The notes under the pieces: model-generated
The model's database searches: none
Told to the model about the DNA's origin: nothing
Seen by the model: the letters and a program-made list of their open reading frames with translations, nothing else
In this document: piece by piece, positions 1-64,000 of the stretch
Layout of the letters: every line of letters starts with the position of its first letter
Position numbering within the stretch: position 1 is the stretch's first letter
Program-made: the position numbers and the translations under genes
Assembly: GCF_004328625.1 (NCBI RefSeq)
Contig: NZ_CP032229.1
Location: 1,736,001-1,800,000 of the forward strand
Direction of reading: 5' to 3'
DNA length: 64,000 bases
Source: Streptomyces seoulensis
GTDB lineage: Bacteria > Actinomycetota > Actinomycetes > Streptomycetales > Streptomycetaceae

Positions 1-729
1 GCGGCGGTCGCCGGATACCGCCAGTACGCCCAGGACCAGGCCGACGAGACGGTCCCGCTCGCCGAGACCTTCGCCAAGGCGGTCCAGGCCGGCGACCTGG
101 CCGCCGCGAAGAAGGCGTACGCGCCCTCGCGGCTCGGCTGGGAGCGCACCGAGCCGGTGGCCGAGTCCTTCGGCGACATCGACCCCAAGGTCGACACCCG
201 CGCGGACGGCCTGGAGGACGGCCAGAAGTGGACCGGCTGGCACCGGCTGGAGAAGTCCCTCTGGCAGGACAAGAAGATCGGCGCAGGGGACAAGAAGCTC
301 GCCGCCGAGCTGGTCACCGACCTGAGGGACTGGCAGCACCGGGTCGGCAAGGCCGAGATCACCCCGACCTCCATGGCCAACGGCGCCAAGGAGCTGCTGG
401 ACGAGGTCGCGACCGGCAAGGTCACCGGCGAGGAGGACCGCTACGCGCACACCGACCTGGTCGACTTCAAGGGCAACGTCGAGGGCGCGCAGAAGGCGTA
501 CGAGCTGCTGAAGCCGGTCGCCGCCAAGAACGACTCCGCGCTCACCGGTGAACTGGACAAGCAGTTCGCGGCGTTGGACAAGCTGCTGGACAAGTACCGC
601 CCCGCGAAGGACTCCTACGACTTCGTCTCCTACGACAAGGTCGGCAAGGACCAGCGCAAGGAACTGTCCGACGCGGTGAACGCCCTGGCCGAGCCGCTGT
701 CCAAGCTCGCGGCCGCGGTCGTCAAGTAG
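1..729 (+). CDS. efeO: EfeO-type iron uptake protein, C-terminal part (5' truncated by window edge)
   Basis: The reading frame is open from base 1, so the true start lies upstream; 242 residues are visible. The part seen belongs to the EfeO/EfeM imelysin (peptidase M75) domain, recognisable from the WERTEPVAESFGDID stretch near residues 48-62 and the all-helical Lys/Leu-rich C-terminus. EfeO is the extracytoplasmic iron-binding partner of EfeB and EfeU. The next gene, efeB, starts 17 nt downstream behind a GGGAGC ribosome-binding site, so the three genes form one operon in the order O-B-U. The N-terminal signal peptide and any cupredoxin domain cannot be assessed. Confidence 0.93.
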   Translation, partial: AAVAGYRQYAQDQADETVPLAETFAKAVQAGDLAAAKKAYAPSRLGWERTEPVAESFGDIDPKVDTRADGLEDGQKWTGWHRLEKSLWQDKKIGAGDKKLAAELVTDLRDWQHRVGKAEITPTSMANGAKELLDEVATGKVTGEEDRYAHTDLVDFKGNVEGAQKAYELLKPVAAKNDSALTGELDKQFAALDKLLDKYRPAKDSYDFVSYDKVGKDQRKELSDAVNALAEPLSKLAAAVVK

Positions 730-746
730 GTACGGGAGCACGAGCG

Positions 747-2000
747 ATGACCGAGAACGAGCGCAGTGGACCCTCGCGGCGCGCGCTGATCGGCTGGGGC
801 GGTGCCGGGCTCGCGCTCGGCGCCGCCGCGGCGGGCGGCGGTGTGGCGCTGTCGGACGGCGGGCTGGGCCTGGCGTCGGCGGCCCCGGACCACGCCGTCC
901 CCTTCCACGGCACCCACCAGGCGGGCATCGCCACCCCGGTGCAGGACCGGCTGCACTTCGCCGCGTTCGACGTGAAGACCGAGGACCGCGCGGAGTTCGT
1001 CCAGCTGCTCAAGGACTGGACGGCGGCGGCCCGGCTGATGACCGCCGGGAAGCCGGTCGGCGAGGGCGCGTACGGCGGGCTCGCCGAGGCCCCGCCGGAC
1101 GACACCGGCGAGGCGCTGGGGCTGAGCCCCTCGCGGCTGACCCTCACGGTGGGCTTCGGGCCCTCCCTCTTCGAGCGGTTCGGGCTGGCCGACCGGCGTC
1201 CGGCCGGGCTGGCGGACCTGCCGAAGTTCCCCGGCGACAACCTGGACGCCGCCCGCACCGGGGGCGACCTCTGTGTGCAGGCGTGCGCGGACGATCCGCA
1301 GGTGGCGGTGCACGCCATCCGCAATCTGGCCCGCGTCGGCTTCGGCAAGGTCGCGGTGCGCTGGTCCCAGCTGGGCTTCGGCAAGACCTCCTCGACCACG
1401 CCGGACGCCCAGACCCCGCGCAACCTGATGGGCTTCAAGGACGGCACCCGCAACATCGCCGGCACCGAGACCGCCCGGCTGGACAAGCACGTCTGGGTGT
1501 CCGCCTCCGACGGGGACGCCAAGTCGGCCTGGATGACCGGGGGTTCGTATCTGGTGGCCCGGCGCATCCGGATGAACATCGAGACCTGGGACCGGACGTC
1601 GCTCCAGGAGCAGGAGGACGTGTTCGGCCGGGACAAGGGCGAGGGGGCACCGGTCGGGAAGGCGAAGGAGCACGACGCGCCGTTCCTGAAGGCGATGAAG
1701 CCGGACGCCCATGTGCGCCTGGCCCACCCGGACTCCAACGGCGGGATCACCATCCTGCGCCGGGGCTACTCCTTCACCGACGGCACGGACGGGCTCGGCC
1801 GCCTGGACGCGGGCCTGTTCTTCCTGGCCTACCAGCGTGACGTGCGGGAGGGGTTCATCCCGCTCCAGCGGCGGCTCTCCGCGCACGACGCGCTCAACGA
1901 GTACATCCAGCACGTGGGTTCGGCGGTCTTCGCGGTCCCGCCCGGTGTCCGTGACCCCCATGACTGGTGGGGCCGGACGCTGTTCTCCAAGGAGGCGTAG
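747..2000 (+). CDS. efeB: Deferrochelatase/peroxidase EfeB, Dyp-type, Tat-exported
   Basis: A 417-residue dye-decolorising peroxidase of normal family length. The N-terminus carries a twin-arginine signal (SRRALIG near residues 10-16, then a hydrophobic Ala/Gly stretch), so the folded haem enzyme is exported by Tat. The Dyp hallmark GFKDGTRN is at about residues 229-236 and the likely proximal haem histidine is in VRLAHPDSNGG near residue 327. In the Efe system EfeB oxidises ferrous iron or releases iron from haem for import by EfeU. It lies between efeO and efeU; its stop is 3 nt before the efeU start and the efeU ribosome-binding site (GGAGG, 1991-1995) is inside its 3' end, which suggests translational coupling. 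Confidence 0.96.
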   Translation: MTENERSGPSRRALIGWGGAGLALGAAAAGGGVALSDGGLGLASAAPDHAVPFHGTHQAGIATPVQDRLHFAAFDVKTEDRAEFVQLLKDWTAAARLMTAGKPVGEGAYGGLAEAPPDDTGEALGLSPSRLTLTVGFGPSLFERFGLADRRPAGLADLPKFPGDNLDAARTGGDLCVQACADDPQVAVHAIRNLARVGFGKVAVRWSQLGFGKTSSTTPDAQTPRNLMGFKDGTRNIAGTETARLDKHVWVSASDGDAKSAWMTGGSYLVARRIRMNIETWDRTSLQEQEDVFGRDKGEGAPVGKAKEHDAPFLKAMKPDAHVRLAHPDSNGGITILRRGYSFTDGTDGLGRLDAGLFFLAYQRDVREGFIPLQRRLSAHDALNEYIQHVGSAVFAVPPGVRDPHDWWGRTLFSKEA

Positions 2001-2003
2001 TCC

Positions 2004-2846
2004 GTGTTCTCCAACTACCTGATCGGTCTGCGCGAGGGCCTGGAGGCGTCGCTCGTCGTCTGCATCCTGATCGCCTATCTGGTCAAGACCGGGCGCCGCG
2101 AGGCGCTGAAGCCGATCTGGACCGGCATCGCCATCGCGGTCGCGCTCGCCCTGGGCTTCGGCTGCGCGCTCGAATTCGGCTCGCAGGAGCTGACGTTCCA
2201 GGCGCAGGAGACGCTGGGCGGCTCGCTGTCCATCGTCGCGGTGGGCCTGGTGACGTGGATGGTGTTCTGGATGCGGCGCACCGCCCGGCACCTCAAGTCC
2301 GAGCTGCACGGCCGGCTCGACGCGGCCCTCGCCATGGGGACCGGCGCGCTGGTCGCCACCGCGTTCCTCGCCGTGGGCCGGGAGGGGCTGGAGACCGCGC
2401 TGTTCGTGTGGGCGTCGGTGCACGCGGCGAGCGACGGCACGCCGCGCCCGCTGATCGGCGTCGCGCTCGGTATCGCCACGGCGGTGCTGCTGGGGTGGCT
2501 GTTCTACCGGGGCGCGCTGCGCATCAACCTGGCGAAGTTCTTCACCTGGACCGGCGGGATGCTGGTCGTGGTCGCGGCGGGGGTCCTCGCGTACGGCGTC
2601 CACGACCTCCAGGAGGCGGGCTGGGTGCCGGGGCTGACACACCTGGCCTTCGACATCAGCGACACGATCCCGCCGGACAGCTGGTACGGGACGCTGCTGA
2701 AGGGCGTGTTCAACTTCCAGCCCGACCCCACGGTGGTCCAGCTCGTGGTGTGGCTGCTGTACCTGGTGCCGGTGCTGACGCTGTTCCTGCTGCCCTTCCG
2801 TGTCTCCGGTCAAACGGGCGAGCCGGTCGCCACCGGCGCGAAGTAG
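2004..2846 (+). CDS. efeU: Iron permease EfeU, FTR1 family
   Basis: A 280-residue polytopic membrane protein beginning at GTG. Two REGLE motifs, at residues 10-14 and 126-130, are the paired iron-coordinating R-E-x-x-E motifs of the FTR1/EfeU permease family, each in a predicted transmembrane helix; about seven hydrophobic segments are visible. It is the inner-membrane channel that takes up iron delivered by EfeO and EfeB. Last gene of the efe operon. A GC-rich inverted sequence just after the stop may terminate transcription, but it is weaker than other terminators in this window. Confidence 0.96.
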   Translation: MFSNYLIGLREGLEASLVVCILIAYLVKTGRREALKPIWTGIAIAVALALGFGCALEFGSQELTFQAQETLGGSLSIVAVGLVTWMVFWMRRTARHLKSELHGRLDAALAMGTGALVATAFLAVGREGLETALFVWASVHAASDGTPRPLIGVALGIATAVLLGWLFYRGALRINLAKFFTWTGGMLVVVAAGVLAYGVHDLQEAGWVPGLTHLAFDISDTIPPDSWYGTLLKGVFNFQPDPTVVQLVVWLLYLVPVLTLFLLPFRVSGQTGEPVATGAK

Positions 2847-2923
2847 GCGGCACCTCGGGGGGCCGCCCGTTCCTCCCCTCCCGGTAGGGTTCGCCTCCGG
2901 GAAGGGGAAGGTGACGTCGCCTG

Positions 2924-3889
2924 ATGAGCAGGGATCGCAGCGGTCGTGGGCCTCGCGGCCGGAACCGGAGGGCACGCACAGCGGCCTCGCTGGCCGTCTG
3001 CGCGGTGATGACCAGCGGGTGTGTCGTGGTGCACGGCGAGCGTGAGGTGCTGCCGGCGGCGAGCCGTCCGGAGGCCGCTCGCGCGCTGGCCCGCTTCACG
3101 GACGCGTACAACAGGGCCGACCGGGCCTACGACTCCTCCCTCGACGCCGGGTATGTCACCGGTGCGTTCGGGGCGATCGACTCCGCGCGGCTGAGGGCGG
3201 GGCACGCCAACAATCCCGGCGGCAACTCCCGGCACACTCCGCTGACCCTGACCGACGCGAAGTACACCATCCCGGCCAAGGCCGGCTGGCCCCGGTGGTT
3301 CGTCGTGAACGCCAAGGGCAACAAGGGGGGTTCCGCGCGGTGGTTGATGGTGTTCGTGCGGGATGATCTCGGCGAGGCTTGGCGGGTGGCGTATCTGACC
3401 CTCGTCCCGGCCGGGCAGGTGCCCGATTTCCGGGTGGGGGCGGACGGCTGGGCCGAGGCGGTACCGGGCGAGGATCTGAGTGCGCGGTACGCGGCGTATC
3501 TGCGGGACGGGGGCAAGACCTTCGCCGACGGGCCGAGTACGAGCAACTGGCGGGCGGTCCGCGCCCAACAGGCCCGCAAGCCGGGGCTGGTACGGCAGTA
3601 CATCGACGAGCCCCTCACCCGCGACGCCTTCGCCCCCCTCGCCCTCCGCACCGCCGACGGCGGCGCCCTCGTCTTCTTCGCCTCCCACCACTACGAAAAA
3701 CGCACAGCCGCCGCCGGGACCTCGGTGACCGTCCCCAACCGCGACGTCCAAGCCCTCACCAAGGGCGAGGTCAAACAGTCCCTCACCCTGGAATTCATCT
3801 CCAACCAGGCCGCGCTGGACCCTCCGGGCGGGGGGCCGGTGTCGATACTGGGCCGCGTCCAGGGACTGACTGCTGCGCAGGGCGAATAG
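2924..3889 (+). CDS. Putative secreted lipoprotein, unknown function
   Basis: A 321-residue protein with a basic N-terminus, a short hydrophobic stretch and a lipobox-like TSGC with the cysteine at residue 33, so it is probably a lipoprotein on the outer face of the membrane. The rest looks like one or two alpha/beta extracellular domains with no catalytic motif that I recognise. Proteins of this type are common in Streptomyces as uncharacterised lipoproteins. It follows efeU after 77 nt in the same direction, so read-through from the iron operon is possible. Start chosen at ATG 2924, which precedes the lipoprotein signal and has a purine-rich AAGGGGAAGG stretch upstream. Confidence 0.8.
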   Translation: MSRDRSGRGPRGRNRRARTAASLAVCAVMTSGCVVVHGEREVLPAASRPEAARALARFTDAYNRADRAYDSSLDAGYVTGAFGAIDSARLRAGHANNPGGNSRHTPLTLTDAKYTIPAKAGWPRWFVVNAKGNKGGSARWLMVFVRDDLGEAWRVAYLTLVPAGQVPDFRVGADGWAEAVPGEDLSARYAAYLRDGGKTFADGPSTSNWRAVRAQQARKPGLVRQYIDEPLTRDAFAPLALRTADGGALVFFASHHYEKRTAAAGTSVTVPNRDVQALTKGEVKQSLTLEFISNQAALDPPGGGPVSILGRVQGLTAAQGE

Positions 3890-3898
3890 GCGAGTCTT

Positions 3899-4245
3899 CC
3901 CACCCGCAGCCACCCGTACAACTCTCGTCGTCGGGTGCGGGTGGCCCTGGTGGGGCGAAAGCAACGTCGGCGTCTGCGGGGTCCCGGCCTTGCGGATATC
4001 GGCTCAACTTCGTTGCCAGGTAAGGCCACAAATCCGCTTCCCCGCCAGCCCGCAGGCGCCGACGACGAGTCCACCCGGGGCCACCCGCACCCGAGGACGC
4101 GAGTTGTACGGGTGGTGCGGGTGGGAGCCCAATCCGGCCGAAGGCCGGACGCCTGCCGCCCCACCCGCAGCCGCCGACGGCGAGTCCGACCGCAGGGGCC
4201 ACCCGCACCCGACCTCGAAAGCTGCACGGGTGGGGCGGGTGGGAA
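3899..4245. repeat. Three-copy GC-rich hairpin repeat in an intergenic region
   Basis: The 382-bp gap between the lipoprotein gene and the PrimPol-like gene holds three copies of a 45-48 bp element: an inverted copy at about 3899-3946 and two direct copies at about 4079-4126 and 4198-4243. Each copy has a left arm ccacccgcacccg and a complementary right arm (cgggtg..gcgggtgg) around a short, more variable centre, so each can fold as a hairpin. The two direct copies sit inside a longer duplicated unit of roughly 100 bp (about 4051-4150 and 4166-4267) that also shares aatccggccg.aggccgga at its end. Open frames across it are shadows of the repeat. Confidence 0.75.
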
Positions 4246-4271
4246 CACAATCCGGCCGGAGGCCGGAGCGG

Positions 4272-5015
4272 TCAGTGGCGGGAGGGCCAGGCTGTCGCCG
4301 GGTGGGGGTCCGGGTCTGTGCCGGCGTGGCGGGCGCAGGCGTCCGTCAGGGACTCCAGCAGGGTGAGGGGCTCGGGGAACGCGTGTTCCGGGCCCCGGAC
4401 CCAGCGGACGCCGCGCGTCGGGGCGCCGGGTAGGCGGGCCGGGGGGACCAGGACGTAGGAGCCCCGGCAGTGCCAGCGCAGCCCCGGGTGTTCGTCCATC
4501 GTCTCGGGGTGACAGTCCAGCTCACACGGCCACCACTCGTCCTCGTCCTCGGGCGTACCCCGCGTCAGAGTGAAGAAGAGCATCCGCCCGTCGTCGCTCT
4601 CGGCGACCGGACCGACCTCCACCCCCTCCCCGAGCAGCCGGTCGAGAGCAGCGCGCCCCGCCTCCAGCGGCACGTCCAGCACATCGTGCGTCATCCCCGT
4701 CGCGGTGATGAAGTTGGCCTCGGGCTGCTCCCGTACCCACCGCTCGACCTGCGCACGATCGGTCGTGGACTGGGTCTGCCAGGCGAAGGACACCGGATGC
4801 CGCGCGGGAGTGGGACAGCCGACGCGGTCGCAGGAACAGCCGTACCCCGGCGCGGGATACGCGGCGGGCGCCAGCGACAGCCCCGCCCCGGCGGCGGCGA
4901 GCAGCATCGCCTCACGGCCACCGTCGTCGGCGGCCTCGTCCTTGGGACGCCGTCCACGCAGCCACTGGGAGATCCTGCCCTGCCGGCCGGACCGGCCGCC
5001 GAACGTCGCGCTCAT
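4272..5015 (-). CDS. Bifunctional DNA primase/polymerase (PrimPol) N-terminal domain-like protein
   Basis: A 247-residue protein resembling the stand-alone Prim-Pol domain proteins annotated in Streptomyces as bifunctional DNA primase/polymerase. Visible features are a Cys-rich N-terminal motif (CSCDRVGCPTPARHP, about residues 60-74), the HDVLDVPLEAG segment where the family places its acidic residues, and a C-terminal half rich in Trp/Arg (GVRWVRGPEHAFPEP). No helicase or primase C-terminal domain follows, unlike phage and plasmid PrimPols. There is no plasmid or prophage gene nearby, so this looks like a resident chromosomal gene. Catalytic competence is not evident from the sequence alone. 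Confidence 0.75.
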   Translation of the reverse strand: MSATFGGRSGRQGRISQWLRGRRPKDEAADDGGREAMLLAAAGAGLSLAPAAYPAPGYGCSCDRVGCPTPARHPVSFAWQTQSTTDRAQVERWVREQPEANFITATGMTHDVLDVPLEAGRAALDRLLGEGVEVGPVAESDDGRMLFFTLTRGTPEDEDEWWPCELDCHPETMDEHPGLRWHCRGSYVLVPPARLPGAPTRGVRWVRGPEHAFPEPLTLLESLTDACARHAGTDPDPHPATAWPSRH

Positions 5016-5197
5016 CTGTCCCCTCGCCTCGCTGTGGTGCGGACAGCATGCCTCATCGTCCCATCATCCTGCGCCACGGGGAGCCCGAGCACGGATATGA
5101 AGGAGACTGGCGAGACATACCTCACAATGGAGGGGTATGCACGATTTTCCCCTTTCTTTGCCAGGGAAAGCCCGTGCGGTGACGCGTAACCCGCGTG

Positions 5198-6190
5198 CTA
5201 GTCGTCCCCCAGCGGCGGCCACGCATCGCCCCACTCCACGTCCCGGGCCGCCTTGTACAGATCACCGTGCCGCTTGGTCACCGTCGTCCGCCGCAACTGC
5301 TCGTCCGCCTCGCAGAGATCGAGCAGCACCTGCCCCTTGCGGATCTGCGGCCGCCGTACGATCCGCGCGGGGGCGGGCTCGGCGGGCAGCCGGGTCGCCG
5401 CGACGTAGCTGAACTTCTCGTCCTCGTACGCCAGCGACCCGCCCTTGACCTGCCGGTGCAGCGAGGACCGGCTGACCCGCGCCGCGAAGTGGCACCAGTC
5501 GGTGCCCGGCACGATCGGGCACGGCGCGCTGTGCGGACAGGGCGCCGCGACCCGGAACCCGGCCGCGATCAGCCGGTCGCGGGCCTCGATGATCCGCTCG
5601 TACCCCGCCGGCGTCCCGGCCTCCACGATGACGACGGACCGCGCGGCAGCGGCGGCGGCCTCGACGAGGGCGGCACGGTCGGGCTCGGACAGCTCGTTGA
5701 GGACGTACGACACGGTGACCAGATCGGTCTCCGGCAGCTCCAGCGCCGCCCCGATCCGGGCCCGCCGCCACTCGGCGCCGCGCAGCGCGGGGTGCGAACC
5801 GGCGATCTCCCGCCCGAGGGCGAGCGCGGGCTCTGCCCAGTCCAGCACGGTCACCGGGCGTTCCCCGTCCCAGGTCGCGGCCACCGCCCAGGTCGCCGCG
5901 CCGGTCCCGCCCCCGATGTCCACATGGCTGCCCGGCACCCACGCGGGCACCGCGTCCGCGAACGCCTCCAGCGCCGCCCGCACCGCCTCGAACGTCGCGG
6001 GCATCCGGTACGCCGCGTACGCCGCCACATCGGCGCGGTCCCGCAGGATCGGCGCGTTCGTCGGGGTGTCCCCCCGGTAATTGGCGATGAGCCGCTCGAC
6101 GGCGGAGGCCGCCTGCCGGGGCGGCAACCCGTCCAGCACCCCGGCGAGGGTCGAGCGGAGCGTATCGGCGGCGGAGGCGGGGGCGTTCAC
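5198..6190 (-). CDS. Small ribosomal subunit Rsm22-family methyltransferase
   Basis: A 330-residue class I SAM-dependent methyltransferase. The glycine-rich SAM loop DIGGGTGAATW is near residues 91-101, with VLDWAEPALALG following as motif II and the SYVLNEL motif further on. The mid-protein cysteine cluster (CPHSAPCP and a later DWCHF) and the SLHRQVKGGSLAYEDEKFSY segment match the Rsm22/METTL17 family, in which such cysteines bind an iron-sulfur cluster. In mitochondria the family acts in small-subunit ribosome assembly; in bacteria the role is inferred. Monocistronic on the minus strand. Confidence 0.82.
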   Translation of the reverse strand: MNAPASAADTLRSTLAGVLDGLPPRQAASAVERLIANYRGDTPTNAPILRDRADVAAYAAYRMPATFEAVRAALEAFADAVPAWVPGSHVDIGGGTGAATWAVAATWDGERPVTVLDWAEPALALGREIAGSHPALRGAEWRRARIGAALELPETDLVTVSYVLNELSEPDRAALVEAAAAAARSVVIVEAGTPAGYERIIEARDRLIAAGFRVAAPCPHSAPCPIVPGTDWCHFAARVSRSSLHRQVKGGSLAYEDEKFSYVAATRLPAEPAPARIVRRPQIRKGQVLLDLCEADEQLRRTTVTKRHGDLYKAARDVEWGDAWPPLGDD

Positions 6191-6224
6191 CCGACGATTC
6201 TCTCAGGTGCGCGAAGCCACTCTT

Positions 6225-7355
6225 CTAAGCGTCCCGGACCGCCTTCGCCAGGCGGGAGGCGAGGGCCGCTCGGGGGTGGCTGTCGGGGGGACGGCGGACC
6301 GGGTGGACCGTGTTGGCCAGGAGGACCAGGAACGTGTCCGTCGAGGGGTCGATGACCAGCGACGTACCGGTGAAGCCCGTGTGGCCGGCCGCGCCGTGGC
6401 CCGAGAGGGTGCCCATGAACCAGGGCTCGTCCAGGGCGAAGCCGAGGCCGGGCGGGGTGAGGAGGAGTTCGACGAAGTCGGGGCCGAGGATGCGGGCGGG
6501 CCCGTACGCGCCGCCCGCGAGCAGCGCGCGGCAGAAGACGGCGAGGTCGGGGCCGGTGGAGAAGAGGCCCGCGTGGCCCGCGACCCCGCCGAGCGCCCAG
6601 GCGTTCTCGTCATGGACGACGCCCCGCAGCATCCCCCGGTCCGCCTTGGCCCAGGGCCGCCGCTGGTCCTCGGTGGCCGCCGCGTCGGGGCGTGGCCCGT
6701 ACGAGGTCGCCGTCATGCCCAGCGGGCGGGTGATGCCGTCGGCGATCAGCACGTCCAGGGTCCGCCCGGTGATCCGCTCCAGCACGAACTGCAGGAGCAG
6801 CATGCCGAGGTCGGAGTACAGGTACTCCCCCGGCTTCGACGTCGGCGGCTCCGCGCGCAGCCGCGCCAGCCGGGCGGTGAGGTCGGGGTAGTCGTACAGC
6901 GGGAGTTCGGGCGCGAGCCCTGCGGTGTGGGTGAGCAACTGCCGTACGGTGACGCCGTGTTCGGACGCACCCGTGAACTCGGGCAAATACGCGCCCACGC
7001 GGGCGTCGATCCCGAGGGTGCCCCGCTCTATCTGCTGGAGCGCCGCGACGGAGGTGAACAGCTTGGTGAGCGAGGCGAGGTCGAAGGGGGTGTCCAGGGT
7101 GACCGGCACCCGCCGGGCCGGCGGCAGTTCGACGCCGGTAGCGGCCTTGGGGTCCCAGGACGCGTACCGTACGGCCCACCCCGACGCCTCGGCGACCGCG
7201 ATCACCGGCCCGCGCCCGGCCACCGCGACGGCCCCGGCCGCCCAGGGGTGCGCCCCGGCGGTCAGGGCGTGCAGGTCGTCGGTGAGGCGGGCCATCCCCG
7301 CCGGGTCGAGCCCGGCCCGCTCGGGGGTGCCGGGACGGAGTCTGGGTGCGCTCAG
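6225..7355 (-). CDS. Serine hydrolase, beta-lactamase/class C-like (CTG start)
   Basis: A 376-residue beta-lactamase-fold serine hydrolase (esterase/DD-peptidase-like). The SxxK nucleophile motif SLTK is at residues 95-98, a YSD triad stands where Y-x-N is usual, and HTGFTG near the C-terminus matches the H/K-T-G motif. No signal peptide is seen, so it may be cytoplasmic. The start was set at CTG 7355: AGGAGG lies 6 nt upstream and the codon overlaps the TGA of the upstream transporter gene as CTGA. The next in-frame ATG is 20 codons inside, without a ribosome-binding site. Translationally coupled to the exporter gene. Confidence 0.83.
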   Translation of the reverse strand: MSAPRLRPGTPERAGLDPAGMARLTDDLHALTAGAHPWAAGAVAVAGRGPVIAVAEASGWAVRYASWDPKAATGVELPPARRVPVTLDTPFDLASLTKLFTSVAALQQIERGTLGIDARVGAYLPEFTGASEHGVTVRQLLTHTAGLAPELPLYDYPDLTARLARLRAEPPTSKPGEYLYSDLGMLLLQFVLERITGRTLDVLIADGITRPLGMTATSYGPRPDAAATEDQRRPWAKADRGMLRGVVHDENAWALGGVAGHAGLFSTGPDLAVFCRALLAGGAYGPARILGPDFVELLLTPPGLGFALDEPWFMGTLSGHGAAGHTGFTGTSLVIDPSTDTFLVLLANTVHPVRRPPDSHPRAALASRLAKAVRDA

Positions 7356-8647
7356 TGGTCTCCTCCTTCTGGTCCTTCCAGGCCCGTGCCCGTCCGCCAG
7401 GGACGGCACAGTCCCATGAAGCAGACACCCGCGACCAGCGCGGCCGCCAACTGGACGACGGCCATCGGGACGGCGGTGCGCTCCCCGGCGATCCCGACGA
7501 GCGGTGAGGCGACCGCGCCGATGAGGAAGGAGGTCGTACCGAGCAGCGCGGAGGCGGAACCGGCGGCGTGCCGGGTGCGCAGCAGGGCGAGCGCCTGGGT
7601 GTTGGGCATCGTGAAGCCCATCGCCGACATCAGCACGAACAGCGCGGCGGCGACGGGCGCGAGCCCGACCTCGCCGAACACCCCGGTCGCCATCAGCAGC
7701 AGCGCGGTCGCGGCCAGCACGATCACCGCGAGGCCGCAGGCGAGCACCCGGTCCAGCCGGACCCGGCCCACCAGCAGCTTGCCGTTGATCTGTCCGGCGA
7801 CGACCAGGCCGACCGAGTTGAGCCCGAACAGCAGGCTGAACGTCTGCGGGGAGGCACCGTAGACCTCCTGGACGACGAACGGGGACGCCGAGACGTACGC
7901 GAACAGCGCGGCGAAGGCGAAGCCGCCCGCGAGGAGGTAGCCGGTGAAGGGCAGGTCGGCGAGGAGGCCGCGCATGGTGCGCAGGGACTCCTTCACCCCG
8001 CCCCGGTGCCGTTCGGCGGGCGGCAGTGTCTCGGGCAGCCGCAGCCAGACCAGCGCGGTGAGCACGGCCCCGATGCCGGTGAGGACGACGAACACGCCCC
8101 GCCAGTCGGTCACCCGGAGGATCTGCCCGCCGATCAGCGGGGCGACGATCGGGGCGACCCCGGATATCAGCATCAGGGTGGAGAAGAAGCGGGCCATGGC
8201 GACGCCGTCGTACAGGTCGCGTACGACGGCCCGCGCGATGACGATCCCGGCCGCGCCCGCGAGTCCCTGCGCCAGCCGGAAGGCGACCAGCGTCTCGACG
8301 GTGGGAGCGAACGCGCACAGGGCGGTGGCGACGAGGTACACCGCGAGCCCGGTCAGCAGCGGGCGGCGCCGCCCCCACCGGTCGCTCATCGGGCCGACGA
8401 CCAGCTGCCCGAGCGCCATCCCGGCGAGGCAGGCGGTGAGGGTGAGCTGCACGGTGGCGGCGGGGGCGTGCAGGGTGCGGGTGACCTCCGGCAGGGAGGG
8501 CAGGTACATGTCCATCGCCAGCGGTGTGGTGGCGGTGAGCGCCCCGAGCATGAAGGTGACGAGCACCCCGCGCGGGCGCTCCACGACTCCGGCCGCCCCC
8601 GTACCGGCCTCCACCCCCGGAGCCGTCACGACATCCCGCTCACCCAT
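7352..8647 (-). CDS. Multidrug effflux MFS transporter, Bcr/CflA family
   Basis: A 431-residue drug:H+ antiporter with 12 hydrophobic segments. The N-terminal LTATTPLAMDMYLPSLPEV stretch and GQLVVGPMSDRWGRRRPLL (motif A between helices 2 and 3) are typical of the Bcr/CflA (bicyclomycin/chloramphenicol) subfamily. The start at ATG 8647 follows a GGGAGGGG ribosome-binding site; the open frame extends further upstream but that part is Arg/Pro-rich and overlaps the antisense of the neighbouring gene. It overlaps the serine hydrolase gene by 4 nt, so the two are co-translated. Substrate cannot be predicted. Confidence 0.9.
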   Translation of the reverse strand: MGERDVVTAPGVEAGTGAAGVVERPRGVLVTFMLGALTATTPLAMDMYLPSLPEVTRTLHAPAATVQLTLTACLAGMALGQLVVGPMSDRWGRRRPLLTGLAVYLVATALCAFAPTVETLVAFRLAQGLAGAAGIVIARAVVRDLYDGVAMARFFSTLMLISGVAPIVAPLIGGQILRVTDWRGVFVVLTGIGAVLTALVWLRLPETLPPAERHRGGVKESLRTMRGLLADLPFTGYLLAGGFAFAALFAYVSASPFVVQEVYGASPQTFSLLFGLNSVGLVVAGQINGKLLVGRVRLDRVLACGLAVIVLAATALLLMATGVFGEVGLAPVAAALFVLMSAMGFTMPNTQALALLRTRHAAGSASALLGTTSFLIGAVASPLVGIAGERTAVPMAVVQLAAALVAGVCFMGLCRPWRTGTGLEGPEGGDH

Positions 8648-8768
8648 ACGACCCCTCCCAGCCAGAACCCCGGACAACGCCCACCATGGTCTCAGCTCCG
8701 GGGTGGTGTGGGGGACGTGTGTACGAAGGTCGCCGACGGTGGGAGGGAGGTCACGCCTGCGGTGGGGG

Positions 8769-10211
8769 TCAGCGGCGGTGGCGGCCGCTCTGTTGGGAGG
8801 CGTCCTCGGCAGGGGTCTCCGGCCCGCGGGCCCGGCGTCGGCCGCCCTGCTGGGGGGCGCCTTCGGCAGGAGCTTCCCGCGCCCGGCGACGGCCGCCGCC
8901 CTGCTGGGGCGCTGTCTCGGCAGCGGTGTCCGCCGCCCGGGGCCGGCGCCGGTCTCCCTGCGGGGGCACCGTCTCGGCCGGGGTGTACGCCGCGCGGGCC
9001 CGGCGGCGGCCGGTCGGTGCCGCCTCAGCCTGCGCCCCCGCCGTAGCCGCGCGGCGGCGGCGCAGGAGTGCCCAGGCGCCCGCGCCCAGCAGGGCCGCCG
9101 TGCCCGCCGCACCCTCGGCGAGGCGGAGGGTGGAGGGGCCGGGCGGGGTGGTGGAGGCGTGGGCGGAGTGTTCCGTCGGCAGCGGGCTGACGGTCGGCCG
9201 GGTGCCCTTCGTACCGCCGGGAGCGGCGAGCAGGCCGACCGGCTGGGCGGCGCGGCCTGCGCCGAAGCCCCAGTCGAGGAGGGCGGCGGTCTGCTCGTAC
9301 ACCGCGTTGCTCCCCTCGGCGGGGTGCATCACGGTGACCAGCAGGGTGCGGCCGTCCCGGGTGGCGGCGCCGGTGAAGGTGTTGCCCGCGTGACTGGTGT
9401 AGCCGTTCTTCACGCCGAGCATCCCCGGGTACGGCCGCAGCCCCCACGCGCCGGTGAGCAGACGGTCGGTGTTCTGGATCTGGAAGGTCTTCTTGCCGCC
9501 CGCCGGGAAGTCGGCGGTACGCGTCGCGCAGTGCCGCCGGAAGTCGGCGTTCGTGAGCCCGGCGCGGGCGAACAGCGTGAGGTCGTACGCCGAGGAGATC
9601 TGGCCCTTGTGGTCGAAGCCGTCCGGGCTGACCACATGGGTGTCGAGCGCGTGCAGGTACTCCGCCCTGGCCTGCATCTCGGCGACCGTGCGGGCGATCC
9701 CGCCGTTCATGTGGGCCAGCACGTGCACCGCGTCGTTGCCCGAGCGCAGGAACACGCCCTGCCAGAGCTGCTCGACGGTGTACGTGGTCCCGGCCTGGAC
9801 GCCGACGAGGCTGGACCCGGACGGTATGTCGGCGAGGTCGGCGTCGGTGACCCGGTACCGCTGCTCCGGCGCGAACTTGGGCAGCACGGTGTCCGCGAAC
9901 AGCATCTTCAGCGTGGACGCGGGCGCGAGCCGCCGGTGCGCGTTGTACGACGCGAGCACCTCGCCGGTGTCCCGGTCGGCGACCAGCCACGCCTGCGCGG
10001 TGAGCTTCTTCGGCAGCCCGGCCGCCCGGACCTGGACCCCGCCGAGGCCGAGCCGCTCCCCGCCGACGACGCCCGCGGCTCTCGTCCCCACGGATCTCGC
10101 TCCGGCGGCGGAGGCGGGAGCGGTTGCGGTCAGGGGCACGGCGGCCGCCGTGAGACCGAGGAGGGCACGTCGGCTGAGCGGGGAACTTTCACGCACCCGG
10201 GGACCGTACAC
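8769..10211 (-). CDS. D-alanyl-D-alanine carboxypeptidase (PBP5-like), membrane anchored
   Basis: A 480-residue penicillin-binding DD-carboxypeptidase (peptidase S11) that trims peptidoglycan stem peptides outside the cell. A Tat-like signal (LSRRALLGL, residues 12-20) starts the protein. The three active-site motifs are present: STLK at 99-102, SGN at 157-159 and KNG at 268-270. A transmembrane helix at about 364-383 precedes an unusual basic tail (384-480) made of about four imperfect 18-20 residue repeats built on RRRAR plus Pro/Ala/Glu/Gln. The tail would be cytoplasmic. GTG 10211 is preferred because a GGAG sequence precedes it. Confidence 0.92.
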   Translation of the reverse strand: MYGPRVRESSPLSRRALLGLTAAAVPLTATAPASAAGARSVGTRAAGVVGGERLGLGGVQVRAAGLPKKLTAQAWLVADRDTGEVLASYNAHRRLAPASTLKMLFADTVLPKFAPEQRYRVTDADLADIPSGSSLVGVQAGTTYTVEQLWQGVFLRSGNDAVHVLAHMNGGIARTVAEMQARAEYLHALDTHVVSPDGFDHKGQISSAYDLTLFARAGLTNADFRRHCATRTADFPAGGKKTFQIQNTDRLLTGAWGLRPYPGMLGVKNGYTSHAGNTFTGAATRDGRTLLVTVMHPAEGSNAVYEQTAALLDWGFGAGRAAQPVGLLAAPGGTKGTRPTVSPLPTEHSAHASTTPPGPSTLRLAEGAAGTAALLGAGAWALLRRRRAATAGAQAEAAPTGRRRARAAYTPAETVPPQGDRRRPRAADTAAETAPQQGGGRRRAREAPAEGAPQQGGRRRARGPETPAEDASQQSGRHRR

Positions 10212-10321
10212 CGGCTCCGAACGGCCCTTACCCGGGGGAGGTGTATCCCCGGCCAGGACTTTGCCCTCTTATGAAAGTCCGATGGCCCGATCGTGTGGCC
10301 GCCCTTTTCCCCTTACGCCTG

Positions 10322-10648
10322 TTACGCCTGACCCGTCTCGAACCGGGAGATCCGCCCGTCGTCGGCCACGGTGAAGGTCCACCGGGTGCGCATCTCGCCC
10401 CAGGTGTCGTTGCGGTACCGGGCGACGAGGGCGCGGCCGCCCCGGGACTCGTTGTCGACCTCCAGATGACCGTGGCTGGAGAAGATCTCCTGGTCGATCC
10501 AGACGGCGAGGTCGCGGTCGGAGCCGTCGTCGGCCATGGTCGCTCCGGGCGCGAGAAGGGACATGAAGCCTTCGCGGTCATGGGAGTTGACGGCGTGCAC
10601 GAAGGCCCTCACGGCCGGGTCGCGCAGCTTGGCGGGCTGAATCGTCAT
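10322..10648 (-). CDS. SnoaL/NTF2-like protein
   Basis: A 108-residue protein with the cone-shaped NTF2-like alpha+beta pattern: an N-terminal helix (VRAFVHAVNSHDREGF), a short loop, then strands ending in WTFTVADDGRISRFETGQA. Family members of this size are ketosteroid-isomerase-like enzymes or small-ligand binding proteins; no catalytic residues can be assigned. The start was set at ATG 10648 (MTIQPAKL); an in-frame start 12 codons upstream exists but gives an Arg/Glu extension unlike the family. Same strand as, and 110 nt upstream of, the DD-carboxypeptidase gene. Confidence 0.75.
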   Translation of the reverse strand: MTIQPAKLRDPAVRAFVHAVNSHDREGFMSLLAPGATMADDGSDRDLAVWIDQEIFSSHGHLEVDNESRGGRALVARYRNDTWGEMRTRWTFTVADDGRISRFETGQA

Positions 10649-10800
10649 GGCGTCAGGCTCACACCGCTCCCCGCGCCCTGCCACCGGACGCCCCTCGCCG
10701 TGCCCCCGCCCGCGCCACCCGGACGCCCGGCCCGGGAGGCCGGACGGGGGACCCGGTGCGACGGTGGAGCCAAGGGAAAGCCAAGGGACAGGGGGTCACC

Positions 10801-11346
10801 ATGACCTGTTACGACCGACGCGACGTGGGCCTGCTGCTGCTCCGGCTGAGCACCGGCGGCGTACTGGCCGCGCACGGCGCGCAGAAGCTGTTCGGCTGGT
10901 TCGGCGGCCACGGGCTGGTGGGCACCGGCCAGTTCATGGAGTCCGTGGGCTTCGCCCCGGGCAAGGCGAGCGCGACGGCGGCGGGCGTCGCGGAGGCGGG
11001 CGGCGGCGTCCTGCTGGCCCTGGGCCTCGCCACGCCCGTCGCGGGCGCCTCCGCCGCCGGCGCGATGGCGGGCGCCGCGGCCCTCCACGTCTCCAACGGC
11101 TTCTTCGCCCAGGAGGGCGGCTACGAATACGCCGCCAGCCTCGGCCTCGCCGCCGCCGGCCTCGCCGTCACCGGCCCCGGCCGCCTCTCCCTCGACCACC
11201 TCCTCGGCCACATCTTCGACCGAAACTGGATGGTCCCAGCGGCCCTGGGCGTCACAGCGGCGGCCACAGCCGCGGTCATCGGCGCCCGAAGCCGCCGCCT
11301 GCGCGAGACGGTGGTGACGGAGCAGGAGGTGCTGTTCGAGGAGTAG
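10801..11346 (+). CDS. DoxX family membrane protein
   Basis: A 181-residue protein with four hydrophobic segments of the DoxX fold. The N-terminal LLLLRLSTGGVLAAHGAQKLFGWFGG is the characteristic first helix plus the AHGxQKLFGWFGG motif. DoxX proteins are small membrane proteins linked in other bacteria to thiol redox homeostasis or quinone metabolism; the function here is not known. Start at ATG 10801 behind a GGGGG purine run. The C-terminus is a short charged tail (RSRRLRETVVTEQEVLFEE). A second DoxX protein is encoded at 49258. Confidence 0.88.
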   Translation: MTCYDRRDVGLLLLRLSTGGVLAAHGAQKLFGWFGGHGLVGTGQFMESVGFAPGKASATAAGVAEAGGGVLLALGLATPVAGASAAGAMAGAAALHVSNGFFAQEGGYEYAASLGLAAAGLAVTGPGRLSLDHLLGHIFDRNWMVPAALGVTAAATAAVIGARSRRLRETVVTEQEVLFEE

Positions 11347-11376
11347 AGCCTCAGGGGCTCTCAGGAGGGGGGTACG

Positions 11377-11784
11377 ACAGACGAGTCGGGCTGTACGCCG
11401 GGTTCTGTTCCGGGGGCCCTCGCGGGCGTCCCGGTGACGGCCATCCATCTAGGGCCGGTGTTGCCACCGGCCTCGTGCGGTCTACCCGCGGACTCGGGCG
11501 GGCAGCCCTCGGTCGTCCGCGCAGAAACACCGGGGTGTTTCCTTTTGACCTTGCTCCGGGTGGGGTTTACCTAGCTGCCCAGGTCACCCTGGGCACTGGT
11601 GGTCTCTTACACCACCGTTTCACCCTTACCCCGCGCCGAGGCGCGAGGCGGTCTGTTCTCTGTGGCACTGTCCCGCGAGTCGCCTCGGGTGGCCGTTAGC
11701 CACCACCCTGCCCTGTGGAGCCCGGACGTTCCTCGGGAAGCCCCCTCAAGGGACTCCACGCGGCCGTCCGCCCGGCTCGTCTGC
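11377..11784 (-). ncRNA. rnpB: RNase P RNA, bacterial class A
   Basis: The minus strand holds a complete RNase P RNA of about 408 nt. Conserved parts are the 5' GAGGAACGTCCGGGCTCC (near 11720-11737), the central GGGTAAGGGTGAAACGGTGG region, and the 3' ACAGAACCCGGCGTACAG near 11390-11406, with 5' and 3' ends pairing (ACGAGCCGGGCGG and CCCGACTCGTCT). It is the ribozyme that matures tRNA 5' ends. Exact ends are estimated from pairing. The gene is divergent from yaaA. Open frames in this stretch are not coding. Confidence 0.95.
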
Positions 11785-11876
11785 CGTGCCGACCATGGTA
11801 CCGGGCCGGACGGGCGGCACGGACCGCCGCGCGGGGCCCGTACGCTGGCGCGGAGGCCGAGAGAAGGAGTCTGTCC

Positions 11877-12659
11877 GTGCTGGTCCTGCTGCCCCCGTCG
11901 GAGGGTAAGGCGTCCTCGGGCCGGGGTGCCCCGCTGAAGCCCGAGTCGCTGTCCCTGCCCGGTCTCGCCGCCGCCCGGCAGGCCGTGCTCGCCGAACTGG
12001 CCGAGCTGTGCGCCGGGGACGAGGAGAAGGCCCGCGAGGTGCTGGGGCTCAGCGAGGGGCTGCGCGGCGAGGTCGCCAAGAACGCCGGGCTGCTCACGGC
12101 CGGCGCCCGCCCGGCGGGCGAGATCTACACCGGGGTCCTCTACGACGCCCTCGGCCTCGCCACCCTGGACCCCGCCGCCAAGCGCCGCGCCGCCCGCTCG
12201 CTGCTGGTGTTCTCCGGCCTCTGGGGCGCGATCGGCGTCACCGACCGCATCCCCTCCTACCGCTGCTCCATGGGCGTCAAGCTGCCCGGTCTCGGCGCGC
12301 TGGCCGGGCACTGGCGGGGGCCGATGGCCGAGGTGCTGCCCGGGGCGGCCGGGGACGGGCTCGTACTGGACCTGCGCTCCGCCGCGTACGCCGCCGCCTG
12401 GAAGCCCAAGGGCGACGTCGCGGGCCGCACCGCGACGGTACGGGTGCTGCACGCGCCCACCCGCAAGGTGGTCAGCCACTTCAACAAGGCGACCAAGGGC
12501 CGCATCGTCCGCGCCCTGCTCACCGGGGGTGCCGCGCCGAAGGACCCCGCCGAGCTGGTCACCGCGCTGCGGGATCTCGGGTACGAGGTGGAGGCGGCGG
12601 CGCCGGAGAAGGCCGGGAAGCCATGGGCGCTGGACGTGCTGGTGGACGAGGTCCACTGA
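11877..12659 (+). CDS. yaaA: Peroxide stress protein YaaA (UPF0246)
   Basis: A 260-residue protein of the YaaA/UPF0246 family, which in E. coli lowers intracellular free iron and protects DNA during peroxide stress. Family landmarks are LLPPSEGK at residues 4-11, the LLVFSGLWGAIGVTDRIPSY core, MGVKLPGLG and the C-terminal HFNKATKGRIVR. The GTG start at 11877 follows GAGAAGGAG with good spacing. It is divergent from rnpB. Just downstream comes the operator-like sequence of the eda gene. Confidence 0.93.
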   Translation: MLVLLPPSEGKASSGRGAPLKPESLSLPGLAAARQAVLAELAELCAGDEEKAREVLGLSEGLRGEVAKNAGLLTAGARPAGEIYTGVLYDALGLATLDPAAKRRAARSLLVFSGLWGAIGVTDRIPSYRCSMGVKLPGLGALAGHWRGPMAEVLPGAAGDGLVLDLRSAAYAAAWKPKGDVAGRTATVRVLHAPTRKVVSHFNKATKGRIVRALLTGGAAPKDPAELVTALRDLGYEVEAAAPEKAGKPWALDVLVDEVH

Positions 12660-12677
12660 GCCTTCACCGAGCAGGCA

Positions 12678-12702
12678 TTGCAGCATGTGCAACGTTCGTT
12701 GC
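12678..12702. promoter_or_regulatory. Operator-like palindromes in the eda promoter region
   Basis: Two overlapping inverted repeats lie here. TTGCA-GCATG-TGCAA spans 12678-12692, and the 14-bp perfect palindrome GCAACG-TT-CGTTGC spans 12689-12702. They end 24 nt before the first plausible eda start. The segment TTGCAG.ATG..CAACGTTC recurs upstream of the MHS transporter gene at 40317-40334. The shape resembles operators of IclR-type regulators of sugar-acid catabolism; that assignment is inference. Confidence 0.55.
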
Positions 12703-12725
12703 GCACACTGCTTCCCCTGGGCACG

Positions 12726-13391
12726 ATGGCGTCCATGACCTCAGCCGCGCCCTCCCCCGCCTCCGTACTGGATCTCGCACCCGTCCTCCCCGTCGTCGTG
12801 CTCGACGACGCCGCCGACGCCGTGCCGCTGGCGCGGGCGCTGGTCGCCGGGGGGCTGCCCGCGATCGAGGTCACGCTGCGTACGCCGGCCGCGCTGGACG
12901 GCATCCGGGCCATCGCCGAGGAGGTGCCGGAGGCGGTGGTGGGCGCCGGGACGGTGATCACGCCGGAGCAGGTGAGCCGGTGCGTGGGGGCGGGGGCGCG
13001 GTTCCTGGTCTCCCCCGGCTGGACCGAGTCGCTGCTCGCCGCGATGCGGGAGTCCGGGGTGCCGTTCCTGCCGGGGGTGTCGACCACCTCGGAGGTGGTG
13101 GCGCTGCTGGAGCGCGGGGTGCGCGAGATGAAGTTCTTCCCGGCCCAGGCGGCGGGCGGTACGGCCTATCTGAGGTCCCTCGCCGGGCCGTTGCCCGACG
13201 CCCGCTTCTGCCCCACGGGCGGGATCGCGGAGGCGAGCGCGCCGGAGTATCTGGCGCTTCCCAACGTGGGCTGCGTGGGCGGCAGTTGGATGGTCCCGGG
13301 GGACGCGGTGGCCGCCGGGGACTGGGCCCGGATCGAGGAGCTGGCGCGGGGTGCGGCCGGGCTCAGGGACGCAGGTGGGACGTGTCGTTGA
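12726..13391 (+). CDS. eda: 2-dehydro-3-deoxy-phosphogluconate aldolase (KDPG/KHG aldolase)
   Basis: A class I aldolase of about 221 residues, the usual length. The substrate-binding AIEVTLRTP motif and the Schiff-base lysine in EMKFFPAQAAGG are both present, followed by the phosphate-binding FCPTGGI. It cleaves KDPG to pyruvate and glyceraldehyde 3-phosphate (Entner-Doudoroff or sugar-acid catabolism). Starts at ATG 12726 or 12735; neither has a clear ribosome-binding site, so the message may be leaderless. A start further upstream would put the operator-like palindromes inside the gene. Its 3' end overlaps the convergent RNase H gene by 29 bp. Confidence 0.9.
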   Translation: MASMTSAAPSPASVLDLAPVLPVVVLDDAADAVPLARALVAGGLPAIEVTLRTPAALDGIRAIAEEVPEAVVGAGTVITPEQVSRCVGAGARFLVSPGWTESLLAAMRESGVPFLPGVSTTSEVVALLERGVREMKFFPAQAAGGTAYLRSLAGPLPDARFCPTGGIAEASAPEYLALPNVGCVGGSWMVPGDAVAAGDWARIEELARGAAGLRDAGGTCR

Positions 13392-14619
13392 ACAGCCGTA
13401 CGCTCGCGTTGCCGTCGGCGTAGTACGCCACCGCCGACAGCGAGGCGGCCGACAGCTCCATCCGGAACAGGGACTCCGGCGGGGCGCCCAGGGCGAGCCG
13501 CAGCAGGGTCTTGATCGGCGTGACGTGGGTGACCAGCAGGACCGTACGGCCCGCGTACTCGGCGACCAGTCGGGCGCGGGCCTCCTCGATGCGCTCGGCG
13601 GTCTCCGCGAAGCTCTCGCCGCCGCCGGTGGGACGCGCCTCCGGGTCGCCGAGCCAGGCGGTCAGGTCGTCGGGGTGGCGCTGGCGGGCCTCCCCGAAGG
13701 TCAGCCCCTCCCACGCGCCGAAGTCCGTCTCGCGCAGCCCGTCGTCCACGCGCACGTCGAGCCCGAGCCGGTCGGCGACGATCGCGGCGGTCTCCCGCGT
13801 ACGGGCCAGCGGCGAGGCGACGACCGCCTGTACGGTTCCCCGCCGCGCCAGTGCCCCGGCCACCAGCCGTGCCTGCTCCCGCCCCACCTCGGACAGCGCG
13901 GGATCACTCCCCCCGCTCCCGGAGAACCGCTTCTGCGGAGTCAGCGGCGTCTCCCCGTGCCTGAGCAGCACGAAGGTCGCGGGCGCCCCGAGATCGGGGG
14001 CCGCGCTCCAGCCGGGCGCGGAGGTGGTGGCGGAGGCGACGGTACGGGCGGCGCGGGTGTCGGGCCGAGCCGCGTCGTCCGGCTCCGAAGCGGGCACGGC
14101 CCGCCCCTGAGCCAGTGCCGCCCGCGCGGCCGCCGCTCCGGCGCGGGCGTCCCCGGGGGGACCCTCGGGGTCAAGGGCCGGCGCCGGGGTCCGGGGTGTC
14201 CACGTCTCGCCCTTCGCGCCGGCGTCCATCGCCTCGTTGGCCAGGCGGTCGGCGTGCTTGTTCTGCTCGCGCGGAATCCACTGGTAGGTGACCCGGCCGG
14301 GCGGGAAGACGGCGCGGGCCTCGGTGGCCAGGGGCTTCATGTCGGGGTGCTTGATCTTCCAGCGGCCCGACATCTGCTCGACGACCAGCTTGGAGTCCAT
14401 CCGGACGGCGACCCGCGCCTCGGGGTCGAGGGCGTGGGCGGCGCGCAGGCCGGCGAGGAGACCCCGGTACTCGGCGACGTTGTTGGTGGCGACGCCGATG
14501 AACTCGGCGGCCTCGGCCAGGGTCTCCCCCGTCGCCGCGTCGCTCACGGCGGCCCCGTACCCGGCCGGGCCGGGGTTGCCCCGCGACCCGCCGTCGGCCT
14601 CGACGACGAACTCCCGCAC
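13363..14619 (-). CDS. Bifunctional RNase H / acid phosphatase
   Basis: A 418-residue two-domain protein of the type known from mycobacteria (Rv2228c). Residues 1-130 form an RNase HI domain with DGGSRGNPGPAGYG, the NNVAEYRGLL glutamate and MDSKLVVEQM aspartate, and a final DRLANEAMD. A Pro/Ala-rich linker (about 135-205) leads to a histidine phosphatase (phosphoglycerate mutase-like) domain with LLRHGET near residue 213 and THVTPIK. The mycobacterial enzyme degrades RNA in hybrids and has phosphatase activity of the alpha-ribazole type. The GTG start has GGAGC upstream. Third gene of a minus-strand operon with nif3 and the zinc-ribbon gene. Confidence 0.95.
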   Translation of the reverse strand: MREFVVEADGGSRGNPGPAGYGAAVSDAATGETLAEAAEFIGVATNNVAEYRGLLAGLRAAHALDPEARVAVRMDSKLVVEQMSGRWKIKHPDMKPLATEARAVFPPGRVTYQWIPREQNKHADRLANEAMDAGAKGETWTPRTPAPALDPEGPPGDARAGAAAARAALAQGRAVPASEPDDAARPDTRAARTVASATTSAPGWSAAPDLGAPATFVLLRHGETPLTPQKRFSGSGGSDPALSEVGREQARLVAGALARRGTVQAVVASPLARTRETAAIVADRLGLDVRVDDGLRETDFGAWEGLTFGEARQRHPDDLTAWLGDPEARPTGGGESFAETAERIEEARARLVAEYAGRTVLLVTHVTPIKTLLRLALGAPPESLFRMELSAASLSAVAYYADGNASVRLFNDTSHLRP

Positions 14620-14654
14620 GACCAGCGCTCCTTACCGCCCGACCACCGACCCGA

Positions 14655-15398
14655 CTACAGACCCGACTCCGACGTGCGCACCAGGATGCGGTGGCAGTTC
14701 TCGCAGCGGACCACGGCGTTCCGCGCGGCCGCGCGGATCTCGCTCAGCTCGGTGATCGCCAGCTCCTGGCGGCAGCCCTGGCAGGTACGGGCGTACAGCT
14801 TGGCCGCGCCGACCCCGCCGCCCTGGACGCGCAGACGGTCGTACAGCTTGAGCAGGTCGGCCGGGACCGAGGCGGAGACGACCTCGCGCTCCTTGGTCAC
14901 CGCGGCGGCCTCGTCGTCCAGCTCGCGGAAGGCGGCGTCGCGGCGGCCGGTGGCGTCGTCGGACTTGGCCTGCACGGAGGCGACGCGCTCGGTCAGCTCG
15001 GCGACCCGCGCCTGGGCGGCCTCGCGGCGCTCCATGACCTCGAGGACGATGTCCTCCAGGTCGCCCTGGCGCTTGGCGAGGGAGGCGATCTCGTGCTGGA
15101 GACCGGTGAGGTCCTTGGGCGAGGTGACCGCGCCGGAGTCCAGGCGCTGCTGGTCACGGGTGGCGCGACGGCGCACCTGCTCCACGTCCTGCTCGGCCTT
15201 GGTCTGCTCGCGGGCGCAGTCGCTCTCCTCGGTCTGCGCTGCCACCAGCAGGTCGCGGAGCTGGACGAGGTCCTTGCCCAGCGCCTCGATCTCGGCGTGC
15301 TCGGGGAGCGACTTCCGCTTGTGCGCGAGCTGCTGGAGGCGGACGTCGAGGGCCTGGACGTCGAGGAGTCGGATCTGGTCGGCGGGCTCGGCGTTCAG
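14655..15398 (-). CDS. Coiled-coil zinc-ribbon protein (C4-type), CTG start
   Basis: A 247-residue protein: a long antiparallel coiled coil (about residues 10-190, Gln/Glu/Arg/Leu-rich) followed by a C4 zinc ribbon with CQGC and, 21 residues on, CENC. This is the family usually annotated as zinc ribbon domain-containing protein (CT398-like), encoded beside Nif3 in actinobacteria; molecular function is unknown, nucleic-acid binding is likely. The start was set at CTG 15398 because GGGAG lies 7 nt upstream and the reading frame from there (LNAEPADQIRLLDVQ) is the conserved N-terminus. It overlaps the nif3 stop as CTGA. Confidence 0.87.
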   Translation of the reverse strand: MNAEPADQIRLLDVQALDVRLQQLAHKRKSLPEHAEIEALGKDLVQLRDLLVAAQTEESDCAREQTKAEQDVEQVRRRATRDQQRLDSGAVTSPKDLTGLQHEIASLAKRQGDLEDIVLEVMERREAAQARVAELTERVASVQAKSDDATGRRDAAFRELDDEAAAVTKEREVVSASVPADLLKLYDRLRVQGGGVGAAKLYARTCQGCRQELAITELSEIRAAARNAVVRCENCHRILVRTSESGL

Positions 15399-16261
15399 TT
15401 GGGGGCTCCCATGGGGCTAGTGGTGACGGGGGACGCCGCGTGGGCGGTCCAGGGGTCGGTGACCGTCGTGGACACGTGGACCCGGAGGCCCCAGCCGTGA
15501 CGGTCGGAGATCTGGTCGAGTTCGGCCGCGGCCAGCTCGCACCAGGGCCACTCGGTGGCCCAGTGGGCGGCGTCGATGAGCGCGAGGGGGCGCTCCCCGA
15601 CGGACGCGGCGAATTCGGAGGCCGGGTGGTGGCGCAGGTCGGCGGTGAGGAAGGCGTCCACACCGGCCGCGCGGACCCGGTCGAAGAGGCTGTCGCCGGA
15701 GCCGCCGCTGACGGCGACCCGGCGGACGACGGCGTCGGGGTCGCCGGCCACCCGGATGCCCTGCGCGGTGGCGGGCAGCCGCTGGGCGGCGCGCTCGGCC
15801 AGCTCGCGCACGGTCAGCGGGTGGTCCAGCTCGCAGATCCGGCCCAGGCCCCGGCGCCCGGCCGGGTCGTCGGGGTCGGGTACGAGGGGGCCGGTGACGC
15901 GGAGGTCCAGCGCGCCGGCCAGGGCGTCGGAGACTCCGGGATCGGCCTTGTCGGCGTTGGTGTGCGCGACGTGCAGGGCGACGTCGTTCTTGATCAGGGT
16001 GTGCACGACGCGGCCCTTGGGGGTGCCGGCCGCCACCGTGGTCGTCCCGCGCAGATAGAGCGGGTGGTGGGTGACGAGGAGGTCCGCGCCGAGCCGTACG
16101 GCCTCGTCGACGACCTCTTGCACCGGGTCCACGGCGAACAGGACGCGGGTGACCTCCTGGCCGGGGTCGCCCGTGACCGTGCCGACCGCGTCCCAGGACT
16201 CGGCCCGCTCGGCGGGCCACAGGGTCTCCAGGGCGGCGATGACTTCAGACAGACGGGGCAC
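15395..16261 (-). CDS. Nif3-like dinuclear metal centre protein
   Basis: A 288-residue protein of the Nif3/YbgI family, which forms toroidal hexamers with a dinuclear metal site. Metal ligands are recognisable in LLVTHHPLYLRG (about residues 79-90) and in the C-terminal DAAHWATEW. A role as a GTP cyclohydrolase I type 2 homologue was long assigned by annotation but is not established. GTG start at 16261. It is the first gene of the operon with the zinc-ribbon and RNase H-phosphatase genes. Confidence 0.92.
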   Translation of the reverse strand: MPRLSEVIAALETLWPAERAESWDAVGTVTGDPGQEVTRVLFAVDPVQEVVDEAVRLGADLLVTHHPLYLRGTTTVAAGTPKGRVVHTLIKNDVALHVAHTNADKADPGVSDALAGALDLRVTGPLVPDPDDPAGRRGLGRICELDHPLTVRELAERAAQRLPATAQGIRVAGDPDAVVRRVAVSGGSGDSLFDRVRAAGVDAFLTADLRHHPASEFAASVGERPLALIDAAHWATEWPWCELAAAELDQISDRHGWGLRVHVSTTVTDPWTAHAASPVTTSPMGAPN

Positions 16262-16445
16262 GAGGAAAGGCTACCTGTCCGTCCAGGGGGGCCGTACCGC
16301 GTACGGCGGCCCCGGGCCGGTACGCCCACACCCGCCCTTTCCTCAGAGGAATCGCTTCTGCGCCACCCGTATGTGTGAAGTGGTCCGGACCCGGCCCCCG
16401 CCCGTGCGTGCGAAAACTAGCTTCGTCGCCGGAGGTGACCGAACC

Positions 16446-17552
16446 ATGACGGCCTGTGCGATCGAATCCCCGTCGACCGGCGCGGAACACGAGGCGCCCA
16501 CGACGCGGTACGCCATCACGGCGGACGGCGCGTACGCCGCCCGGCTCGCGCTGGACGGGGAGAGCTGGTTCCCGGAGCGCTGGACGCTGGACGGACCGGA
16601 GCCGTACGCGGTGCCGCTGCCCGGCGGGCAGCCGGAGGAGCCGGGCACCGAGGTGCACCCGATGGGCGACGGGCGGGTGCTGATCCACCGGCTGGTGGAG
16701 CGGCGGCACGTCTTCTCGCTGCTGTATCCGACCGGGCCCGGCACCGGTGAGCTGGCGGTGGGCGCGGTGGAGTGCGATGCCGACACCTACGTCACGCTGC
16801 TGCCGCCCGCGCCGGGGGGCGAGCGGGCGTACGCGCTGGCGGTGTGCGAGACGTCCACGGCGGTGTGGCGGGTGGCGGGGGGTGCCGCCGGGCCGGAGCG
16901 GGTGGCCGAGGTGCCGGGGCGGTGCTCGGGCGGGGTCTGGCTGGAGACGGGCGGGCGGATGCTGGCGCTCGACCGGGAGCTGGGGGGCCGGACCAAGACG
17001 GTCGTGGTGGACCTGGGGCGGGACGGGGAGGTGTCCCCGCTGCTGGAGATCACGCCCGACAGCGACGACCGGCTGCTGCTGGCCGACCCGGACAGCGGGC
17101 TGCTGGTGATCAGCTCGGACGCGGCCTCGCCGGGGCAGGAACGATTGGGCTGGGGCGTGCTGGGCAGCACCCTGCCGGTCCGCTTCCCCGGCGCGCTCCG
17201 GCTGCCGGACTGCACGGTGACGCCGTTCGCCATCCAGCCGGGGCAGGTCCTCACCCCGGAGAACTGCGCGGTCGCCCTCCGGGTGGACGGCCCCCTCGGC
17301 ACCTGGGTCGGCACCTGGCACCCGACCGACCCCCGCGTCCGCCACCTCCCGGCCCCCCAGGGCTGGCTGGCCGGCTCCGGCCTCTGGACCCCGGAGGGCG
17401 TCCTCCGCCTCCCGTACTCGACCCCCCAGACCCCGTGCGGAGTAGCCGAACCGACCCCACCACCCCCCGCGGACCCCCCGAACCCGGAACCCCCGACCCC
17501 CCGCCCGATGCCCCTGGGCGAGGCTCCTCTCGCCAAGGCGGCCGCGGAGTAA
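16446..17552 (+). CDS. Conserved Streptomyces protein of unknown function, possible beta-propeller
   Basis: A 368-residue cytoplasmic protein starting at ATG 16446 with GGAGG 12 nt upstream. It consists of many short strand-like segments with recurring VLIHRL, LLLADPDSGLLVIS and WVGTWHPTDP patterns, which hints at a beta-propeller, but no repeat is clear enough to name a family. The last 60 residues are extremely proline-rich (PTPPPPADPPNPEPPTPRP) and probably disordered. There are no membrane segments or signal peptide. Related proteins are known to me only as Streptomyces hypotheticals. Confidence 0.75.
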   Translation: MTACAIESPSTGAEHEAPTTRYAITADGAYAARLALDGESWFPERWTLDGPEPYAVPLPGGQPEEPGTEVHPMGDGRVLIHRLVERRHVFSLLYPTGPGTGELAVGAVECDADTYVTLLPPAPGGERAYALAVCETSTAVWRVAGGAAGPERVAEVPGRCSGGVWLETGGRMLALDRELGGRTKTVVVDLGRDGEVSPLLEITPDSDDRLLLADPDSGLLVISSDAASPGQERLGWGVLGSTLPVRFPGALRLPDCTVTPFAIQPGQVLTPENCAVALRVDGPLGTWVGTWHPTDPRVRHLPAPQGWLAGSGLWTPEGVLRLPYSTPQTPCGVAEPTPPPPADPPNPEPPTPRPMPLGEAPLAKAAAE

Positions 17553-17647
17553 CGGACCCCGGCCCGGCCGCCTGGACCCCGGTGCCAGCGGGTTGGTTAG
17601 ACTCTCCCGGCTGCAAGACGATCATGTTGACGGGGTGAATGCTTCCG

Positions 17648-17839
17648 ATGACCGAAGCCAGCACGACGCAGCCGATGTCCGCGTCCGCGGATTCCGGGGT
17701 CCATGTGCCCGAATCCGTCTCCGCCGAGGCGGACGGGCACGGGCGGCACCGGGGACCGGTCGCCGACCGGGACGGGGACGGCGCCCCCAGCGGGCGCCAT
17801 CGCCGTCCGGGCGACGGGACCGCCGGGACGGCTGTCTGA
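17648..17839 (+). CDS. Small protein with GRHR repeats, unknown function
   Basis: A 63-residue ORF (66 from the alternative ATG at 17639). It is acidic at the start and carries two similar basic motifs, GRHRGPV and GRHRRP, spaced by about 17 residues. Codon use has the high third-position GC of its neighbours. The strong terminator right after it (17851-17891) supports a real transcript. Small proteins with GRHRGP/GRHRRP motifs are, as far as I recall, conserved in Streptomyces; no function is known. Start uncertain: GGGGTGA lies too close to 17639, which favours 17648. Confidence 0.5.
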   Translation: MTEASTTQPMSASADSGVHVPESVSAEADGHGRHRGPVADRDGDGAPSGRHRRPGDGTAGTAV

Positions 17840-17850
17840 CGGATACAGCG

Positions 17851-17891
17851 AGGGGCGGGGTACGGGCCATACGGCTCGTACCCCGCCCCTT
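17851..17891 (+). terminator. Intrinsic terminator after the small GRHR gene
   Basis: A 14-bp perfect inverted repeat, aggggcggggtacg (17851-17864) and cgtaccccgcccct (17877-17890), encloses a 12-nt loop and is followed by ttcgtcat. It separates the small gene from the histidine kinase promoter region. Confidence 0.8.
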
Positions 17892-18037
17892 CGTCATGTC
17901 CGGCCGTGACATTTGTACTGCCGGAGCCCGTACGTACGCCTCTGCCCCGGGCGGCGCCCCGCTTCTACCGTCGTAGGCATGACACAGACGCGGGGCGGCG
18001 AACCGGCCGGATGCGGACAGAGGCGTTCATTTCCTAC

Positions 18038-18076
18038 GCTGTACCGTCGCCCCGTCCAGCGGGGGGACGGTACAGC
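18038..18076. promoter_or_regulatory. Hairpin/operator immediately upstream of the histidine kinase GTG
   Basis: A perfect 11-bp inverted repeat, gctgtaccgtc (18038-18048) and gacggtacagc (18066-18076), with four further C-G pairs inside (18050-18053 with 18061-18064), ends one base before GTG 18078. A TACGCT hexamer at 18035-18040 could be a -10 box. The element could be an operator for the linked response regulator or an RNA hairpin limiting translation. Confidence 0.5.
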
Positions 18077-18077
18077 G

Positions 18078-19373
18078 GTGACGAGCACGGGGAACGCGGG
18101 GAACACGCACATGTCATGGTGGGCACAGGCCCGGCGCCGGCTGCGCGCGGCGACCGCGGCGCGGCGCCAGTGGAAGACGGACATGGCCCGCGCCAAGGAC
18201 CTCCAGCGGGCCTCGGGCAGGAAGTGCGGTGGGCGGGACGAGCACGCGGGTCCCCCGCCGACCGGGTTCGCCCTGCTGCCCTGGCTGCTGCTGGGCCTGG
18301 GCTCGTTCTCCAACCTGCTCCAGGGCAAGGCCGAGAGCCCGTGGATCGGCGGCCTGGGCCTGTTCGTCTTCAACTCCCTCTACGTCTACGTCACTTTCCG
18401 CGCCTTCGACCGCGAGAAGCGCGAGTCCCTCGCGACCCGGCTGGCCCTGCTGACCATGGGCCTGGTGACGACGGGGCTCGCGGTCGGCTACGGCGGCAAC
18501 TGGCTGCTGTTCTTCCCGCTGCTCGGCCTCGCCACCGGCGCCACCGTGCGCGGCCGGCACCTGGGCCGGATCGGCCTGCTGCTCGCGGCGTACGGCGCGG
18601 TCCTCGCCGGTCTGCGCGAGGGCTGGCGGGAGGCGCCGAACATCGGGTACGCGACCTTCCTGTCCTGCATGGTCACGGCGGCGATCCTGGGCCTGTCGGA
18701 GGCGGTACGGGAACTGCGGGCCGCGCGGGAGGAACTGGCGCGGCGGGCGGTGGAGAAGGAACGGCTGCGCTTCTCCCGCGATCTGCACGACCTGCTGGGC
18801 CACACCCTGTCGGTGATCGTGGTGAAGTCGGAGGCCGCGCGGCGGCTGGCCGGCCGGGACCTGGACGCGGCGCTGGCGCAGATCGGGGACATCGAGTCGG
18901 TGGGACGGCAGGCGCTGACCGAGATCCGGGAGGCGGTGACCGGCTACCGCGAGGGCAGTCTGTCCACCGAGCTGACCCGCGCCCGCTCGGCGCTGGCGGC
19001 GGCGAGCGTGGAGCCGGTGGTCCGGCAGTCGGGGGCACCGCTGGCCCCGCAGACCGAGGCGCTGCTCGGCTGGGTGGTGCGCGAGGCGGTGACCAACGTG
19101 GTCCGGCACAGCCACGCCACCCGCTGCGAGATCATGGTGGAGAGCGCCGGGGAACGCGTCCGCCTCACCGTCACCGACAACGGCACCCCGACCGCGTCCC
19201 CCGCCCCCGACGGCACCGGCCTGAGGGGCCTCACCGAACGCCTCTCCACAGCCGGTGGCTCCCTGACCGCGGGCCCGTCCCCGGCAGGCGGCTTCACGGT
19301 GACGGCGGAACTCCCGACAACCCCACCGGACCCGGCCACGGAGGACCCGATCCCGGTCGTCCTGGAGTCCTGA
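18078..19373 (+). CDS. Sensor histidine kinase, DesK/NarL-type (HisKA_3)
   Basis: About 431 residues. Five or six hydrophobic segments form an N-terminal membrane sensor region (roughly residues 60-210). They are followed by a HisKA_3 dimerisation domain with the phosphorylated histidine in FSRDLHDLLGHTLSVIVVKSE and a HATPase domain with REAVTNVVRHSHAT (N box) and DNGTP...GTGLRGL (G boxes). This architecture is that of DesK-like kinases that sense membrane or envelope state. Start is uncertain between GTG 18078, ATG 18111 and ATG 17979. The cognate regulator lies 516 bp downstream, an unusually wide gap for such pairs. Confidence 0.88.
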   Translation: MTSTGNAGNTHMSWWAQARRRLRAATAARRQWKTDMARAKDLQRASGRKCGGRDEHAGPPPTGFALLPWLLLGLGSFSNLLQGKAESPWIGGLGLFVFNSLYVYVTFRAFDREKRESLATRLALLTMGLVTTGLAVGYGGNWLLFFPLLGLATGATVRGRHLGRIGLLLAAYGAVLAGLREGWREAPNIGYATFLSCMVTAAILGLSEAVRELRAAREELARRAVEKERLRFSRDLHDLLGHTLSVIVVKSEAARRLAGRDLDAALAQIGDIESVGRQALTEIREAVTGYREGSLSTELTRARSALAAASVEPVVRQSGAPLAPQTEALLGWVVREAVTNVVRHSHATRCEIMVESAGERVRLTVTDNGTPTASPAPDGTGLRGLTERLSTAGGSLTAGPSPAGGFTVTAELPTTPPDPATEDPIPVVLES

Positions 19374-19889
19374 CGGACTTACGACGCCGAGGTCGCACCC
19401 CGGCCCGCAAGGCACCGGCAAGGCCGACGAAGCATCCGGCACCGCACCCGCACGCCGGGCAACCCGCCCCGACCCCCGCCCGCCTCTGCGCGCCACCCGG
19501 CCAAGCCGACAAGGCTCCCGCCGCTCCCGTCGGCCCGCGCACCGGGCAAGCCCCCTCGACCTCCGACGGCAGCTCTACGGACCGCCCGCCTCAACGTGCC
19601 CACCCGGCCAAGCCAACGAGGCCCCCCGGCCTCCCACGGCATCGCCCCAGACCCGCCCGCGCCGAGCAACGCCCCCACCCCCACCGGCTCCCGCCGGCCC
19701 AGCCCGCGCCAGCAGCGACAAGGCTTCCGCACCCCCGCCAAGCCCCCGGCCAGGGCGCCGCACCCCCCGCTAACCCACCCGCCAAGCCCCCGGCCAGGGC
19801 ACCGCACCCTCCGCCGACCCACCCGCCAAGCCCCCGGCAGGGCACCGCACCCCCCTGACCGCCGGACGGCCCCCCGCTACCCTGGCGCC
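19374..19889 (+). repeat. Proline-codon-rich intergenic region with 44-bp minisatellite
   Basis: The 516-bp gap between kinase and regulator is strongly C-rich and made of degenerate repeats. The clearest part is a 44-bp tandem unit starting gccaagcccccggcc, present at 19737-19780, 19781-19824 and 19825-19857 (last copy shortened, one base deleted). Looser copies of ggccaagccgacaaggc occur near 19420, 19499 and 19609. All frames read as Pro/Ala/Arg-rich peptide without a credible start or ribosome-binding site, so I do not call a gene. The last bases hold a TACCCT -10-like box (19878-19883) for the regulator gene. Confidence 0.7.
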
Positions 19890-20501
19890 GTGAACAAGAT
19901 CCGGCTTCTGCTGGCCGAGGACCAGGGCATGATGCGGGGCGCGCTGGCGCTGCTGCTGGGGATGGAGGAGGACATCGAGGTGGTCGCGCAGGTGGCCGCC
20001 GGGGACGCGATCGTGGCGGCAGCCGTGGAGCACCGGCCGGACGTCGCGCTGCTGGACATCGAGCTGCCGGGGATGAGCGGGCTGGACGCGGCCGCGCTGC
20101 TGCGGGAGCGGGTGCCCGGGTGCCGGGTGCTGATCCTGACGACGTTCGGGCGGCCCGGCTATCTGCGCCGGGCGATGGAGGCGGGAGCGGCCGGGTTCCT
20201 GGTCAAGGACGGCCCGGTGGAGGAGCTGGCCCAGGCGGTGCGCCGGGTGCTGGCCGGGGAGACGGTCGTCGACCCCGTACTGGCGGCGGCCGCGCTGAGC
20301 GCCGGGCCGAACCCGCTCACGACGAGGGAGTGCGAGGTGCTGACCGCCTCCGTGGACGGCGCGACGGTCGCCGACATCGCCGCCCGGCTGCACCTCTCGG
20401 AGTCCACCGTCCGCAACTACCTCTCCTCGGCGATCGGCAAGACCGGCACCCGCAACAGGGCGGAGGCCGTACGCGAGGCCCGGCAGCGCGGCTGGCTGTG
20501 A
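19890..20501 (+). CDS. LuxR/NarL-family response regulator
   Basis: A 203-residue DNA-binding response regulator. The receiver domain has the acidic pair in LLLAEDQGMM, the phospho-acceptor aspartate in VALLDIELPGMSGLDA (about residue 54) and the conserved lysine in FLVKDGPVEEL. The C-terminal LuxR helix-turn-helix reads LTTRECEVL through ADIAARLHLSESTVRNYLSSAIGK. It is the partner of the upstream DesK-like kinase. The GTG at 19890 lies 6 nt after a TACCCT hexamer, so the message is probably leaderless. The frame stays open upstream through the repeat region, but that extension is not typical of the family. Confidence 0.9.
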   Translation: MNKIRLLLAEDQGMMRGALALLLGMEEDIEVVAQVAAGDAIVAAAVEHRPDVALLDIELPGMSGLDAAALLRERVPGCRVLILTTFGRPGYLRRAMEAGAAGFLVKDGPVEELAQAVRRVLAGETVVDPVLAAAALSAGPNPLTTRECEVLTASVDGATVADIAARLHLSESTVRNYLSSAIGKTGTRNRAEAVREARQRGWL

Positions 20502-20591
20502 CCCGGACCGAGGACAAGCACTGACACCCGCTCAGAAACCCATGTCTCGGTCAAGGATTCATTAGCGTCCCGAAGCAACGGAATAGTTTCC

Positions 20592-20625
20592 CGTGCATAC
20601 GAGGTTCACCCTGCACGTATTCACG
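20592..20625. promoter_or_regulatory. Inverted repeat operator candidate upstream of the MFS gene
   Basis: Arms cgtgcatacg (20592-20601) and cgtattcacg (20616-20625) match in 9 of 10 positions around a 14-nt spacer. They lie just downstream of a TAGTTT -10-like box (20584-20589) and upstream of the GGGAGG ribosome-binding site, a usual place for a repressor site. Confidence 0.4.
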
Positions 20626-20642
20626 CGGGAGGACCCATTTCC

Positions 20643-22391
20643 ATGACCCACACCACCCCCGACCACACCACCCGGAAAGCGGGCGGGGCCGTAGTCCCGG
20701 TGCTCGCCTTCGCGGGCATCGTGGTCGCGGTGATGCAGACCCTGCTCGTGCCGGTCATCAAGGACCTGCCGCAACTGCTCGGCACCGCGCCGAGCAACGC
20801 GACCTGGGTCCTCACCTCCACCCTGCTCTCGGGCGCCGTCGCCACCCCGATCATGGGCCGCCTCGGCGACCTGTACGGCAAGCGCCGGATGCTGATCCTC
20901 AGCCTGTCCGTGATGGTGATCGGCGCGCTGGTCAGCGCGGTCACCAGCCAGCTGCTCCTGATGATCGTGGGCCGCACCCTCCAGGGCTTCGCGATGGGCG
21001 CGATCCCGCTGGGCATCGGCCTGATGCGCGACATGCTCCCGCGTGAGCGGCTCGCCTCCGCGATGGCGCTGATGAGCTCCTCGATCGGCGTCGGCGGCGG
21101 TCTGGCACTGCCCGCCGCCGCCCTGGTCGCCCAGCACACCGACTGGCACGCCCTGTTCTACGGCGCCGCCGGCCTGGGCGTGCTCGCCATCGGCCTGACC
21201 CTGCTGGTCGTCCCCGAGTCCCCGGCCCGCGCCAAGGGCTCCTTCGACTACCCGGGCGCCGCCGGTCTCTCCGCCGGTCTGGTGCTGCTCCTGCTGCCCA
21301 TCACCAAGGGCAGCGACTGGGGCTGGTCCTCCGGCACCACGCTGGGCCTCTTCGGCGCCGCGCTCGCCGTCCTGCTGCTGTGGGGCGTGTACGAGCTGCG
21401 CATACCGGCCCCGCTGGTCGACCTGCGCACCACCGCCCGCCGCGAGGTGCTGCTCACCAACCTCGCCTCGATCATGGTCGGCGTCAGCTTCTACGTCGTC
21501 TCGCTGGTCCTTCCCCAGCTGCTCCAGCTCCCCACCGCCACCGGCTACGGCCTCGGTCAGTCGATGGTGGTCGCCGGTCTGTGCGTGGCCCCGCTGGGCC
21601 TGACCATGATGTTCACCGCCCCGGTCTACGCCCGCCTCTCGGCCCGCTACGGCCCCCGGACGACCCTGATCATCGGCCTGATGGTCATCGCCGTCGGCTA
21701 CGCGGGCGGGCTCGGCCTGATGCACGCCGCCTGGCAGACGATCATCACCTCGATGGTCCTCGGCGCCGGTATCGGCCTGGCGTACTCCTCGCTGCCCGCG
21801 CTGATCGTGGGCGCGGTCCCGGCCTCCGAGACGGGTGCCGCCAACGGTCTCAACACCCTGATGCGCTCCATCGGCACCTCGGTCTCCAGCGCCGTAATCG
21901 GCATGGTGCTGGCCAACACCGCGCACGACCTGGGCGGCGGGGTCGCGGTGCCGACGATGCACGGCTTCCGGGTGTCCTTCCTGATCGCCACGGCCGCCGT
22001 GCTGGTGGGCCTGGCGCTCGCGGTGTTCCTGCCGCGCACCCCGCGTCCTGCCGCCCAGCACACCCAGCTGCGGGCCAGCAGCGAGGAGGACGCGGTGCTG
22101 GAGCGTGCCGAGGAGGTGCTGCGCGGCTTCCGGGGCCGGGTGCTGGACGCCTCCGGCGCTCCGGTGGCCCGTGCCAAGGTGACGCTGATCGACCGCCGGG
22201 GCCGCCAGGCCGGCTCCACGCTCTCCGGTCATGACGGCGGCTACGCGCTCGCGGTGCCGTCCGAGGGCCCGTACGTGCTGGCCGCCCGCGCCGCCGGGCA
22301 CGGCCCGCTGGCCTCGGCCGCCACGCACGCCGGGGACGAGCGCCCGGTCGAACTGGACCTGCCGCTGCCGGGCGAGACGGTCACCGCGTAA
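20643..22391 (+). CDS. MFS drug exporter (DHA2, 14-TM) with C-terminal carboxypeptidase-regulatory-like domain
   Basis: A 582-residue protein. Residues 1-470 form a 14-helix DHA2-type transporter: ATWVLTSTLLSGAVATPIMG, then GRLGDLYGKRRML (motif A) and GRTLQGFAMGAIPLG. After a charged linker (EEDAVLERAEEVLRGF) residues about 497-580 form a single beta-sandwich domain of the carboxypeptidase-D regulatory-like type (GRVLDASGAPVARAKVTL, DGGYALAVPSEGPYVL). It would lie on one face of the membrane and is not part of normal DHA2 transporters. The gene follows the two-component pair in the same direction, so regulation by it is plausible. GGGAGG lies 10 nt before the ATG. Confidence 0.9.
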   Translation: MTHTTPDHTTRKAGGAVVPVLAFAGIVVAVMQTLLVPVIKDLPQLLGTAPSNATWVLTSTLLSGAVATPIMGRLGDLYGKRRMLILSLSVMVIGALVSAVTSQLLLMIVGRTLQGFAMGAIPLGIGLMRDMLPRERLASAMALMSSSIGVGGGLALPAAALVAQHTDWHALFYGAAGLGVLAIGLTLLVVPESPARAKGSFDYPGAAGLSAGLVLLLLPITKGSDWGWSSGTTLGLFGAALAVLLLWGVYELRIPAPLVDLRTTARREVLLTNLASIMVGVSFYVVSLVLPQLLQLPTATGYGLGQSMVVAGLCVAPLGLTMMFTAPVYARLSARYGPRTTLIIGLMVIAVGYAGGLGLMHAAWQTIITSMVLGAGIGLAYSSLPALIVGAVPASETGAANGLNTLMRSIGTSVSSAVIGMVLANTAHDLGGGVAVPTMHGFRVSFLIATAAVLVGLALAVFLPRTPRPAAQHTQLRASSEEDAVLERAEEVLRGFRGRVLDASGAPVARAKVTLIDRRGRQAGSTLSGHDGGYALAVPSEGPYVLAARAAGHGPLASAATHAGDERPVELDLPLPGETVTA

Positions 22392-22411
22392 CCCGTACAA
22401 GTCCCCCGCCA

Positions 22412-22446
22412 CCGCACCCCCCGTCGTTCTCCGGCGGGGGGTGCGG
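22412..22446 (+). terminator. Intrinsic terminator after the MFS gene
   Basis: Stem ccgcacccccc (22412-22422) pairs with ggggggtgcgg (22436-22446) around a 13-nt loop, directly downstream of the transporter stop and upstream of the methyltransferase gene. Confidence 0.7.
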
Positions 22447-22490
22447 CAGCATGAGGCGCCGAGAAGGACGTACGACGAGAGGAACCCCCC

Positions 22491-23141
22491 ATGCCCGCCG
22501 CTCCCAAGCCGGAGATCCTGGCCGCGTTCGAGGCCGCGAAGGGGTTCATGCCCGTGGACGAGGGGCTGGCGCTGTACGCGGCGGCGGTGGAGGCCGGGCG
22601 GCTCGGGCTGCCGCTGCTGGAGGTCGGCACCTACTGCGGGCGCTCCACCGTGCTGCTCGCGGACGCGGCCCGCGAGGCCGGGGTCACCGCGCTCACCGTC
22701 GACCACCACCGGGGCAGCGAGGAGCAGCAGCCGGGCTGGGAGTACCACGACCCGGAGACCGTCGACCCCGAGGTCGGCCTGATGGACACGCTCCCCACCT
22801 TCCGCCGCACCCTGCACCGGGCGGGTCTGGAGGACCATGTGATCGCGCTGGTCGGCCGCTCCCCGCAGGTCGCGAAGATCTGGAACTCCCCGGTGGCGCT
22901 GGTGTTCGTCGACGGCGGCCACACCGACGAGCACGCGAGTGCCGACTACGAGGGCTGGGCCCCGCATCTCGCGCCCGGCGGCCTGCTGGTCATCCACGAC
23001 GTCTTCCCGGAGCCGGAGGACGAGTTCACCGGCCAGGCGCCCTACCGGGTGTACCTGCGGGCGCTGGCCTCTGGCGCCTTCACCGAGGTCTCCGCGACGG
23101 GCTCGCTGCGGGTGCTGAGGCGCACCGGGGACGGTATCTGA
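22491..23141 (+). CDS. Class I SAM-dependent methyltransferase
   Basis: A 216-residue methyltransferase of the Methyltransf_24 type. The SAM-binding loop is LLEVGTYCGRSTVLLADAA near residues 43-61, followed by ALTVDHHRGSEE, the acidic FVDGGHTDEHASADYEG segment and GGLLVIHDVFPEPEDE. The FVDGGH and IHDVF motifs match O-methyltransferases such as those acting on sugar or small-molecule hydroxyls, but the substrate is unknown. ATG 22491 has an AGGA ribosome-binding site. Stand-alone gene. Confidence 0.85.
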   Translation: MPAAPKPEILAAFEAAKGFMPVDEGLALYAAAVEAGRLGLPLLEVGTYCGRSTVLLADAAREAGVTALTVDHHRGSEEQQPGWEYHDPETVDPEVGLMDTLPTFRRTLHRAGLEDHVIALVGRSPQVAKIWNSPVALVFVDGGHTDEHASADYEGWAPHLAPGGLLVIHDVFPEPEDEFTGQAPYRVYLRALASGAFTEVSATGSLRVLRRTGDGI

Positions 23142-23193
23142 CGTACCGTCACGGATGCGGGAGCCGGGCGGGGGGTGCCGTTAGGGTGGCTGC

Positions 23194-24078
23194 GTGTCGT
23201 ACGAAGGCCCGGAAGACGAAGCCCCCCAGCCGCGCTCCCGGCGCGCGCTGACCATCACGTTCGCCGCGCTGGTGCCGGTCGCCCTGCTCGGCTGGCTCGG
23301 CTGGTCGGCGCTCGGCGACGAGCCGGACCGCCCGGCGGCCGCCGTGAGTCCCCCGGCGTCGGCGGCGCCGGGCGGCACGAGCAGTCCGTCGGCGAGCGCG
23401 GGTTCCCTCGCCGGGAAGGTCGTCGTCATCGACCCCGGCCACAACACGGGCAACTTCCGGCACTCGGCCGAGATCAACAAGCAGGTCGACGTCGGCAACG
23501 GCAAGAAGGAGTGCGACACCACCGGTACCGCCACCGACGCCGGTTATCCGGAGGCCAAGTTCACCCTCGACCTCGCCCACCGGCTGCGGACGCTGCTGGA
23601 GAAGCGGGGCGCCAGCGTGAAGCTGACCCACGACGGCGACCGCGAGTGGGGGCCGTGCGTGGACGAGCGGGCCCGGATCGGCAACACCGCCCACGCGGAC
23701 GCGGCGATCTCGCTGCACGCGGACGGCTCGGCCGAGGGCAACCACGGCTTCCACGTGATCATGCCGGGCGCGGTGCACGCGGGCGGCGCGGACACCCGGC
23801 CCATCGTCGCTCCGTCCAGGAAGCTGGGCGCGCGGGTCGCGGCCGGCTACCGCCGTGCCACCGGTGAGCCCTTCTCCAACTACCTGGGCGACGGCACCGG
23901 GATGGTCACGCGCACGGATCTCGGCGGTCTCAATCTGTCAACGGTTCCGAAGGTGTTCATCGAGTGCGGGAACATGCGGGACACGTCCGACGTGGCCCTG
24001 CTGACCAGCGGTCCCTGGCGGCAGAAGGCCGCGCAGGGGATCTCTGCGGGAATCGTGAGTTTCCTGCACGAGTCGTGA
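23194..24078 (+). CDS. N-acetylmuramoyl-L-alanine amidase (Amidase_3), membrane-anchored
   Basis: A 294-residue cell-wall hydrolase. After a short cytoplasmic tail comes one transmembrane helix (about residues 17-42), a Ser/Pro/Ala linker (45-75) and an Amidase_3 zinc domain. Zinc ligands are recognisable in VVIDPGHNTGN (His), YPEAKFTLDLA (Glu) and AISLHADG (His), and the catalytic glutamate in VFIECGNMRD. It cleaves the amide between N-acetylmuramic acid and the stem peptide. GTG 23194 lies 6 nt after a TAGGGT -10 hexamer (23182-23187), so the transcript is probably leaderless. Confidence 0.9.
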   Translation: MSYEGPEDEAPQPRSRRALTITFAALVPVALLGWLGWSALGDEPDRPAAAVSPPASAAPGGTSSPSASAGSLAGKVVVIDPGHNTGNFRHSAEINKQVDVGNGKKECDTTGTATDAGYPEAKFTLDLAHRLRTLLEKRGASVKLTHDGDREWGPCVDERARIGNTAHADAAISLHADGSAEGNHGFHVIMPGAVHAGGADTRPIVAPSRKLGARVAAGYRRATGEPFSNYLGDGTGMVTRTDLGGLNLSTVPKVFIECGNMRDTSDVALLTSGPWRQKAAQGISAGIVSFLHES

Positions 24079-24163
24079 CCGCCGGGCGAAACCGTCCGCA
24101 CAGCGGATCACGCGGACGGTACTGTCTACCGACGACGAGACGACCTACGAAGGACCTGATGAA

Positions 24164-24988
24164 GTGAATATCCGATCCCTCACCCGAGGCGACGGCGTGG
24201 TGATCGGAGCGGCGCTGTTGCTGCTCATCGCGTCGTTCTTCGACAACCTTTCGTACGACGACCTTCCCGGCGACGTCGACATGCCGAACCTCTGGGAGAG
24301 CGGCCCGGTCCTGCTCAGCGTCGTCCTGGCAGGTCTGATCGCCGCCGGGCTCGTCGTCGCCGCCCGCGCGCTGCCCCAGCCCCGCAAGGTCGCCGGTCTC
24401 GAACTCGGCGCGTTCGGCGTGGCGTTCGCGGTGTTCGCGGCGTGGAGCGCGCTGGGCAATGTGATCGACCCGGTCGGCAGCCTGGACAACATCACCGACG
24501 GCTCCAAGTCGCCGAGCGCGGGCACCGGTCTGATCCTGGCGCTGGTCGCCACGCTGATCCTGGCGGGCGCGGCCGTCGCCACCCCGCTCGTCCCGGCGCT
24601 CCAGGCCCCGCTGATCCCGGCGCCCAAGCCGGCCGCCCCGCAGCCCTACGGCGCCCAGCCGCCCCAGGGTTACGGCTACCCCGGTGCCCCGGCCGCGTCC
24701 TTCGGCGGCGGCCAGCCGCAGCAGGCCCAGGCGTTCGGCCAGGGCACCCCGCAGGCCGCTCCGGCGCCGCAGCAGCAGGCGCCCGCCGCCGACTTCTCGC
24801 CGTTCTGGTTCGCCGTGCCGGTGACCCGTCCGCTGTTCGCGGAGGACGGCTCGCCCAGTCCGGTCGCCGAACTGGCGCCCGGTACCTGGTATCTGGCGGT
24901 CGAGCAGCGCGGCGGTGCGCTGGTCGCGCAGACCCAGGACGGCCGTCGCGGCGTCCTCCAGGACACCTCGGGCATCCAGCGCGGCTGA
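24164..24988 (+). CDS. Membrane protein with Gln/Pro/Gly-rich linker, DUF5336-like
   Basis: A 274-residue protein. Four hydrophobic helices occupy residues 10-150, followed by a low-complexity linker (about 155-215) rich in Pro, Gln, Gly and Ala (GAQPPQGYGYPGAP, QQQAPAAD). A short globular tail (FWFAVPVTRPLFAED through GVLQDTSGIQRG) follows. The arrangement resembles the mycobacterial 34-kDa antigen-like DUF5336 membrane proteins. Function unknown. GTG start at 24164. A hairpin terminator follows. Confidence 0.75.
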   Translation: MNIRSLTRGDGVVIGAALLLLIASFFDNLSYDDLPGDVDMPNLWESGPVLLSVVLAGLIAAGLVVAARALPQPRKVAGLELGAFGVAFAVFAAWSALGNVIDPVGSLDNITDGSKSPSAGTGLILALVATLILAGAAVATPLVPALQAPLIPAPKPAAPQPYGAQPPQGYGYPGAPAASFGGGQPQQAQAFGQGTPQAAPAPQQQAPAADFSPFWFAVPVTRPLFAEDGSPSPVAELAPGTWYLAVEQRGGALVAQTQDGRRGVLQDTSGIQRG

Positions 24989-25007
24989 GCCCCGGCAACC
25001 GTCATCC

Positions 25008-25041
25008 GCGGCCCCCCGTCCCTTCCCGGGCGGGGGGCCGC
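25008..25041. terminator. Bidirectional terminator between convergent genes
   Basis: Perfect 11-bp stem gcggccccccg (25008-25018) and cggggggccgc (25031-25041) with a 12-nt loop, placed between the convergent DUF5336-like and lipoprotein genes. Confidence 0.8.
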
Positions 25042-25048
25042 AGGCGTG

Positions 25049-25600
25049 TCAGCCCTTGGAGAGGTCCGAGGAGGAGGGCACCTGGTCCTTGACCGGTGCG
25101 CCCGCGCTCGCCCCCGCGCTCTTCACCTGGTTGATGGTGTCCTCGAAGGCGCCCATCGCGTCCGTGTCGCCGCCTCGCAGCTTGGCCGGCAGGTTCTTCA
25201 GGCTCTCGATGCCCGCGGTGAGCGGGGCGAGCGCCTTGGTGAGGGTGGGGTCGCCCTGGGCGTTCTTCTGGGCGGCCTTGAGGCGGTTGTAGGCGAAGGC
25301 TCCGGCGAGACCGGCCTTGACGAGGGCCACCTTGCGGCCGTCGGCGCCCTTCTTGAAGGTGCCGGCCCGCCAGGGCTTCACGATCCACTGGTAGGTCGCC
25401 CCGGCCGCGAGGCCCGCGTTGGCGACGAACCTGCTCTTGGCGAACTTCTGGCGTTCGGCGGAGGTACTGGGGCTCGGGGAGGCCGCGGCGGGGGTCTTCT
25501 GGGTGCTGGTCCTGTCGTCCCTGCCACAGGCGGCGGTACCGGCCAGCAGGGCGCAGCACAGGATGAGCGCCACCCAGGTGCGGCGCAGCGGAACGGGCAC
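25049..25600 (-). CDS. Putative lipoprotein, unknown function
   Basis: A 183-residue protein starting at GTG 25600 with GGAGGA 4-5 nt upstream. Signal peptide LRRTWVALILCCALLAG ends in the lipobox TAAC, with a Ser/Thr/Pro/Ala stretch after the lipidated cysteine. The mature part is helical and basic, with QWIVKPWRAGTFKKGADGR and regularly spaced Ala/Lys, and no known catalytic motif. Its neighbours do not suggest a pathway. It is convergent with the DUF5336-like gene. The longer open frame upstream of the GTG is not supported. Confidence 0.78.
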   Translation of the reverse strand: MPVPLRRTWVALILCCALLAGTAACGRDDRTSTQKTPAAASPSPSTSAERQKFAKSRFVANAGLAAGATYQWIVKPWRAGTFKKGADGRKVALVKAGLAGAFAYNRLKAAQKNAQGDPTLTKALAPLTAGIESLKNLPAKLRGGDTDAMGAFEDTINQVKSAGASAGAPVKDQVPSSSDLSKG

Positions 25601-25761
25601 GCGGTCCTCCGGACGTGATTCCCCGAGCGGGTGTCTCTGGTCCGAAGCCTTGCCCGGCCTCCGGGCCACCGCCAGCCGGGAGGACCGTACGGGTCGCGCC
25701 GGGCCCGGTATTACGGGCCTGTGGCCGGTTTCAGCGGGCGTCCGGCGGCAATTCGAACACC

Positions 25762-26049
25762 ATGTCTCGATACCACTCAGGCACCAACCAGGCCGGCCGT
25801 GTCATCGCCGTCATAGCGGACGTGATGGCCTTCATCCTCGGCCTCTGGATCTTGATGTACCTGTTGGACGCGAACCGGGCCAACGCCCTGGTCGACTTCG
25901 TCCATGACGCCGCGGCGTTCCTGGCGGGCTGGTCGCACGACCTGTTCACCTTCGACGAGGCGTGGGCCCGGGTCGTCGCCGGCTACGGCCTGGCCGCCGT
26001 GGTCTACCTCTTCATCGGCCACTTCATCGCCGGCCGTCTGAGCCGCTGA
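25762..26049 (+). CDS. Small membrane protein, unknown function
   Basis: A 95-residue protein with two hydrophobic helices (VIAVIADVMAFILGLWILMYLL, about residues 14-35, and YGLAAVVYLFIGHFIAG near the C-terminus) separated by a soluble loop rich in Asp and Trp. The ATG at 25762 lacks a clear ribosome-binding site. The composition and the two-helix pattern look like a conserved small Streptomyces membrane protein; I cannot assign a function. Confidence 0.7.
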   Translation: MSRYHSGTNQAGRVIAVIADVMAFILGLWILMYLLDANRANALVDFVHDAAAFLAGWSHDLFTFDEAWARVVAGYGLAAVVYLFIGHFIAGRLSR

Positions 26050-26089
26050 CCCGGCACCGGACGCTCGGCCCGAGGGGCCCCGCCTGCCG

Positions 26090-27160
26090 CTAGTCGCAGC
26101 AGTCGGGGTCCAGGCCGCGGGGCAGGAGTTCGCCGCCGAAGACGGCGCCGGTCGCGTCGTGGCCGCCGAGGGCGGCGACCGCGAGCAGCAGGGAGCCTGC
26201 GGTCCAGCTGGTCAGTTCCTGGGGCCAGACGGCGTCGTCGTCGAAGACGTAGCCGGTCCAGTAGAGGCCGGAGGCGTCGTCGCGCAGGTGCTGGATGGAC
26301 TGGAGGATCTCCAGGGCGCGGTCGGACTCGCCCATCGCCCAGAGGGCCAGGGCGAGTTCGCAGGACTCGCCGCCGGTCACCCAGGGGTTGGGCACGACGC
26401 AGCGCACGCCCAGGCCGGGTACGACGAAGCGGTCCCAGTCGGCCTCGACACGCTCCTTGGCCTCGGCTCCGCTGACGGCTCCGCCGAGCACCGGGTAGTA
26501 CCAGTCCATGGAGTACTGGTTCTTGTCGAGGAACCGCTCGGGGTGCCTGCGGATCGCGTGCCGCAGCGCGCCCACCGCCAACTCCCAGTCGGGCTGCGGT
26601 TCTTCACGCTGGTCGGCGATGGCGAGCGCACAGCGCAGGGCGTGGTGGACCGACGAGCTTCCGGTGAGCAGGGCGTCGGCGGTGGGAGTGCCGTCCTCCG
26701 CGCGCCGCCAGCCGATCTGGCCGCCGGGCTGCTGGAGCCGGAGCACCCATTCCACGGCCGCGTACACGGTGGGCCACATCCGGTCCAGGAACGTGTCGTC
26801 CCCGGTGGACAGGTAGTGGTGCCAGACGCCGACGGCTATGTAGGCGACGAAGTTGGACTCGCGGGCGCGGTCGGTGACGTCGTCGTGGGCACCGTCGGCG
26901 TAGGCGGCGTACCAGGAGCCGTCCTCGTTCTGGTGGTCGGCGAGCCAGCGGTAGGCGCGCTCGGCGGCCGCGTGCTCCCCGGCCGCGTCGAGGGCCATGG
27001 CGGCCTCGGTGTGGTCCCAGGGGTCGAGGTGGTGGCCGCGGAACCAGGGGATCGCGCCGTCGGCGCGCTGCACCGCGAGGATGCCCCGGACGGTGTCGGC
27101 GGCCTGCTCGGCGGTGAGGACCCCGGTCAGGACGAGGTGGTCGGTCCGGGGCGTGCTCAC
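26090..27160 (-). CDS. Alpha/alpha-toroid protein annotated as prenyltransferase-like
   Basis: A 356-residue soluble protein built from helical pairs with regularly spaced aromatic motifs (GAIPWFRGHHLDPWDHTEAA, ADHQNEDGSWYAAY, QQPGGQIGWRR, ELTSWTAGSLLLAVAALGG). This is the prenyltransferase/squalene-oxidase-repeat or six-hairpin glycosidase-like toroid. No QW/DxDD terpene cyclase motif is present, so prenyl transfer is doubtful; carbohydrate binding or hydrolysis fits the company better. The protein ends in DCCD. GTG 27160 overlaps the methyltransferase stop by 4 nt. It is the last gene of the minus-strand operon glycosyltransferase-methyltransferase-toroid. Confidence 0.8.
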   Translation of the reverse strand: MSTPRTDHLVLTGVLTAEQAADTVRGILAVQRADGAIPWFRGHHLDPWDHTEAAMALDAAGEHAAAERAYRWLADHQNEDGSWYAAYADGAHDDVTDRARESNFVAYIAVGVWHHYLSTGDDTFLDRMWPTVYAAVEWVLRLQQPGGQIGWRRAEDGTPTADALLTGSSSVHHALRCALAIADQREEPQPDWELAVGALRHAIRRHPERFLDKNQYSMDWYYPVLGGAVSGAEAKERVEADWDRFVVPGLGVRCVVPNPWVTGGESCELALALWAMGESDRALEILQSIQHLRDDASGLYWTGYVFDDDAVWPQELTSWTAGSLLLAVAALGGHDATGAVFGGELLPRGLDPDCCD

Positions 27161-27906
27161 GGGGCGTCCGTCCCGGCCTCGTCGAGGCGGGGCAGGTGCG
27201 GCTTGGTGGCGTAGGCGACGAAGCTCTTGCCGATCAGGGGGTTGAGCGCCTGCTCGGCGACCCGCGTGGCCAGCGGCTTCTTCATGATGTCCCAGACCAG
27301 CAGCTTGTGGTACGCCCGCACCGGCAGCGCCTTGTCGTTGTCGACGCCGAAGGCGCACTTGAGCCACCAGTACGGCGAGTGCAGGGCGTGCGCGTGGTGG
27401 GTGCCGTACGGCTTGAGGCCGGCGCCGCGCATCTTGGCGAGGAGTTCCTCGGCGCGGTAGATGCGGATGTGGCCGCCCTCGACCTCGTGGTAGGCGTCGG
27501 AGAGCGTCCAGCAGACCTTCTCGGGCCCGTACCGGGGCACGGTGACGGCTATCCGGCCGCCGGGCTTGAGGACGCGGACCATCTCGGCGAGGACGCCCTT
27601 GTCGTCGGGGATGTGCTCCATCACCTCGGAGATGATGACGACGTCGAAGGACTCGTCGGGGAAGGGCAGCGCGAGCGCGTCGCCCTCCATCGCGGTGGCG
27701 GTGGCGCCCTCGGGGGCCTCGCCGGCCTCCTTCATCGCCGCGAACCACTTGGCGACCTCGCGGATCTCCTCCGCGTTCTGGTCCAGAGCCACCACCTGGG
27801 CGCCGCGCCGGTAGCACTCGAAGGCGTGCCGGCCGGCCCCGCAGCCGAGGTCCAGGACACGGTCGCCGGGGGCGAGCGGGAACCGGGAGAAGTCGACGGT
27901 CAGCAC
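27157..27906 (-). CDS. Class I SAM-dependent methyltransferase
   Basis: A 249-residue methyltransferase of the Methyltransf_11 type with VLDLGCGAGRHAFE (residues 18-31), ALDQNAEEI, SFDVVIISEVMEHIPD and LKPGGRIAVTVP. The C-terminal third has AFGVDNDKALPVRAYHKLLVWDIMKKP, which suggests a specific substrate domain. It overlaps the upstream glycosyltransferase by 7 nt and the downstream toroid gene by 4 nt, so all three are co-translated. A role in modifying a glycoside or glycolipid is inferred from context. Confidence 0.88.
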   Translation of the reverse strand: MLTVDFSRFPLAPGDRVLDLGCGAGRHAFECYRRGAQVVALDQNAEEIREVAKWFAAMKEAGEAPEGATATAMEGDALALPFPDESFDVVIISEVMEHIPDDKGVLAEMVRVLKPGGRIAVTVPRYGPEKVCWTLSDAYHEVEGGHIRIYRAEELLAKMRGAGLKPYGTHHAHALHSPYWWLKCAFGVDNDKALPVRAYHKLLVWDIMKKPLATRVAEQALNPLIGKSFVAYATKPHLPRLDEAGTDAP

Positions 27907-29324
27907 GTGGCCCTGCTTTCGGAGGAGCTTTCGGAAGGTGCGGCCGCGGCCGCCGCGGCGACGGGACGGCCGGGGACGGCTGCGGGAAGCGGGAGGCCGG
28001 CCCGCGCGCGGGCCCGGTCGATCTCCTCGCGGTAGCGGGCCACGGTGCCCTCGGCCGCGCGGGCCCAGGTGAAGCGGGCGAGCACCCGCTCGCGGCCGGC
28101 CGCGCCGAGCCGGGCGCGCAGTTCACGGTCGCCGAGCAGCCGGGTCAGGGCGGCGGCGAGCGCGCCCGCGTCACCGGGCGGTACGGCCAGACAGGTCTCG
28201 CCGTCGGTGCCGGCGACCTCGGGGATCGCGCCGCCGGTGGTGGCGACCAGCGGGGTGGCGGTGGCCATGGCCTCGGCGGCGGGCAGCGAGAACCCCTCGT
28301 ACAGCGAGGGCACGCAGGCGACTTCGGCGGAGCGGATCAGATCGACCAGCTCGGCGTCGGAGATGCCCTTGACGAACTGGACGGCGTCCTCCAGGCCGTA
28401 CCGCTCGACCGCCTGGGCGACCGGGCCCTCCTCGGGGCGCCTGCCGACGACGACGAGGTGGGCGTGCGGCTGTTCGGCGCGCACCTTGGCGAGCGCCTCG
28501 ACCAGGAACACCAGGCCCTTGAGGGGCACGTCGGCGCTGGAGGTGGTGACGATCCGGCCCGGCACCTCGGGCACGGCCGGGTCCGGCGCGAACAGGGTGG
28601 TGTCGGCGCCGATGTGGACGACGTGCACCCGGTCCTGCCGTACGCCGAGGTGGTCGACGATCTCGGCGCGGGAGCTGCCGGAGACGGTGAGCACGGAGGG
28701 CAGCCGGCGGGCGACGCGCTTCTGCATGCGAGTGAAGGCGTACCAACGGCGCACCGACAGGCGGCGCTTGAGGTCTTCGGCGGCGTCGAGTTCGAGCTGC
28801 CGGTCGACGGTGATGGGGTGGTGGATGGTGGTGACCAGGGGGGCGCCGAGGTCGCCGAGCAGTCCGTAGCCGAGCGTCTGGTTGTCGTGGACGACGTCGA
28901 ACTCGCCTCTGCGGGCGCGCAGTTGGCGTCCGGCGCGCAGGGAGAAGGTGAGCGGCTCGGGGAAGCCGCCGGTCCACATCGTCGCCACTTCCAGCGCGTC
29001 GACCCAGTCCCGGTACTCGCTCCGTCCCGGCGTGCGGAAGGGGTCGGGCTGGCGGTACAGGTCGAGGCTGGGCAGCTCGGTGAGGCTCAACCGGCCCGCG
29101 TAGGAACCGTGTTCATCGTGCTCGTCGAGCACGGGGTACGGCTGGGAGCCGATGACCTCCACCCGGTGGCCCAGGCGAGCGAGTTCACGGGAGAGGTGGC
29201 GGACGTAGACGCCCTGGCCGCCGCAGAACGGGTTGCCCTTGTAGGTGAGGAGCGCGATACGGAGCGGTCGCTCGCCGTCGGCGGCGATGCCCACAGGAGC
29301 CGCCGGACTGGCCTCAGCGGTCAC
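27900..29324 (-). CDS. Glycosyltransferase family 4
   Basis: A 474-residue GT-B retaining glycosyltransferase. The N-terminal nucleotide-binding lobe has IALLTYKGNPFCGGQGVYVR and the C-terminal lobe has the EX7E-type motif YEGFSLPAAEAMATATPLVA, with GADTTLFAPD and SSADVPLKGLVFLVEAL as family landmarks. No membrane helices are seen. It likely transfers a sugar from an NDP donor to the compound that the linked methyltransferase modifies. GTG start at 29324, GGGGGG-rich ribosome-binding site. First gene of the operon, divergent from the B12-controlled operon. Confidence 0.9.
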   Translation of the reverse strand: MTAEASPAAPVGIAADGERPLRIALLTYKGNPFCGGQGVYVRHLSRELARLGHRVEVIGSQPYPVLDEHDEHGSYAGRLSLTELPSLDLYRQPDPFRTPGRSEYRDWVDALEVATMWTGGFPEPLTFSLRAGRQLRARRGEFDVVHDNQTLGYGLLGDLGAPLVTTIHHPITVDRQLELDAAEDLKRRLSVRRWYAFTRMQKRVARRLPSVLTVSGSSRAEIVDHLGVRQDRVHVVHIGADTTLFAPDPAVPEVPGRIVTTSSADVPLKGLVFLVEALAKVRAEQPHAHLVVVGRRPEEGPVAQAVERYGLEDAVQFVKGISDAELVDLIRSAEVACVPSLYEGFSLPAAEAMATATPLVATTGGAIPEVAGTDGETCLAVPPGDAGALAAALTRLLGDRELRARLGAAGRERVLARFTWARAAEGTVARYREEIDRARARAGLPLPAAVPGRPVAAAAAAAPSESSSESRATC

Positions 29325-29484
29325 TCTGGGCCCCCTTCTGCCTGCACGGTCCCGCGAGACTACGACGGGACGACAATCCGGAACAAGTTTCAGACTTGAT
29401 CATCCAAGAGGCTCTGAATCTACCGGCAGGTAGGGGCGCTGTGAGCAGTGGATCAGGTGATTCACGCCACGACCGGCGGCTTTG

Positions 29485-29610
29485 CGGCCCCCGGTAAAGT
29501 GGCCGGGTCGTCATACACCCGTACGGGGGGAAGCCGGTGCGATTCCGGCGCTGACCCGCAACCGTCATCCGGCGCCCCTGGGCCCGGTGAGCCGGAACGC
29601 CCCGACGGGA
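29485..29610 (+). promoter_or_regulatory. Cobalamin riboswitch
   Basis: Conserved aptamer elements are present on the plus strand: GGGGGGAAGCCGGTGCGATT (29525-29544) followed by CCGGCGCTGACCCGCAACCGT (the B12 box region, to about 29565) and the closing GGTGAGCCGGAACGCC (29586-29601). It lies 120-240 nt upstream of the toroid gene and so controls the ECF operon. The ends are approximate. Binding of adenosylcobalamin would be expected to repress the operon. Confidence 0.93.
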
Positions 29611-29624
29611 GGTTGACCGGCCAA

Positions 29625-29649
29625 CGTGCGGGGCGCTCGGCCCCGCACG
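29625..29649 (+). terminator. Expression-platform hairpin of the cobalamin riboswitch
   Basis: Stem cgtgcgggg (29625-29633) pairs with ccccgcacg (29641-29649) around a 7-nt loop. It stands between the aptamer and the ribosome-binding site (AGGAGAGG, 29711-29718) and may be the regulated terminator or a processing hairpin. Confidence 0.55.
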
Positions 29650-29730
29650 GCACCGTCGAGGCATACGGGGCCGGGCCGCCGGGGTGGTCCCCGCGCGCGT
29701 CGGCCCTCGCAGGAGAGGCAGTCGCCGACC

Positions 29731-30933
29731 ATGAACGTCCGCCGCAGTGCCGCGGCTCTCGCCGCCATAGGCGTGCTGGCAGCAGCCGCGCCCGCCACGG
29801 CCGCCCCGTCCCCGAAGGCGACGGTCCCGGCCGGGCTGTTCGGCAAGGGCGACCCCACCTACGACGGCGTCTGGCGCCAGTCCCTCGCCCTGCTCGCGCA
29901 GCACACCGCCGGTGAGAAGCCCGCGGACCAGGCGGTGACGTGGCTGACCGGCCAGCAGTGCGCCGACGGCGGCTTCGCCGCCTTCCGCGCCGACACCAGC
30001 AAGCCGTGCGGCGGCAAGGGCGCGCAGGCGGACACCAACAGCACGGCCGCCGCCGTCCAGTCGCTCGCCGCGCTCGGCGGGCACGACGACGTGACCGGCA
30101 AGGCCGTCACCTGGCTGAAGGCCCAGCAGAACAAGGACGGCGGCTGGGGCTACTCCCCCGGCGGCCCGAGCGACACCAACTCCACCTCCGTCGTGGTGGG
30201 CGCGCTGGCCGCCGCCGGTGAGAAGCCGGCCGAACTGCGGGGCAAGGGCAGGACCCCCGACGAGGCGCTGGCCTCGCTCGCGGTGCCCTGCGACCAGAAG
30301 GGCGGCGGCGCCCTCGCCTTCCAGCCGGACAAGAAGGGCAAGCTGGAGGCCAACGCGGACGCCACGGCCGCCGGTGTGCTCGGCGCCCTCGGCAAGGGCT
30401 TCGTGGTGGAGCCCGGCAAGGCCCGCGACAAGGCCCCCGCCTGCGCCTCCGACGGCAAGGCGACCCCGGCCCGCCTGGCCGACAACGCCTCCGCGTATCT
30501 CCTCGGCGCCGTCGCCGAGTCCGGCCACCTGATGTCCGCGATGCCCGGCGCCGAGAACCAGCCCGACTTCGGCAACACCGCCGACACCGTGGTGGCGCTG
30601 GCCGCCGACGGCTGGACCGAGCAGGCGAAGAAGCCGTACGCCTGGCTGGAGAAGAACGCCGCGAAGTGGGCTCAGCAGAGCGGCCCGGCCGCCTACGCCC
30701 AGCTGATCCTGAGCGCGCACGCGGTCGGCGCCGACCCGCACGACTTCGGCGGGACCGACCTGGTCAGCGCCCTGGACAAGCTGGGCCCGGCCCCGGCGAA
30801 GCAGGCCGCCGCACCGGAGAAGAAGACCACCGAGAAGTCCGGCAACAGCGTGTGGTGGATCATCGGCGTGGGTCTGGTCGCCGGTATCGGCATCGGCTTC
30901 CTGTTCAGCGGCCGGAAGAAGAACCGCCCGTGA
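29731..30933 (+). CDS. Surface-anchored alpha/alpha-toroid protein, intrinsic-factor-like; candidate B12-binding component
   Basis: A 400-residue exported protein. A signal peptide (AAALAAIGVLAAAAPATAAP) is followed by prenyltransferase/squalene-oxidase-like repeats: TWLTGQQCADGGFAAF, TNSTAAAVQSLAALGGH, TWLKAQQNKDGGWGYSPG, TNSTSVVVGALAAAG. This toroid is the fold of the intrinsic factor and transcobalamin alpha domain. A C-terminal helix (WWIIGVGLVAGIGIGFLF) and a basic tail KKNRP anchor it. As first gene behind a cobalamin riboswitch and before a full ECF transporter it is a good candidate for capturing cobalamin at the cell surface. Binding itself is inference. The enzyme annotation prenyltransferase is not supported by the context. 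Confidence 0.85.
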   Translation: MNVRRSAAALAAIGVLAAAAPATAAPSPKATVPAGLFGKGDPTYDGVWRQSLALLAQHTAGEKPADQAVTWLTGQQCADGGFAAFRADTSKPCGGKGAQADTNSTAAAVQSLAALGGHDDVTGKAVTWLKAQQNKDGGWGYSPGGPSDTNSTSVVVGALAAAGEKPAELRGKGRTPDEALASLAVPCDQKGGGALAFQPDKKGKLEANADATAAGVLGALGKGFVVEPGKARDKAPACASDGKATPARLADNASAYLLGAVAESGHLMSAMPGAENQPDFGNTADTVVALAADGWTEQAKKPYAWLEKNAAKWAQQSGPAAYAQLILSAHAVGADPHDFGGTDLVSALDKLGPAPAKQAAAPEKKTTEKSGNSVWWIIGVGLVAGIGIGFLFSGRKKNRP

Positions 30934-31565
30934 CCTCGGTCCGCCGTGCCGCGGCCCTGCTGGTCGCGTCCCTCCTCGTGCTGGCCGCCGGCGCGGAGGC
31001 GCACGCCGCCGGATACCGGTACTGGTCCTTCTGGGACCGCTCCGGCGACCGGTGGACGTACGCCACCCAGGGGCCGGCCTCCGAGCGTCCCGACGACGGC
31101 TCGGTGCGGGGCTTCCGGTTCGCGGTCAGCGCGGACTCCTCGGACGCGAACCGGCCGCGCGGCACGGCGGACTTCGGCTCGGTCTGCGCGAAGACACCCG
31201 CGAAGGCGGGCACCAAGCGGGTCGCGCTCGTCCTGGACTTCGGCACCGAGGCCGACGCACCCTCCGGGGAGACCCCGCCGCCCACGCGTACGGTCTGCGC
31301 CCGCGTCTCCCCCGACGCGAGCACCGCCGAGGCGCTGGCCGAGGCCGCGAAGCCGCTGCGCTACGACACCAACGCCCTGCTGTGCGCCATCGCCGGTTAT
31401 CCGGCGCGGGGCTGCGGGGAGCAGGTGGCGGCCGACGAGAAGCCCGCCGGAAAGGCCGCCCCCAAGGACGACGGCCCCTCCCTCGGTCTCCCCCTCGGCA
31501 TCGGTGTGGTCGCCGTGCTCGGCGGGGCGGCGTTCTGGCAGGCGCGGCGGCGCCGGAATGCCTGA
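30930..31565 (+). CDS. SCO2322-family secreted membrane-anchored protein
   Basis: A 211-residue protein: signal peptide ending AEAHAAG, an extracytoplasmic domain with paired cysteines (FGSVCAKTP, RTVCARVSP, ALLCAIAGYPARGCGE), and a C-terminal helix (LGLPLGIGVVAVLGGAAFW) plus basic tail (RRRR). This matches the SCO2322 family known from B12-riboswitch operons of Streptomyces. Function unknown; it may pair with the toroid protein or receive its ligand for the transporter. The start GTG overlaps the previous stop by 4 nt (GTGA), so translation is coupled. Confidence 0.85.
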   Translation: MTSVRRAAALLVASLLVLAAGAEAHAAGYRYWSFWDRSGDRWTYATQGPASERPDDGSVRGFRFAVSADSSDANRPRGTADFGSVCAKTPAKAGTKRVALVLDFGTEADAPSGETPPPTRTVCARVSPDASTAEALAEAAKPLRYDTNALLCAIAGYPARGCGEQVAADEKPAGKAAPKDDGPSLGLPLGIGVVAVLGGAAFWQARRRRNA

Positions 31566-32682
31566 CACCGGCGTACGCGCCGCCCGTACCACCGTGCCCG
31601 TCCGCAGGCGGGCGCGCTTCGAACTGCACCCCGGCGCCTGGTGGTTGTGGTCGCTGGGGCTCGGCACGGCCGCCACCCGCACCACCAACCCGCTGCTGCT
31701 CGCCCTGCTGATGGCGGTGGCGGGCTATGTGGTGGCCGTCCACCGCTCCAGCGCGCCGTGGGCCCGCTCGTACACGGCGTTCGCCAAGCTGGCCGTCGCC
31801 GTGCTGCTGATCCGGCTGGCGTTCACGGCCGTCCTCGGCTCGCCGGTGCCGGGGACGCATGTGCTGTTCACGCTGCCCGAGATCCCGCTGCCCGCCTGGG
31901 CGCAGGGCATCCGGCTGGGCGGCCCGGTGTCGGCGGAGGCGCTGCTGTTCTCCGGCTACAACGGCCTGAAACTGGCGGCCCTGCTGGTCTGTGTCGGCGC
32001 CGCGAACGCCCTGGCCAGCCCGGCCAAGCTGCTCAAGTCGCTGCCGGGCGCGCTGTACGAGGCGGGGGTGGCGGTGGTGGTCGCGCTGACCTTCGCCCCG
32101 CATCTCATCGCCGACGTGCAGCGGCTGCGCGCCGCCCGCCGTCTCAGGGGGCGCCCGGACCGGGGGGTGCGGGGGCTGTTCCAGGTCGGACTGCCGGTGC
32201 TGGAGGGCGCGTTGGAGCGCTCGGTCGCGCTGGCCGCCGCGATGGACGCCCGCGGCTACGGCCGTACCGCCGAGGTGCCCGCGCCGGTGCGCCGGACGAC
32301 CTCCGCGCTCACCCTGGGCGGGCTGCTCGGGGTGTGCGCGGGCACGTACGGGCTGCTCACCGCCGAGGGCGGGGTGTACGGCATGCCGGTGCTGGCCGCC
32401 GGGGCGCTGGCCGCGCTCGCCGGGCTGCGCCTGGGCGGCCGGCGTTCGGCGCGCACCCGGTACCGGCCGGCGCCCTGGGGGGTGCGGGCGTGGCTGGTGG
32501 CGGGGTCGGGCGGGGCCGTCGCCGCGCTGCTCGCGCTGGCCTCCGTGCGCGATTCGGGCGCGCTGCATCCCGGTGTCGTCCCGCTGGCCGCGCCCGCGCT
32601 GCCGCTGTGGCCGGCCGCCACCATCCTGCTGGGCCTGCTGCCCGTGCTCGTCGTACCCCAGGACCGCAAGGAGCCGTCGTGA
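31558..32682 (+). CDS. ECF transporter T component (EcfT/CbiQ family)
   Basis: A 374-residue integral membrane protein with about eight hydrophobic segments. The cytoplasmic coupling segment contains the Ala-Arg-Gly type motifs RAARRLRGRP and AAMDARGYGR (about residues 195-235), which bind the ATPase pair. It links the substrate-binding S protein to ATP hydrolysis. The ATG at 31558 overlaps the previous gene by 8 nt, and its stop overlaps the ATPase GTG by 4 nt. Part of the B12-riboswitch operon, so cobalamin or a precursor is the predicted cargo. Confidence 0.92.
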   Translation: MPDTGVRAARTTVPVRRRARFELHPGAWWLWSLGLGTAATRTTNPLLLALLMAVAGYVVAVHRSSAPWARSYTAFAKLAVAVLLIRLAFTAVLGSPVPGTHVLFTLPEIPLPAWAQGIRLGGPVSAEALLFSGYNGLKLAALLVCVGAANALASPAKLLKSLPGALYEAGVAVVVALTFAPHLIADVQRLRAARRLRGRPDRGVRGLFQVGLPVLEGALERSVALAAAMDARGYGRTAEVPAPVRRTTSALTLGGLLGVCAGTYGLLTAEGGVYGMPVLAAGALAALAGLRLGGRRSARTRYRPAPWGVRAWLVAGSGGAVAALLALASVRDSGALHPGVVPLAAPALPLWPAATILLGLLPVLVVPQDRKEPS

Positions 32683-34331
32683 TCCGCTTCGAGGACGTCG
32701 CCGTCACCTACGACGGGGCGGCCGAACCGACCGTCCGGGGCGTGGACTTCGAGGTGCCCGAGGGTGAACTCGTGCTGCTCGTCGGCCCGTCGGGGGTGGG
32801 CAAGTCGACGATCCTGAACGCGGTCAGCGGACTGGTCCCGCACTTCACCGGGGGCACCCTGCGCGGCCGGGTCACGGTGGCGGGCCGGGACACCCGCACC
32901 CACAAGCCGCGCGAACTGGCCGACGTGGTCGGCACGGTGGGCCAGGACCCGCTCGCACACTTCGTGACGGACACCGTGGAGGACGAACTCGCCTACGGCA
33001 TGGAGTCGTTGGGTCTTGCTCCGGAGGTGATGCGGCGCCGGGTGGAGGAGACGCTCGACCTGCTGGGCCTCGCCGATCTGCGGGACCGTTCCATCGGCAC
33101 CCTGTCCGGCGGCCAGCGCCAGCGGGTCGCCATCGGCTCGGTGCTCACTCCGCACCCCCGCGTGCTGGTCCTGGACGAGCCGACCTCGGCGCTGGACCCG
33201 GCGGCGGCGGAGGAGGTCCTCGCGGTGCTGCAACGCCTGGTGCACGACCTGGGCACCACGGTCCTGATGGCGGAGCACCGGCTGGAGCGGGTCGTCCAGT
33301 ACGCCGACCAGGTCGTGCTGCTGCCCGCGCCCGGCGCCGCGCCAGTGCTCGGTGCTCCTGCCGAGATGATGGCCGTCTCCCCGGTGATCCCGCCGGTGGT
33401 CGAGCTGGGCCGGCTGGCCGGCTGGAGCCCGCTGCCGCTGACCGTCCGGGACGCGCGACGGCAGGCGGGGGCGCTGCGGGAGAGCCTGGCCGGTCTCGAA
33501 AGAGAGGCCCATGATCTCCCCCGGACCACCGTCCCACCGCCCCGCCGCCGTTTCCGCCGCGCGCCCGCCCCCGCCGAGCCGCAGGTGGCCGAGGTCCGGG
33601 ACCTCGCCGTACGCCGGGGCCGGGTCGACGCGCTGCGCGGTGTGGACCTCACCGTCGCCCCCGGCGAGACCGTCGCCCTCATGGGCCGCAACGGCGCCGG
33701 GAAGTCCACCCTGCTCGGCTCCCTGGTCGGGCTCGTCGCGCCCACCTCCGGCTCCGTCCAGGTCGGCGGCGCCGCCCCGCACCGTCTGAAGCCCGCCGAA
33801 CTGGTCCGCCGGGTCGGCCTGGTGCCGCAGGAACCGCGCGATCTGCTGTACGCCGACACGGTGGGCGCCGAGTGCGTCGCCGCCGACCAGGACGCGGACG
33901 CCACCCCCGGCACGTGCCGGGCCCTGGTGTCGGAGCTGCTGCCGGGCATCACCGACGACACCCACCCCCGCGACCTCTCCGAGGGCCAGCGCCTCGCCCT
34001 CGCGCTCGCCGTCGTCCTGACCGCCCGCCCCCCGCTGCTCCTGCTGGACGAGCCGACTCGCGGCCTGGACTACGCGGCCAAGTCCCGCCTGGTCGCCGTG
34101 CTGCGCGGGCTGGCGGCCGAGGGGCATGCCCTGGTGCTGGCCACGCACGACGTGGAGCTGGCCGCCGAGATCGCGCACCGGGTGGTGCTGCTGGCGGACG
34201 GCGAGGTGATAGCCGACGGCGCCACGGCCGACATCGTGGTGTCCTCCCCCTCCTTCGCGCCCCAGGTCACCAAGATCCTGGCTCCGCAGCCCTGGCTGAC
34301 GGTGTCCGAGGTACGGAGGGCGCTGGCATGA
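32679..34331 (+). CDS. ECF transporter fused double ATPase (A-A')
   Basis: A 550-residue protein with two ABC ATPase domains in tandem, replacing separate EcfA and EcfA'. First domain: Walker A GPSGVGKST (about residues 36-44), signature LSGGQ, Walker B VLVLDEPTSALD. Second domain: Walker A GRNGAGKST, degenerate signature LSEGQ, Walker B LLLLDEPTRGLD. The interdomain segment (about 215-305) is Pro/Arg-rich. The uneven signature motifs suggest asymmetric ATP sites. GTG start overlaps the T-component stop (GTGA). Confidence 0.95.
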   Translation: MIRFEDVAVTYDGAAEPTVRGVDFEVPEGELVLLVGPSGVGKSTILNAVSGLVPHFTGGTLRGRVTVAGRDTRTHKPRELADVVGTVGQDPLAHFVTDTVEDELAYGMESLGLAPEVMRRRVEETLDLLGLADLRDRSIGTLSGGQRQRVAIGSVLTPHPRVLVLDEPTSALDPAAAEEVLAVLQRLVHDLGTTVLMAEHRLERVVQYADQVVLLPAPGAAPVLGAPAEMMAVSPVIPPVVELGRLAGWSPLPLTVRDARRQAGALRESLAGLEREAHDLPRTTVPPPRRRFRRAPAPAEPQVAEVRDLAVRRGRVDALRGVDLTVAPGETVALMGRNGAGKSTLLGSLVGLVAPTSGSVQVGGAAPHRLKPAELVRRVGLVPQEPRDLLYADTVGAECVAADQDADATPGTCRALVSELLPGITDDTHPRDLSEGQRLALALAVVLTARPPLLLLDEPTRGLDYAAKSRLVAVLRGLAAEGHALVLATHDVELAAEIAHRVVLLADGEVIADGATADIVVSSPSFAPQVTKILAPQPWLTVSEVRRALA

Positions 34332-35149
34332 GCCGTACCGCTGTCCGGGCCGTCCGGCTCGGCCCCCGTTCCGTCGCCGCGCTCGTGCTGGTCGGCGCGG
34401 TGGGGGTGGCCGCGTTCGGGTGGCCGTTCCTCGCGCCGCCGGACTCGGGGGTCGGCGCGCACGCCGAGGACGCGCCCTGGCTGTTCGCGGGGCTGCTGGT
34501 GCTGCTGGTCGCGGTGGTGGCGGCGACCATCTCGGAGTCGGGGCTCGGCCCCAAGGCCGTCGCCATGCTGGGGGTGCTCGCGGCGACGGGCGCGGCCCTG
34601 CGGCCGATCGGCGCGGGGACGGCGGGCATCGAGCCGATGTTCTTCCTGCTGGTGCTCAGCGGGCGGGTGCTCGGGCCCGGCTTCGGCTTCGTGCTGGGCT
34701 CGGTGACGATGTTCGCGTCCGCGCTGCTGACCGGCGGGGTCGGGCCGTGGATGCCGTTCCAGATGCTGGCGATGGGCTGGTTCACCATGGGCGCGGGCCT
34801 GCTGCCGGGCGCCGCCCGCCTGCGCGGCAGGGGCGAGCTGGCGCTGCTCGCCTGCTACGGCTTCCTCGCGGCCTTCGCCTACGGCACGCTCATGAACCTG
34901 GCGGGGTGGCCGTTCATGGGCACCATGGCCTCGAACATCTCCTTCGACCCGCACGCCGCCGTCCCCGCCAACCTGGCCCGCTTCCTCGCCTACTGCCTGG
35001 CCACCTCCATGGGCTGGGACCTGGGCCGGGCCGTCTGCACGGTCGTCCTCACCCTGGCCCTCGGCCCGGCCGTGCTGCGCGCCCTGCGCCGGGCCACCCG
35101 CCGGGCCGCCTTCGAGACGCCGGTCACCTTCGACGCCCCCGGCGCGTGA
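34328..35149 (+). CDS. ECF transporter S component, predicted cobalamin or precursor binding (CbrT-like)
   Basis: A 273-residue membrane protein with six or more hydrophobic helices, including FGFVLGSVTMFASALLTGG and PWMPFQMLAMGWFTMGAG, as in S components of the CbrT type. The S component determines the cargo. The cobalamin riboswitch upstream makes cobalamin, cobinamide or another corrinoid the most likely substrate. The ATG overlaps the ATPase stop by 4 nt (ATGA). Last gene of the operon; it is about 305 nt from the next gene. Confidence 0.9.
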   Translation: MSRTAVRAVRLGPRSVAALVLVGAVGVAAFGWPFLAPPDSGVGAHAEDAPWLFAGLLVLLVAVVAATISESGLGPKAVAMLGVLAATGAALRPIGAGTAGIEPMFFLLVLSGRVLGPGFGFVLGSVTMFASALLTGGVGPWMPFQMLAMGWFTMGAGLLPGAARLRGRGELALLACYGFLAAFAYGTLMNLAGWPFMGTMASNISFDPHAAVPANLARFLAYCLATSMGWDLGRAVCTVVLTLALGPAVLRALRRATRRAAFETPVTFDAPGA

Positions 35150-35452
35150 GGCACCCCATATGACCGAGGTCACCTACGACCCCGGATAGTAGACCGTTAC
35201 GTCCTTTATGCACCTTCTTGCAGCCCCTCTGACCTGCGCTTTGAGAGCCCGGTCACATGAGGGGGCATACCCGGCGGTCCGGCCACAACTAGTAAAAGGG
35301 GGGATTGCGGACGTTTCGGAAGCTTGCTTCTCTGGAGCCCGTCGCCTGGCGCCACGGTCCCCACGGATCGCGGCGCCGACGCAATGCGGCCATCACGCGG
35401 AGCGTGCTGGAACGCGAACGGCGACCCGTCGTCCCCAACGTAAGAGGTTCTC
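35150..35452 (+). other. Long untranslated leader/promoter region of the lytic transglycosylase gene
   Basis: A 303-bp gap without a gene. It holds a 12-bp inverted repeat TGACC-GA-GGTCA (35161-35172), an A+T-richer stretch with tagtagaccgttacg (a possible promoter, 35187-35201), and a likely leader RNA of 150-200 nt with several GC-rich hairpins before the AAGAGG ribosome-binding site (35441-35446). Secreted SLT genes in Streptomyces often have a c-di-AMP riboswitch here; I looked for its conserved motifs and did not find them. Confidence 0.5.
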
Positions 35453-35869
35453 GTGTCGTTCTCCGCCATCCGCCGCATCGTCTCCCCCAAGAAGGCCGTC
35501 ACCGTGGCCGCCCTGGCCGCCGGTGTCGCCGGTGTCGCCCTCGGCACCGCCCCCGCGCAGGCCGCGACCGCTCCGTCGCCGTCCTCGGCGCAGTCCGTCG
35601 CGCACAAGATGATCCCGAACTCCGCGCAGTACAACGCCTTCAGCAAGATCGTCGAGCACGAGAGCGGCTGGAACGTCTCCGCCCAGAACAGCTCCTCCGG
35701 CGCGTACGGCCTGGTGCAGGCCCTTCCGGCCTCCAAGATGTCCTCCGCCGGTTCCGACTGGAAGACCAACCCCGCCACCCAGATCAAGTGGGGTCTGGAC
35801 TACATGAACTCCCGCTACGGCAGCCCCGTCCAGGCGTGGAACTTCTGGCAGGCCAACGGCTGGTACTGA
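35453..35869 (+). CDS. Small secreted lytic transglycosylase (SLT domain)
   Basis: A 138-residue secreted protein. The signal peptide (VTVAALAAGVAGVALGTAPAQ) ends at APAQA-AT. The mature part is a minimal SLT domain: SKIVEHESGWNVSAQNSSSG with the catalytic glutamate in HESGW, then AYGLVQALPASKM, WGLDYMNSRYGS and a C-terminal WNFWQANGWY. It cleaves the peptidoglycan glycan strand and is probably a muralytic enzyme of growth or germination. GTG start with AAGAGG upstream. Two hairpins follow. Confidence 0.93.
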   Translation: MSFSAIRRIVSPKKAVTVAALAAGVAGVALGTAPAQAATAPSPSSAQSVAHKMIPNSAQYNAFSKIVEHESGWNVSAQNSSSGAYGLVQALPASKMSSAGSDWKTNPATQIKWGLDYMNSRYGSPVQAWNFWQANGWY

Positions 35870-35880
35870 GCCGGTCCCGC

Positions 35881-35942
35881 GCGGGCCGTCCGGCCCGCAC
35901 CCCTTTCTTTCCCGCACCCTCGCCACCGCTCGGCGAGGGTGC
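35881..35942 (+). terminator. Tandem terminator hairpins after the SLT gene
   Basis: Hairpin gcgggcc-gtcc-ggcccgc (35881-35898) is followed by ctttcttt, and a second hairpin gcaccctcgcc/ggcgagggtgc (35914-35942) follows with a 7-nt loop. Confidence 0.75.
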
Positions 35943-36005
35943 GCGCGCATGTCCGCACCCCCGTGGTCCACTGGTCCGGCCCCGCCCGCCCGACCGGAGG
36001 ACGCG

Positions 36006-36644
36006 ATGCCGAGGACGATGCGGCTCCCGTGGGTCCTGCTCGTACTGACCGTGGTGAGCGGGCTGATCGACGCGGTCGGCTATCTGGGCCTCGGACGCGT
36101 CTTCACGGCCAACATGACGGGCAACGTGGTCGTGCTCGGCTTCGCCACCGTGGGCGCCCCCGGCTTCTCCGTACCCCTCACGGCCACCTCGCTCGGCTGC
36201 TTCCTCGTCGGCGCTGCGGCGGGCGGGCGGCTCACCTCCCGCGTCCGGCGCGCGACCCGGCCGACCCTCGTCGTGGAAGCCCTGCTGGTCGGCGCCTCGG
36301 CGGCCATCGCCCTCGCCTGGCCCGAGCGTCCCGGCACCCGCTACGCCCTGATCGCCCTCACCGCGCTGGCCATGGGCCTCCGCAACGCCACCGTCCGCGC
36401 CCTGGGCGTCCCCGACCTCACCACCACCGTCCTCACCATGACCCTGACCGGCCTGGCCGCCGAGTCCCGCCTCGGCAGCGGCACGGCGAACCGCTCCCCC
36501 CGCCGCACGGCCGCGGTCCTCTCCATGTTCGGAGGCGCCTGCCTGGGCGCCTGGCTGGTCCTCCACCACGGCCTCGGCATCCCCCTGCTGCTGGCCGCCG
36601 TGGCCTCAGCGGCGCTCGCGGTACTGACACCGGAGCGCGAGTGA
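36006..36644 (+). CDS. YoaK family (DUF1275) membrane protein
   Basis: A 212-residue protein with six hydrophobic segments and the family motif SGLIDAVGYLGLGRVFTANMTGN near the N-terminus. The FLVGAAAGGR and GLRNATVRALGVPDLTTTVLTMTLTGL parts also match DUF1275. Function is unknown; some members are linked to small-molecule transport. ATG 36006 has GGAGG at good spacing. The 3' end overlaps the convergent glycosyltransferase gene by 39 bp. Confidence 0.92.
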   Translation: MPRTMRLPWVLLVLTVVSGLIDAVGYLGLGRVFTANMTGNVVVLGFATVGAPGFSVPLTATSLGCFLVGAAAGGRLTSRVRRATRPTLVVEALLVGASAAIALAWPERPGTRYALIALTALAMGLRNATVRALGVPDLTTTVLTMTLTGLAAESRLGSGTANRSPRRTAAVLSMFGGACLGAWLVLHHGLGIPLLLAAVASAALAVLTPERE

Positions 36645-38078
36645 ACCGGGGGCCGGCTTTCTTACGTAGACCACCACCTGGGCGCCCCACACCCGCACCC
36701 GCCCGCACTCCTGGAAGTGCTCCCGCAGCGTGCGGCGCTTGACCGACTCCTCGGGGAACGGGTCGAGGGGCTGGCCGTCCGGGTCGGTCAGGGCGATCAC
36801 GCGGGGCGTGGCCAGGAGGCGGGTGCGGATGGTGTCCGCCGGCAGTTCCGTGCCCTGGAGGGTGCGGGAGGCGGCCGGGGAGCGGGCCAGGGCCAGGTCG
36901 TTCAGTCGGGCGTACAGCGTGGGGTACGACATCAGCCACTCGCGGCGGCGGGCGGGGAGGAACAGCACGCCGTCGCCGGGGCGGGACAGCTTCCGTACGG
37001 TCTGGGCGACCGCCACCACGTCGTCCTTGCGGCTCTCCGGGGTGCGGACCGCCAGGGAGGCGGGGAGCAGGGCCAGGGCCAGCAGGCAGACCGCGGCCCT
37101 TCCCAGGTGAGCCGGTAAGCGGTCCAGGGCGAGTCCGGCAAGGAGGGCCAGGCCCGCGAGGGCGTACAGGACGTAGCGGTCGACGTAACAGGGCTTCAGC
37201 AGCGAGCCGGTGATCAGCAGGCCGGGCGGGACGATCAGCAGGGGCAGGGCGACGGCGGTCAGCGTGCGGTCGGACAAGGAAGGAACGCGGCTCAGCAGCA
37301 GGCCCAGGGCGGAGACGGCGAGGAACGCGAGCCACATGGCGAGGCTCGGGCGGCCCAGCCAGCCGAGCTGCCGGTCGGCCTGCCGGGCGCTGATCACCGC
37401 CAGCGGCGCCACCGCCACCAGCACCCCGGCAGCAGCCACCCCCCATCTGCGCCACGGCATCCTCAGCAGCCACAGCGTCATCGCGTGGGCGCACAGCACC
37501 AGCGCGGCGAACTCGTGCACCCAGCACGCGACCGCCAGCAGCACCCCGTACCCCGCCCACCAGCCGCGCCCGGCGGAGCCCAGCCCGCGCAGGAGGAGAT
37601 AGGTCGCCCAGACGACACCGGCGGTGACGAGGGCGTACGAGCGTCCCTCCTGCGCGTACTGCTGGGTCGCCGGGAAGAGCGCGAACACCACGCCCGCGAG
37701 GACGCCGGTCCGGGGTCCGGCGAGCCGGGTGCCGAGCGCGCCGACCCCGGCGGCGGCGAGCGCGGTGGCCAGTACCGAGGGGAGGCGCAGGGCGACGAGT
37801 CCGCCGTCCCAGAGGGCGAAGACGCCGTGCAGGAGCAGGTAGTAGAGGCCGTGTACGGCGTCGATGTGGCCCAGCAGCGCGAGGAGTCGGCCGAGCGGGC
37901 GGTGGGCCGCCTGACAGGTGACGGACTCGTCGCGCCACATGCTGTCCTGGCGGGTCAGGCCCCAGAGCCCGAGGGCCGTGGCGAGCAGGGCGGGCACGAG
38001 CAGGGGTGCCGTGGTGCGCCGCTCCGGAGCGCGGGGCGGCGCGAGCGGGCGGTCGAGGTCGCGCGTCGGGGCGGTCAC
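36606..38078 (-). CDS. GT-C glycosyltransferase, family 39-like membrane protein
   Basis: A 490-residue integral membrane glycosyltransferase with about ten helices. The first periplasmic loop has the GT-C acidic motif in MWRDESVTCQAAHRPLG (about residues 47-63), then HIDAVHGLYYLLLHG. The C-terminal 130 residues (KDDVVAVAQTVRKLSRPGD onward) form an extracytoplasmic domain. Such enzymes use polyprenyl-phosphate sugars to build envelope glycans or glycosylate exported proteins. GTG 38078 is 5 nt after the stop of the GT87-PAP2 gene, so they form a two-gene operon. Confidence 0.88.
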   Translation of the reverse strand: MTAPTRDLDRPLAPPRAPERRTTAPLLVPALLATALGLWGLTRQDSMWRDESVTCQAAHRPLGRLLALLGHIDAVHGLYYLLLHGVFALWDGGLVALRLPSVLATALAAAGVGALGTRLAGPRTGVLAGVVFALFPATQQYAQEGRSYALVTAGVVWATYLLLRGLGSAGRGWWAGYGVLLAVACWVHEFAALVLCAHAMTLWLLRMPWRRWGVAAAGVLVAVAPLAVISARQADRQLGWLGRPSLAMWLAFLAVSALGLLLSRVPSLSDRTLTAVALPLLIVPPGLLITGSLLKPCYVDRYVLYALAGLALLAGLALDRLPAHLGRAAVCLLALALLPASLAVRTPESRKDDVVAVAQTVRKLSRPGDGVLFLPARRREWLMSYPTLYARLNDLALARSPAASRTLQGTELPADTIRTRLLATPRVIALTDPDGQPLDPFPEESVKRRTLREHFQECGRVRVWGAQVVVYVRKPAPGSLALRCQYRERR

Positions 38079-38083
38079 GCGCC

Positions 38084-40144
38084 TCAGCCGGAGCTGACCG
38101 ACTGCGACTGTTCCTGCGGCTTGCGCGGCCCCGGCGGCCGTCCCACCCCGCCGGAGGCGACGGCGATCCCCCGGGGCCCGATCAGCACGTACGTGAGGGC
38201 GAAGCCACCGCCCACCACCAGCGCCCCGCCGACCGCGTCCAGCACCCAGTGGTTGGCGGTGGCCACGATCGCGGTGACGGTGCACAGCGGGTGCAGCAGC
38301 CCGAGCGCCTTCATCCACCAGCGCGGCGCGATGACCGCGATGACCACCCCGCACCACAGCGACCAGCCGAAGTGCAGCGAGGGCATCGCCGCGTACTGGT
38401 TGGTGATCGCGGTCATCGCGCCGTAGTCCGGGTTGGCGAGGTCCTGCGCGCCGTGCACGGTGTCGACGAAGCCGAGCCCCGGCATCAGGCGCGGCGGGGC
38501 CAGCGGGAACAGCCAGAAGCCGATCAGCGCGAGCAGCGTGGCGAAGCCGAGGGAGGTGCGGGCCCAGCGGTAGTCGACCGGGCGCCGCCAGTAGAGGACG
38601 GCGAGCACGGTCAGCGGGAGCACGAAGTGGAAGGACTCGTAGTAGAAGTCGAGGAACCCGCGCAGCCAGCCCACTTGGACGACCGCGTGGTTGACCGCGT
38701 GCTCGATGTCGATGTGCAGGAACCGCTCGGCGTCGAGCACCATGCGCCCGTGGTGCTCGGCGGTCTCCCGCCCGAGCGCGTTGCTGCCCCCGGTCGCCGC
38801 GAGCCGCACCTGCGCGTAGGCGGCGTAGGTGACGCGGATGAGGAGCAGCTCCAGCAGCAGGTTGGGCCGGGTCAGCGAGCGCCGCAGGAACGGCAGCAGC
38901 GGTACGCGGGCGAACCGGGCCGGGACCTGAGCGGCGTACGTGGTGGGCGCCGGGGCGTCGTGGTACGGGGAGCTGCGCGGGAGGAAGGGGACGGCGGTGG
39001 CGGCGGCCAGGGCGGCGAGGAGGGCGAGGTTGTCCCGCAGCGGGTACATCACCGGCGTGTTCGGCAGCATCATCGTCGCCGGGAGGGTGGTCACCAGGAT
39101 CACCGCGACCGGCCAGACGGTACGGTCGGCGGCGCGCCTCCCGGCCCTGCCGACCACCGCGAACAGCACCCAGAGGAGCTGGTGCTGCCAGGTCGTCGGC
39201 GAGACGGCGACGGCCGCGCACCCGGTGACGGCGACGGCGAGCAGGAGCTGCCCGTCGCGGGCGTAGCCCACGGCCCGGCGCAGCGCGAGGACGGCGACGG
39301 CCGCGGCGAGCAGCAGGAAGAGGGCGATCTCCGGCGGGCCGCTGAGCCCGGCCCGGAGCAGGGCGCCGTGCAGCGACTGGTTGCCGAGCGCGTCGGCGCT
39401 GCCGCCGAGGCCGACGCCCGCCATGTGGTGCACCCAGTAGGTGAAGGAGTCGCCCGGCATCGCGGCCCAGGCGAGCAGGGTGCCCCCGGCGAAGGTGGCG
39501 GCGGTGCCGAGCGCGGCCCGGCGGCGGCCGGTGAACCAGAGCAGCGGGGCGAACAGCAGGACCGTCGGCTGGAGGGCGGCGGCCAGGCCGACCAGCACCC
39601 CCGAGGTGCGTTCGCCGCGCACGGTGAAGCAGCCCAGCAGGACGAGCAGGACCGGGATGACGCTGGTCTGGCCGAGCCAGAGGGTGTTGCGGACCGGCAG
39701 CGACACCATGAGCAGGCTGATGGCGACCGGGGCGGCCAGCAGGGCGGTACGGCGCCCGACGGGCCTCGGCAGCGCGCGGGCGACGACCAGGCCGAGGGCG
39801 ACGACCAGCAGCAGGGTGCCGAAGGTCCAGCCCCAGCCGAGCGCCTGTTCGGCGGCGCGGGTGAGCGGCTTGAGGACCAGGCCGGCGAAGGGGGTGCCGG
39901 TGAATCTGGTGGAGTCGTAGAGGGAGCCGTTGACGTGCAGGACGCCCTCGGGGCCGACCCAGGTCTCCAGGTCGGTGAGGCGCCGGCCGCTCGGGGTGGT
40001 CAGGACGAGGGCCATCTGCCGGGCCGCGAGGATCGCGGCCACCGCCCACAGGGCGAGCCGGGCGGCGCGCAGCCGGGCTCTGGGGCCGGGTCCGGCCGTC
40101 GCCGAGGTGTCCGCCGACCGTCCGCCGTGCTCCACGTCCACCAC
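38084..40144 (-). CDS. GT87-type glycosyltransferase fused to PAP2 phosphatase/inositolphosphotransferase domain
   Basis: About 686 residues. The N-terminal 400 residues are a GT-C mannosyltransferase-like (GT87) module with about ten helices (LKPLTRAAEQALGWGW, LVGLAAALQPTVLLFAPLLW). The C-terminal 270 residues are a PAP2 domain of the Aur1/Ipt1 type, with AAMPSLHFGWS and ATANHWVLDAVGG as the conserved acid-phosphatase motifs. A plausible role is transfer of mannose or inositol phosphate onto an envelope lipid. GTG 40144 has GGGAGG 9 nt upstream; ATG 40192 gives 16 more residues but has no ribosome-binding site. Confidence 0.87.
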   Translation of the reverse strand: MVDVEHGGRSADTSATAGPGPRARLRAARLALWAVAAILAARQMALVLTTPSGRRLTDLETWVGPEGVLHVNGSLYDSTRFTGTPFAGLVLKPLTRAAEQALGWGWTFGTLLLVVALGLVVARALPRPVGRRTALLAAPVAISLLMVSLPVRNTLWLGQTSVIPVLLVLLGCFTVRGERTSGVLVGLAAALQPTVLLFAPLLWFTGRRRAALGTAATFAGGTLLAWAAMPGDSFTYWVHHMAGVGLGGSADALGNQSLHGALLRAGLSGPPEIALFLLLAAAVAVLALRRAVGYARDGQLLLAVAVTGCAAVAVSPTTWQHQLLWVLFAVVGRAGRRAADRTVWPVAVILVTTLPATMMLPNTPVMYPLRDNLALLAALAAATAVPFLPRSSPYHDAPAPTTYAAQVPARFARVPLLPFLRRSLTRPNLLLELLLIRVTYAAYAQVRLAATGGSNALGRETAEHHGRMVLDAERFLHIDIEHAVNHAVVQVGWLRGFLDFYYESFHFVLPLTVLAVLYWRRPVDYRWARTSLGFATLLALIGFWLFPLAPPRLMPGLGFVDTVHGAQDLANPDYGAMTAITNQYAAMPSLHFGWSLWCGVVIAVIAPRWWMKALGLLHPLCTVTAIVATANHWVLDAVGGALVVGGGFALTYVLIGPRGIAVASGGVGRPPGPRKPQEQSQSVSSG

Positions 40145-40316
40145 GCCTCGTGGCCTCCCGCCCCATCGCGTCACCGGATGTCTGTCCCCCATTTGTCCGG
40201 ATGACGATAGTCCGACGGGGGTGCGGTTTCCGCCCCGGAGCGCGATATGGATCACATTTCTGATGGGGATCATGCTCGGCGAACAGGGCAGATGTACCAG
40301 CGTAGACGCGGTTTCT

Positions 40317-40334
40317 TTGCAGAATGCAACGTTC
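40317..40334. promoter_or_regulatory. Operator-like inverted repeat upstream of the MHS transporter
   Basis: TTGCA-GAA-TGCAA (40317-40329) runs into CAACGTTC. The 18-nt string matches the eda upstream element at 12678-12697 except for one substitution and a 2-nt gap. It lies about 120-140 nt before the transporter start, in the divergent promoter region. Confidence 0.5.
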
Positions 40335-40454
40335 CGCTCACAGGACGTAAGGGGCCGAAACTCTCCTATCGTCTTATTTCTGCCTGACGCACGTCATCGC
40401 CGTCGTCCGTCCGGCGTTGCCCGTGTCCCCGTCGAAAGGCAGGCGAGTTCCGTT

Positions 40455-41831
40455 TTGGCCGCCACCGCTGTCAGTCCGAGTCCGAAGTCTGTTCGGACCC
40501 CGAAGGCCCAGGCAGAGCCCACGGTCACCGACCCCGCGCTCGTCAAGCGTGCCGTCAAGGCGGCTGCGCTCGGCAACGCCATGGAGTGGTTCGACTTCGG
40601 CGTCTACAGCTACATCGCCGTGACGCTGGGCAAAGTCTTCTTCCCTTCCGGGAACGCGACTGCACAGCTCCTTTCGACGTTCGGCGCCTTCGCCGCGGCC
40701 TTCCTCGTCCGCCCCCTCGGCGGTATGGTCTTCGGCCCGCTGGGTGACCGGGTGGGACGCCAGAAGGTCCTCGCCGTCACGATGATCATGATGGCGGCGG
40801 GCACGTTCGCCATCGGCCTGATCCCGTCGTACGCCTCCATCGGCGTCGGCGCCCCGCTGCTGCTGCTGGCGGCCCGGCTGGTGCAGGGCTTCTCCACCGG
40901 CGGTGAGTACGCCGGTGCCTCGACCTTCATCGCCGAGTACGCGCCCGACAAGAAGCGCGGCTTCCTCGGCAGCTGGCTGGAGTTCGGCACGCTGGCCGGT
41001 TACATCGGCGGCGCGGGCCTGGTCACGCTGATGACGGCCCTGCTCTCCACTGACGACCTGCTCTCCTGGGGCTGGCGCATCCCGTTCCTGATCGCCGGTC
41101 CGATGGGCATCATCGGCCTGTACCTGCGGATGCGCCTGGAGGAGACCCCGGCGTTCGCCGCCGAGGTCGAGAAGGCCGAGAACAACCGGCCGAAGGTGCC
41201 GCTGCGCGAGATGCTCGCGGGCCAGTGGCAGTCGCTGCTGCTCTGTGTCGGCCTGGTGCTGGTCTTCAACGTCACCGACTACATGCTGCTGTCGTACATG
41301 CCGAGCTTCCTCACCAGTGAGCTGAAGTACGACGAGACGCACGGTCTGCTGGTCGTGCTCGCGGTGATGGCCCTGATGATGATCGTCCAGCCGTTCGCGG
41401 GCGCCCTGACCGACCGTGTCGGCCGCCGTCCGATGATCGCCGCGGGCTGCGCGGGCTTCCTGTTCCTGTCGATCCCGGCCGTGCTGCTGATCCGCCAGGG
41501 CAGCCTGGTCGCCGTCGCGCTCGGCATGGGCGCGCTGGGTCTGCTGCTGGTCTGCTTCACCGCCGCCATGCCGGCCGCGCTGCCGGCGCTGTTCCCGACC
41601 CGGGTGCGCTACGGCTCGCTGTCGATCGGCTTCAACGTCTCGGTGTCCCTGTTCGGCGGTACGACCCCGCTGGTGGTCACCGCGCTGATCGGGGCGACCG
41701 GCAACCTGATGATGCCCGCCTACTACATGATGGGTGCCGCCGTCATCGGTGGTTTCGCGGTGTGGCGGATGAGCGAGTCCGCCGGCCGTCCGCTGCCGGG
41801 CTCGCCGCCCGCGGTGGAGGCCAAGCAGTAG
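40455..41831 (+). CDS. MFS metabolite:H+ symporter (MHS/ProP-type)
   Basis: A 458-residue 12-helix transporter of the metabolite:H+ symporter family (ProP, KgtP, citrate types). Landmarks: LGNAMEWFDFGVYSYIA at the first helix, FGPLGDRVGRQKVL (motif A), QGFSTGGEYAGASTFIAEYA, WGWRIPFLIAGP and LFPTRVRYGSLSIGFN. It imports a carboxylate, proline or betaine-type solute. No ATG or GTG exists before the first helix; the start is set at TTG 40455, with AGGCGAG upstream. The eda-like operator upstream hints at a sugar-acid or carboxylate substrate. Confidence 0.88.
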   Translation: MAATAVSPSPKSVRTPKAQAEPTVTDPALVKRAVKAAALGNAMEWFDFGVYSYIAVTLGKVFFPSGNATAQLLSTFGAFAAAFLVRPLGGMVFGPLGDRVGRQKVLAVTMIMMAAGTFAIGLIPSYASIGVGAPLLLLAARLVQGFSTGGEYAGASTFIAEYAPDKKRGFLGSWLEFGTLAGYIGGAGLVTLMTALLSTDDLLSWGWRIPFLIAGPMGIIGLYLRMRLEETPAFAAEVEKAENNRPKVPLREMLAGQWQSLLLCVGLVLVFNVTDYMLLSYMPSFLTSELKYDETHGLLVVLAVMALMMIVQPFAGALTDRVGRRPMIAAGCAGFLFLSIPAVLLIRQGSLVAVALGMGALGLLLVCFTAAMPAALPALFPTRVRYGSLSIGFNVSVSLFGGTTPLVVTALIGATGNLMMPAYYMMGAAVIGGFAVWRMSESAGRPLPGSPPAVEAKQ

Positions 41832-41877
41832 GGGGTGCCTTGTCGATCAGGCCGGCGTGATCGACAAGACACCCCCT
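41830..41877 (+). terminator. Strong intrinsic terminator after the MHS gene
   Basis: A 20-bp stem with one mismatch (41830-41849 with 41858-41877) and an 8-nt loop, overlapping the stop codon and followed by taggggtctttc. Confidence 0.9.
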
Positions 41878-41898
41878 AGGGGTCTTTCTCCGGGCGAG

Positions 41899-41936
41899 GT
41901 GGGCGCGGGAACCGTACGTACGGTTCCCGCGCCCAC
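41899..41936. terminator. 38-bp perfect palindrome, probable second terminator
   Basis: The 19-nt half gtgggcgcgggaaccgtac (41899-41917) is followed at once by its exact reverse complement (41918-41936). On RNA it would form a 17-bp hairpin with a 4-nt loop, followed by ttctgtctttcc. It lies 22 nt after the first terminator. Confidence 0.7.
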
Positions 41937-42009
41937 TTCTGTCTTTCCGGGATGCACCATGGACCCTGGCAGAGGCTTTGAACGGACACTCGGGAAAGGC
42001 AGCACACGC

Positions 42010-42681
42010 ATGAGCGAGTCGCAGCGGTGGGACGACGTCGACCTCTACTTCACCAGCCGGCTCGCACCGGACGACGACGTCCTGCGGGCCGCGCTGCGCG
42101 ACTCGGAGGCGGCCGGGCTGCCGTCCATCGCGGTGACCGCCCCACAGGGCAAGTTCCTCCAGCTCCTCGCGCAGATCCAGGGTGCCCGTACGGTGCTGGA
42201 GATCGGCACCCTCGGCGGGTACAGCACCATCTGGCTGGCCCGCGCGCTGCCCGAGGACGGCCGCGTGGTCACGCTGGAGCACAGCCCGGTCCACGCCGAC
42301 GTGGCCGTCCGCAACATCGCCCGCGCGGGCCTCGACCGCGTCGTGGACGTACGGGTCGGCCCGGCGCTGGAGTCCCTCCCCCACCTCGCCGACGAGAACC
42401 CGGCCCCCTTCGACCTCGTCTTCATCGACGCCGACAAGGCGAACAACCCGCACTACGTCGAGTGGGCCCTGCGCCTCACCCGCACCGGCAGCCTGATCAT
42501 CCTCGACAACGTCGTCCGCGACGGCCACGTCGCCGACCCCACCAGCACCGACCCCGCCATCACCGGCACCCGCACCGCCATCGACCTCATCGCCGACCAC
42601 CCCCGCCTCACCGGCACCGCCCTCCAGACAGTAGGCGGCAAGGGCTACGACGGCTTCGCCCTGGCCCGCGTGGTGAGCTGA
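42010..42681 (+). CDS. O-methyltransferase (Methyltransf_3)
   Basis: A 223-residue SAM-dependent, catechol/caffeoyl-CoA-type O-methyltransferase of normal length. The SAM site is TVLEIGTLGGYSTIWLARAL (about residues 61-80); the metal and catalytic region is FIDADKANNPHYVEW (about 137-151) and NVVRDG. Members methylate hydroxyls on small aromatic substrates with a divalent metal. Start at ATG 42010 with a GGAAAGG-like ribosome-binding site. It stands alone after the double terminator. Confidence 0.93.
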   Translation: MSESQRWDDVDLYFTSRLAPDDDVLRAALRDSEAAGLPSIAVTAPQGKFLQLLAQIQGARTVLEIGTLGGYSTIWLARALPEDGRVVTLEHSPVHADVAVRNIARAGLDRVVDVRVGPALESLPHLADENPAPFDLVFIDADKANNPHYVEWALRLTRTGSLIILDNVVRDGHVADPTSTDPAITGTRTAIDLIADHPRLTGTALQTVGGKGYDGFALARVVS

Positions 42682-42880
42682 CCCCAACTCCCGCGGCAGC
42701 CGGGGCCACCGGCCGGCCGACAGCACGCCGGGGTCGGGGCGCCGGGAAACACGGCCCGCACCCGACCCCGGCGGGGGTCCGCCCCGCCAGGGTGTCCGTG
42801 CATGCCCCCGCGAGCAGCCCGGCCCGCAGGGCCGACGGCGTGGCCGGGAACACCCCCCCTCATCGCTGAGCCGGCGGCAG

Positions 42881-43273
42881 CTACACCTCGTGGTAGAAGC
42901 CCACGTTCACGCTGCGCGGGGCCGTGCGGTCCTGGATGACGACCTCGCCGGAGGCTCCTCGGGGGAGGCGGACGGAGCCGCCGTAGGGGACGGTCTGGGC
43001 GTATTCGCCGACGGTGAGGCGGACCTCGGAGGAGGGGTCGGGCTGGGAGCCGTGGAGCCAGGAGAGCTGCCAGCCGCCGTCGGGGCCGCAGAGGAACTCC
43101 AGGTGGACGCGGGAGACGAAGAGCCAGTCCTCCGGGGTGACCAGCCGGCACACCGCGCCGTCCCGGCCCACCCGGAGCGCGGCGCCCGGTTCGCTGGGCG
43201 CCTCGGCCATCGTCATGCCGGCCGTGGCACCCGCTTCCTCGCTGGAGACGGCGGCCATGGTGAGTTCGAGCAC
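42881..43273 (-). CDS. Small FHA-like domain protein
   Basis: A 130-residue protein from GTG 43273 with GGGGGA upstream. It has the two FHA-domain hallmarks: LRVGRDGAVCRL (Gly-Arg) near residues 33-44 and FVSRVHLEFLCG (Ser-Arg-x-His) near 53-64, followed by LSWLHGSQPD and LTVGEYAQTV. FHA domains bind phosphothreonine peptides. The N-terminal 30 residues are Ala/Glu/Thr-rich. The domain is short, so whether it folds as a full FHA is unclear. The open frame extends far upstream antisense to other genes and is not real there. Confidence 0.72.
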   Translation of the reverse strand: MLELTMAAVSSEEAGATAGMTMAEAPSEPGAALRVGRDGAVCRLVTPEDWLFVSRVHLEFLCGPDGGWQLSWLHGSQPDPSSEVRLTVGEYAQTVPYGGSVRLPRGASGEVVIQDRTAPRSVNVGFYHEV

Positions 43274-43373
43274 GCGAGTTCCCCCTGAAGCCCCTGGGCA
43301 CGGACCCCTGATCGCCGCACCGCCGCCGCATGATAGAACGCCCGGCTCACCCACGTCCGGCACAATGAGGGGC

Positions 43374-43784
43374 ATGACTGAACGAAAGCCACCGGGTGTC
43401 CCGTTCGAGTCGTGGGTGGACCACCAGATCGACGCCGCCCAGCGCCGGGGCGAGTTCGACGCCCTGCCCGGCGCGGGCGAGCCCCTGCCCGCCGGTCTGG
43501 ACAGCGCGTACGACGAACTCTGGTGGGTGAAGCGGAAGATGGCCCGTGAGGGCCTGGCCGTGCTGCCCCCGGCACTCGCCCTGCGCAAGGAGGCCGAGGA
43601 CGCGCTCGCGGCGGCGTACGCGGCACCCTCGGAACGTGCCGTCCGGGAGATCGTCACCGCCGTCAACGTCAAGATCAAGGACATGATGTTCCGGCCCCCG
43701 CCGGGCCCCCCGCTGGGCAAGAAGCCGTACGACGTGGACGAGGTCGTGGCCGAGTGGCGGCGCCGCAGGGGCACCGGCGCCTGA
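43374..43784 (+). CDS. DUF1992 (DnaJ-homologue subfamily C member 28-like) protein
   Basis: A 136-residue protein of the DUF1992 family, recognisable by FESWVDHQIDAAQRRGEFDALPGAGEPL (residues 11-38), ELWWVKRKMAREGL and the C-terminal MFRPPPGPPLGK. The eukaryotic relative is DNAJC28; the bacterial function is not known. ATG 43374 follows GAGGGGC closely and CACAAT just upstream may be a -10 box. Divergent from the FHA-like gene. Confidence 0.9.
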   Translation: MTERKPPGVPFESWVDHQIDAAQRRGEFDALPGAGEPLPAGLDSAYDELWWVKRKMAREGLAVLPPALALRKEAEDALAAAYAAPSERAVREIVTAVNVKIKDMMFRPPPGPPLGKKPYDVDEVVAEWRRRRGTGA

Positions 43785-43828
43785 AACCCGCTTGCCCGCG
43801 CCCCGCGCACCCCGCTGGGATGGCCCGC

Positions 43829-44374
43829 ATGACGACGTGGACCTTCGCCCCGGAACCGTACGACTCCCCGGTGGCCGCGGCCCTGTGGCGGGCCTACTAC
43901 ACCGAGGTCAGCGACCGCTGGTACCTCCTGCACGAGGGACACCGCACCGACCCGGCCGAGCTGGAGCGCGAGATCACGGCCCGCACCGGCGCCGAACTCA
44001 CCCCGCCGAAGGGCGAGTTGCTGGTGGCCCGGTACGCCGGTGAACCGGCTGGCTCGGCGGGCGTACGCCTCCTCACTCCGGACACCGCCGAACTCACCCG
44101 CGTCTTCCTCCACGAGCACAAGCGCGGCCGTGGCGGCGCCGCCCCGCTGGTCCGCGCCGCCGAGGAGGCCGCCCGCACGCTGGGCGCCCGCCGGATGATC
44201 CTGGACACCCGCACGGACCTGATCGAGGCCCGCACCCTTTACGCCAGGCTCGGCTACACCGAGACGGAACGGCACAACGAGGACCCGTACGCCGAGCACT
44301 GGTTCACCAAGGACCTCACCCCGGCTTCCGCAGCTGCGGCCGCTCCCGCTCGGAGCCGCACAGCTCGGCGGTGA
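43829..44374 (+). CDS. GNAT family N-acetyltransferase
   Basis: A 181-residue acetyltransferase. The GNAT core is visible as ELLVARYAGEPAGSAGVRLL, ELTRVFLHEHKRGRGGAAPLVRAAEEAARTLGA (acetyl-CoA binding loop KRGRGGA) and LYARLGYTETER. The C-terminal tail is Ala/Arg-rich and is encoded in the part that overlaps the convergent transporter gene by 59 bp. Start at ATG 43829; ATG 43820 is an alternative. Substrate unknown. Confidence 0.87.
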   Translation: MTTWTFAPEPYDSPVAAALWRAYYTEVSDRWYLLHEGHRTDPAELEREITARTGAELTPPKGELLVARYAGEPAGSAGVRLLTPDTAELTRVFLHEHKRGRGGAAPLVRAAEEAARTLGARRMILDTRTDLIEARTLYARLGYTETERHNEDPYAEHWFTKDLTPASAAAAAPARSRTARR

Positions 44375-46346
44375 GCTCCCGCACCAACTGCACCAGATCC
44401 GTGGGCCGTCCGGGCCCCCACCAGTCCCCCAGCAGGTCGGACAGCGAGTCCTCACGAGCCTTCGCCAGCCCCTCGGCGACCTCAGCCCCGGCCGGGGTGA
44501 GCGACAGCTCCAGCCCGTCGCGCGCGGCGAGCCGCCGTTCCTCCACCTGCCGGGCGGCGGCCAGCACCGTGCTGAGCGGCACGGGAGCGCGCTCGGCGAG
44601 CATGTACGGCTCCACGGTCCCGTACTTGCGCATCCGCAGCAGCATCCAGCTCGCGGCGGGCAGCAGGTCGTACCCGGCGCGGGCGGTGATCTCCTGGTAG
44701 ATCTCCCGCCGCCCCTCGCGGGTGCCGAGCGTGGACAGCGCGCGGCACACCTCCTCGTAGGAGGAGCGGTGGACCGGGTTGGGCGGGATGGTCTCGGAGG
44801 CGTCCGGCGCGGTGACCGAGCCGCGCAGCCGGTCCTCCTTGAGGAACCAGGACAGCACGAAGCCGAGGAACGCGACCGGGGCGGCGTAGAGGAAGACATC
44901 GGTGATGGACGAGGAGAAGGCGTGCAGCGCGGCCGGCCGCAGAGGGGGCGGCAGCGCGCCGATGCCGCGCGGGTCGGCCTCCAGCGCGTCGGGCGAGACC
45001 CCGGCCGGCAGCCGGACGCCCCGGAAGGCTTCGGCGAGCTTGTCGCCGAGGCGGCTGGAGAAGACGGTGCCGAAGATGGCGACGCCGAAGGAGGCGCCGA
45101 TGGAGCGGAAGAAGGTCGCGCCGGAGGTGGCGACGCCGAGGTCCTCGTAGGAGACCGCGTTCTGCACGATGAGGACGAGCACCTGGAGGACGAGACCGAG
45201 TCCGAGCCCGAAGACGAAGAAGTACAGGCTCATCTCCAGCGTGGAGCTGTGTTCGTCGAGCTGGTGCAGCAGGAGCAGGCCGAGCGCGGTGACGGCGGTG
45301 CCCGCGACCGGGAACACCTTCCAGCGGCCGGTACGGCTGACGATCTGACCGGAGACGGTCGAGGTCAGCAGCAGTCCGACCACCATCGGCAGCATGTGGA
45401 CGCCGGACATGGTGGGCGATATGCCGTGCACGATCTGGAGGAAGGTCGGCAGGTAGGTCATCGCGCCGAACATCGCGAAGCCGACGATGAAGCTGATCAC
45501 GGCGGCGAGGGAGAAGGTGCGGATGCCGAACAGCTTCAGCGGCAGCACCGGCTCGGCGGCCCGCCGCTCCACCGCGACGAACGCGACCGCGAGCAGCACG
45601 CCCAGCACGGCGAGCCCGATGATCCGGCCCGACGCCCACGGCCAGGTCGTCCCGCCGAGCGAGGCGACCAGCACCAGGCAGGTGGCGACGGAGGCGATCA
45701 GCAGGGTGCCGAGGTAGTCGATGGTGTGCCGGGAGGTGCGGCGCGGGATGTGCAGGGCGGCGGCGATGACGAGGAGCGCGACGATGCCGATGGGCAGGTT
45801 GACGTAGAACACCCAGCGCCAGCTCAGGTGCTCGGTGAACAGCCCGCCGAGCAGCGGCCCGAGCACGCTGGTGGCCCCGAACACGGCCCCGAAGAGGCCC
45901 TGGTACCGGCCGCGTTCGCGGGGCGGGACGATGTCGCCGACGATCGCCATCGACAGCACCATGAGCCCGCCGCCGCCGAGCCCCTGGAGCGCCCGGAACC
46001 CGATGAGCTGGGGCATGTTCTGCGCCATGCCGCACAGCGCGGACCCGATCAGGAAGATCACGATGGCGAGCTGGAACAGCCGCTTCCGCCCGTACTGGTC
46101 CCCGAGCTTCCCCCACAGCGGGGTCGCGGCCGTCGACGCCAGCAGATACGCCGTGACGACCCAGGACAGATGATCGAGCCCGCCCAGATCGCTCACGATG
46201 GTCGGCAGCGCCGTCGACACGATCGTCTGGTCCAGCGCGGCCAGCAGCAGCCCGAGCAACAGAGCCCCGATGGACACGAGCACGCTCTTGTCGACCCGCT
46301 CCCCCCGACGCACCCCTTCGGCGGCACCATGCGTATCCAGGGCCAT
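44316..46346 (-). CDS. MFS drug exporter (EmrB/QacA, 14-TM) with C-terminal MarR-like winged-helix domain
   Basis: A 676-residue protein. Residues 1-520 are a 14-helix DHA2 exporter: ALDQTIVSTALPTIVSDLGG, WGKLGDQYGRKRLF and GFRALQGLGGGGLMVLSMAI. After a linker, residues about 545-665 read like a MarR-type winged helix (GYDLLPAASWMLLRMRKYG, LAARDGLELSLTPAGAEVAE, LLGDWWGPGRPTDLVQLVRE). A transporter fused to its putative ligand sensor is unusual. ATG 46346 has GGGAGG 5 nt upstream. Confidence 0.9.
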   Translation of the reverse strand: MALDTHGAAEGVRRGERVDKSVLVSIGALLLGLLLAALDQTIVSTALPTIVSDLGGLDHLSWVVTAYLLASTAATPLWGKLGDQYGRKRLFQLAIVIFLIGSALCGMAQNMPQLIGFRALQGLGGGGLMVLSMAIVGDIVPPRERGRYQGLFGAVFGATSVLGPLLGGLFTEHLSWRWVFYVNLPIGIVALLVIAAALHIPRRTSRHTIDYLGTLLIASVATCLVLVASLGGTTWPWASGRIIGLAVLGVLLAVAFVAVERRAAEPVLPLKLFGIRTFSLAAVISFIVGFAMFGAMTYLPTFLQIVHGISPTMSGVHMLPMVVGLLLTSTVSGQIVSRTGRWKVFPVAGTAVTALGLLLLHQLDEHSSTLEMSLYFFVFGLGLGLVLQVLVLIVQNAVSYEDLGVATSGATFFRSIGASFGVAIFGTVFSSRLGDKLAEAFRGVRLPAGVSPDALEADPRGIGALPPPLRPAALHAFSSSITDVFLYAAPVAFLGFVLSWFLKEDRLRGSVTAPDASETIPPNPVHRSSYEEVCRALSTLGTREGRREIYQEITARAGYDLLPAASWMLLRMRKYGTVEPYMLAERAPVPLSTVLAAARQVEERRLAARDGLELSLTPAGAEVAEGLAKAREDSLSDLLGDWWGPGRPTDLVQLVRELTAELCGSERERPQLRKPG

Positions 46347-46598
46347 GAAGACCTCCCGAGGCTCGAATGCCCGGCTTCCATGGTCGAGGGTGAGGACGAT
46401 TACGGCCTGTCGGGGACGGTGACGGAGGGGGTGCCGGGGGCGCGGGACCGGGCTCGGGCGGGGCAGGCGGGCAGGGCTCGGATACGGCCGTACGGGGGAC
46501 GGGAGCCGCGACGGGCTTCCCGGTGGGTTCAGTGCGTCCTGATCGACGTGCGGATGCCGGACGCGCGGACCGTGCCCTCGGAAGGAGAGCCTTCCGGC

Positions 46599-47252
46599 TC
46601 AGCCCACCGTGAGGCGCACACGCCCGTCGGCCAGCACCGCGACGGCTACCTCGGTCAGGTCTCGTACCGTCACGTCCGGCCCGTGCTGGGCGGCGCGGGG
46701 GCCGACGCCCACTACGCGCATACCGGCCGCGCGGCCCGCCGTGATGCCCGCGCCGGAGTCCTCGAAGACGACGCAGTCGGCGGGGTCGATGCCGAGTTCC
46801 GCCGCGCCCTTGAGGAAGCCCTCGGGGTCGGGCTTGCTGGCGCCGACCGACTCGGCTGTGACGCGGACCTCGGGCAGGGGGAGGCCGGCGGCGGCCATGC
46901 GGGCGGTGGAGAGGGCGACGTCGGCGGAGGTGACCAGGGCGTGCGGGGTGCCGGTGAGGGCGGCGAGGAAGGCGGTGGCGCCGGGGACCTCGATCACGCC
47001 GTCCATGTCGGCGGTCTCCGCGGCGAGCATGCGGGCGTTGTCCGCGAGGTTCTCCTCGACGGGGCGCTCCGGCAGCAGCAGCGCCATGGAGGCGTGTCCC
47101 TGCCTGCCGTGCACGACGCTCATCACCTCGTCGCCGTCGAGCCCCTGGGCGGCGGCCCAGCGCCGCCAGATGCGCTCGACCACGGCGTCGGAGTTGACGA
47201 GGGTGCCGTCCATGTCGAGCAGGAGGGCGCGGGCGGTGAGAACGGTGGCCAT
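46599..47252 (-). CDS. HAD hydrolase, sugar-phosphatase (beta-PGM) type
   Basis: A 217-residue HAD phosphatase. Motif I LLLDMDGTLVNSD (residues 8-20), motif II VTSAD, motif III GASKPDPEGFLKGA and motif IV CVVFEDSGAGI are all present, as is the helical cap with MSVVHGRQGHASMALLLPERP. This cap type belongs to phosphatases acting on sugar phosphates (YfbT/YniC-like). The start at ATG 47252 has GGAG 6 nt upstream; a second Met lies 17 residues upstream without a site. Confidence 0.88.
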   Translation of the reverse strand: MATVLTARALLLDMDGTLVNSDAVVERIWRRWAAAQGLDGDEVMSVVHGRQGHASMALLLPERPVEENLADNARMLAAETADMDGVIEVPGATAFLAALTGTPHALVTSADVALSTARMAAAGLPLPEVRVTAESVGASKPDPEGFLKGAAELGIDPADCVVFEDSGAGITAGRAAGMRVVGVGPRAAQHGPDVTVRDLTEVAVAVLADGRVRLTVG

Positions 47253-47459
47253 CGGCAGCTCCAGAGACGCGAGGGGCCCAACGGGCTTCCCAGTCGGGAA
47301 CAAGGCGGCCCCGCCCGCCGGTCAGGGGAAACGAGCGGGAGCCACTTTGTTCCCCTACGGTACAAAACGCGGAGGGCTTCCCGCCACCACGCCTGGAGGG
47401 GGAGGGGGGCCGACCCCGACCGGCACCCCCGCTCCCCCGCTCCCCCCGCCGGCCAGGCG

Positions 47460-48041
47460 CTAGCCCGCGATCGCCTCGTACAGGCTCCACACGCCCAGGC
47501 CGATCATCAGCAGGGCCGCGATCTGGGTGATCAGCCGCAGCGGGACCCGCTTCATCAGGGCCTTGCCGCCGACGATGCCGAGGCCGGCGACCGCCCAGAG
47601 GCCGAGCACCGCGCCGAGGCCGACCGAGATCGGGTCGTCGTAGCGGGCGGCGAGGTTGGCGGTCATGATCTGGGTGAGGTCACCGAACTCGGCGACCAGG
47701 ATGAGCATGAAGCCCGTACCGGCGACCCTCCAGAAGGACTGGTTGGCGGGCTTCTTGATCTCCTCCTCGCCCTCGTCCTTCTTCAGCAGCAGCACGGCCG
47801 CGCCGCCGAGGAAGAGCACACCGGTGATGGCGTGGACGATCTGCTGCGGAAGAAGGGTCAGGACGCTGCCCGCCGCGACGGCGAGCACCACATGCACCAG
47901 GAAGGCCGCGGCGACGCCGACGAAGACGTACGACGCGCGGTAACGGGCGCCGAGCACGAGACCGGCGAGCGCGGTCTTGTCCGGGAGTTCGGCGAGGAAG
48001 ATGACGCCGAAGACGAGCGCCGTCACGGTAATGCTGATCAA
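47460..48041 (-). CDS. TMEM165/GDT1 family cation exporter, Mn-riboswitch controlled
   Basis: A 193-residue membrane protein with two homologous halves, each with the family's acidic motif: FLAELPDKTALAG (residues 15-27) and LVAEFGDLTQIM. The first has a proline where E-x-G-D is usual. Between the halves lies a charged cytoplasmic loop (KKDEGEEEIKK). GDT1 proteins exchange Mn2+ or Ca2+ for protons; the manganese riboswitch upstream points to Mn2+ export. Single gene. Confidence 0.92.
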   Translation of the reverse strand: MISITVTALVFGVIFLAELPDKTALAGLVLGARYRASYVFVGVAAAFLVHVVLAVAAGSVLTLLPQQIVHAITGVLFLGGAAVLLLKKDEGEEEIKKPANQSFWRVAGTGFMLILVAEFGDLTQIMTANLAARYDDPISVGLGAVLGLWAVAGLGIVGGKALMKRVPLRLITQIAALLMIGLGVWSLYEAIAG

Positions 48042-48120
48042 GGTTCCTCAATCGGTCGGGGCCGCCCCGCCGAGAGTGCGCGTTCCACGCGTGAGACACC
48101 TCGGCACGGCAGCACACTGG

Positions 48121-48148
48121 GCACCCGCGCCGTGAGGCGCGGGCGTGC
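48121..48148 (-). terminator. Expression-platform hairpin of the manganese riboswitch
   Basis: cccgcgcc and ggcgcggg arms (stem extended by gca/tgc with a bulge) around gtga, between the aptamer and the exporter gene. It may be the regulated terminator. Confidence 0.5.
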
Positions 48149-48265
48149 ACTGCTTGCCGAAGGTCTCGCTGGCGGGTCCCACGGGATTCCGCCTCCGGGC
48201 GCCGGCTCAGGCTCGCTGAGCAGTATGTCGACGGTCCGGCGAAGAGCTACTCCCCTTCTGCACCG
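48145..48265 (-). promoter_or_regulatory. yybP-ykoY manganese riboswitch
   Basis: On the minus strand the leader of the GDT1 gene contains AAGGGGAGTAGCTC near its 5' end (about 48257-48244) and GCGAGACCTTCGGC near its 3' end (about 48169-48156), the two conserved loops that form the Mn2+ site in yybP-ykoY RNAs. The helices between them are GC-rich. Mn2+ binding activates expression of exporters of this class. Ends are approximate. Confidence 0.82.
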
Positions 48266-48418
48266 TCCATGGTACGGGACGTGAAAGTTCCGTCGTGAAC
48301 CTTGTCGTGTCATGAACGCGTCACTAGCTTCTTACCGGGCGCTCACCCCACCGCAACGCCACCTGGCGAGCATTCCCCTGCCCGCGCGCCAACACTCCTA
48401 CCCCACAAGGGAGTTCAT

Positions 48419-49081
48419 ATGTTCCGCATGTCCCGCTCGTCCCGGTTCTACGCGCGTCGACGCCTCGGTGTCGTCGCCGCGGCCACCGGTCTGCTCGCCT
48501 CCGCCGCCCTGTTCAACTCCCCCGCCGCCTCGGCCGCCCTGCCCACCCCGGTCAGCGGCGCCACCGCCCGGAGCTACCTCTCCCAGCTCACCGTGGCCAC
48601 CGAGAACCGCACCGGCTACCAGCGGGACCTGTTCCCGACCTGGATCACGATCAGCGGCACCTGCAACACCCGCGAGTACATACTCAAGCGGGACGGTACG
48701 AACGTCACGACCGACTCCGCCTGCGTCGCGACCGGCGGCAGCTGGTACTCCCCGTACGACGGCGCGACCTGGGGCGCCGCCTCCGACGTGGACATCGACC
48801 ACCTCGTACCGCTGGCCGAGGCGTGGGACTCGGGCGCGAGCAAGTGGACGACGGCGCAGCGGCAGGGCTTCGCCAACGACGTCACCCGGCCGCAGCTCCT
48901 CGCGGTCACGGACAACGTGAACCAGTCCAAGGGCGACCAGGACCCGGCCACCTGGATGCCGAGCCTGACGTCGTACCGGTGCACATACGTCCGGGCGTGG
49001 GTGCAGGTGAAGTACTACTACAACCTCTCGGTGGACTCGGCGGAGAAGAGCGCGCTGACGAACTACCTGTCGGGCTGCTGA
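48419..49081 (+). CDS. Secreted HNH nuclease (DUF1524/GmrSD C-terminal-like)
   Basis: A 220-residue exported protein. The long basic signal peptide (RRRLGVVAAATGLLASAALF) ends near SAA-LPTP. The mature domain has the HNH-type active site DVDIDHLVPLAEAWDSGAS (about residues 121-139) and NVNQSKGDQDPATWMP, with two cysteine pairs (GTCNTRE, SACVATG; YRCTY, LSGC) suited to an extracellular enzyme. It is likely a secreted DNase used for nutrient recovery or phage defence. ATG 48419 has AAGGGAG upstream. Divergent from the GDT1 exporter. Confidence 0.92.
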   Translation: MFRMSRSSRFYARRRLGVVAAATGLLASAALFNSPAASAALPTPVSGATARSYLSQLTVATENRTGYQRDLFPTWITISGTCNTREYILKRDGTNVTTDSACVATGGSWYSPYDGATWGAASDVDIDHLVPLAEAWDSGASKWTTAQRQGFANDVTRPQLLAVTDNVNQSKGDQDPATWMPSLTSYRCTYVRAWVQVKYYYNLSVDSAEKSALTNYLSGC

Positions 49082-49176
49082 CGGTCCGACCCCTGCTTTC
49101 ACGGCTCGCTTCGGCCTCCCGGCCGGGGCGGGCCGTCGTCATTTGCCGATCATGGCTGAATGTTGAACTTGCAAGT

Positions 49177-49195
49177 ATGAGTGAGGCTTACCTAA
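49177..49195. promoter_or_regulatory. Iron box candidate (DmdR1/IdeR site)
   Basis: ATGAGTGAGGCTTACCTAA matches 14 of 19 positions of the DtxR/IdeR-type consensus TTAGGTTAGGCTAACCTAA, with the right half-site nearly perfect. It lies 63 nt before the DoxX start, where a promoter is expected. Confidence 0.6.
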
Positions 49196-49257
49196 CCTGG
49201 GCCCTCGTTCGGTACCCGCCGCCCCACCTCCGGCCCCGAAAGAGGAGTCCTCCCCCC

Positions 49258-49713
49258 ATGTCCGCACCCCTGTCCGCACGTCTCGACACCGCCCAGCCGT
49301 ACGTGCTCGGGCTGTTCCGCATCGTCATCGGCCTGCTGTTCGCCGTGCACGGCGCCGCCTCGCTCTTCGGCGTCCTCGGCGGCGCCGCGGGTACCCACGG
49401 CGGCACGATCGCCACGGGCGCCTGGCCCGGCTGGTACGCGGCGGTCATCCAGCTCGTCGCCGGCGCCCTGGTCCTGCTCGGCCTCGGTACGCGCGGCGCC
49501 GCGCTGATCGCCTCCGGCTCCATGGCCTTCGCCTACTTCGACGTCCACCAGCAGGCCGCGTTCTGGCCCATCCAGAACGGCGGCGAACTGTCCGTCCTCT
49601 TCTGCTGGGCCTTCTTCCTGCTGATCTTCACGGGGTCGGGGGCGTTCGGACTCGACCGGCGGGTGGCTTCGGCGGAGTCGGGCGAGCGGGCGCGGGAGCC
49701 GATAGCGGCCTGA
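49258..49713 (+). CDS. DoxX family membrane protein, probably iron regulated
   Basis: A 151-residue four-helix membrane protein: LGLFRIVIGLLFAVHGAASLFG in the first helix, then GWYAAVIQLVAGALVLLGLGTRGAAL and FCWAFFLLIFTGSGAFGLDR. These match the DoxX fold. Members are tied to redox and quinone homeostasis; the iron box upstream suggests induction on iron limitation. ATG 49258 has AGAGGAG 9-10 nt upstream. A strong hairpin terminator follows. Confidence 0.9.
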   Translation: MSAPLSARLDTAQPYVLGLFRIVIGLLFAVHGAASLFGVLGGAAGTHGGTIATGAWPGWYAAVIQLVAGALVLLGLGTRGAALIASGSMAFAYFDVHQQAAFWPIQNGGELSVLFCWAFFLLIFTGSGAFGLDRRVASAESGERAREPIAA

Positions 49714-49726
49714 GGGCCGGGCACGG

Positions 49727-49758
49727 GAGGGGCGGGACGGAGTTCGTCCCGCCCCCTC
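49727..49758. terminator. Bidirectional terminator between DoxX and SodC-like genes
   Basis: Stem ggggcgggacg (49729-49739) pairs with cgtcccgcccc (49745-49755) around gagtt, between two convergent genes. Confidence 0.8.
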
Positions 49759-49790
49759 TGCGTTCCCGCTGCTCGTGGTCCCGCGCCCCA

Positions 49791-50297
49791 TCAGGCGGTG
49801 ACCCAGCCGAAGGGAACCGTGAAGCAGGCGACGCGGGTGGCGTCGTCGCCGGGGCGGTCCTGGATCACCACGGAGGCGGCCTCGCCGCGCCGGAGTCCCC
49901 AGCTGTGCCGGTCGGTCGCGGCACCCGTGCCCCGGGCGTCGGTGGTGAAGTCGAGCCGGACCTCGTCGCCGTCGGCTCCGCCGGGCTGATCCTGGTACCG
50001 GGGGCCGGCGTCGGCGGGGAGCGCGCCGCACGGGTACCGGTGTACGGAGGCCCCGAAGGAGTGATCGGGGCGTGTGCCGGTGATGCGCAGGTCGATCGTG
50101 GTGGCACCACCCGTATCAGTGTGCTGGCGTACCCGGATGGACGCGGCGGCCGGGACATAGGACTGGTCGTACGTCACCGCCGCCGAGGGGATGAAGGCGG
50201 CGGGCGGCGCGAACCGGCCCTCGGCGTCGACGGTGTAGCCACCGGTGGTGCCGCCCAGCAGTACCGCCGCCGTCACCGCGCTCAGGGTCGCCAGCAT
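49791..50297 (-). CDS. Secreted Cu,Zn-superoxide-dismutase-like protein with missing metal ligands
   Basis: A 168-residue exported protein; signal sequence MLATLSAVTAAVLLGG. The mature part follows the SodC fold: TIDLRITGTRPDHSFGASVHRYPCGALPADAGPRYQD, then DEVRLDFTTDARGTGAA, RHSWGLRRGEAASVVIQD and a late CFTVPF cysteine. In true SodC the FGxHVH, HYQ and HE/HD ligands bind copper and zinc. Here the first reads SVH, the second RYQ and the third QD, so most ligands are lost and dismutase activity is unlikely. It may be a structural or binding protein. ATG 50297 (AAGG 8 nt upstream). Confidence 0.82.
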   Translation of the reverse strand: MLATLSAVTAAVLLGGTTGGYTVDAEGRFAPPAAFIPSAAVTYDQSYVPAAASIRVRQHTDTGGATTIDLRITGTRPDHSFGASVHRYPCGALPADAGPRYQDQPGGADGDEVRLDFTTDARGTGAATDRHSWGLRRGEAASVVIQDRPGDDATRVACFTVPFGWVTA

Positions 50298-50527
50298 GGA
50301 GCACACCTTCTTTCCCGTGATCGCATGAGCCCCCCACACGTTGGTACGGGACAAGTGATCCGGCCGCCCCATGGGCGCGCCGCACGGGTGAAAGGCGACG
50401 TACGAGGGCATTGCGACCCGACTGACGTGAGCATGTTGTGATGATCACTTGATCCCCCCATGAACCTCCTGTCACCGGTCAGGCGTACGCTGTATGGCTG
50501 TAATCGGGGGAGCGACGGGGAGTAATC

Positions 50528-51145
50528 GTGCTGGAGAGCGTCGGGGCGCTGGCGACCGGCCCATGGATCTACGCCGTGGTGGCCGTCTCGGTGCTGCTCG
50601 ATGTCTTCCTGCCGGTACTGCCCAGCGGCGTCCTGGTCGTCGCGGCGGCCACCGCGGCGGCGGCGGGTACGGGTGCGGCGGCCGGGCAGGTCCCGCATGA
50701 CGTGCCGGACGTCCTGGTACTGATCCTGCTGGCGGCGACGGCCTCCGTACTGGGCGACCTCGTCGCCTACCGGCTCGCCTGGCGCGGCGGTGAGCGGCTG
50801 GACCGGGCCATAGCCCGCTCCCGGCGGCTGACCAATGCGCAGGAACGTCTCGGCGAGGCGCTCTCGCGCGGCGGCGGCGCCCTGGTCGTCCTCGCCCGCT
50901 TCGCCCCCGCCGGCCGCTCCGTCGTCTCCTTCTGCGCCGGAGCCGCCCACCGCCGCGCCCGCGACTTCGTCCCCTGGTCCGCCCTCGCCGGCCTCTCCTG
51001 GGCCGCCTACAGCGCCGCCCTCGGCTACTACGGCACCCGCTGGCTCGGCACCGCCTGGCTCGCCACAGCCGTCTCCCTCGCGGCCCTCACCGGCGCGGGC
51101 GCCGCAGCGGCGTACCTGATGCGCCGCCGGCCTGCGGAGTCCTGA
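50528..51145 (+). CDS. DedA/VTT-domain membrane protein
   Basis: A 205-residue DedA-family protein: VLLDVFLPVLPSGVLVVAAA, then ASVLGDLVAYRLAWRGGERL and VVLARFAPAGRSVVSFCAGA, which is the conserved RFxPxxR segment with the family's amphipathic re-entrant region. DedA proteins include lipid scramblases that recycle undecaprenyl phosphate or phosphatidylethanolamine. GTG 50528 has GGGGAG 7 nt upstream. Divergent from the SodC-like gene. Confidence 0.9.
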   Translation: MLESVGALATGPWIYAVVAVSVLLDVFLPVLPSGVLVVAAATAAAAGTGAAAGQVPHDVPDVLVLILLAATASVLGDLVAYRLAWRGGERLDRAIARSRRLTNAQERLGEALSRGGGALVVLARFAPAGRSVVSFCAGAAHRRARDFVPWSALAGLSWAAYSAALGYYGTRWLGTAWLATAVSLAALTGAGAAAAYLMRRRPAES

Positions 51146-51187
51146 GCCACGGGCGACCCACCCGCGCCGAGCCGCACCCCGGCTGAG

Positions 51188-51517
51188 TCACTGCTCCTCG
51201 TGGGCGTGCTTGAGGTGTGCGCGGGCCTGGGGGCGGTCCGGGGGTGCTAGCTCGGTCCAGTAGCGGTGGCCGGTGATGAAGACGGCCAGTTCGTGTTCGC
51301 GGCGGCGGAGTTTCTCGACCTCGGCCTGTTCGTCGGCGGTCCAGCCGGGGGACGCGGGGCGTTCGATCCTGCGCCAGCCGGTGTCGTCGGTGAAGCCGTC
51401 CAGCGGCTCGACCGACCAGGGCAGCCGCTTGAGCAGGGCCGACAGCTCGGCCCTGATCTGATGCAGCTCCTCCTGCCCGGCGAGCAGGTCACTGGGGAAT
51501 CCATGGGACGCAGACAC
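51188..51517 (-). CDS. Conserved small protein, unknown function
   Basis: A 109-residue soluble protein, helical, rich in Glu/Arg/Trp: QEELHQIRAELSALLKRLPWSVEPLDG, TDDTGWRRIERPASPGWTADEQAEVEKLRRRE and YWTELAPPDRPQARAHLKHAHEEQ. No domain is recognised. Promoter-like TACTAT (minus strand, about 51528-51523) ends 5 nt before the GTG start, so the message is probably leaderless. Such a protein is seen in other Streptomyces as hypothetical. Confidence 0.75.
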   Translation of the reverse strand: MSASHGFPSDLLAGQEELHQIRAELSALLKRLPWSVEPLDGFTDDTGWRRIERPASPGWTADEQAEVEKLRRREHELAVFITGHRYWTELAPPDRPQARAHLKHAHEEQ

Positions 51518-51586
51518 ACGGCAATAGTACGCCTGTTCGATTTTCAGTGGCGAGCTTCGCCGGGCAGTTCATTCGAACGAGTGGCC

Positions 51587-52501
51587 TCAGGCGCCGGCGC
51601 CGCCCAGTTCCTTCACCAACCGCGCCGCCACCGGCACCGCCACCGCGTGCCGCTCCGCCGCCCGCAGCAACGCCCCGCCGATCGCGTCGAGTTCGAGAGC
51701 CCGGCCCGCCTCCGCGTCCCGCTGCATCGAGGACTTGGCCGCCGCCGGGAACAGGTCGTAGCGGGCGAGGGACCCGGCCGGGTCCGCCGGGGCACCGCAG
51801 GCGCGGGCGACCTCCGCCGTCTCGGCCACCAGGGCCTCCAGCTCGGCGCGGCAGCGCGTACGGACCTCGCCGATCGGCACCCCGTACCGCGTCGTGAGCA
51901 GGGCGAACGGGGCGAGGAAGGCCATCTTGGCCCACAGGGCCGCCGTCTCGTCGTCCACCACGCGGGCCGTCACACCGGCCCCCGTGAGAGCCGAGGCCAG
52001 GGCGTCGAGGCGGGGCCGTACCGTCGCCGCACCCGCGAGGTCGACCTCGGTGAAGGGGCTGCCGTGTTCGATCACCACGCCCTCGCCGTCCCCGCCCTGG
52101 ACGCGGGTGGACTCCACCCGGATCGTCGCGGGGGCGACCAGCTCGGGCACGTACCGCGTACGCAGCGAAGCCGGGTGTTCGACACCGTTCAGCAGCGGCA
52201 CGACCAGGGCGTCACCGAGCACGGCGGGCGGTACGCGGGTCAGGGCCGCGTCCAGCGTGGTGTGCTTGACGGTGATCAGGCAGACGTCGACCGGCTCACG
52301 CAGCTCGGTGTCCGCCTCCACCGCCGCACCGAAGTCCCCGAACTGCCCGCTGCGCACCTGGATCCCGTCCCGGCGCAGCACCTCCGCCGTGCCTTCCCGC
52401 GCCAGGCAGACGACCCGGTGCCCGGCACGGGACAGCAGGGCGGCGAGAAGTCCGCCGATGCCGCCGGGGCCGAGTATCGCCACCGTGGGCTTGCTCGTCA
52501 T
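51587..52501 (-). CDS. panE: 2-dehydropantoate 2-reductase (ketopantoate reductase)
   Basis: A 304-residue NADPH-dependent reductase. The Rossmann loop VAILGPGGIGGLLAALLSRAG is at the N-terminus, CLITVKHTTLD and VVPLLNGVEHPASL follow, and the catalytic lysine and glutamate region is ALWAKMAFLAPF and DAIGGALLRAAERH. It reduces ketopantoate to pantoate in pantothenate and coenzyme A synthesis; paralogues of this family act on other 2-keto acids, so the gene symbol is tentative. ATG 52501 has AGAGGA 8 nt upstream. Confidence 0.85.
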   Translation of the reverse strand: MTSKPTVAILGPGGIGGLLAALLSRAGHRVVCLAREGTAEVLRRDGIQVRSGQFGDFGAAVEADTELREPVDVCLITVKHTTLDAALTRVPPAVLGDALVVPLLNGVEHPASLRTRYVPELVAPATIRVESTRVQGGDGEGVVIEHGSPFTEVDLAGAATVRPRLDALASALTGAGVTARVVDDETAALWAKMAFLAPFALLTTRYGVPIGEVRTRCRAELEALVAETAEVARACGAPADPAGSLARYDLFPAAAKSSMQRDAEAGRALELDAIGGALLRAAERHAVAVPVAARLVKELGGAGA

Positions 52502-52595
52502 GAACGTGTCCTCTCCTACGGTCGGCCCCGACATCCGGTGGCCGCCTCGCGCCGATCATCCTTCACGCGCGGCCCCGTTGGAGCAGACTTGAGGC

Positions 52596-52823
52596 ATGTG
52601 CCGGAGTATCAAGACGTTGCGGCCGCCCGTGTTGCCCGGTGAGGCCACCGAGGACGACATCCGCGCCGCCGCGCTGCAGTACGTACGCAAGGTCTCGGGC
52701 TTCCGGGCCCCCGCCGCCCACAACCGCGAGGCGTTCGACCGCGCGGTGGACGCCGTCACCCAGGCCACGGCGGAGCTGCTGGGCAGTCTGGAGGTGCGGG
52801 GTCGGCCGGTACGGGCGGAGTAG
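52596..52823 (+). CDS. DUF2277 family protein
   Basis: A 75-residue protein of the DUF2277 family, with the conserved MCRSIKTLRPP start, ATEDDIRAAALQYVRKVSG and the AHNREAFDRAV helix. Function unknown, normal family length. GAGG lies upstream of the ATG. It is divergent from the ketopantoate reductase gene. Confidence 0.92.
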   Translation: MCRSIKTLRPPVLPGEATEDDIRAAALQYVRKVSGFRAPAAHNREAFDRAVDAVTQATAELLGSLEVRGRPVRAE

Positions 52824-52925
52824 CCCCGGCGGCGTTGTGGACTCCAAGTGGACTCCGGCCACGAAAAACGGCCCCCCGGACATCCGGAAGGCCGCCGCAA
52901 GCCCCTGGCCTGCCACTTCACACGG

Positions 52926-52997
<72 letters not shown>

Positions 52998-53166
52998 CGG
53001 ACCCGGCGCGTGGCCAGGACGAGTCGACAGCCTACCTTGCCCCGGGCGGTGTCCCGCAAACCCCGGGACCGGTCGCGGCGGGGGTGAACTGACCGGGCCG
53101 TGTGTTCGTCTTGAACGGGTGGGAGAATGACACCACCCAGGGCCAACCGCAGCACGGGAGAGGGAT

Positions 53167-54543
53167 GTGACGGCGACACCGGGCACGTCAGCACCGCAGA
53201 CCCACCCGCACCCGCCGTCCCCCGTGCGCGACGCCCTCACCCTGATGAGTCTCCCCGTGCTGGCCGCGCTCACCGTGGCCGGCGCGTTCGCGGGCGGCGG
53301 CACCCGGCGCTGGTTCGGCGGGCGCGCCGAGAGCCAGCGGGCCGAGGCGCAGGCGGCGAAGGACGCGGCGGCGGCCGCGTTCTACGAGCTGGACACCGCC
53401 CAGCGCGACCTGCGCATCTCCATCGAGACCATCTCCGCCGTCGACGACTCCCCCGCCGCCCGCCGCGCCATCGCCGACTTCGAGGCGCTGGGCCGGCGCA
53501 TAGACGAGGCGAGCCAGACGTACATCCAGGCCGTCGACGCCCAGGACCTCGACCGGGACGACCTCGACGCGGCCACCGCGAACCGCGCCCGCACCGAGCT
53601 GACCGCCGCCAAGGACGAACTGGTGCGGGTCAAGGGCGAGCTGGACCGCTTCACCACCTCCCTCGGCCCGCTCCTCGGCAGCGCCGAGACCCAGCTCGCC
53701 CGGCTGGCGCCCGCCGTGGAGCGCGCCCGGCAGGCCCTGCTCGGCGCGAGCAACGCGCTGGACGCCGTACGCGAGAAGCGGCTGAGCGCCGACGACCTGG
53801 CCGCCCGCCTCGCCGCCCTGGCCCCCGAGCTGACGAAGCTGAACCAGGGCGCGGGACAGCACGGTGTCGCGGCCACGCTGGAGCGGGCCGAGCGGGTGCA
53901 GCGGGAGGCCGGGGCGATCCGGGCCGAGGCCGAGCGGCTGCCGGAGCGCGCCGCCGAGATCGACCGCCGACTGTCCAGCCTGAGCACCCGCGCCCAGGCC
54001 CTGACCACCCGCAGCGGGCAGATAGAGCCGGTGCTGAGTGAGCTGCGGCGCCGGTTCTCGGCCGCCTGCTGGCAGGACCTCCAGCAGGTGCCCCAGCAGG
54101 CCGCCGAGAACGTCCGCCAGGCCGAGCGCAAGCTGACCGAGGCCCGCGCCGCGCGGGAGGCCCAGCGCTGGCCGGACGCCACGTCGCTGCTGTCGACCGT
54201 ACGGGCCCTGCTGAACACCACCGACGAGGCGGTCTCGGCCGCCGGTGACCGGCTGACCAGGCTGAACGCCGTTCAGAAGGACCCCCGGCAGGAGATCGAG
54301 CGGACCCGGTTCGCGCTCCGGGACGCCCAGCGGCTGGCGATGACCGGCCGCAGCGCGCCGGACCCCCGGCACGCCCGCCCGCTGGACGAGGCGGTGGCCC
54401 GGCTGGACCGCGCGGTCGCCGCACTGGACAGCGGCCGGCACCCCGACTACTGGCACTTCCTCACCGAGACCGAGGCGGTACGGAACACGGTCGCGCGGAC
54501 TGTGGCGCAGATCCGCGAGGAGCGCGGCGGCCCCACCCAGTGA
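53167..54543 (+). CDS. Membrane-anchored long coiled-coil protein, unknown function
   Basis: A 458-residue protein. One transmembrane helix (LTLMSLPVLAALTVAGAFAGG, about residues 24-44) is followed by nearly 400 residues of Ala/Glu/Arg/Leu-rich helical coiled coil (AESQRAEAQAAKDAAAAAF through VAQIREERGG). No enzymatic motif is seen. Related Streptomyces proteins are annotated only as hypothetical or TPM-like; a scaffold or envelope-stress role is possible but unproven. GTG 53167 has GGGAGAGGG 5 nt upstream. Confidence 0.83.
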   Translation: MTATPGTSAPQTHPHPPSPVRDALTLMSLPVLAALTVAGAFAGGGTRRWFGGRAESQRAEAQAAKDAAAAAFYELDTAQRDLRISIETISAVDDSPAARRAIADFEALGRRIDEASQTYIQAVDAQDLDRDDLDAATANRARTELTAAKDELVRVKGELDRFTTSLGPLLGSAETQLARLAPAVERARQALLGASNALDAVREKRLSADDLAARLAALAPELTKLNQGAGQHGVAATLERAERVQREAGAIRAEAERLPERAAEIDRRLSSLSTRAQALTTRSGQIEPVLSELRRRFSAACWQDLQQVPQQAAENVRQAERKLTEARAAREAQRWPDATSLLSTVRALLNTTDEAVSAAGDRLTRLNAVQKDPRQEIERTRFALRDAQRLAMTGRSAPDPRHARPLDEAVARLDRAVAALDSGRHPDYWHFLTETEAVRNTVARTVAQIREERGGPTQ

Positions 54544-54640
54544 GCCCCCGCCCGGCGGCGCCCCTGTTGCCGGTGTGCGCGCCCCTGGTGAGTATTGAGG
54601 GGTACGGGACGGCCTCCGCACGCGCCCCCGAGGAGGCGAC

Positions 54641-55234
54641 ATGGCCGCACACGCAGTGCACTCGCGCGACAAGCAGTCCACCCGGCGCCGCACCGTGCTC
54701 GACGAGCACCTGCCGGTCGACCACAAACTGAACCTCGTCTACCGCATCGGTGCCGGTCTGATCGGGCTCTTCCTGCTCATCTTCGGCATCCTCGGCCTGG
54801 TCGGCCACATCGGTGCCTTCAACGTCGGCAGCGACACGATCGCGGGCCTGAACACCAACGGCGCGCTGAGCGTGCTCTCCATCTGCGTCGGCGTGATCCT
54901 GCTGGCCGGCATGGTGATCGGCGGCAACTTCGCCTCCACCCTGAACATGGTCTTCGGCGTGCTGTTCATCCTGAGCGGCTTCCTGAACCTGGGTCTGCTG
55001 GGCACCACGAACAACTTCCTGGCGTTCCGCATCCAGAACGTGTTCTTCACCTTCATCGTCGGCCTGCTGCTGATGACCTTCGGCATGTACGGCCGGGTCG
55101 GCTCGTCCCTCCCGCACGACAACCCCTACTGGCGCTCCCGGCACCCCGAGGCCGAGAAGGCCGCTCACGAGGACCCGGCCCTCACCACTCCGGACAAGCG
55201 CGCCGTCACCGGGCCGGACACGAAGCCCGAGTGA
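54641..55234 (+). CDS. DUF4383 membrane protein
   Basis: A 197-residue protein with four transmembrane helices in the DUF4383 pattern: LVYRIGAGLIGLFLLIFGILGLVG, GALSVLSICVGVILLAGMVIGG, NMVFGVLFILSGFLNLGLLG and FFTFIVGLLLMTFGMYGRVG. Short charged tails flank them. Function unknown. ATG 54641 has GAGGAGG 6 nt upstream. Confidence 0.92.
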   Translation: MAAHAVHSRDKQSTRRRTVLDEHLPVDHKLNLVYRIGAGLIGLFLLIFGILGLVGHIGAFNVGSDTIAGLNTNGALSVLSICVGVILLAGMVIGGNFASTLNMVFGVLFILSGFLNLGLLGTTNNFLAFRIQNVFFTFIVGLLLMTFGMYGRVGSSLPHDNPYWRSRHPEAEKAAHEDPALTTPDKRAVTGPDTKPE

Positions 55235-55272
55235 CACCCCTGCGGACGGCGTCCGGCGGCTAACCTGTGCGC

Positions 55273-55485
55273 ATGCCTCGCTACGAGTACCGCTGCCGGA
55301 CCTGCGGCGACACCTTCGAACTCAGCCGCCCCATGGCGGAGTCCGCCGCGCCCGCCGCCTGCCCCGAGGGCCACGACGACACTGTGAAGCTGCTGTCGGC
55401 GGTGGCCGTCGGCGGCTCCTCCGCCGCTCCGGCCCCCTCGGGCGGAGGCGGCGGTGGCTGCTGCGGGGGCGGCTGCTGCGGCTGA
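55273..55485 (+). CDS. FmdB-type zinc-ribbon protein
   Basis: A 70-residue protein. The N-terminal zinc ribbon MPRYEYRCRTCGDTFELSRP and the CPEGH second pair are the FmdB/CxxC-like regulatory motif, followed by a Gly/Cys-rich end (GGGGGGCCGGGCCG). It may bind zinc and nucleic acid. TAACCT (55261-55266) lies 6 nt before the ATG, so the transcript is likely leaderless. Confidence 0.9.
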   Translation: MPRYEYRCRTCGDTFELSRPMAESAAPAACPEGHDDTVKLLSAVAVGGSSAAPAPSGGGGGGCCGGGCCG

Positions 55486-55497
55486 GCGGGACATGAG

Positions 55498-55523
55498 AAC
55501 GGCACCGGACATCCGGTGCCGTT
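55498..55523. terminator. Bidirectional terminator
   Basis: Perfect 12-bp arms aacggcaccgga (55498-55509) and tccggtgccgtt (55512-55523) with a 2-nt spacer (a slightly larger loop on RNA), between convergent fmdB-like and HAD genes. Confidence 0.75.
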
Positions 55524-55541
55524 CCGCCGCCCGCCGTACTC

Positions 55542-56375
55542 CTACGCGGGCAGCCGCGCCGGGACCACCGCGCCCCGCGCCGCCCGCAGGAACTCGCGGG
55601 TGATCCGCTCCCCCGCCAGCACCCCGCGCTCGGCCACCGCGCCGACCGTGGGCGCCCCCCAGCCGCTGTCGGCCAGCTCGCCGTGGCCGGGGCGCCAGCC
55701 CCGGTCGGCGGCCAGCAGCAGGTCGGCGTCCAGATGCGAGTCCCCGGCCGCGAGCGTCAGCTCCGCGCCGGTCCGCCGGGCCACCTCACGCACCGCCGCG
55801 CCCTTGGTGAGCGGCTGCGGAACGGCGTAGATCTTGCGGCCCTGGAGCGACACCGTCCAGCCCCGCTCCCCGGCCCACCCGGCCAGCTCCCCCACCCACT
55901 CCTCGGGCAGCAGCTCCCGCTCGACCACCAGGTAGGCGAACAGGTCCTCCGCCACCCGCTGCTTGCGCAGCCAGACCGGGTCGGAGGCCCGGCGCAGATG
56001 GTCGGTGATCTCGGCGAGCGGCGCGCACTCGTCGGCCAGCCGGGCCTGCACCGAGGCGTGCCAGTCCCGGTCGGTGACGCCGTCGACCAGGAGATGGCCG
56101 CCGTTGGCGCAGATCGCGTACCGGGCGGGCGGGCCGGGCAGGTTGATCCGGTTGTACTGGGTACGGGTCCGGGTGGTCGTCGGGACGAACACCGCCGCGT
56201 CCGCCAGCTCGGTCAGCAGCGCGGCCGCCGTCTCCGTCATGAAGGACAGCGGGCGGGCCTCGTGCACCTCCACGCAGAGCAGCCGGGGCGCCCGTGCGTC
56301 GGGCATGGTGAGGGCGAGGGCACCCGCCGAGTAGATCAGCGTGCGGTCGAGGTCGCTGGCCACCAGTACCGTCAT
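55542..56375 (-). CDS. HAD-superfamily phosphatase of the Ter cluster
   Basis: A 277-residue HAD hydrolase of the Cof/sucrose-phosphatase type. Motif I is VASDLDRTLIYS (residues 5-16), the Lys motif is PLTKGAAVREVA and the late acidic motif is LAAGDSHLDADLLL. The cap contains TRTRTQYNRINLP. In Ter-linked biosynthetic modules this enzyme is paired with a PRTase and a CitE-like lyase to make a nucleoside-like metabolite; that role is inferred from context. Its ATG overlaps the PRTase stop (ATGA), so the two are co-translated. Confidence 0.87.
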   Translation of the reverse strand: MTVLVASDLDRTLIYSAGALALTMPDARAPRLLCVEVHEARPLSFMTETAAALLTELADAAVFVPTTTRTRTQYNRINLPGPPARYAICANGGHLLVDGVTDRDWHASVQARLADECAPLAEITDHLRRASDPVWLRKQRVAEDLFAYLVVERELLPEEWVGELAGWAGERGWTVSLQGRKIYAVPQPLTKGAAVREVARRTGAELTLAAGDSHLDADLLLAADRGWRPGHGELADSGWGAPTVGAVAERGVLAGERITREFLRAARGAVVPARLPA

Positions 56376-58816
56376 CGGGCGCTCACCGCCCGGCCGTCGG
56401 CGCCGGTTGCACCGCGGGTGTACCGGGGGTGGATCAGGCCGACACAGGTGTACGGCAGGCCGTCGACCTCCTCCACCGGCACCCCGCGCTGTTCGGCGAG
56501 CAGCCGGACGTGGTCGAGGTCGGCGCCCGCGCCCGCCTTGGCGAGGATCTTCCAGGGCACCCGGCGCAGCAGCACCCGGGTGGTCTCGCCGACGCCGGGC
56601 TTGACCAGGTTCACGTCGTGGATGCCGTACTGCTCGCTGATCCGCTCCACCGCGCGCCAGCCCTCCCAGGTCGGGGTGCGGTCCTCGGCGAGCAGTTCCT
56701 TGACGGCCGCGTCCACCTCGTCGCGGACCTCGGGGAAGCGAGCCGAGATGGCGTCCAGGAAGGCCACCGACACGTCGGCGTCGGCCAGTTCGCGGTAGAA
56801 CTTCGCACCGTGGAAGTCGTCCGGGCCGACCAGGTCGGCGCGGAGCACGGTGCGCGATATCAGGCCGGAGACCGTGGAGTTGAGGCAGGCGGAGGGTATG
56901 AGGAAGTCGTCGCGGGTGCCGTAGGTGCGCACGCAGGAGCCAGGGTCGGCGAGGACGGCGATCTCCGGGTCGAAGCCGGTGACACCCTCGGCGCGCTCGA
57001 ACTCCTCGACTGCCGCGCTGAGTTCGCGGGTGATGGCACCCTTGCCGGTCCAGCCGTCCACGAAGACGACGTCACGCGGGTCGTGGTGCTCGGCCAGCCA
57101 GCGCAGGGCGTTGGCGTCGATGCCCCGGCCCCGGACGATCGAGACGGCGTAGTGCGGGAGTTCGGTGCCGTACCGCTGCTCGGCCCAGCGGCGCATGAGG
57201 ACGCCGACCGGTGTTCCGGCGCGGGCGAGGGAGACCAGGACCGGGGTGCCGCCGCGCTCGGTGAGCACGGTCTCGGTGACCACGCCGACCGCGCGGGCGA
57301 TCCGGTCGGCGGAGGTGTCCAGGGCGGCGTGGAAGAGGGCCTGGTAGCGCTCGCTGGGCTGGTACTCGACCGGCAGCGACTCCGCGTAGTGCGCGCCGCC
57401 GTTCTGCACGGCCTCCTCGCGCTCCTCGGTGGGCGCCTCCAGGCCGACCGAGGAGAGGTCCTGGAGCAGCCAGCCGACCTCGTCGGGGGCGTACGAGGAG
57501 AAGGCGGGGCCGCGGAGGGGCTCGGGCAGCATGGCCGGCCTTTCGGGAAGCTGGGGCTGGTGGGCGGGCACGACCGCCAGCAGGACGTGCGGGGCGTGCT
57601 CCGCGAGCCGGGCGAGCAGGCCGTCCGGGGCGTGCAGGGCGGGAGTGTCGGCGGCGGAGTCGACGACGGCCACCACGGTGTCGAAGCCCGCGCCGGCGAC
57701 GTTGTACGCGTACCGCTCGCCGGGGCCGTCCGCCGGGTCGTCGTGGGCGGGGAAGGCGAGCCGGGTGCGTATCGCGTAGCCGGGGTCGTCCACGGCGAGG
57801 ACGGGTGAGCGGGTGGTGGTGGAGTACCGCACCTCGGCCGGGACGGTCCGCTCCAGCTCGGCCGCGAGCCGCAGCGGGGCGTACATCAGCTCCTCGAAGC
57901 CCAGCACCAGCACCCGGCGGGAGCCGTCGGGCAGTGCCTCGGCGATCCGGGCGGCCATGCCGGGCAGCGCGGCCTCCAGCCGGGCGCGGTGGGCCGGGGT
58001 GAAGCCGTGCCGGCCGCCGTCGGGCAGCCCGGCCGGCCAGTCCAGGTCGACCCGGCGCACCTCGCCGCCCGGCACCGGTCCGGACGCGGCGTCGGCCCGC
58101 TCGTGCTCGGCGACCAGCGCCTGCCCCTTCTCCAGCACGCCCTCGGGCAGCCGTACGGTCCCGGAGGCGGCCGCGACCAGATCGACGCGGGCGCCGATCC
58201 CGGCGGCGAACCGGTCCAGCCGGGCGGTGTCCTCCGCGGAGCGCATGTCGACCAGGGCGACCACCACGTAGTGCTGCCGGGGGTGGCGGGCGTGCAGGTC
58301 GCGGATGGTGTTCAGGACGGTGTTGCCGGTGGAGAACTCGTCGTCCACCAGCACCAGCGGGCCGTCTCCGGCCAGCAGCGCCGGGTCCTCGGGGAGCAGC
58401 AGGTGGGAGGTGGCGTGCGAGTGGGACTCCTCGAAGCCGCCGGCCGGGGTGACCCCGGCGACCGGGCGGCGGGTGGAGTGCAGGTACGGGGCGAGGGCGA
58501 GGCCGTCCGCGACCGAGTGGCCGAGGCCGGTGGCGGTCTCCGCGTACCCGAGGACGACCGCGCGGGCCGCCTGAGCGTCCCCGAGCAGGGCGCGGACCCG
58601 GTGGCCGAGGCGGACCCCGTGGCCGTGGACCACGGCGGGCGACTGCGGGACGTGCTTGCCGAGCACCTGGGAGACCAGCAGATGGGCCCGCTTGGGGTTG
58701 CGGCGCAGCGCCATCCCCAGCAGGTCGGTCAGGTGCTCGTCGCCCTCCAGTTCGACACCGAGTCGCCGGGCGACCCAGGTGCCGGACCAGACGCCGTCGT
58801 TCACTGCGTTTCTCAT
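56372..58816 (-). CDS. Multidomain phosphoribosyltransferase (PRTase-TRSP-StiP-PELOTA type) of the Ter cluster
   Basis: An 814-residue protein that fuses what are separate genes in many Ter modules. Residues about 20-230 are a PRTase with the PRPP loop LVLVDDEFSTGNTVLN (about 152-167). Residues about 265-440 match a TRSP-like domain (RRVLVLGFEELMYAPLRLA). Residues about 480-735 match StiP/second PRTase-like sequence (PVLVSLARAGTPVGVLMRRW, DVVFVDGWTGKGAITREL). The C-terminal 70 residues (VPWKILAKAGAGADLDHVRLL) resemble a PELOTA RNA-binding domain. Known systems are thought to attach ribose phosphate to a base-like metabolite under metal stress. Confidence 0.85.
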   Translation of the reverse strand: MRNAVNDGVWSGTWVARRLGVELEGDEHLTDLLGMALRRNPKRAHLLVSQVLGKHVPQSPAVVHGHGVRLGHRVRALLGDAQAARAVVLGYAETATGLGHSVADGLALAPYLHSTRRPVAGVTPAGGFEESHSHATSHLLLPEDPALLAGDGPLVLVDDEFSTGNTVLNTIRDLHARHPRQHYVVVALVDMRSAEDTARLDRFAAGIGARVDLVAAASGTVRLPEGVLEKGQALVAEHERADAASGPVPGGEVRRVDLDWPAGLPDGGRHGFTPAHRARLEAALPGMAARIAEALPDGSRRVLVLGFEELMYAPLRLAAELERTVPAEVRYSTTTRSPVLAVDDPGYAIRTRLAFPAHDDPADGPGERYAYNVAGAGFDTVVAVVDSAADTPALHAPDGLLARLAEHAPHVLLAVVPAHQPQLPERPAMLPEPLRGPAFSSYAPDEVGWLLQDLSSVGLEAPTEEREEAVQNGGAHYAESLPVEYQPSERYQALFHAALDTSADRIARAVGVVTETVLTERGGTPVLVSLARAGTPVGVLMRRWAEQRYGTELPHYAVSIVRGRGIDANALRWLAEHHDPRDVVFVDGWTGKGAITRELSAAVEEFERAEGVTGFDPEIAVLADPGSCVRTYGTRDDFLIPSACLNSTVSGLISRTVLRADLVGPDDFHGAKFYRELADADVSVAFLDAISARFPEVRDEVDAAVKELLAEDRTPTWEGWRAVERISEQYGIHDVNLVKPGVGETTRVLLRRVPWKILAKAGAGADLDHVRLLAEQRGVPVEEVDGLPYTCVGLIHPRYTRGATGADGRAVSAR

Positions 58817-58850
58817 GCGTTCCTTGCGGCTCGGGGGGTGGGAGAAGAGG

Positions 58851-58864
58851 CCCTCCGAAGAGGG
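58851..58864 (-). promoter_or_regulatory. UUCG-tetraloop hairpin between CitE-like and PRTase genes
   Basis: On the RNA of the minus strand CCCUC-UUCG-GAGGG forms a 5-bp stem with a stable C(UUCG)G loop, in the 76-nt gap between the two genes. It could be an attenuator or a processing site. Confidence 0.35.
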
Positions 58865-58892
58865 AGGCTGCGGTACGGGGGAGGGGCGGCGC

Positions 58893-60068
58893 TCAGCCGG
58901 TCACGCCGGCGGTGAGCAGGTCCACGAAGCCGACGTCCTCGTTGGCCACCCCGAAGACCTCCGCGCGCAGCAGGGTCCGCTCGGCCCAGGCGCGGTGCGG
59001 CTTCACCTCGTTCATCTTGTTCGTGTACGCGGACCTGAGGACTCCGCCGCCGTCGCTGTCCGGCCGGAGGATGTCCGCCGCGTCGCTGAACTCCTCGTGG
59101 CTGACCACGGAGAGCGCGTGCACGGGGAGCACGTGGGAGGGGTGGATGCAGGTCTTGCCGAGCAGACCGTTGGCCTGGTCCAGGGAGATCTCCCGCAGCA
59201 GGCCGTCCATGGCGTGTTCGATCAGCTTCTCGCGCAGTCCGACGGCGCGCACCTCCAGGAAGGGGCTGCTGCGCAGCTGCGGCTTGAAGACGCGCTCGGG
59301 GACCCGGAAGTACTCCCACACCGGCCCGGTCACGGTGAACCCGCTGCCGTCGGCCCGGCCCAGCATGTTGACCACGTCGCCGATGACGGAGGCGACGATC
59401 TGGACGTCGTACGCGGTCATGTCGGGGGCGCGGCGCAGGCCGTAGGAGGAGCAGAAGTCGGTGACGCCCAGGCGCAGCGCCAGGACCCGGTCGCGGTACT
59501 TGCCGACCGCGCGGGCGATGCCCTCCAGGGTCTCCACCCGGGACTCGCGGTACAGCAGCTCGGGCGACTCCAGCACCGGCATGGCGAAAAGCCGCCGTCC
59601 GCACGCGGTCTCGGCCGCGCTCAGCGCCTCCAGGAAGGGGACGCCGCGCTCCTCGGTGAACTTGGGCAGCACGAATCCGGACAGCAGCCGGACGCTCGCG
59701 CCGAGGCGCCGGACGAGGTCGGGAATCTGGTCCGGCGTGCGCACCCGGACGAACAGCAGGGGCGGCTCGGCGCCGGTCCGGGCGCTGACCGCGTCCAGCT
59801 CGGCGAACTGCCGGACGAGGTTCTCCTCACCCGCGGGCACGTCCTCGTCCGCGATGGAGTCCTCCAGGCACAGCACCATCGAGACGACACCGCTGCCGGT
59901 CTGCTTGACGATGTCGGCGGCGAGCCGGGGACGGGTGGCCGGGCTGTACAGGGTGGCCCCGAGGCCCGCCGAGAGCAGCCTGGCCGGGGAGTCGGCGGTG
60001 AACGCGCACGGCTCCTGATGGAAGAGACGCTCCCGCGTTTCGGGGGCGATGTGCCCGAAATGACGCAT
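58893..60068 (-). CDS. CitE-like (HpcH/HpaI aldolase/citrate lyase) enzyme of the Ter cluster
   Basis: A 391-residue TIM-barrel lyase. Landmarks are LYSPATRPRLAAD, VVSMVLCLEDSIADEDV (metal-binding acidic residues), GFVLPKFTEERG, LFAMPVLESPELLY and KTCIHPSHVLPVHALSV. This is the CitE/HpcH-type enzyme of Ter-linked biosynthesis, predicted to add or remove a 2- or 4-carbon unit. ATG 60068 is divergent from the TerD-like gene at 60256. First of the minus-strand genes running into the PRTase and HAD genes. Confidence 0.9.
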   Translation of the reverse strand: MRHFGHIAPETRERLFHQEPCAFTADSPARLLSAGLGATLYSPATRPRLAADIVKQTGSGVVSMVLCLEDSIADEDVPAGEENLVRQFAELDAVSARTGAEPPLLFVRVRTPDQIPDLVRRLGASVRLLSGFVLPKFTEERGVPFLEALSAAETACGRRLFAMPVLESPELLYRESRVETLEGIARAVGKYRDRVLALRLGVTDFCSSYGLRRAPDMTAYDVQIVASVIGDVVNMLGRADGSGFTVTGPVWEYFRVPERVFKPQLRSSPFLEVRAVGLREKLIEHAMDGLLREISLDQANGLLGKTCIHPSHVLPVHALSVVSHEEFSDAADILRPDSDGGGVLRSAYTNKMNEVKPHRAWAERTLLRAEVFGVANEDVGFVDLLTAGVTG

Positions 60069-60255
60069 AGGACTCCCTCAAGGTGCCGAGACTGGGATGG
60101 CGGGGTCGGTGATTTCCGCACGGGGTGGCCGGTAATAGTACGTAGAGACGCATGTCCGGGGTTCCCGGCCGGCATGAATTTCCGGTTACCCGCCCGTGTC
60201 GGGCGGAACACCCCCCGCATTGTCGTGACCAGGACGGAGAAGGCAGGATGACCGC

Positions 60256-61116
60256 ATGACGCACGCGATGCTGAAGGGGTCGAACGTCCCGCTGGACGCC
60301 ACCGCGGTCCGGGCGGTGCTGCGCTGGACGCCGGGGCAGGACGTGCCCGAGGTCGACGCCTCCGCGCTCCTGCTGGGCCCCGACGGCCGGGTGCGTTCGG
60401 ACGAGGACTTCGTCTTCTACAACCAGCCCCGCCACCCCTCCGGCGCGGTGTGGGGGCTCGGCCGGAAACCGGTCTCCGGGGGCCTGACCGACACCATCCA
60501 GGTGGACCTGGCCGGGGTCGAGTCCGGGGTGAGCCGCATCCTGCTGGTGGCCTCCGCCGACGACGTCCCCTTCGACCGGGTCCCGGCGCTGTGCGTGCTG
60601 GTCCACGACGCCTCGGCCGCCGACGCCGAGCCGCTGGCCCGGTTCGAGGTGAAGCCGGAGACCGGCGCGGAGACGGCGCTGATCTGCGGCGAGCTGTACC
60701 GGCGCGGGGACGCCTGGAAGTTCCGCGCGCTGGGCGAGGGCTACTCCAACGGTCTGGAGGGCCTCGCCACCGACTTCGGTATCTCGGTGGACGAGTCGGA
60801 GGCGGCGGCCGAGGAGCCGCGCCCGCACGAGTCCCGTTCGGTGCCGCTGCCCCCGGAGCAGCCCGTACCGCTGCCGCCGCTGCCCGCGCAGCCGCCGGCC
60901 TACGGCTATCCGCAGCCCGTCTCCGCCCCGCAGCCCGCGTACGGCTACCCGCAGCCCGCCTCGGCGAGTCAGGCCACCTACGGCTACCCCCAGTCCGTCC
61001 AGACGCAGGCACCGCCCGCCTACGGCTACCCCCAGCCCCAGCCGGTCCCCGCGGCGCCCCCGCTGGACCCGGACTTCCGGCTGCCCCCGCAGGGGCCGCA
61101 GTTCCTCGGACGCTAG
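60256..61116 (+). CDS. TerD-family protein with YGYPQ-repeat tail
   Basis: A 286-residue protein. Residues 1-180 form one TerD domain: [83 protein letters not shown]. TerD domains bind Ca2+ through acidic residues. The last 100 residues are low-complexity with four copies of YGYPQ at roughly 215, 228, 242 and 257, resembling disordered condensate-type or surface tails. ATG 60256. It is convergent with the TerA-like gene, only 7 bp apart. Confidence 0.92.
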
Positions 61117-61123
61117 CGCACGC

Positions 61124-61861
61124 TCAGCGGTCCGCCTTGGTCTTGTAGCCGCGGCCCCAGGTCAGTCCCCAGCCGTAGAGCCGGTCCAGCTCGCCCTGGA
61201 AGCCGTAGACGAACTTGACCTCGCGGCGCACGACCAGTTCGCCCTTCACGTTCTCGATCAGCACCACCGCGCACGAGCGGGCCTGCGGATGGCGTTCGTC
61301 CAGGCCGATCTCGATGCGCGGGCCGTTGCTCGGGTAGAGCGTGACCACGGCGTGGGTGCGGTCGAAGGCCGGGGTCTGGTCGTAGATGTACACGAAGACC
61401 AGCAGGCGTTTGATGGCGTCCCGGTGGTCCAGGTTGACGTACATCGTCTCGCCCGAGGCGGAGCCGAACCGGTCGTCGCCGCTGAGCTTGACGTACGGCG
61501 GGGCGTTGACGTCGCCCAGGTACCCGCCGAGGGGCTGTACGACGCCCTTGGTGCCGTCGGCGAGTTCGTAGAGGCAGCCGAGGTCCAGGTCGACGTTGAC
61601 CATGCTCTGGCCGTGGCCCATCACTTCCGGGGGTTTCAGTGCCTTGAAGGGGTGCCGGAAGAGGCTGTCGCGCTGGGGGCCGCCGAAGTCGGAGGTGCGC
61701 ATCCGCCAGGTCAGGTTGACCCGGAGGTTTCCGGTGGCGGCGCCCTGTTTGGTGAGGGACACCTGCTGGTGCCGCTTGGTCAGTTCGATCGCGTTGGACC
61801 CGGAGTTGCCCGAGTCGAAGTCGGCGGTGCGCCCGCCCAGCAGCCCGTCGAGAAATCCCAT
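61124..61861 (-). CDS. TerA-like/TerD-family stress protein
   Basis: A 245-residue protein of the Ter superfamily, nearer TerA-like proteins. It has IELTKRHQQVSLTKQ, VNVDLDLGCLYELADGTKGVVQPLG, FGSASGETMYVNLDHRDAIKRLLVFVYIY and a C-terminal FVYGFQGELDRLYGWGLTWGRG. The acidic DLDLGCLYEL matches the TerD calcium-binding region. A hairpin terminator separates it from the TerC-like gene upstream. Function in metal or phage stress follows from family knowledge. Confidence 0.85.
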   Translation of the reverse strand: MGFLDGLLGGRTADFDSGNSGSNAIELTKRHQQVSLTKQGAATGNLRVNLTWRMRTSDFGGPQRDSLFRHPFKALKPPEVMGHGQSMVNVDLDLGCLYELADGTKGVVQPLGGYLGDVNAPPYVKLSGDDRFGSASGETMYVNLDHRDAIKRLLVFVYIYDQTPAFDRTHAVVTLYPSNGPRIEIGLDERHPQARSCAVVLIENVKGELVVRREVKFVYGFQGELDRLYGWGLTWGRGYKTKADR

Positions 61862-61882
61862 GCCCGCCCCCCTGGAGAAAGT

Positions 61883-61920
61883 CGTAGGGGCCGGCCGACC
61901 CGAGTCGGCCGCCCCCTACG
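61883..61920 (-). terminator. Terminator after the TerC-like gene
   Basis: A 16-bp stem with one mismatch (61883-61898 with 61905-61920) and a 6-nt loop, between the TerC-like stop and the TerA-like start. Confidence 0.75.
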
Positions 61921-61986
61921 AAGCGTTCCTCACCGAGCGGGATGCCACACCCCGCCCCGTCCCTGATCTTGGCCCCTAGGGGGCGT

Positions 61987-63132
61987 CTACACCCCGGAGG
62001 AGATCTCCGTCTTCTCGCTCGACCCGGCGTCGCCCCCGGCGGCCGCGAGGGCGCGGTTGCGGCGGACCGAGGACCAGAAGGACCAGGCGATCAGGACGAC
62101 GCCGACCAGGCCGGTGATGACCTCGTTGATCTGGTACTGGATGGTGACCATGAGGATCACGGCCAGGGCGCCGATCGCGTAGTGGGCGCCGTGCTCCAGG
62201 TAGACGTAGTCGTCCAGGGTGCCCTGGCGGACCAGGTAGACGGTCAGCGAACGGACGTACATCGCGCCGATGCCGAGGCCCAGCGCCATCAGGACGATGT
62301 CGTTGGTGATGGCGAAGGCGCCGATCACACCGTCGAAGGAGAAGGACGCGTCCAGGACTTCCAGGTACAGGAACATGAAGAACGCGGCCTGGCCGGCCAG
62401 CTTGACCGCCGAGCGTGGCTTGCCGGAGCGGGCGGCCTCCTCCTCGGCCTCGTTCTCGGCCTCCTCCTCGGCCTCCAGCTTGTCCTCGAAGTACCCGGAG
62501 AGACCGCCGACGACCATGTACGTGATCAGACCCGCGATGCCCGCGATCAGCACCGTCTGGGCCTTGTCGGCATGGGCGCCGCCGTGCTGGTGGGCGTGGG
62601 TGGCGAAGGTGAAGGAGGTGATCAGCAGGACGATCATCGCGATGCAGACCGACAGCATGTCGACCTTGCCGAGCTTGGCCAGCGGCCGCTCGATCCAGCG
62701 CAGCCACTGGATGTCCCGCTCCTCGAAGATGAAGTCGAGGAAGATCATCAGCAGGAACATGCCACCGAACGCGGCGATGGCCGGGTGGGCGTCGGTGACG
62801 AGTTCCTGATAGCGGTCCTTGTTGTTCAGCGCGAGATTGACGGCCTCGATCGGGCCCATCTTGGCGCTGATGGCGACAATGACGACGGGGAAGACCAGCC
62901 GCATGCCGAAGACCGCGATGAGCACGCCGACGGTGAGGAAGATCTTCTGCCAGAAGGCATTCATCTTCTTCAGGATTCCGGCGTTGACCACCGCGTTGTC
63001 GAAGGACAGCGAGATCTCGAGGACGGAAAGGATCGCCACGATGCCGAAGCCCTGCCACCCCCCGTAGAGGACCGCAGCGACCAGGCCGATCGCGGTGATC
63101 GCGAAAGACCAGCCGAAGGTTTTCAGAAGCAC
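61987..63132 (-). CDS. TerC-like DUF475 integral membrane protein
   Basis: A 381-residue protein with eight or nine transmembrane helices. It has the TerC-type acidic helices LEISLSFDNAVVNAGIL (residues about 38-54) and VLDASFSFDGVIGAFAITND (second half), which in TerC/Alx proteins form metal sites. A His-rich outer loop ATHAHQHGGAHADK and a Glu-rich cytoplasmic segment DKLEAEEEAENEAEEEAA lie between. The protein is likely the membrane anchor or Mn/metal transporter of the Ter complex. It lies between TerA-like and TerD genes. Confidence 0.92.
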   Translation of the reverse strand: MLLKTFGWSFAITAIGLVAAVLYGGWQGFGIVAILSVLEISLSFDNAVVNAGILKKMNAFWQKIFLTVGVLIAVFGMRLVFPVVIVAISAKMGPIEAVNLALNNKDRYQELVTDAHPAIAAFGGMFLLMIFLDFIFEERDIQWLRWIERPLAKLGKVDMLSVCIAMIVLLITSFTFATHAHQHGGAHADKAQTVLIAGIAGLITYMVVGGLSGYFEDKLEAEEEAENEAEEEAARSGKPRSAVKLAGQAAFFMFLYLEVLDASFSFDGVIGAFAITNDIVLMALGLGIGAMYVRSLTVYLVRQGTLDDYVYLEHGAHYAIGALAVILMVTIQYQINEVITGLVGVVLIAWSFWSSVRRNRALAAAGGDAGSSEKTEISSGV

Positions 63133-63208
63133 TGGCTACCCCATCATCTTCTGGGGGCCCCACCCGGACCCTGTCTGGGTGAGGTCTCCCCCGCCGCCGT
63201 ACCCGGCT

Positions 63209-63787
63209 TTACGAAACGTTGACTCCGAAGTCTAGAGCGATGCCCCGAAGTCCGGACGCGTACCCCTGTCCGACCGCACGGAACTTCCATTCGCCCTGAT
63301 ACCGGTAGAGCTCGCCGAAGATCATGGCCGTTTCGGTCGAGGCGTCCTCGCTGAGGTCGTAGCGCGCGAGTTCCTGGTCGTCGGACCGGTTGACCACCCG
63401 GATGAAAGCGTTGGCGACCTGGCCGAAGGACTGGTTGCGCTCGTCCGCCATATGGATCGAGACCGGGAAAATGATCTTCTCGCACTGCGGCGGCACCTGG
63501 GAAAGGTCCACCAGAATCGATTCGTCGTCGCCCTCGCCCTCACCGGTGAGGTTGTCGCCGGTGTGCTCGACCGAGCCCTCGGGGCTGGTGAGCTGGTTGT
63601 AGAAGACGAAGTACTCGTCCCCGAGCACCCGGTTCCCGGCGCCGCACAGCAGGGCGCTGGCGTCCAGGTCGAAGGCGGCGCCGGTGGTGGAGCGGGCGTC
63701 CCAGCCGAGCCCGATCATGACGTTCGTGAGATTCGGCGCGGCCTTGGAGAGGGAGACATTGCCTCCCTTGGCGAGCGTGACACCCAT
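63209..63787 (-). CDS. terD: TerD-family stress protein
   Basis: A 192-residue single-domain TerD. The start MGVTLAKGGNVSLSKAAPNL and the sequence IGLGWDARST, FDLDASALLCG, DEYFVFYNQLTSPEGS, EGDDESILVDLS and [35 protein letters not shown] are near-consensus for the family. The acidic DLD and GDDES residues bind Ca2+ in structures of relatives. ATG 63787 with AGGGGAGG 6-8 nt upstream. A second copy lies just to the right. Confidence 0.97.
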   Translation of the reverse strand: MGVTLAKGGNVSLSKAAPNLTNVMIGLGWDARSTTGAAFDLDASALLCGAGNRVLGDEYFVFYNQLTSPEGSVEHTGDNLTGEGEGDDESILVDLSQVPPQCEKIIFPVSIHMADERNQSFGQVANAFIRVVNRSDDQELARYDLSEDASTETAMIFGELYRYQGEWKFRAVGQGYASGLRGIALDFGVNVS

Positions 63788-63822
63788 GCTGATCCTCCCC
63801 TGTGGTGTTCTTGGTTCTCCTG

Positions 63823-63865
63823 CGCCTCCGGCGCCGCCCGCAAACGCGGAACGGCGCCGGAGGCG
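63823..63865 (-). terminator. Terminator between the two TerD genes
   Basis: A 14-bp perfect inverted repeat cgcctccggcgccg (63823-63836) and cggcgccggaggcg (63852-63865) with a 15-nt loop, in the gap between the partial TerD gene and the next one. Confidence 0.75.
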
Positions 63866-63882
63866 GTGCGAGCCGTACGGCG

Positions 63883-64000
63883 TCAGACGTTGACGCCGAA
63901 GTCCTGGGCGATGCCGCGCAGGCCCGAGGCGTAGCCCTGGCCGATGGCGCGGAACTTCCACTCCGGGCCGTTGCGGTACAGCTCACCGAAGACCATGGCG
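63883..64000 (-). CDS. TerD-family protein, C-terminal part (truncated by window edge)
   Basis: 38 codons plus stop are visible: [20 protein letters not shown], then [17 protein letters not shown]. This is the same end as in the neighbouring TerD (63209-63787), so the two are tandem paralogues. The rest of the gene, and possibly further Ter genes such as an ATP-grasp enzyme, lie beyond base 64000. Confidence 0.93.

Follow-up and report, generated by a model that had tools for sequence, protein, structure and literature searches.

A Streptomyces operon that joins a cobalamin riboswitch and an ECF transporter to two surface proteins with apparent circular permutations

The window analysed here is a stretch of 64,000 nucleotides from Streptomyces seoulensis. 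On its forward strand we could read five overlapping genes directly from the sequence, encoding a toroid protein, a SCO2322-family protein, EcfT, a fused double ATPase (EcfAA) and an S component. Successive genes overlap by 4, 8, 4 and 4 nt, in agreement with a preliminary description that had noted five genes with overlaps of 4-8 nt. The genes are preceded by the core of a cobalamin riboswitch:

29527..29602, + strand: cobalamin riboswitch core (RF00174 model positions 45-169; 30.6 bits, gathering cut-off 31.5, E 5.5e-06)
29731..30933, + strand: SCO2321-family alpha/alpha toroid (NF053823, 591 bits, cut-off 300; AlphaFold2 model)
30930..31565, + strand: SCO2322-family anchored protein (GTG start; NF040672, 229 bits, cut-off 85)
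31558..32682, + strand: EcfT, CbiQ family (PF02361, 30.3 bits, cut-off 25)
32679..34331, + strand: fused double ATPase EcfAA (GTG start; ABC_tran, 192 bits, two stretches)
34328..35149, + strand: ECF S component, predicted corrinoid substrate (PF12822, 29.9 bits, cut-off 30.7)

The ECF transporter set is present together, as had been claimed before: EcfT and both ATPase stretches score above their cut-offs and the S protein falls 0.8 bits below the curated one, its gene being terminal in the operons of relatives. A PDB profile search with the S protein gave chance matches alone and no solved relative. The S protein, EcfT and EcfAA would make up a self-contained ECF importer. Judged by ORF ends, the five-gene order was found in 65 of 80 named Streptomyces loci. 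Three of the other 15 have all five genes but fail the end test, 11 stop no more than 3.4 kb past the toroid gene, and in one (L046) the S gene was not detected though there was room for it.

At the Rfam gathering score, the search of the window returned no riboswitch; the match given above was recovered only below that cut-off. The leader does contain the conserved core GGGAA..GGTG..TCCGG..CCCGCAAC..GAGCC.GGA, and the core stem-loop lies about 200 nt 5' of the toroid gene in 79 of the 80 Streptomyces loci, the exception being L083. An insert replaces the CCCGCAAC-type stretch in 15 of those 79 leaders; we rejected a base-calling artefact as its source, since 15 loci share it and elements like it occur elsewhere in the fetched loci. 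Two-sided compensatory changes are seen at 6 of 23 predicted pairs among 34 aligned leaders, and four of nine sampled homologous loci pass the Rfam cut-off. Because of the conserved leader, the compensatory changes and these sampled loci, we take the match to be better than chance, and the cobalamin control proposed earlier is supported by a core that is slightly below the cut-off and kept, with the 15 interruptions, throughout nearly all Streptomyces leaders. Upstream RF00174 matches on the strand of the operon were also found in 4/9 distant loci of one set and 7/9 of another; the other five of the first set have no such match on that strand, and one of these five, L123, carries one on the opposite strand. 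There are five RF00174 matches in the host genome. Apart from the one described here, they stand before genes for a MetE-like protein, a CbiB-like cobalamin synthesis protein, a ribonucleotide reductase alpha chain and a membrane protein that had no family match and is presumably CbtA-like. For S. coelicolor, nine B12 riboswitches are on record (Borovok et al. 2006, as quoted in an excerpt of PMC4991794).

Instead of corrinoids, the importer could take up cobalt or some other precursor of B12. In favour of this, EcfT is a member of the CbiQ cobalt transport family, and cobalamin riboswitches control cobalt transporters too (excerpt of PMC3766115). However, the S protein matches the vitamin-type family PF12822 (below cut-off), no CbiM family appears among the Pfam matches listed, and a metal ion would not be expected to need a large protein binder. 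On these grounds cobalt was rejected as the likeliest substrate, and we consider import of cobalt or such a precursor quite unlikely.

The first gene product consists of a signal peptide, the toroid, a C-terminal hydrophobic anchor and a terminal RKKNRP, all read from the sequence, which bears out the earlier view of a secreted and C-terminally anchored protein. A SCO2321-family toroid scores above cut-off in 115 of 121 Streptomyces genomes. The AlphaFold2 model is all-helical (pLDDT 90, pTM 0.90) and shows the alpha/alpha toroid domain of the transcobalamin and intrinsic factor family, but this fold is common to many other families and is therefore not diagnostic. The structures that match the model best are those of squalene-hopene and other terpene cyclases. 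Transcobalamin and intrinsic factor were found neither among the best 50 of 621 Foldseek rows nor among the 50 VIA-align entries listed, and the matches listed in PDB sequence searches included cyclases and prenyltransferase subunits, with no transcobalamin or intrinsic factor. A specific likeness to intrinsic factor, as the preliminary description had proposed, did not emerge among the matches listed. Its remark that the toroid is mislabelled as a prenyltransferase was confirmed from the source names.

The toroid might instead be a working terpene cyclase or prenyltransferase, placed in the operon by chance. DXDD (or DVDD) is the catalytic motif of class II terpene cyclases. The match to cyclases that had been named as a refuting result was indeed obtained, but not the intact catalytic residues: DTNS stands in place of DVDD, as seen in one weak local sequence alignment. 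Moreover, the toroid is secreted and anchored, and its place in ECF operons is fixed. We rejected a cyclase function for these reasons and give it scarcely any probability.

The second surface protein probably offers a better clue than the toroid. It has a predicted beta-grasp-like domain followed by a C-terminal hydrophobic anchor (GPS-CTERM 27.1, cut-off 28). When compared with the domain found at the same operon position in other Actinomycetota, subsequently referred to as the canonical domain, it falls into two halves:

31020..31148, + strand: first half of SCO2322 (YWSFW...GFRFAV), corresponding to the canonical C-terminal half (hhalign E 7.2e-10; BLASTP pieces)
31185..31424, + strand: second half of SCO2322 (RVALVLDF...STAEAL...CAIAGYP..C), corresponding to the canonical N-terminal half (BLASTP against L220)

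The second half matches L220 with 45% identity over 82 columns (BLASTP, E 5.9e-13, 21 subjects), and all 501 BLASTP pairs with at least two matches (501/501) show the swapped order. With narrow profiles, the second half scored 18.6 against the canonical first half; this was not significant, as at least 5 of 200 shuffles scored higher. Diverse profiles settled this link: the hhalign score rose from 80.5 over 40 columns unrotated to 134 over 104 columns rotated, the best of 150 column shuffles reaching 20.7. The halves therefore align significantly in swapped order, and the rotated alignment exceeds the unrotated one. Sequence comparison thus shows SCO2322 and the canonical domain to be related by circular permutation. 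This permutation, which the preliminary description had overlooked, is new as far as the literature searched shows: no such case appears among the matches listed, subscription journals and the supplementary table of Burroughs et al. lying outside the coverage of that search.

The same holds for the toroid, in which two parts can be distinguished:

29818..30441, + strand: toroid part t1, which lies C-terminally in the majority of the relatives examined (domain order in relatives; best rotation point near residue 238)
30442..30780, + strand: toroid part t2, which lies N-terminally in the majority of the relatives examined (domain order, rotation scores)

Profile alignment scored 280.5 over 190 columns unrotated and 398.8 over 293 of 311 columns rotated, which indicates that the Streptomyces toroid is circularly permuted relative to its homologues in other Actinomycetota. 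Repeats, frame errors or the choice of alignment might create such patterns, particularly as several relatives lie on draft contigs and as the toroid is a repeat protein, in which shifted registers can score. However, the beta domain is non-repetitive, and its swapped order occurs within single ORFs in four genomes (G306, G325, G340 and G410), appears reciprocally with both profiles as well as by BLASTP, and is shared by 79 Streptomyces sequences. For the toroid, a score comparison alone, the gain of 118 units at near-full coverage points the same way. We regard an artefact as very improbable.

Outside Streptomyces we classified 27 toroid-beta pairs. None of them (0/27) joins a permuted beta domain to a toroid in the non-Streptomyces order; 21 have a canonical beta domain and a toroid in the other order, and at least four have a permuted beta domain and a Streptomyces-order toroid. 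The remaining class, a canonical beta domain with a Streptomyces-order toroid, is represented by L117 and L119, which shows that one rotation can occur without the other. A quick tree built from concatenated ECF proteins (43 rows) requires four changes for each of the rotations, and well-supported branches force at least two for the permuted-beta group. A toroid tree in which the rotation was undone (39 rows) requires four changes for the Streptomyces order, of which at least one is forced; a single clade of the 13 permuted-beta rows was not rejected (AU p 0.094). The pattern may go back to one common origin, to repeated permutation events or to movement of the toroid-beta gene pair as a cassette. 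With both domains permuted, the C-terminal membrane anchors would leave each of them from a new place; should the domains need to face one another as well as the S component, rotation of one would make rotation of its partner more favourable. That both partners of a vitamin receptor, toroid and beta-grasp, were permuted in such a coupled fashion is a tentative idea, which we hold to be possible but doubtful.

The nature of the canonical domain bears on what the pair might do. Pfam searches gave no match, and no DUF4430, for SCO2322 and four canonical homologues, nor any match for L216 and L222. A merged profile of canonical and rotated sequences matched DUF4430 with a score of 34.7 (E 9.8e-06, 90 columns). 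In the AlphaFold2 model of SCO2322, which is of low confidence (pLDDT 69), the strands run in the order expected of a rotated beta-grasp. With this model Foldseek gave 40 matches at E <=10, none at 0.001 and no significant PDB match, and a PDB profile search with the canonical domain gave chance matches alone and no solved relative. The canonical domain, the relative of SCO2322, is thus probably a divergent DUF4430/SLBB beta-grasp, an identity that is probably new as far as the literature searched shows. For the SCO2322-type domain the assignment is supported but not proven; its halves stand in reverse order, which would account for its having escaped domain searches.

The most likely function, held with fair confidence, is corrinoid uptake under a cobalamin riboswitch by an ECF importer with an anchored, split transcobalamin-like binder. 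The toroid and the SCO2322 protein would be the two halves of this membrane-anchored binder and, by analogy with transcobalamin, would hold the corrinoid between them outside the membrane before passing it to the S protein. Binding by the pair, hand-over and the corrinoid substrate are inferred; that the two surface proteins supply the S component as a capture module, as the preliminary description suggested, is plausible. Given that the host genome also carries genes for B12 synthesis, the probable role of the system is to salvage corrinoids in times of shortage.

Alternatively, the importer may bring in corrinoids while the surface proteins bind nothing and act as scaffold, wall-contact or assembly factors. 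We could not identify a binding residue in them, the toroid alignment has no invariant histidine, and three SCO2322-type loci (L228, L229 and L230) have no toroid match nearby, L228 and L229 also lacking a full ECF set. On the other hand, 33 sampled Actinomycetota genomes have, among the matches listed, both a toroid and DUF4430, and in 28 of these the two share a contig and are separated by at most about 6 kb; ECF genes adjoin the pair in the 11 such loci examined. L129 even fuses toroid and beta domain, in the transcobalamin order, in one C-terminally anchored protein, with a cobalamin riboswitch upstream and ECF genes downstream; in S. seoulensis they are encoded by two genes. The two domains of transcobalamin itself sandwich B12 (excerpt of PMC1796856). 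Non-binding surface proteins therefore seem unlikely.

With the split binder as the preferred reading, two near-universal uncharacterised Streptomyces proteins gain a testable role. They also offer an apparent case of natural paired circular permutations within a two-protein receptor. The series of fused, split, canonical and permuted forms allows one to ask how surface binders pass vitamins to ECF transporters, and bears on the origin of transcobalamin-type carriers.

Literature searches returned no paper on SCO2322, and unrelated matches alone for SCO2321/2323/2324/2325 and for a link between intrinsic factor and squalene cyclase in Streptomyces. NCBIfam lists the two surface proteins as SCO2321_fam (NF053823) and SCO2322_fam (NF040672), with descriptions that give no function, and PF28005, known here by its Pfam listing alone, is the family of the canonical relatives. 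The general idea of surface capture is not new: bacterial toroids with a transcobalamin-type SLBB beta-grasp and CbiO/CbiQ genes have been proposed to scavenge B12 (Burroughs et al. 2007, excerpt of PMC1796856). Those systems resemble ours in their secreted or anchored toroid and transcobalamin-like domain, encoded in an operon with a CbiO-like ATPase and a CbiQ-like protein. According to the same excerpt they usually occur in bacteria without B12 synthesis, in contrast to S. seoulensis, and their proteins are often fused, whereas the chains here are separate and the SCO2322 domain is diverged, without a Pfam DUF4430 match, and apparently permuted. Animal transcobalamin, intrinsic factor and haptocorrin likewise combine a toroid with a beta-grasp partner, the pair by analogy with which we propose binding, but in one secreted chain instead of two anchored proteins; both operon halves appear permuted relative to the other bacterial forms of this pair. 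ECF-CbrT of Lactobacillus delbrueckii, proposed to import cobalamin and cobinamide, is also an ECF-type importer (excerpt of PMC5997447); the present operon differs in uniting the ECF and S genes, in its fused ATPase and in its two additional surface proteins. A precedent for a circularly permuted beta-grasp is the UFD of eukaryotic E1 enzymes (excerpt of PMC1949818), although SCO2322 belongs to a different family and has a different break point.

The window, positions 1,736,001–1,800,000 of its contig, is part of a Streptomyces genome; the named proteins nearest to its own come from S. seoulensis and S. griseoluteus. The preliminary description's five genes, their overlaps and their families were all borne out in the window by ORF reading and family profile matches. 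The cobalamin riboswitch it reported is real too, scoring 30.6 against Rfam model RF00174, slightly under the cut-off of 31.5, which 4 of 9 homologous loci sampled passed. Of 80 named Streptomyces loci, all except L083 have the riboswitch core about 200 nt 5' of the toroid gene (79 of 80; L-numbers are fetched homologous loci, G-numbers sampled genomes). The five-gene order is intact in 65 of the 80; among the remaining 15, 11 end too early, 3 fail the ORF-end test alone, and no S gene was detected in L046. Of 121 Streptomyces genomes, 115 have a toroid-family (SCO2321) match above cut-off; for the SCO2322 family the figure is 103 of the 296 genomes sampled from the class.

In 15 of the 80 Streptomyces loci (L043, L059, L061, L064, L067, L071, L073, L077, L078, L082, L089, L101, L102, L110, L112), some 30–45 nt are inserted into the riboswitch core at the CCCGCAAC stretch, about 200 nt 5' of the toroid gene, which may leave the switch there non-functional or changed. 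The insert is mostly a palindrome-like CTCCCCC..CTTCGCTCG..GGGGG element (L067, L082 and L112 differ), also present at other positions in the fetched loci. A toroid-like helical-repeat frame, read by eye at window 26159–27157 on the minus strand, about 2.5 kb upstream of the operon, has methyltransferase-like and glycosyltransferase-like frames (also read by eye) as neighbours and is probably unrelated to this operon.

SCO2322 has no Pfam match. Relatives in other genera hold both of its halves in reverse order at the matching place of the operon; toroid, canonical relative, EcfT, EcfAA and S follow one another in L216, L218 and L220–L223 (L219 is cut, and L217 shows no ECF genes). The family search itself reported the halves as swapped within one ORF in G306, G325, G340 and G410, and when either profile, SCO2322 or canonical, is run against proteins of the other type, its matches come out in swapped order. 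By BLASTP against 21 subjects, residues 86–165 of the window protein match residues 2–74 of the L220 segment (45%, E 5.9e-13), and residues 31–48 match 79–96 of that segment. Among the 79 x 21 sequence pairs, all 501 with at least two matches at E 0.01 had the swapped order. Scanning across rotations raised the profile score from 80.5 unrotated (40 columns, E 8.5e-14) to 134 rotated (104 columns, E 1.3e-23), while the best of 150 column shuffles reached 20.7. An earlier, weaker test with narrow profiles went from 3e-08 over 41 columns to 6.7e-09 over 107; there the second half of SCO2322 alone scored 18.6 against the canonical type, a value exceeded by at least 5 of 200 shuffles.

In profile–profile comparison both types align with DUF4430, the family to which the C-terminal domains of transcobalamin and intrinsic factor belong. 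As pairwise values, the canonical profile scored 27.5 (E 2.7e-04, 93 columns; best of 150 shuffles 22.5), the rotated SCO2322 profile 32.7 (best shuffle 21.7), the two merged 34.7 (E 9.8e-06, 90 columns) and the second half of SCO2322 alone 27.4 (best of 200 shuffles 19.5). This pairwise sequence support for a transcobalamin-type domain is good, though short of conclusive. Strands (E) and helix (H) in the AlphaFold2 model of SCO2322, which is of low confidence (pLDDT 69), run E E E, linker, E E H; this corresponds to the transcobalamin-type E E H E E E with the chain opened after strand 3 and before strand 4. Foldseek found no significant match with this model, which may be expected because the search is sequential.

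The toroid is rotated as well, and the two rotations tend to occur together. In the loci classified, 21 pairs combine a canonical beta domain with the non-Streptomyces toroid order (L118, L123, L124, L126, L127, L128, L129, L130 twice, L131, L133, L134, L171, L216, L217, L218, L220, L221, L222, L223, L233), and two combine it with the Streptomyces order (L117, L119). The permuted beta domain accompanies the Streptomyces-order toroid in the named Streptomyces loci that supplied the profiles (79 with SCO2322) and in six others (L224, L225, L226, L227, L231, L232); none of the 29 pairs outside named Streptomyces (21 + 2 + 6) joins it to the other order. Loci of the DUF4430 type have toroid pieces in the non-Streptomyces order wherever readable, and this order is therefore taken as ancestral. 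Since the anchor, as read from the sequence, is C-terminal in both canonical and permuted types, permutation shifts its exit point from each domain. That toroid and beta domain were thereby re-oriented as a pair on the membrane is a speculative and rather unlikely reading.

The toroid model has matches in 97 of 296 Actinomycetota genomes (above cut-off in just 9), and DUF4430 has them in 51. Among the matches listed, the two lie within about 6 kb on one contig in 28 of 33 genomes with both (not close together in G089, G100, G107, G132 and G133). The gene order DUF4430, (EcfT,) EcfAA, S, toroid occurs in 11 fetched loci (L170, L172, L173, L174, L176, L177, L178, L179, L180, L182, L184), with EcfT undetected in L172. 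Of nine DUF4430-type loci, 7 have a cobalamin riboswitch upstream of the operon on its strand; none was found in L173 and L178, which both end about 1 kb upstream. Among nine other loci, the riboswitch is upstream in four (L117, L126, L129, L130), on the opposite strand in L123 and absent at the cut-off in four. In four DUF4430-type operons, the first gene after the riboswitch encodes a large, secreted-looking protein with PQQ-type beta-propeller repeats:

L170, 10303–12951, PQQ-type beta-propeller-repeat gene
L172, 4549–7251, PQQ-type beta-propeller-repeat gene
L176, 6433–8991, PQQ-type beta-propeller-repeat gene
L179, 6253–8859, PQQ-type beta-propeller-repeat gene

The beta-propeller fold is shared by BtuG, a surface protein with which Bacteroides binds B12. 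In some Streptomyces there is a second ECF system (L123:2575–10134, L233), accompanied by a canonical beta domain, a toroid protein of greater length and a DUF4430 protein encoded separately; beside that of L123 lies a 91.6-bit cobalamin riboswitch on the opposite strand. The SCO2322-type proteins L228:7008–7967 and L229:6514–7299 have no toroid match and no full ECF set in the fetched stretch.

The genome of the window contains at least five RF00174 matches, four above the cut-off and the window's one below (150 of 542 candidates scored). Behind the other four lie genes for a MetE-like protein and a ribonucleotide reductase alpha subunit (scores partly under full-length cut-offs because these are fragments), a CbiB-like cobalamin synthesis protein above its family cut-off, and a 251-aa membrane protein with no match in the family profile search, which we take to be CbtA-like. 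B12-synthesis genes are represented in the genome, which encodes CobN (1362 bits). The search for PF01497 substrate-binding proteins yielded just one, leaving scope for the ECF system to act as a corrinoid importer.

Burroughs et al. (2007, PMC1796856) recognised the C-terminal domain of transcobalamin as a beta-grasp (SLBB) domain, described bacterial SLBB fusions with an alpha/alpha toroid as well as anchored forms, placed SLBB genes in operons with CbiO and CbiQ, often with a second SLBB paralogue, and inferred B12 scavenging and transfer to animals. The central idea of the preliminary description, a surface module that captures cobalamin and hands it to the ECF transporter, is therefore not new in general. 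By analogy, toroid and SCO2322 would hold the corrinoid as transcobalamin does and would pass it to the S protein, uptake would be driven by EcfAA, and B12 would shut the operon off. The strongest individual argument for SCO2321 and SCO2322 acting as partners comes from L129, where the ORF scan found its only fusion: downstream of a 49.6-bit cobalamin riboswitch and ahead of EcfT, EcfAA and S, one 566-residue frame runs from a signal-like segment through toroid and canonical beta domain to a C-terminal anchor, and its domain order is that of transcobalamin.
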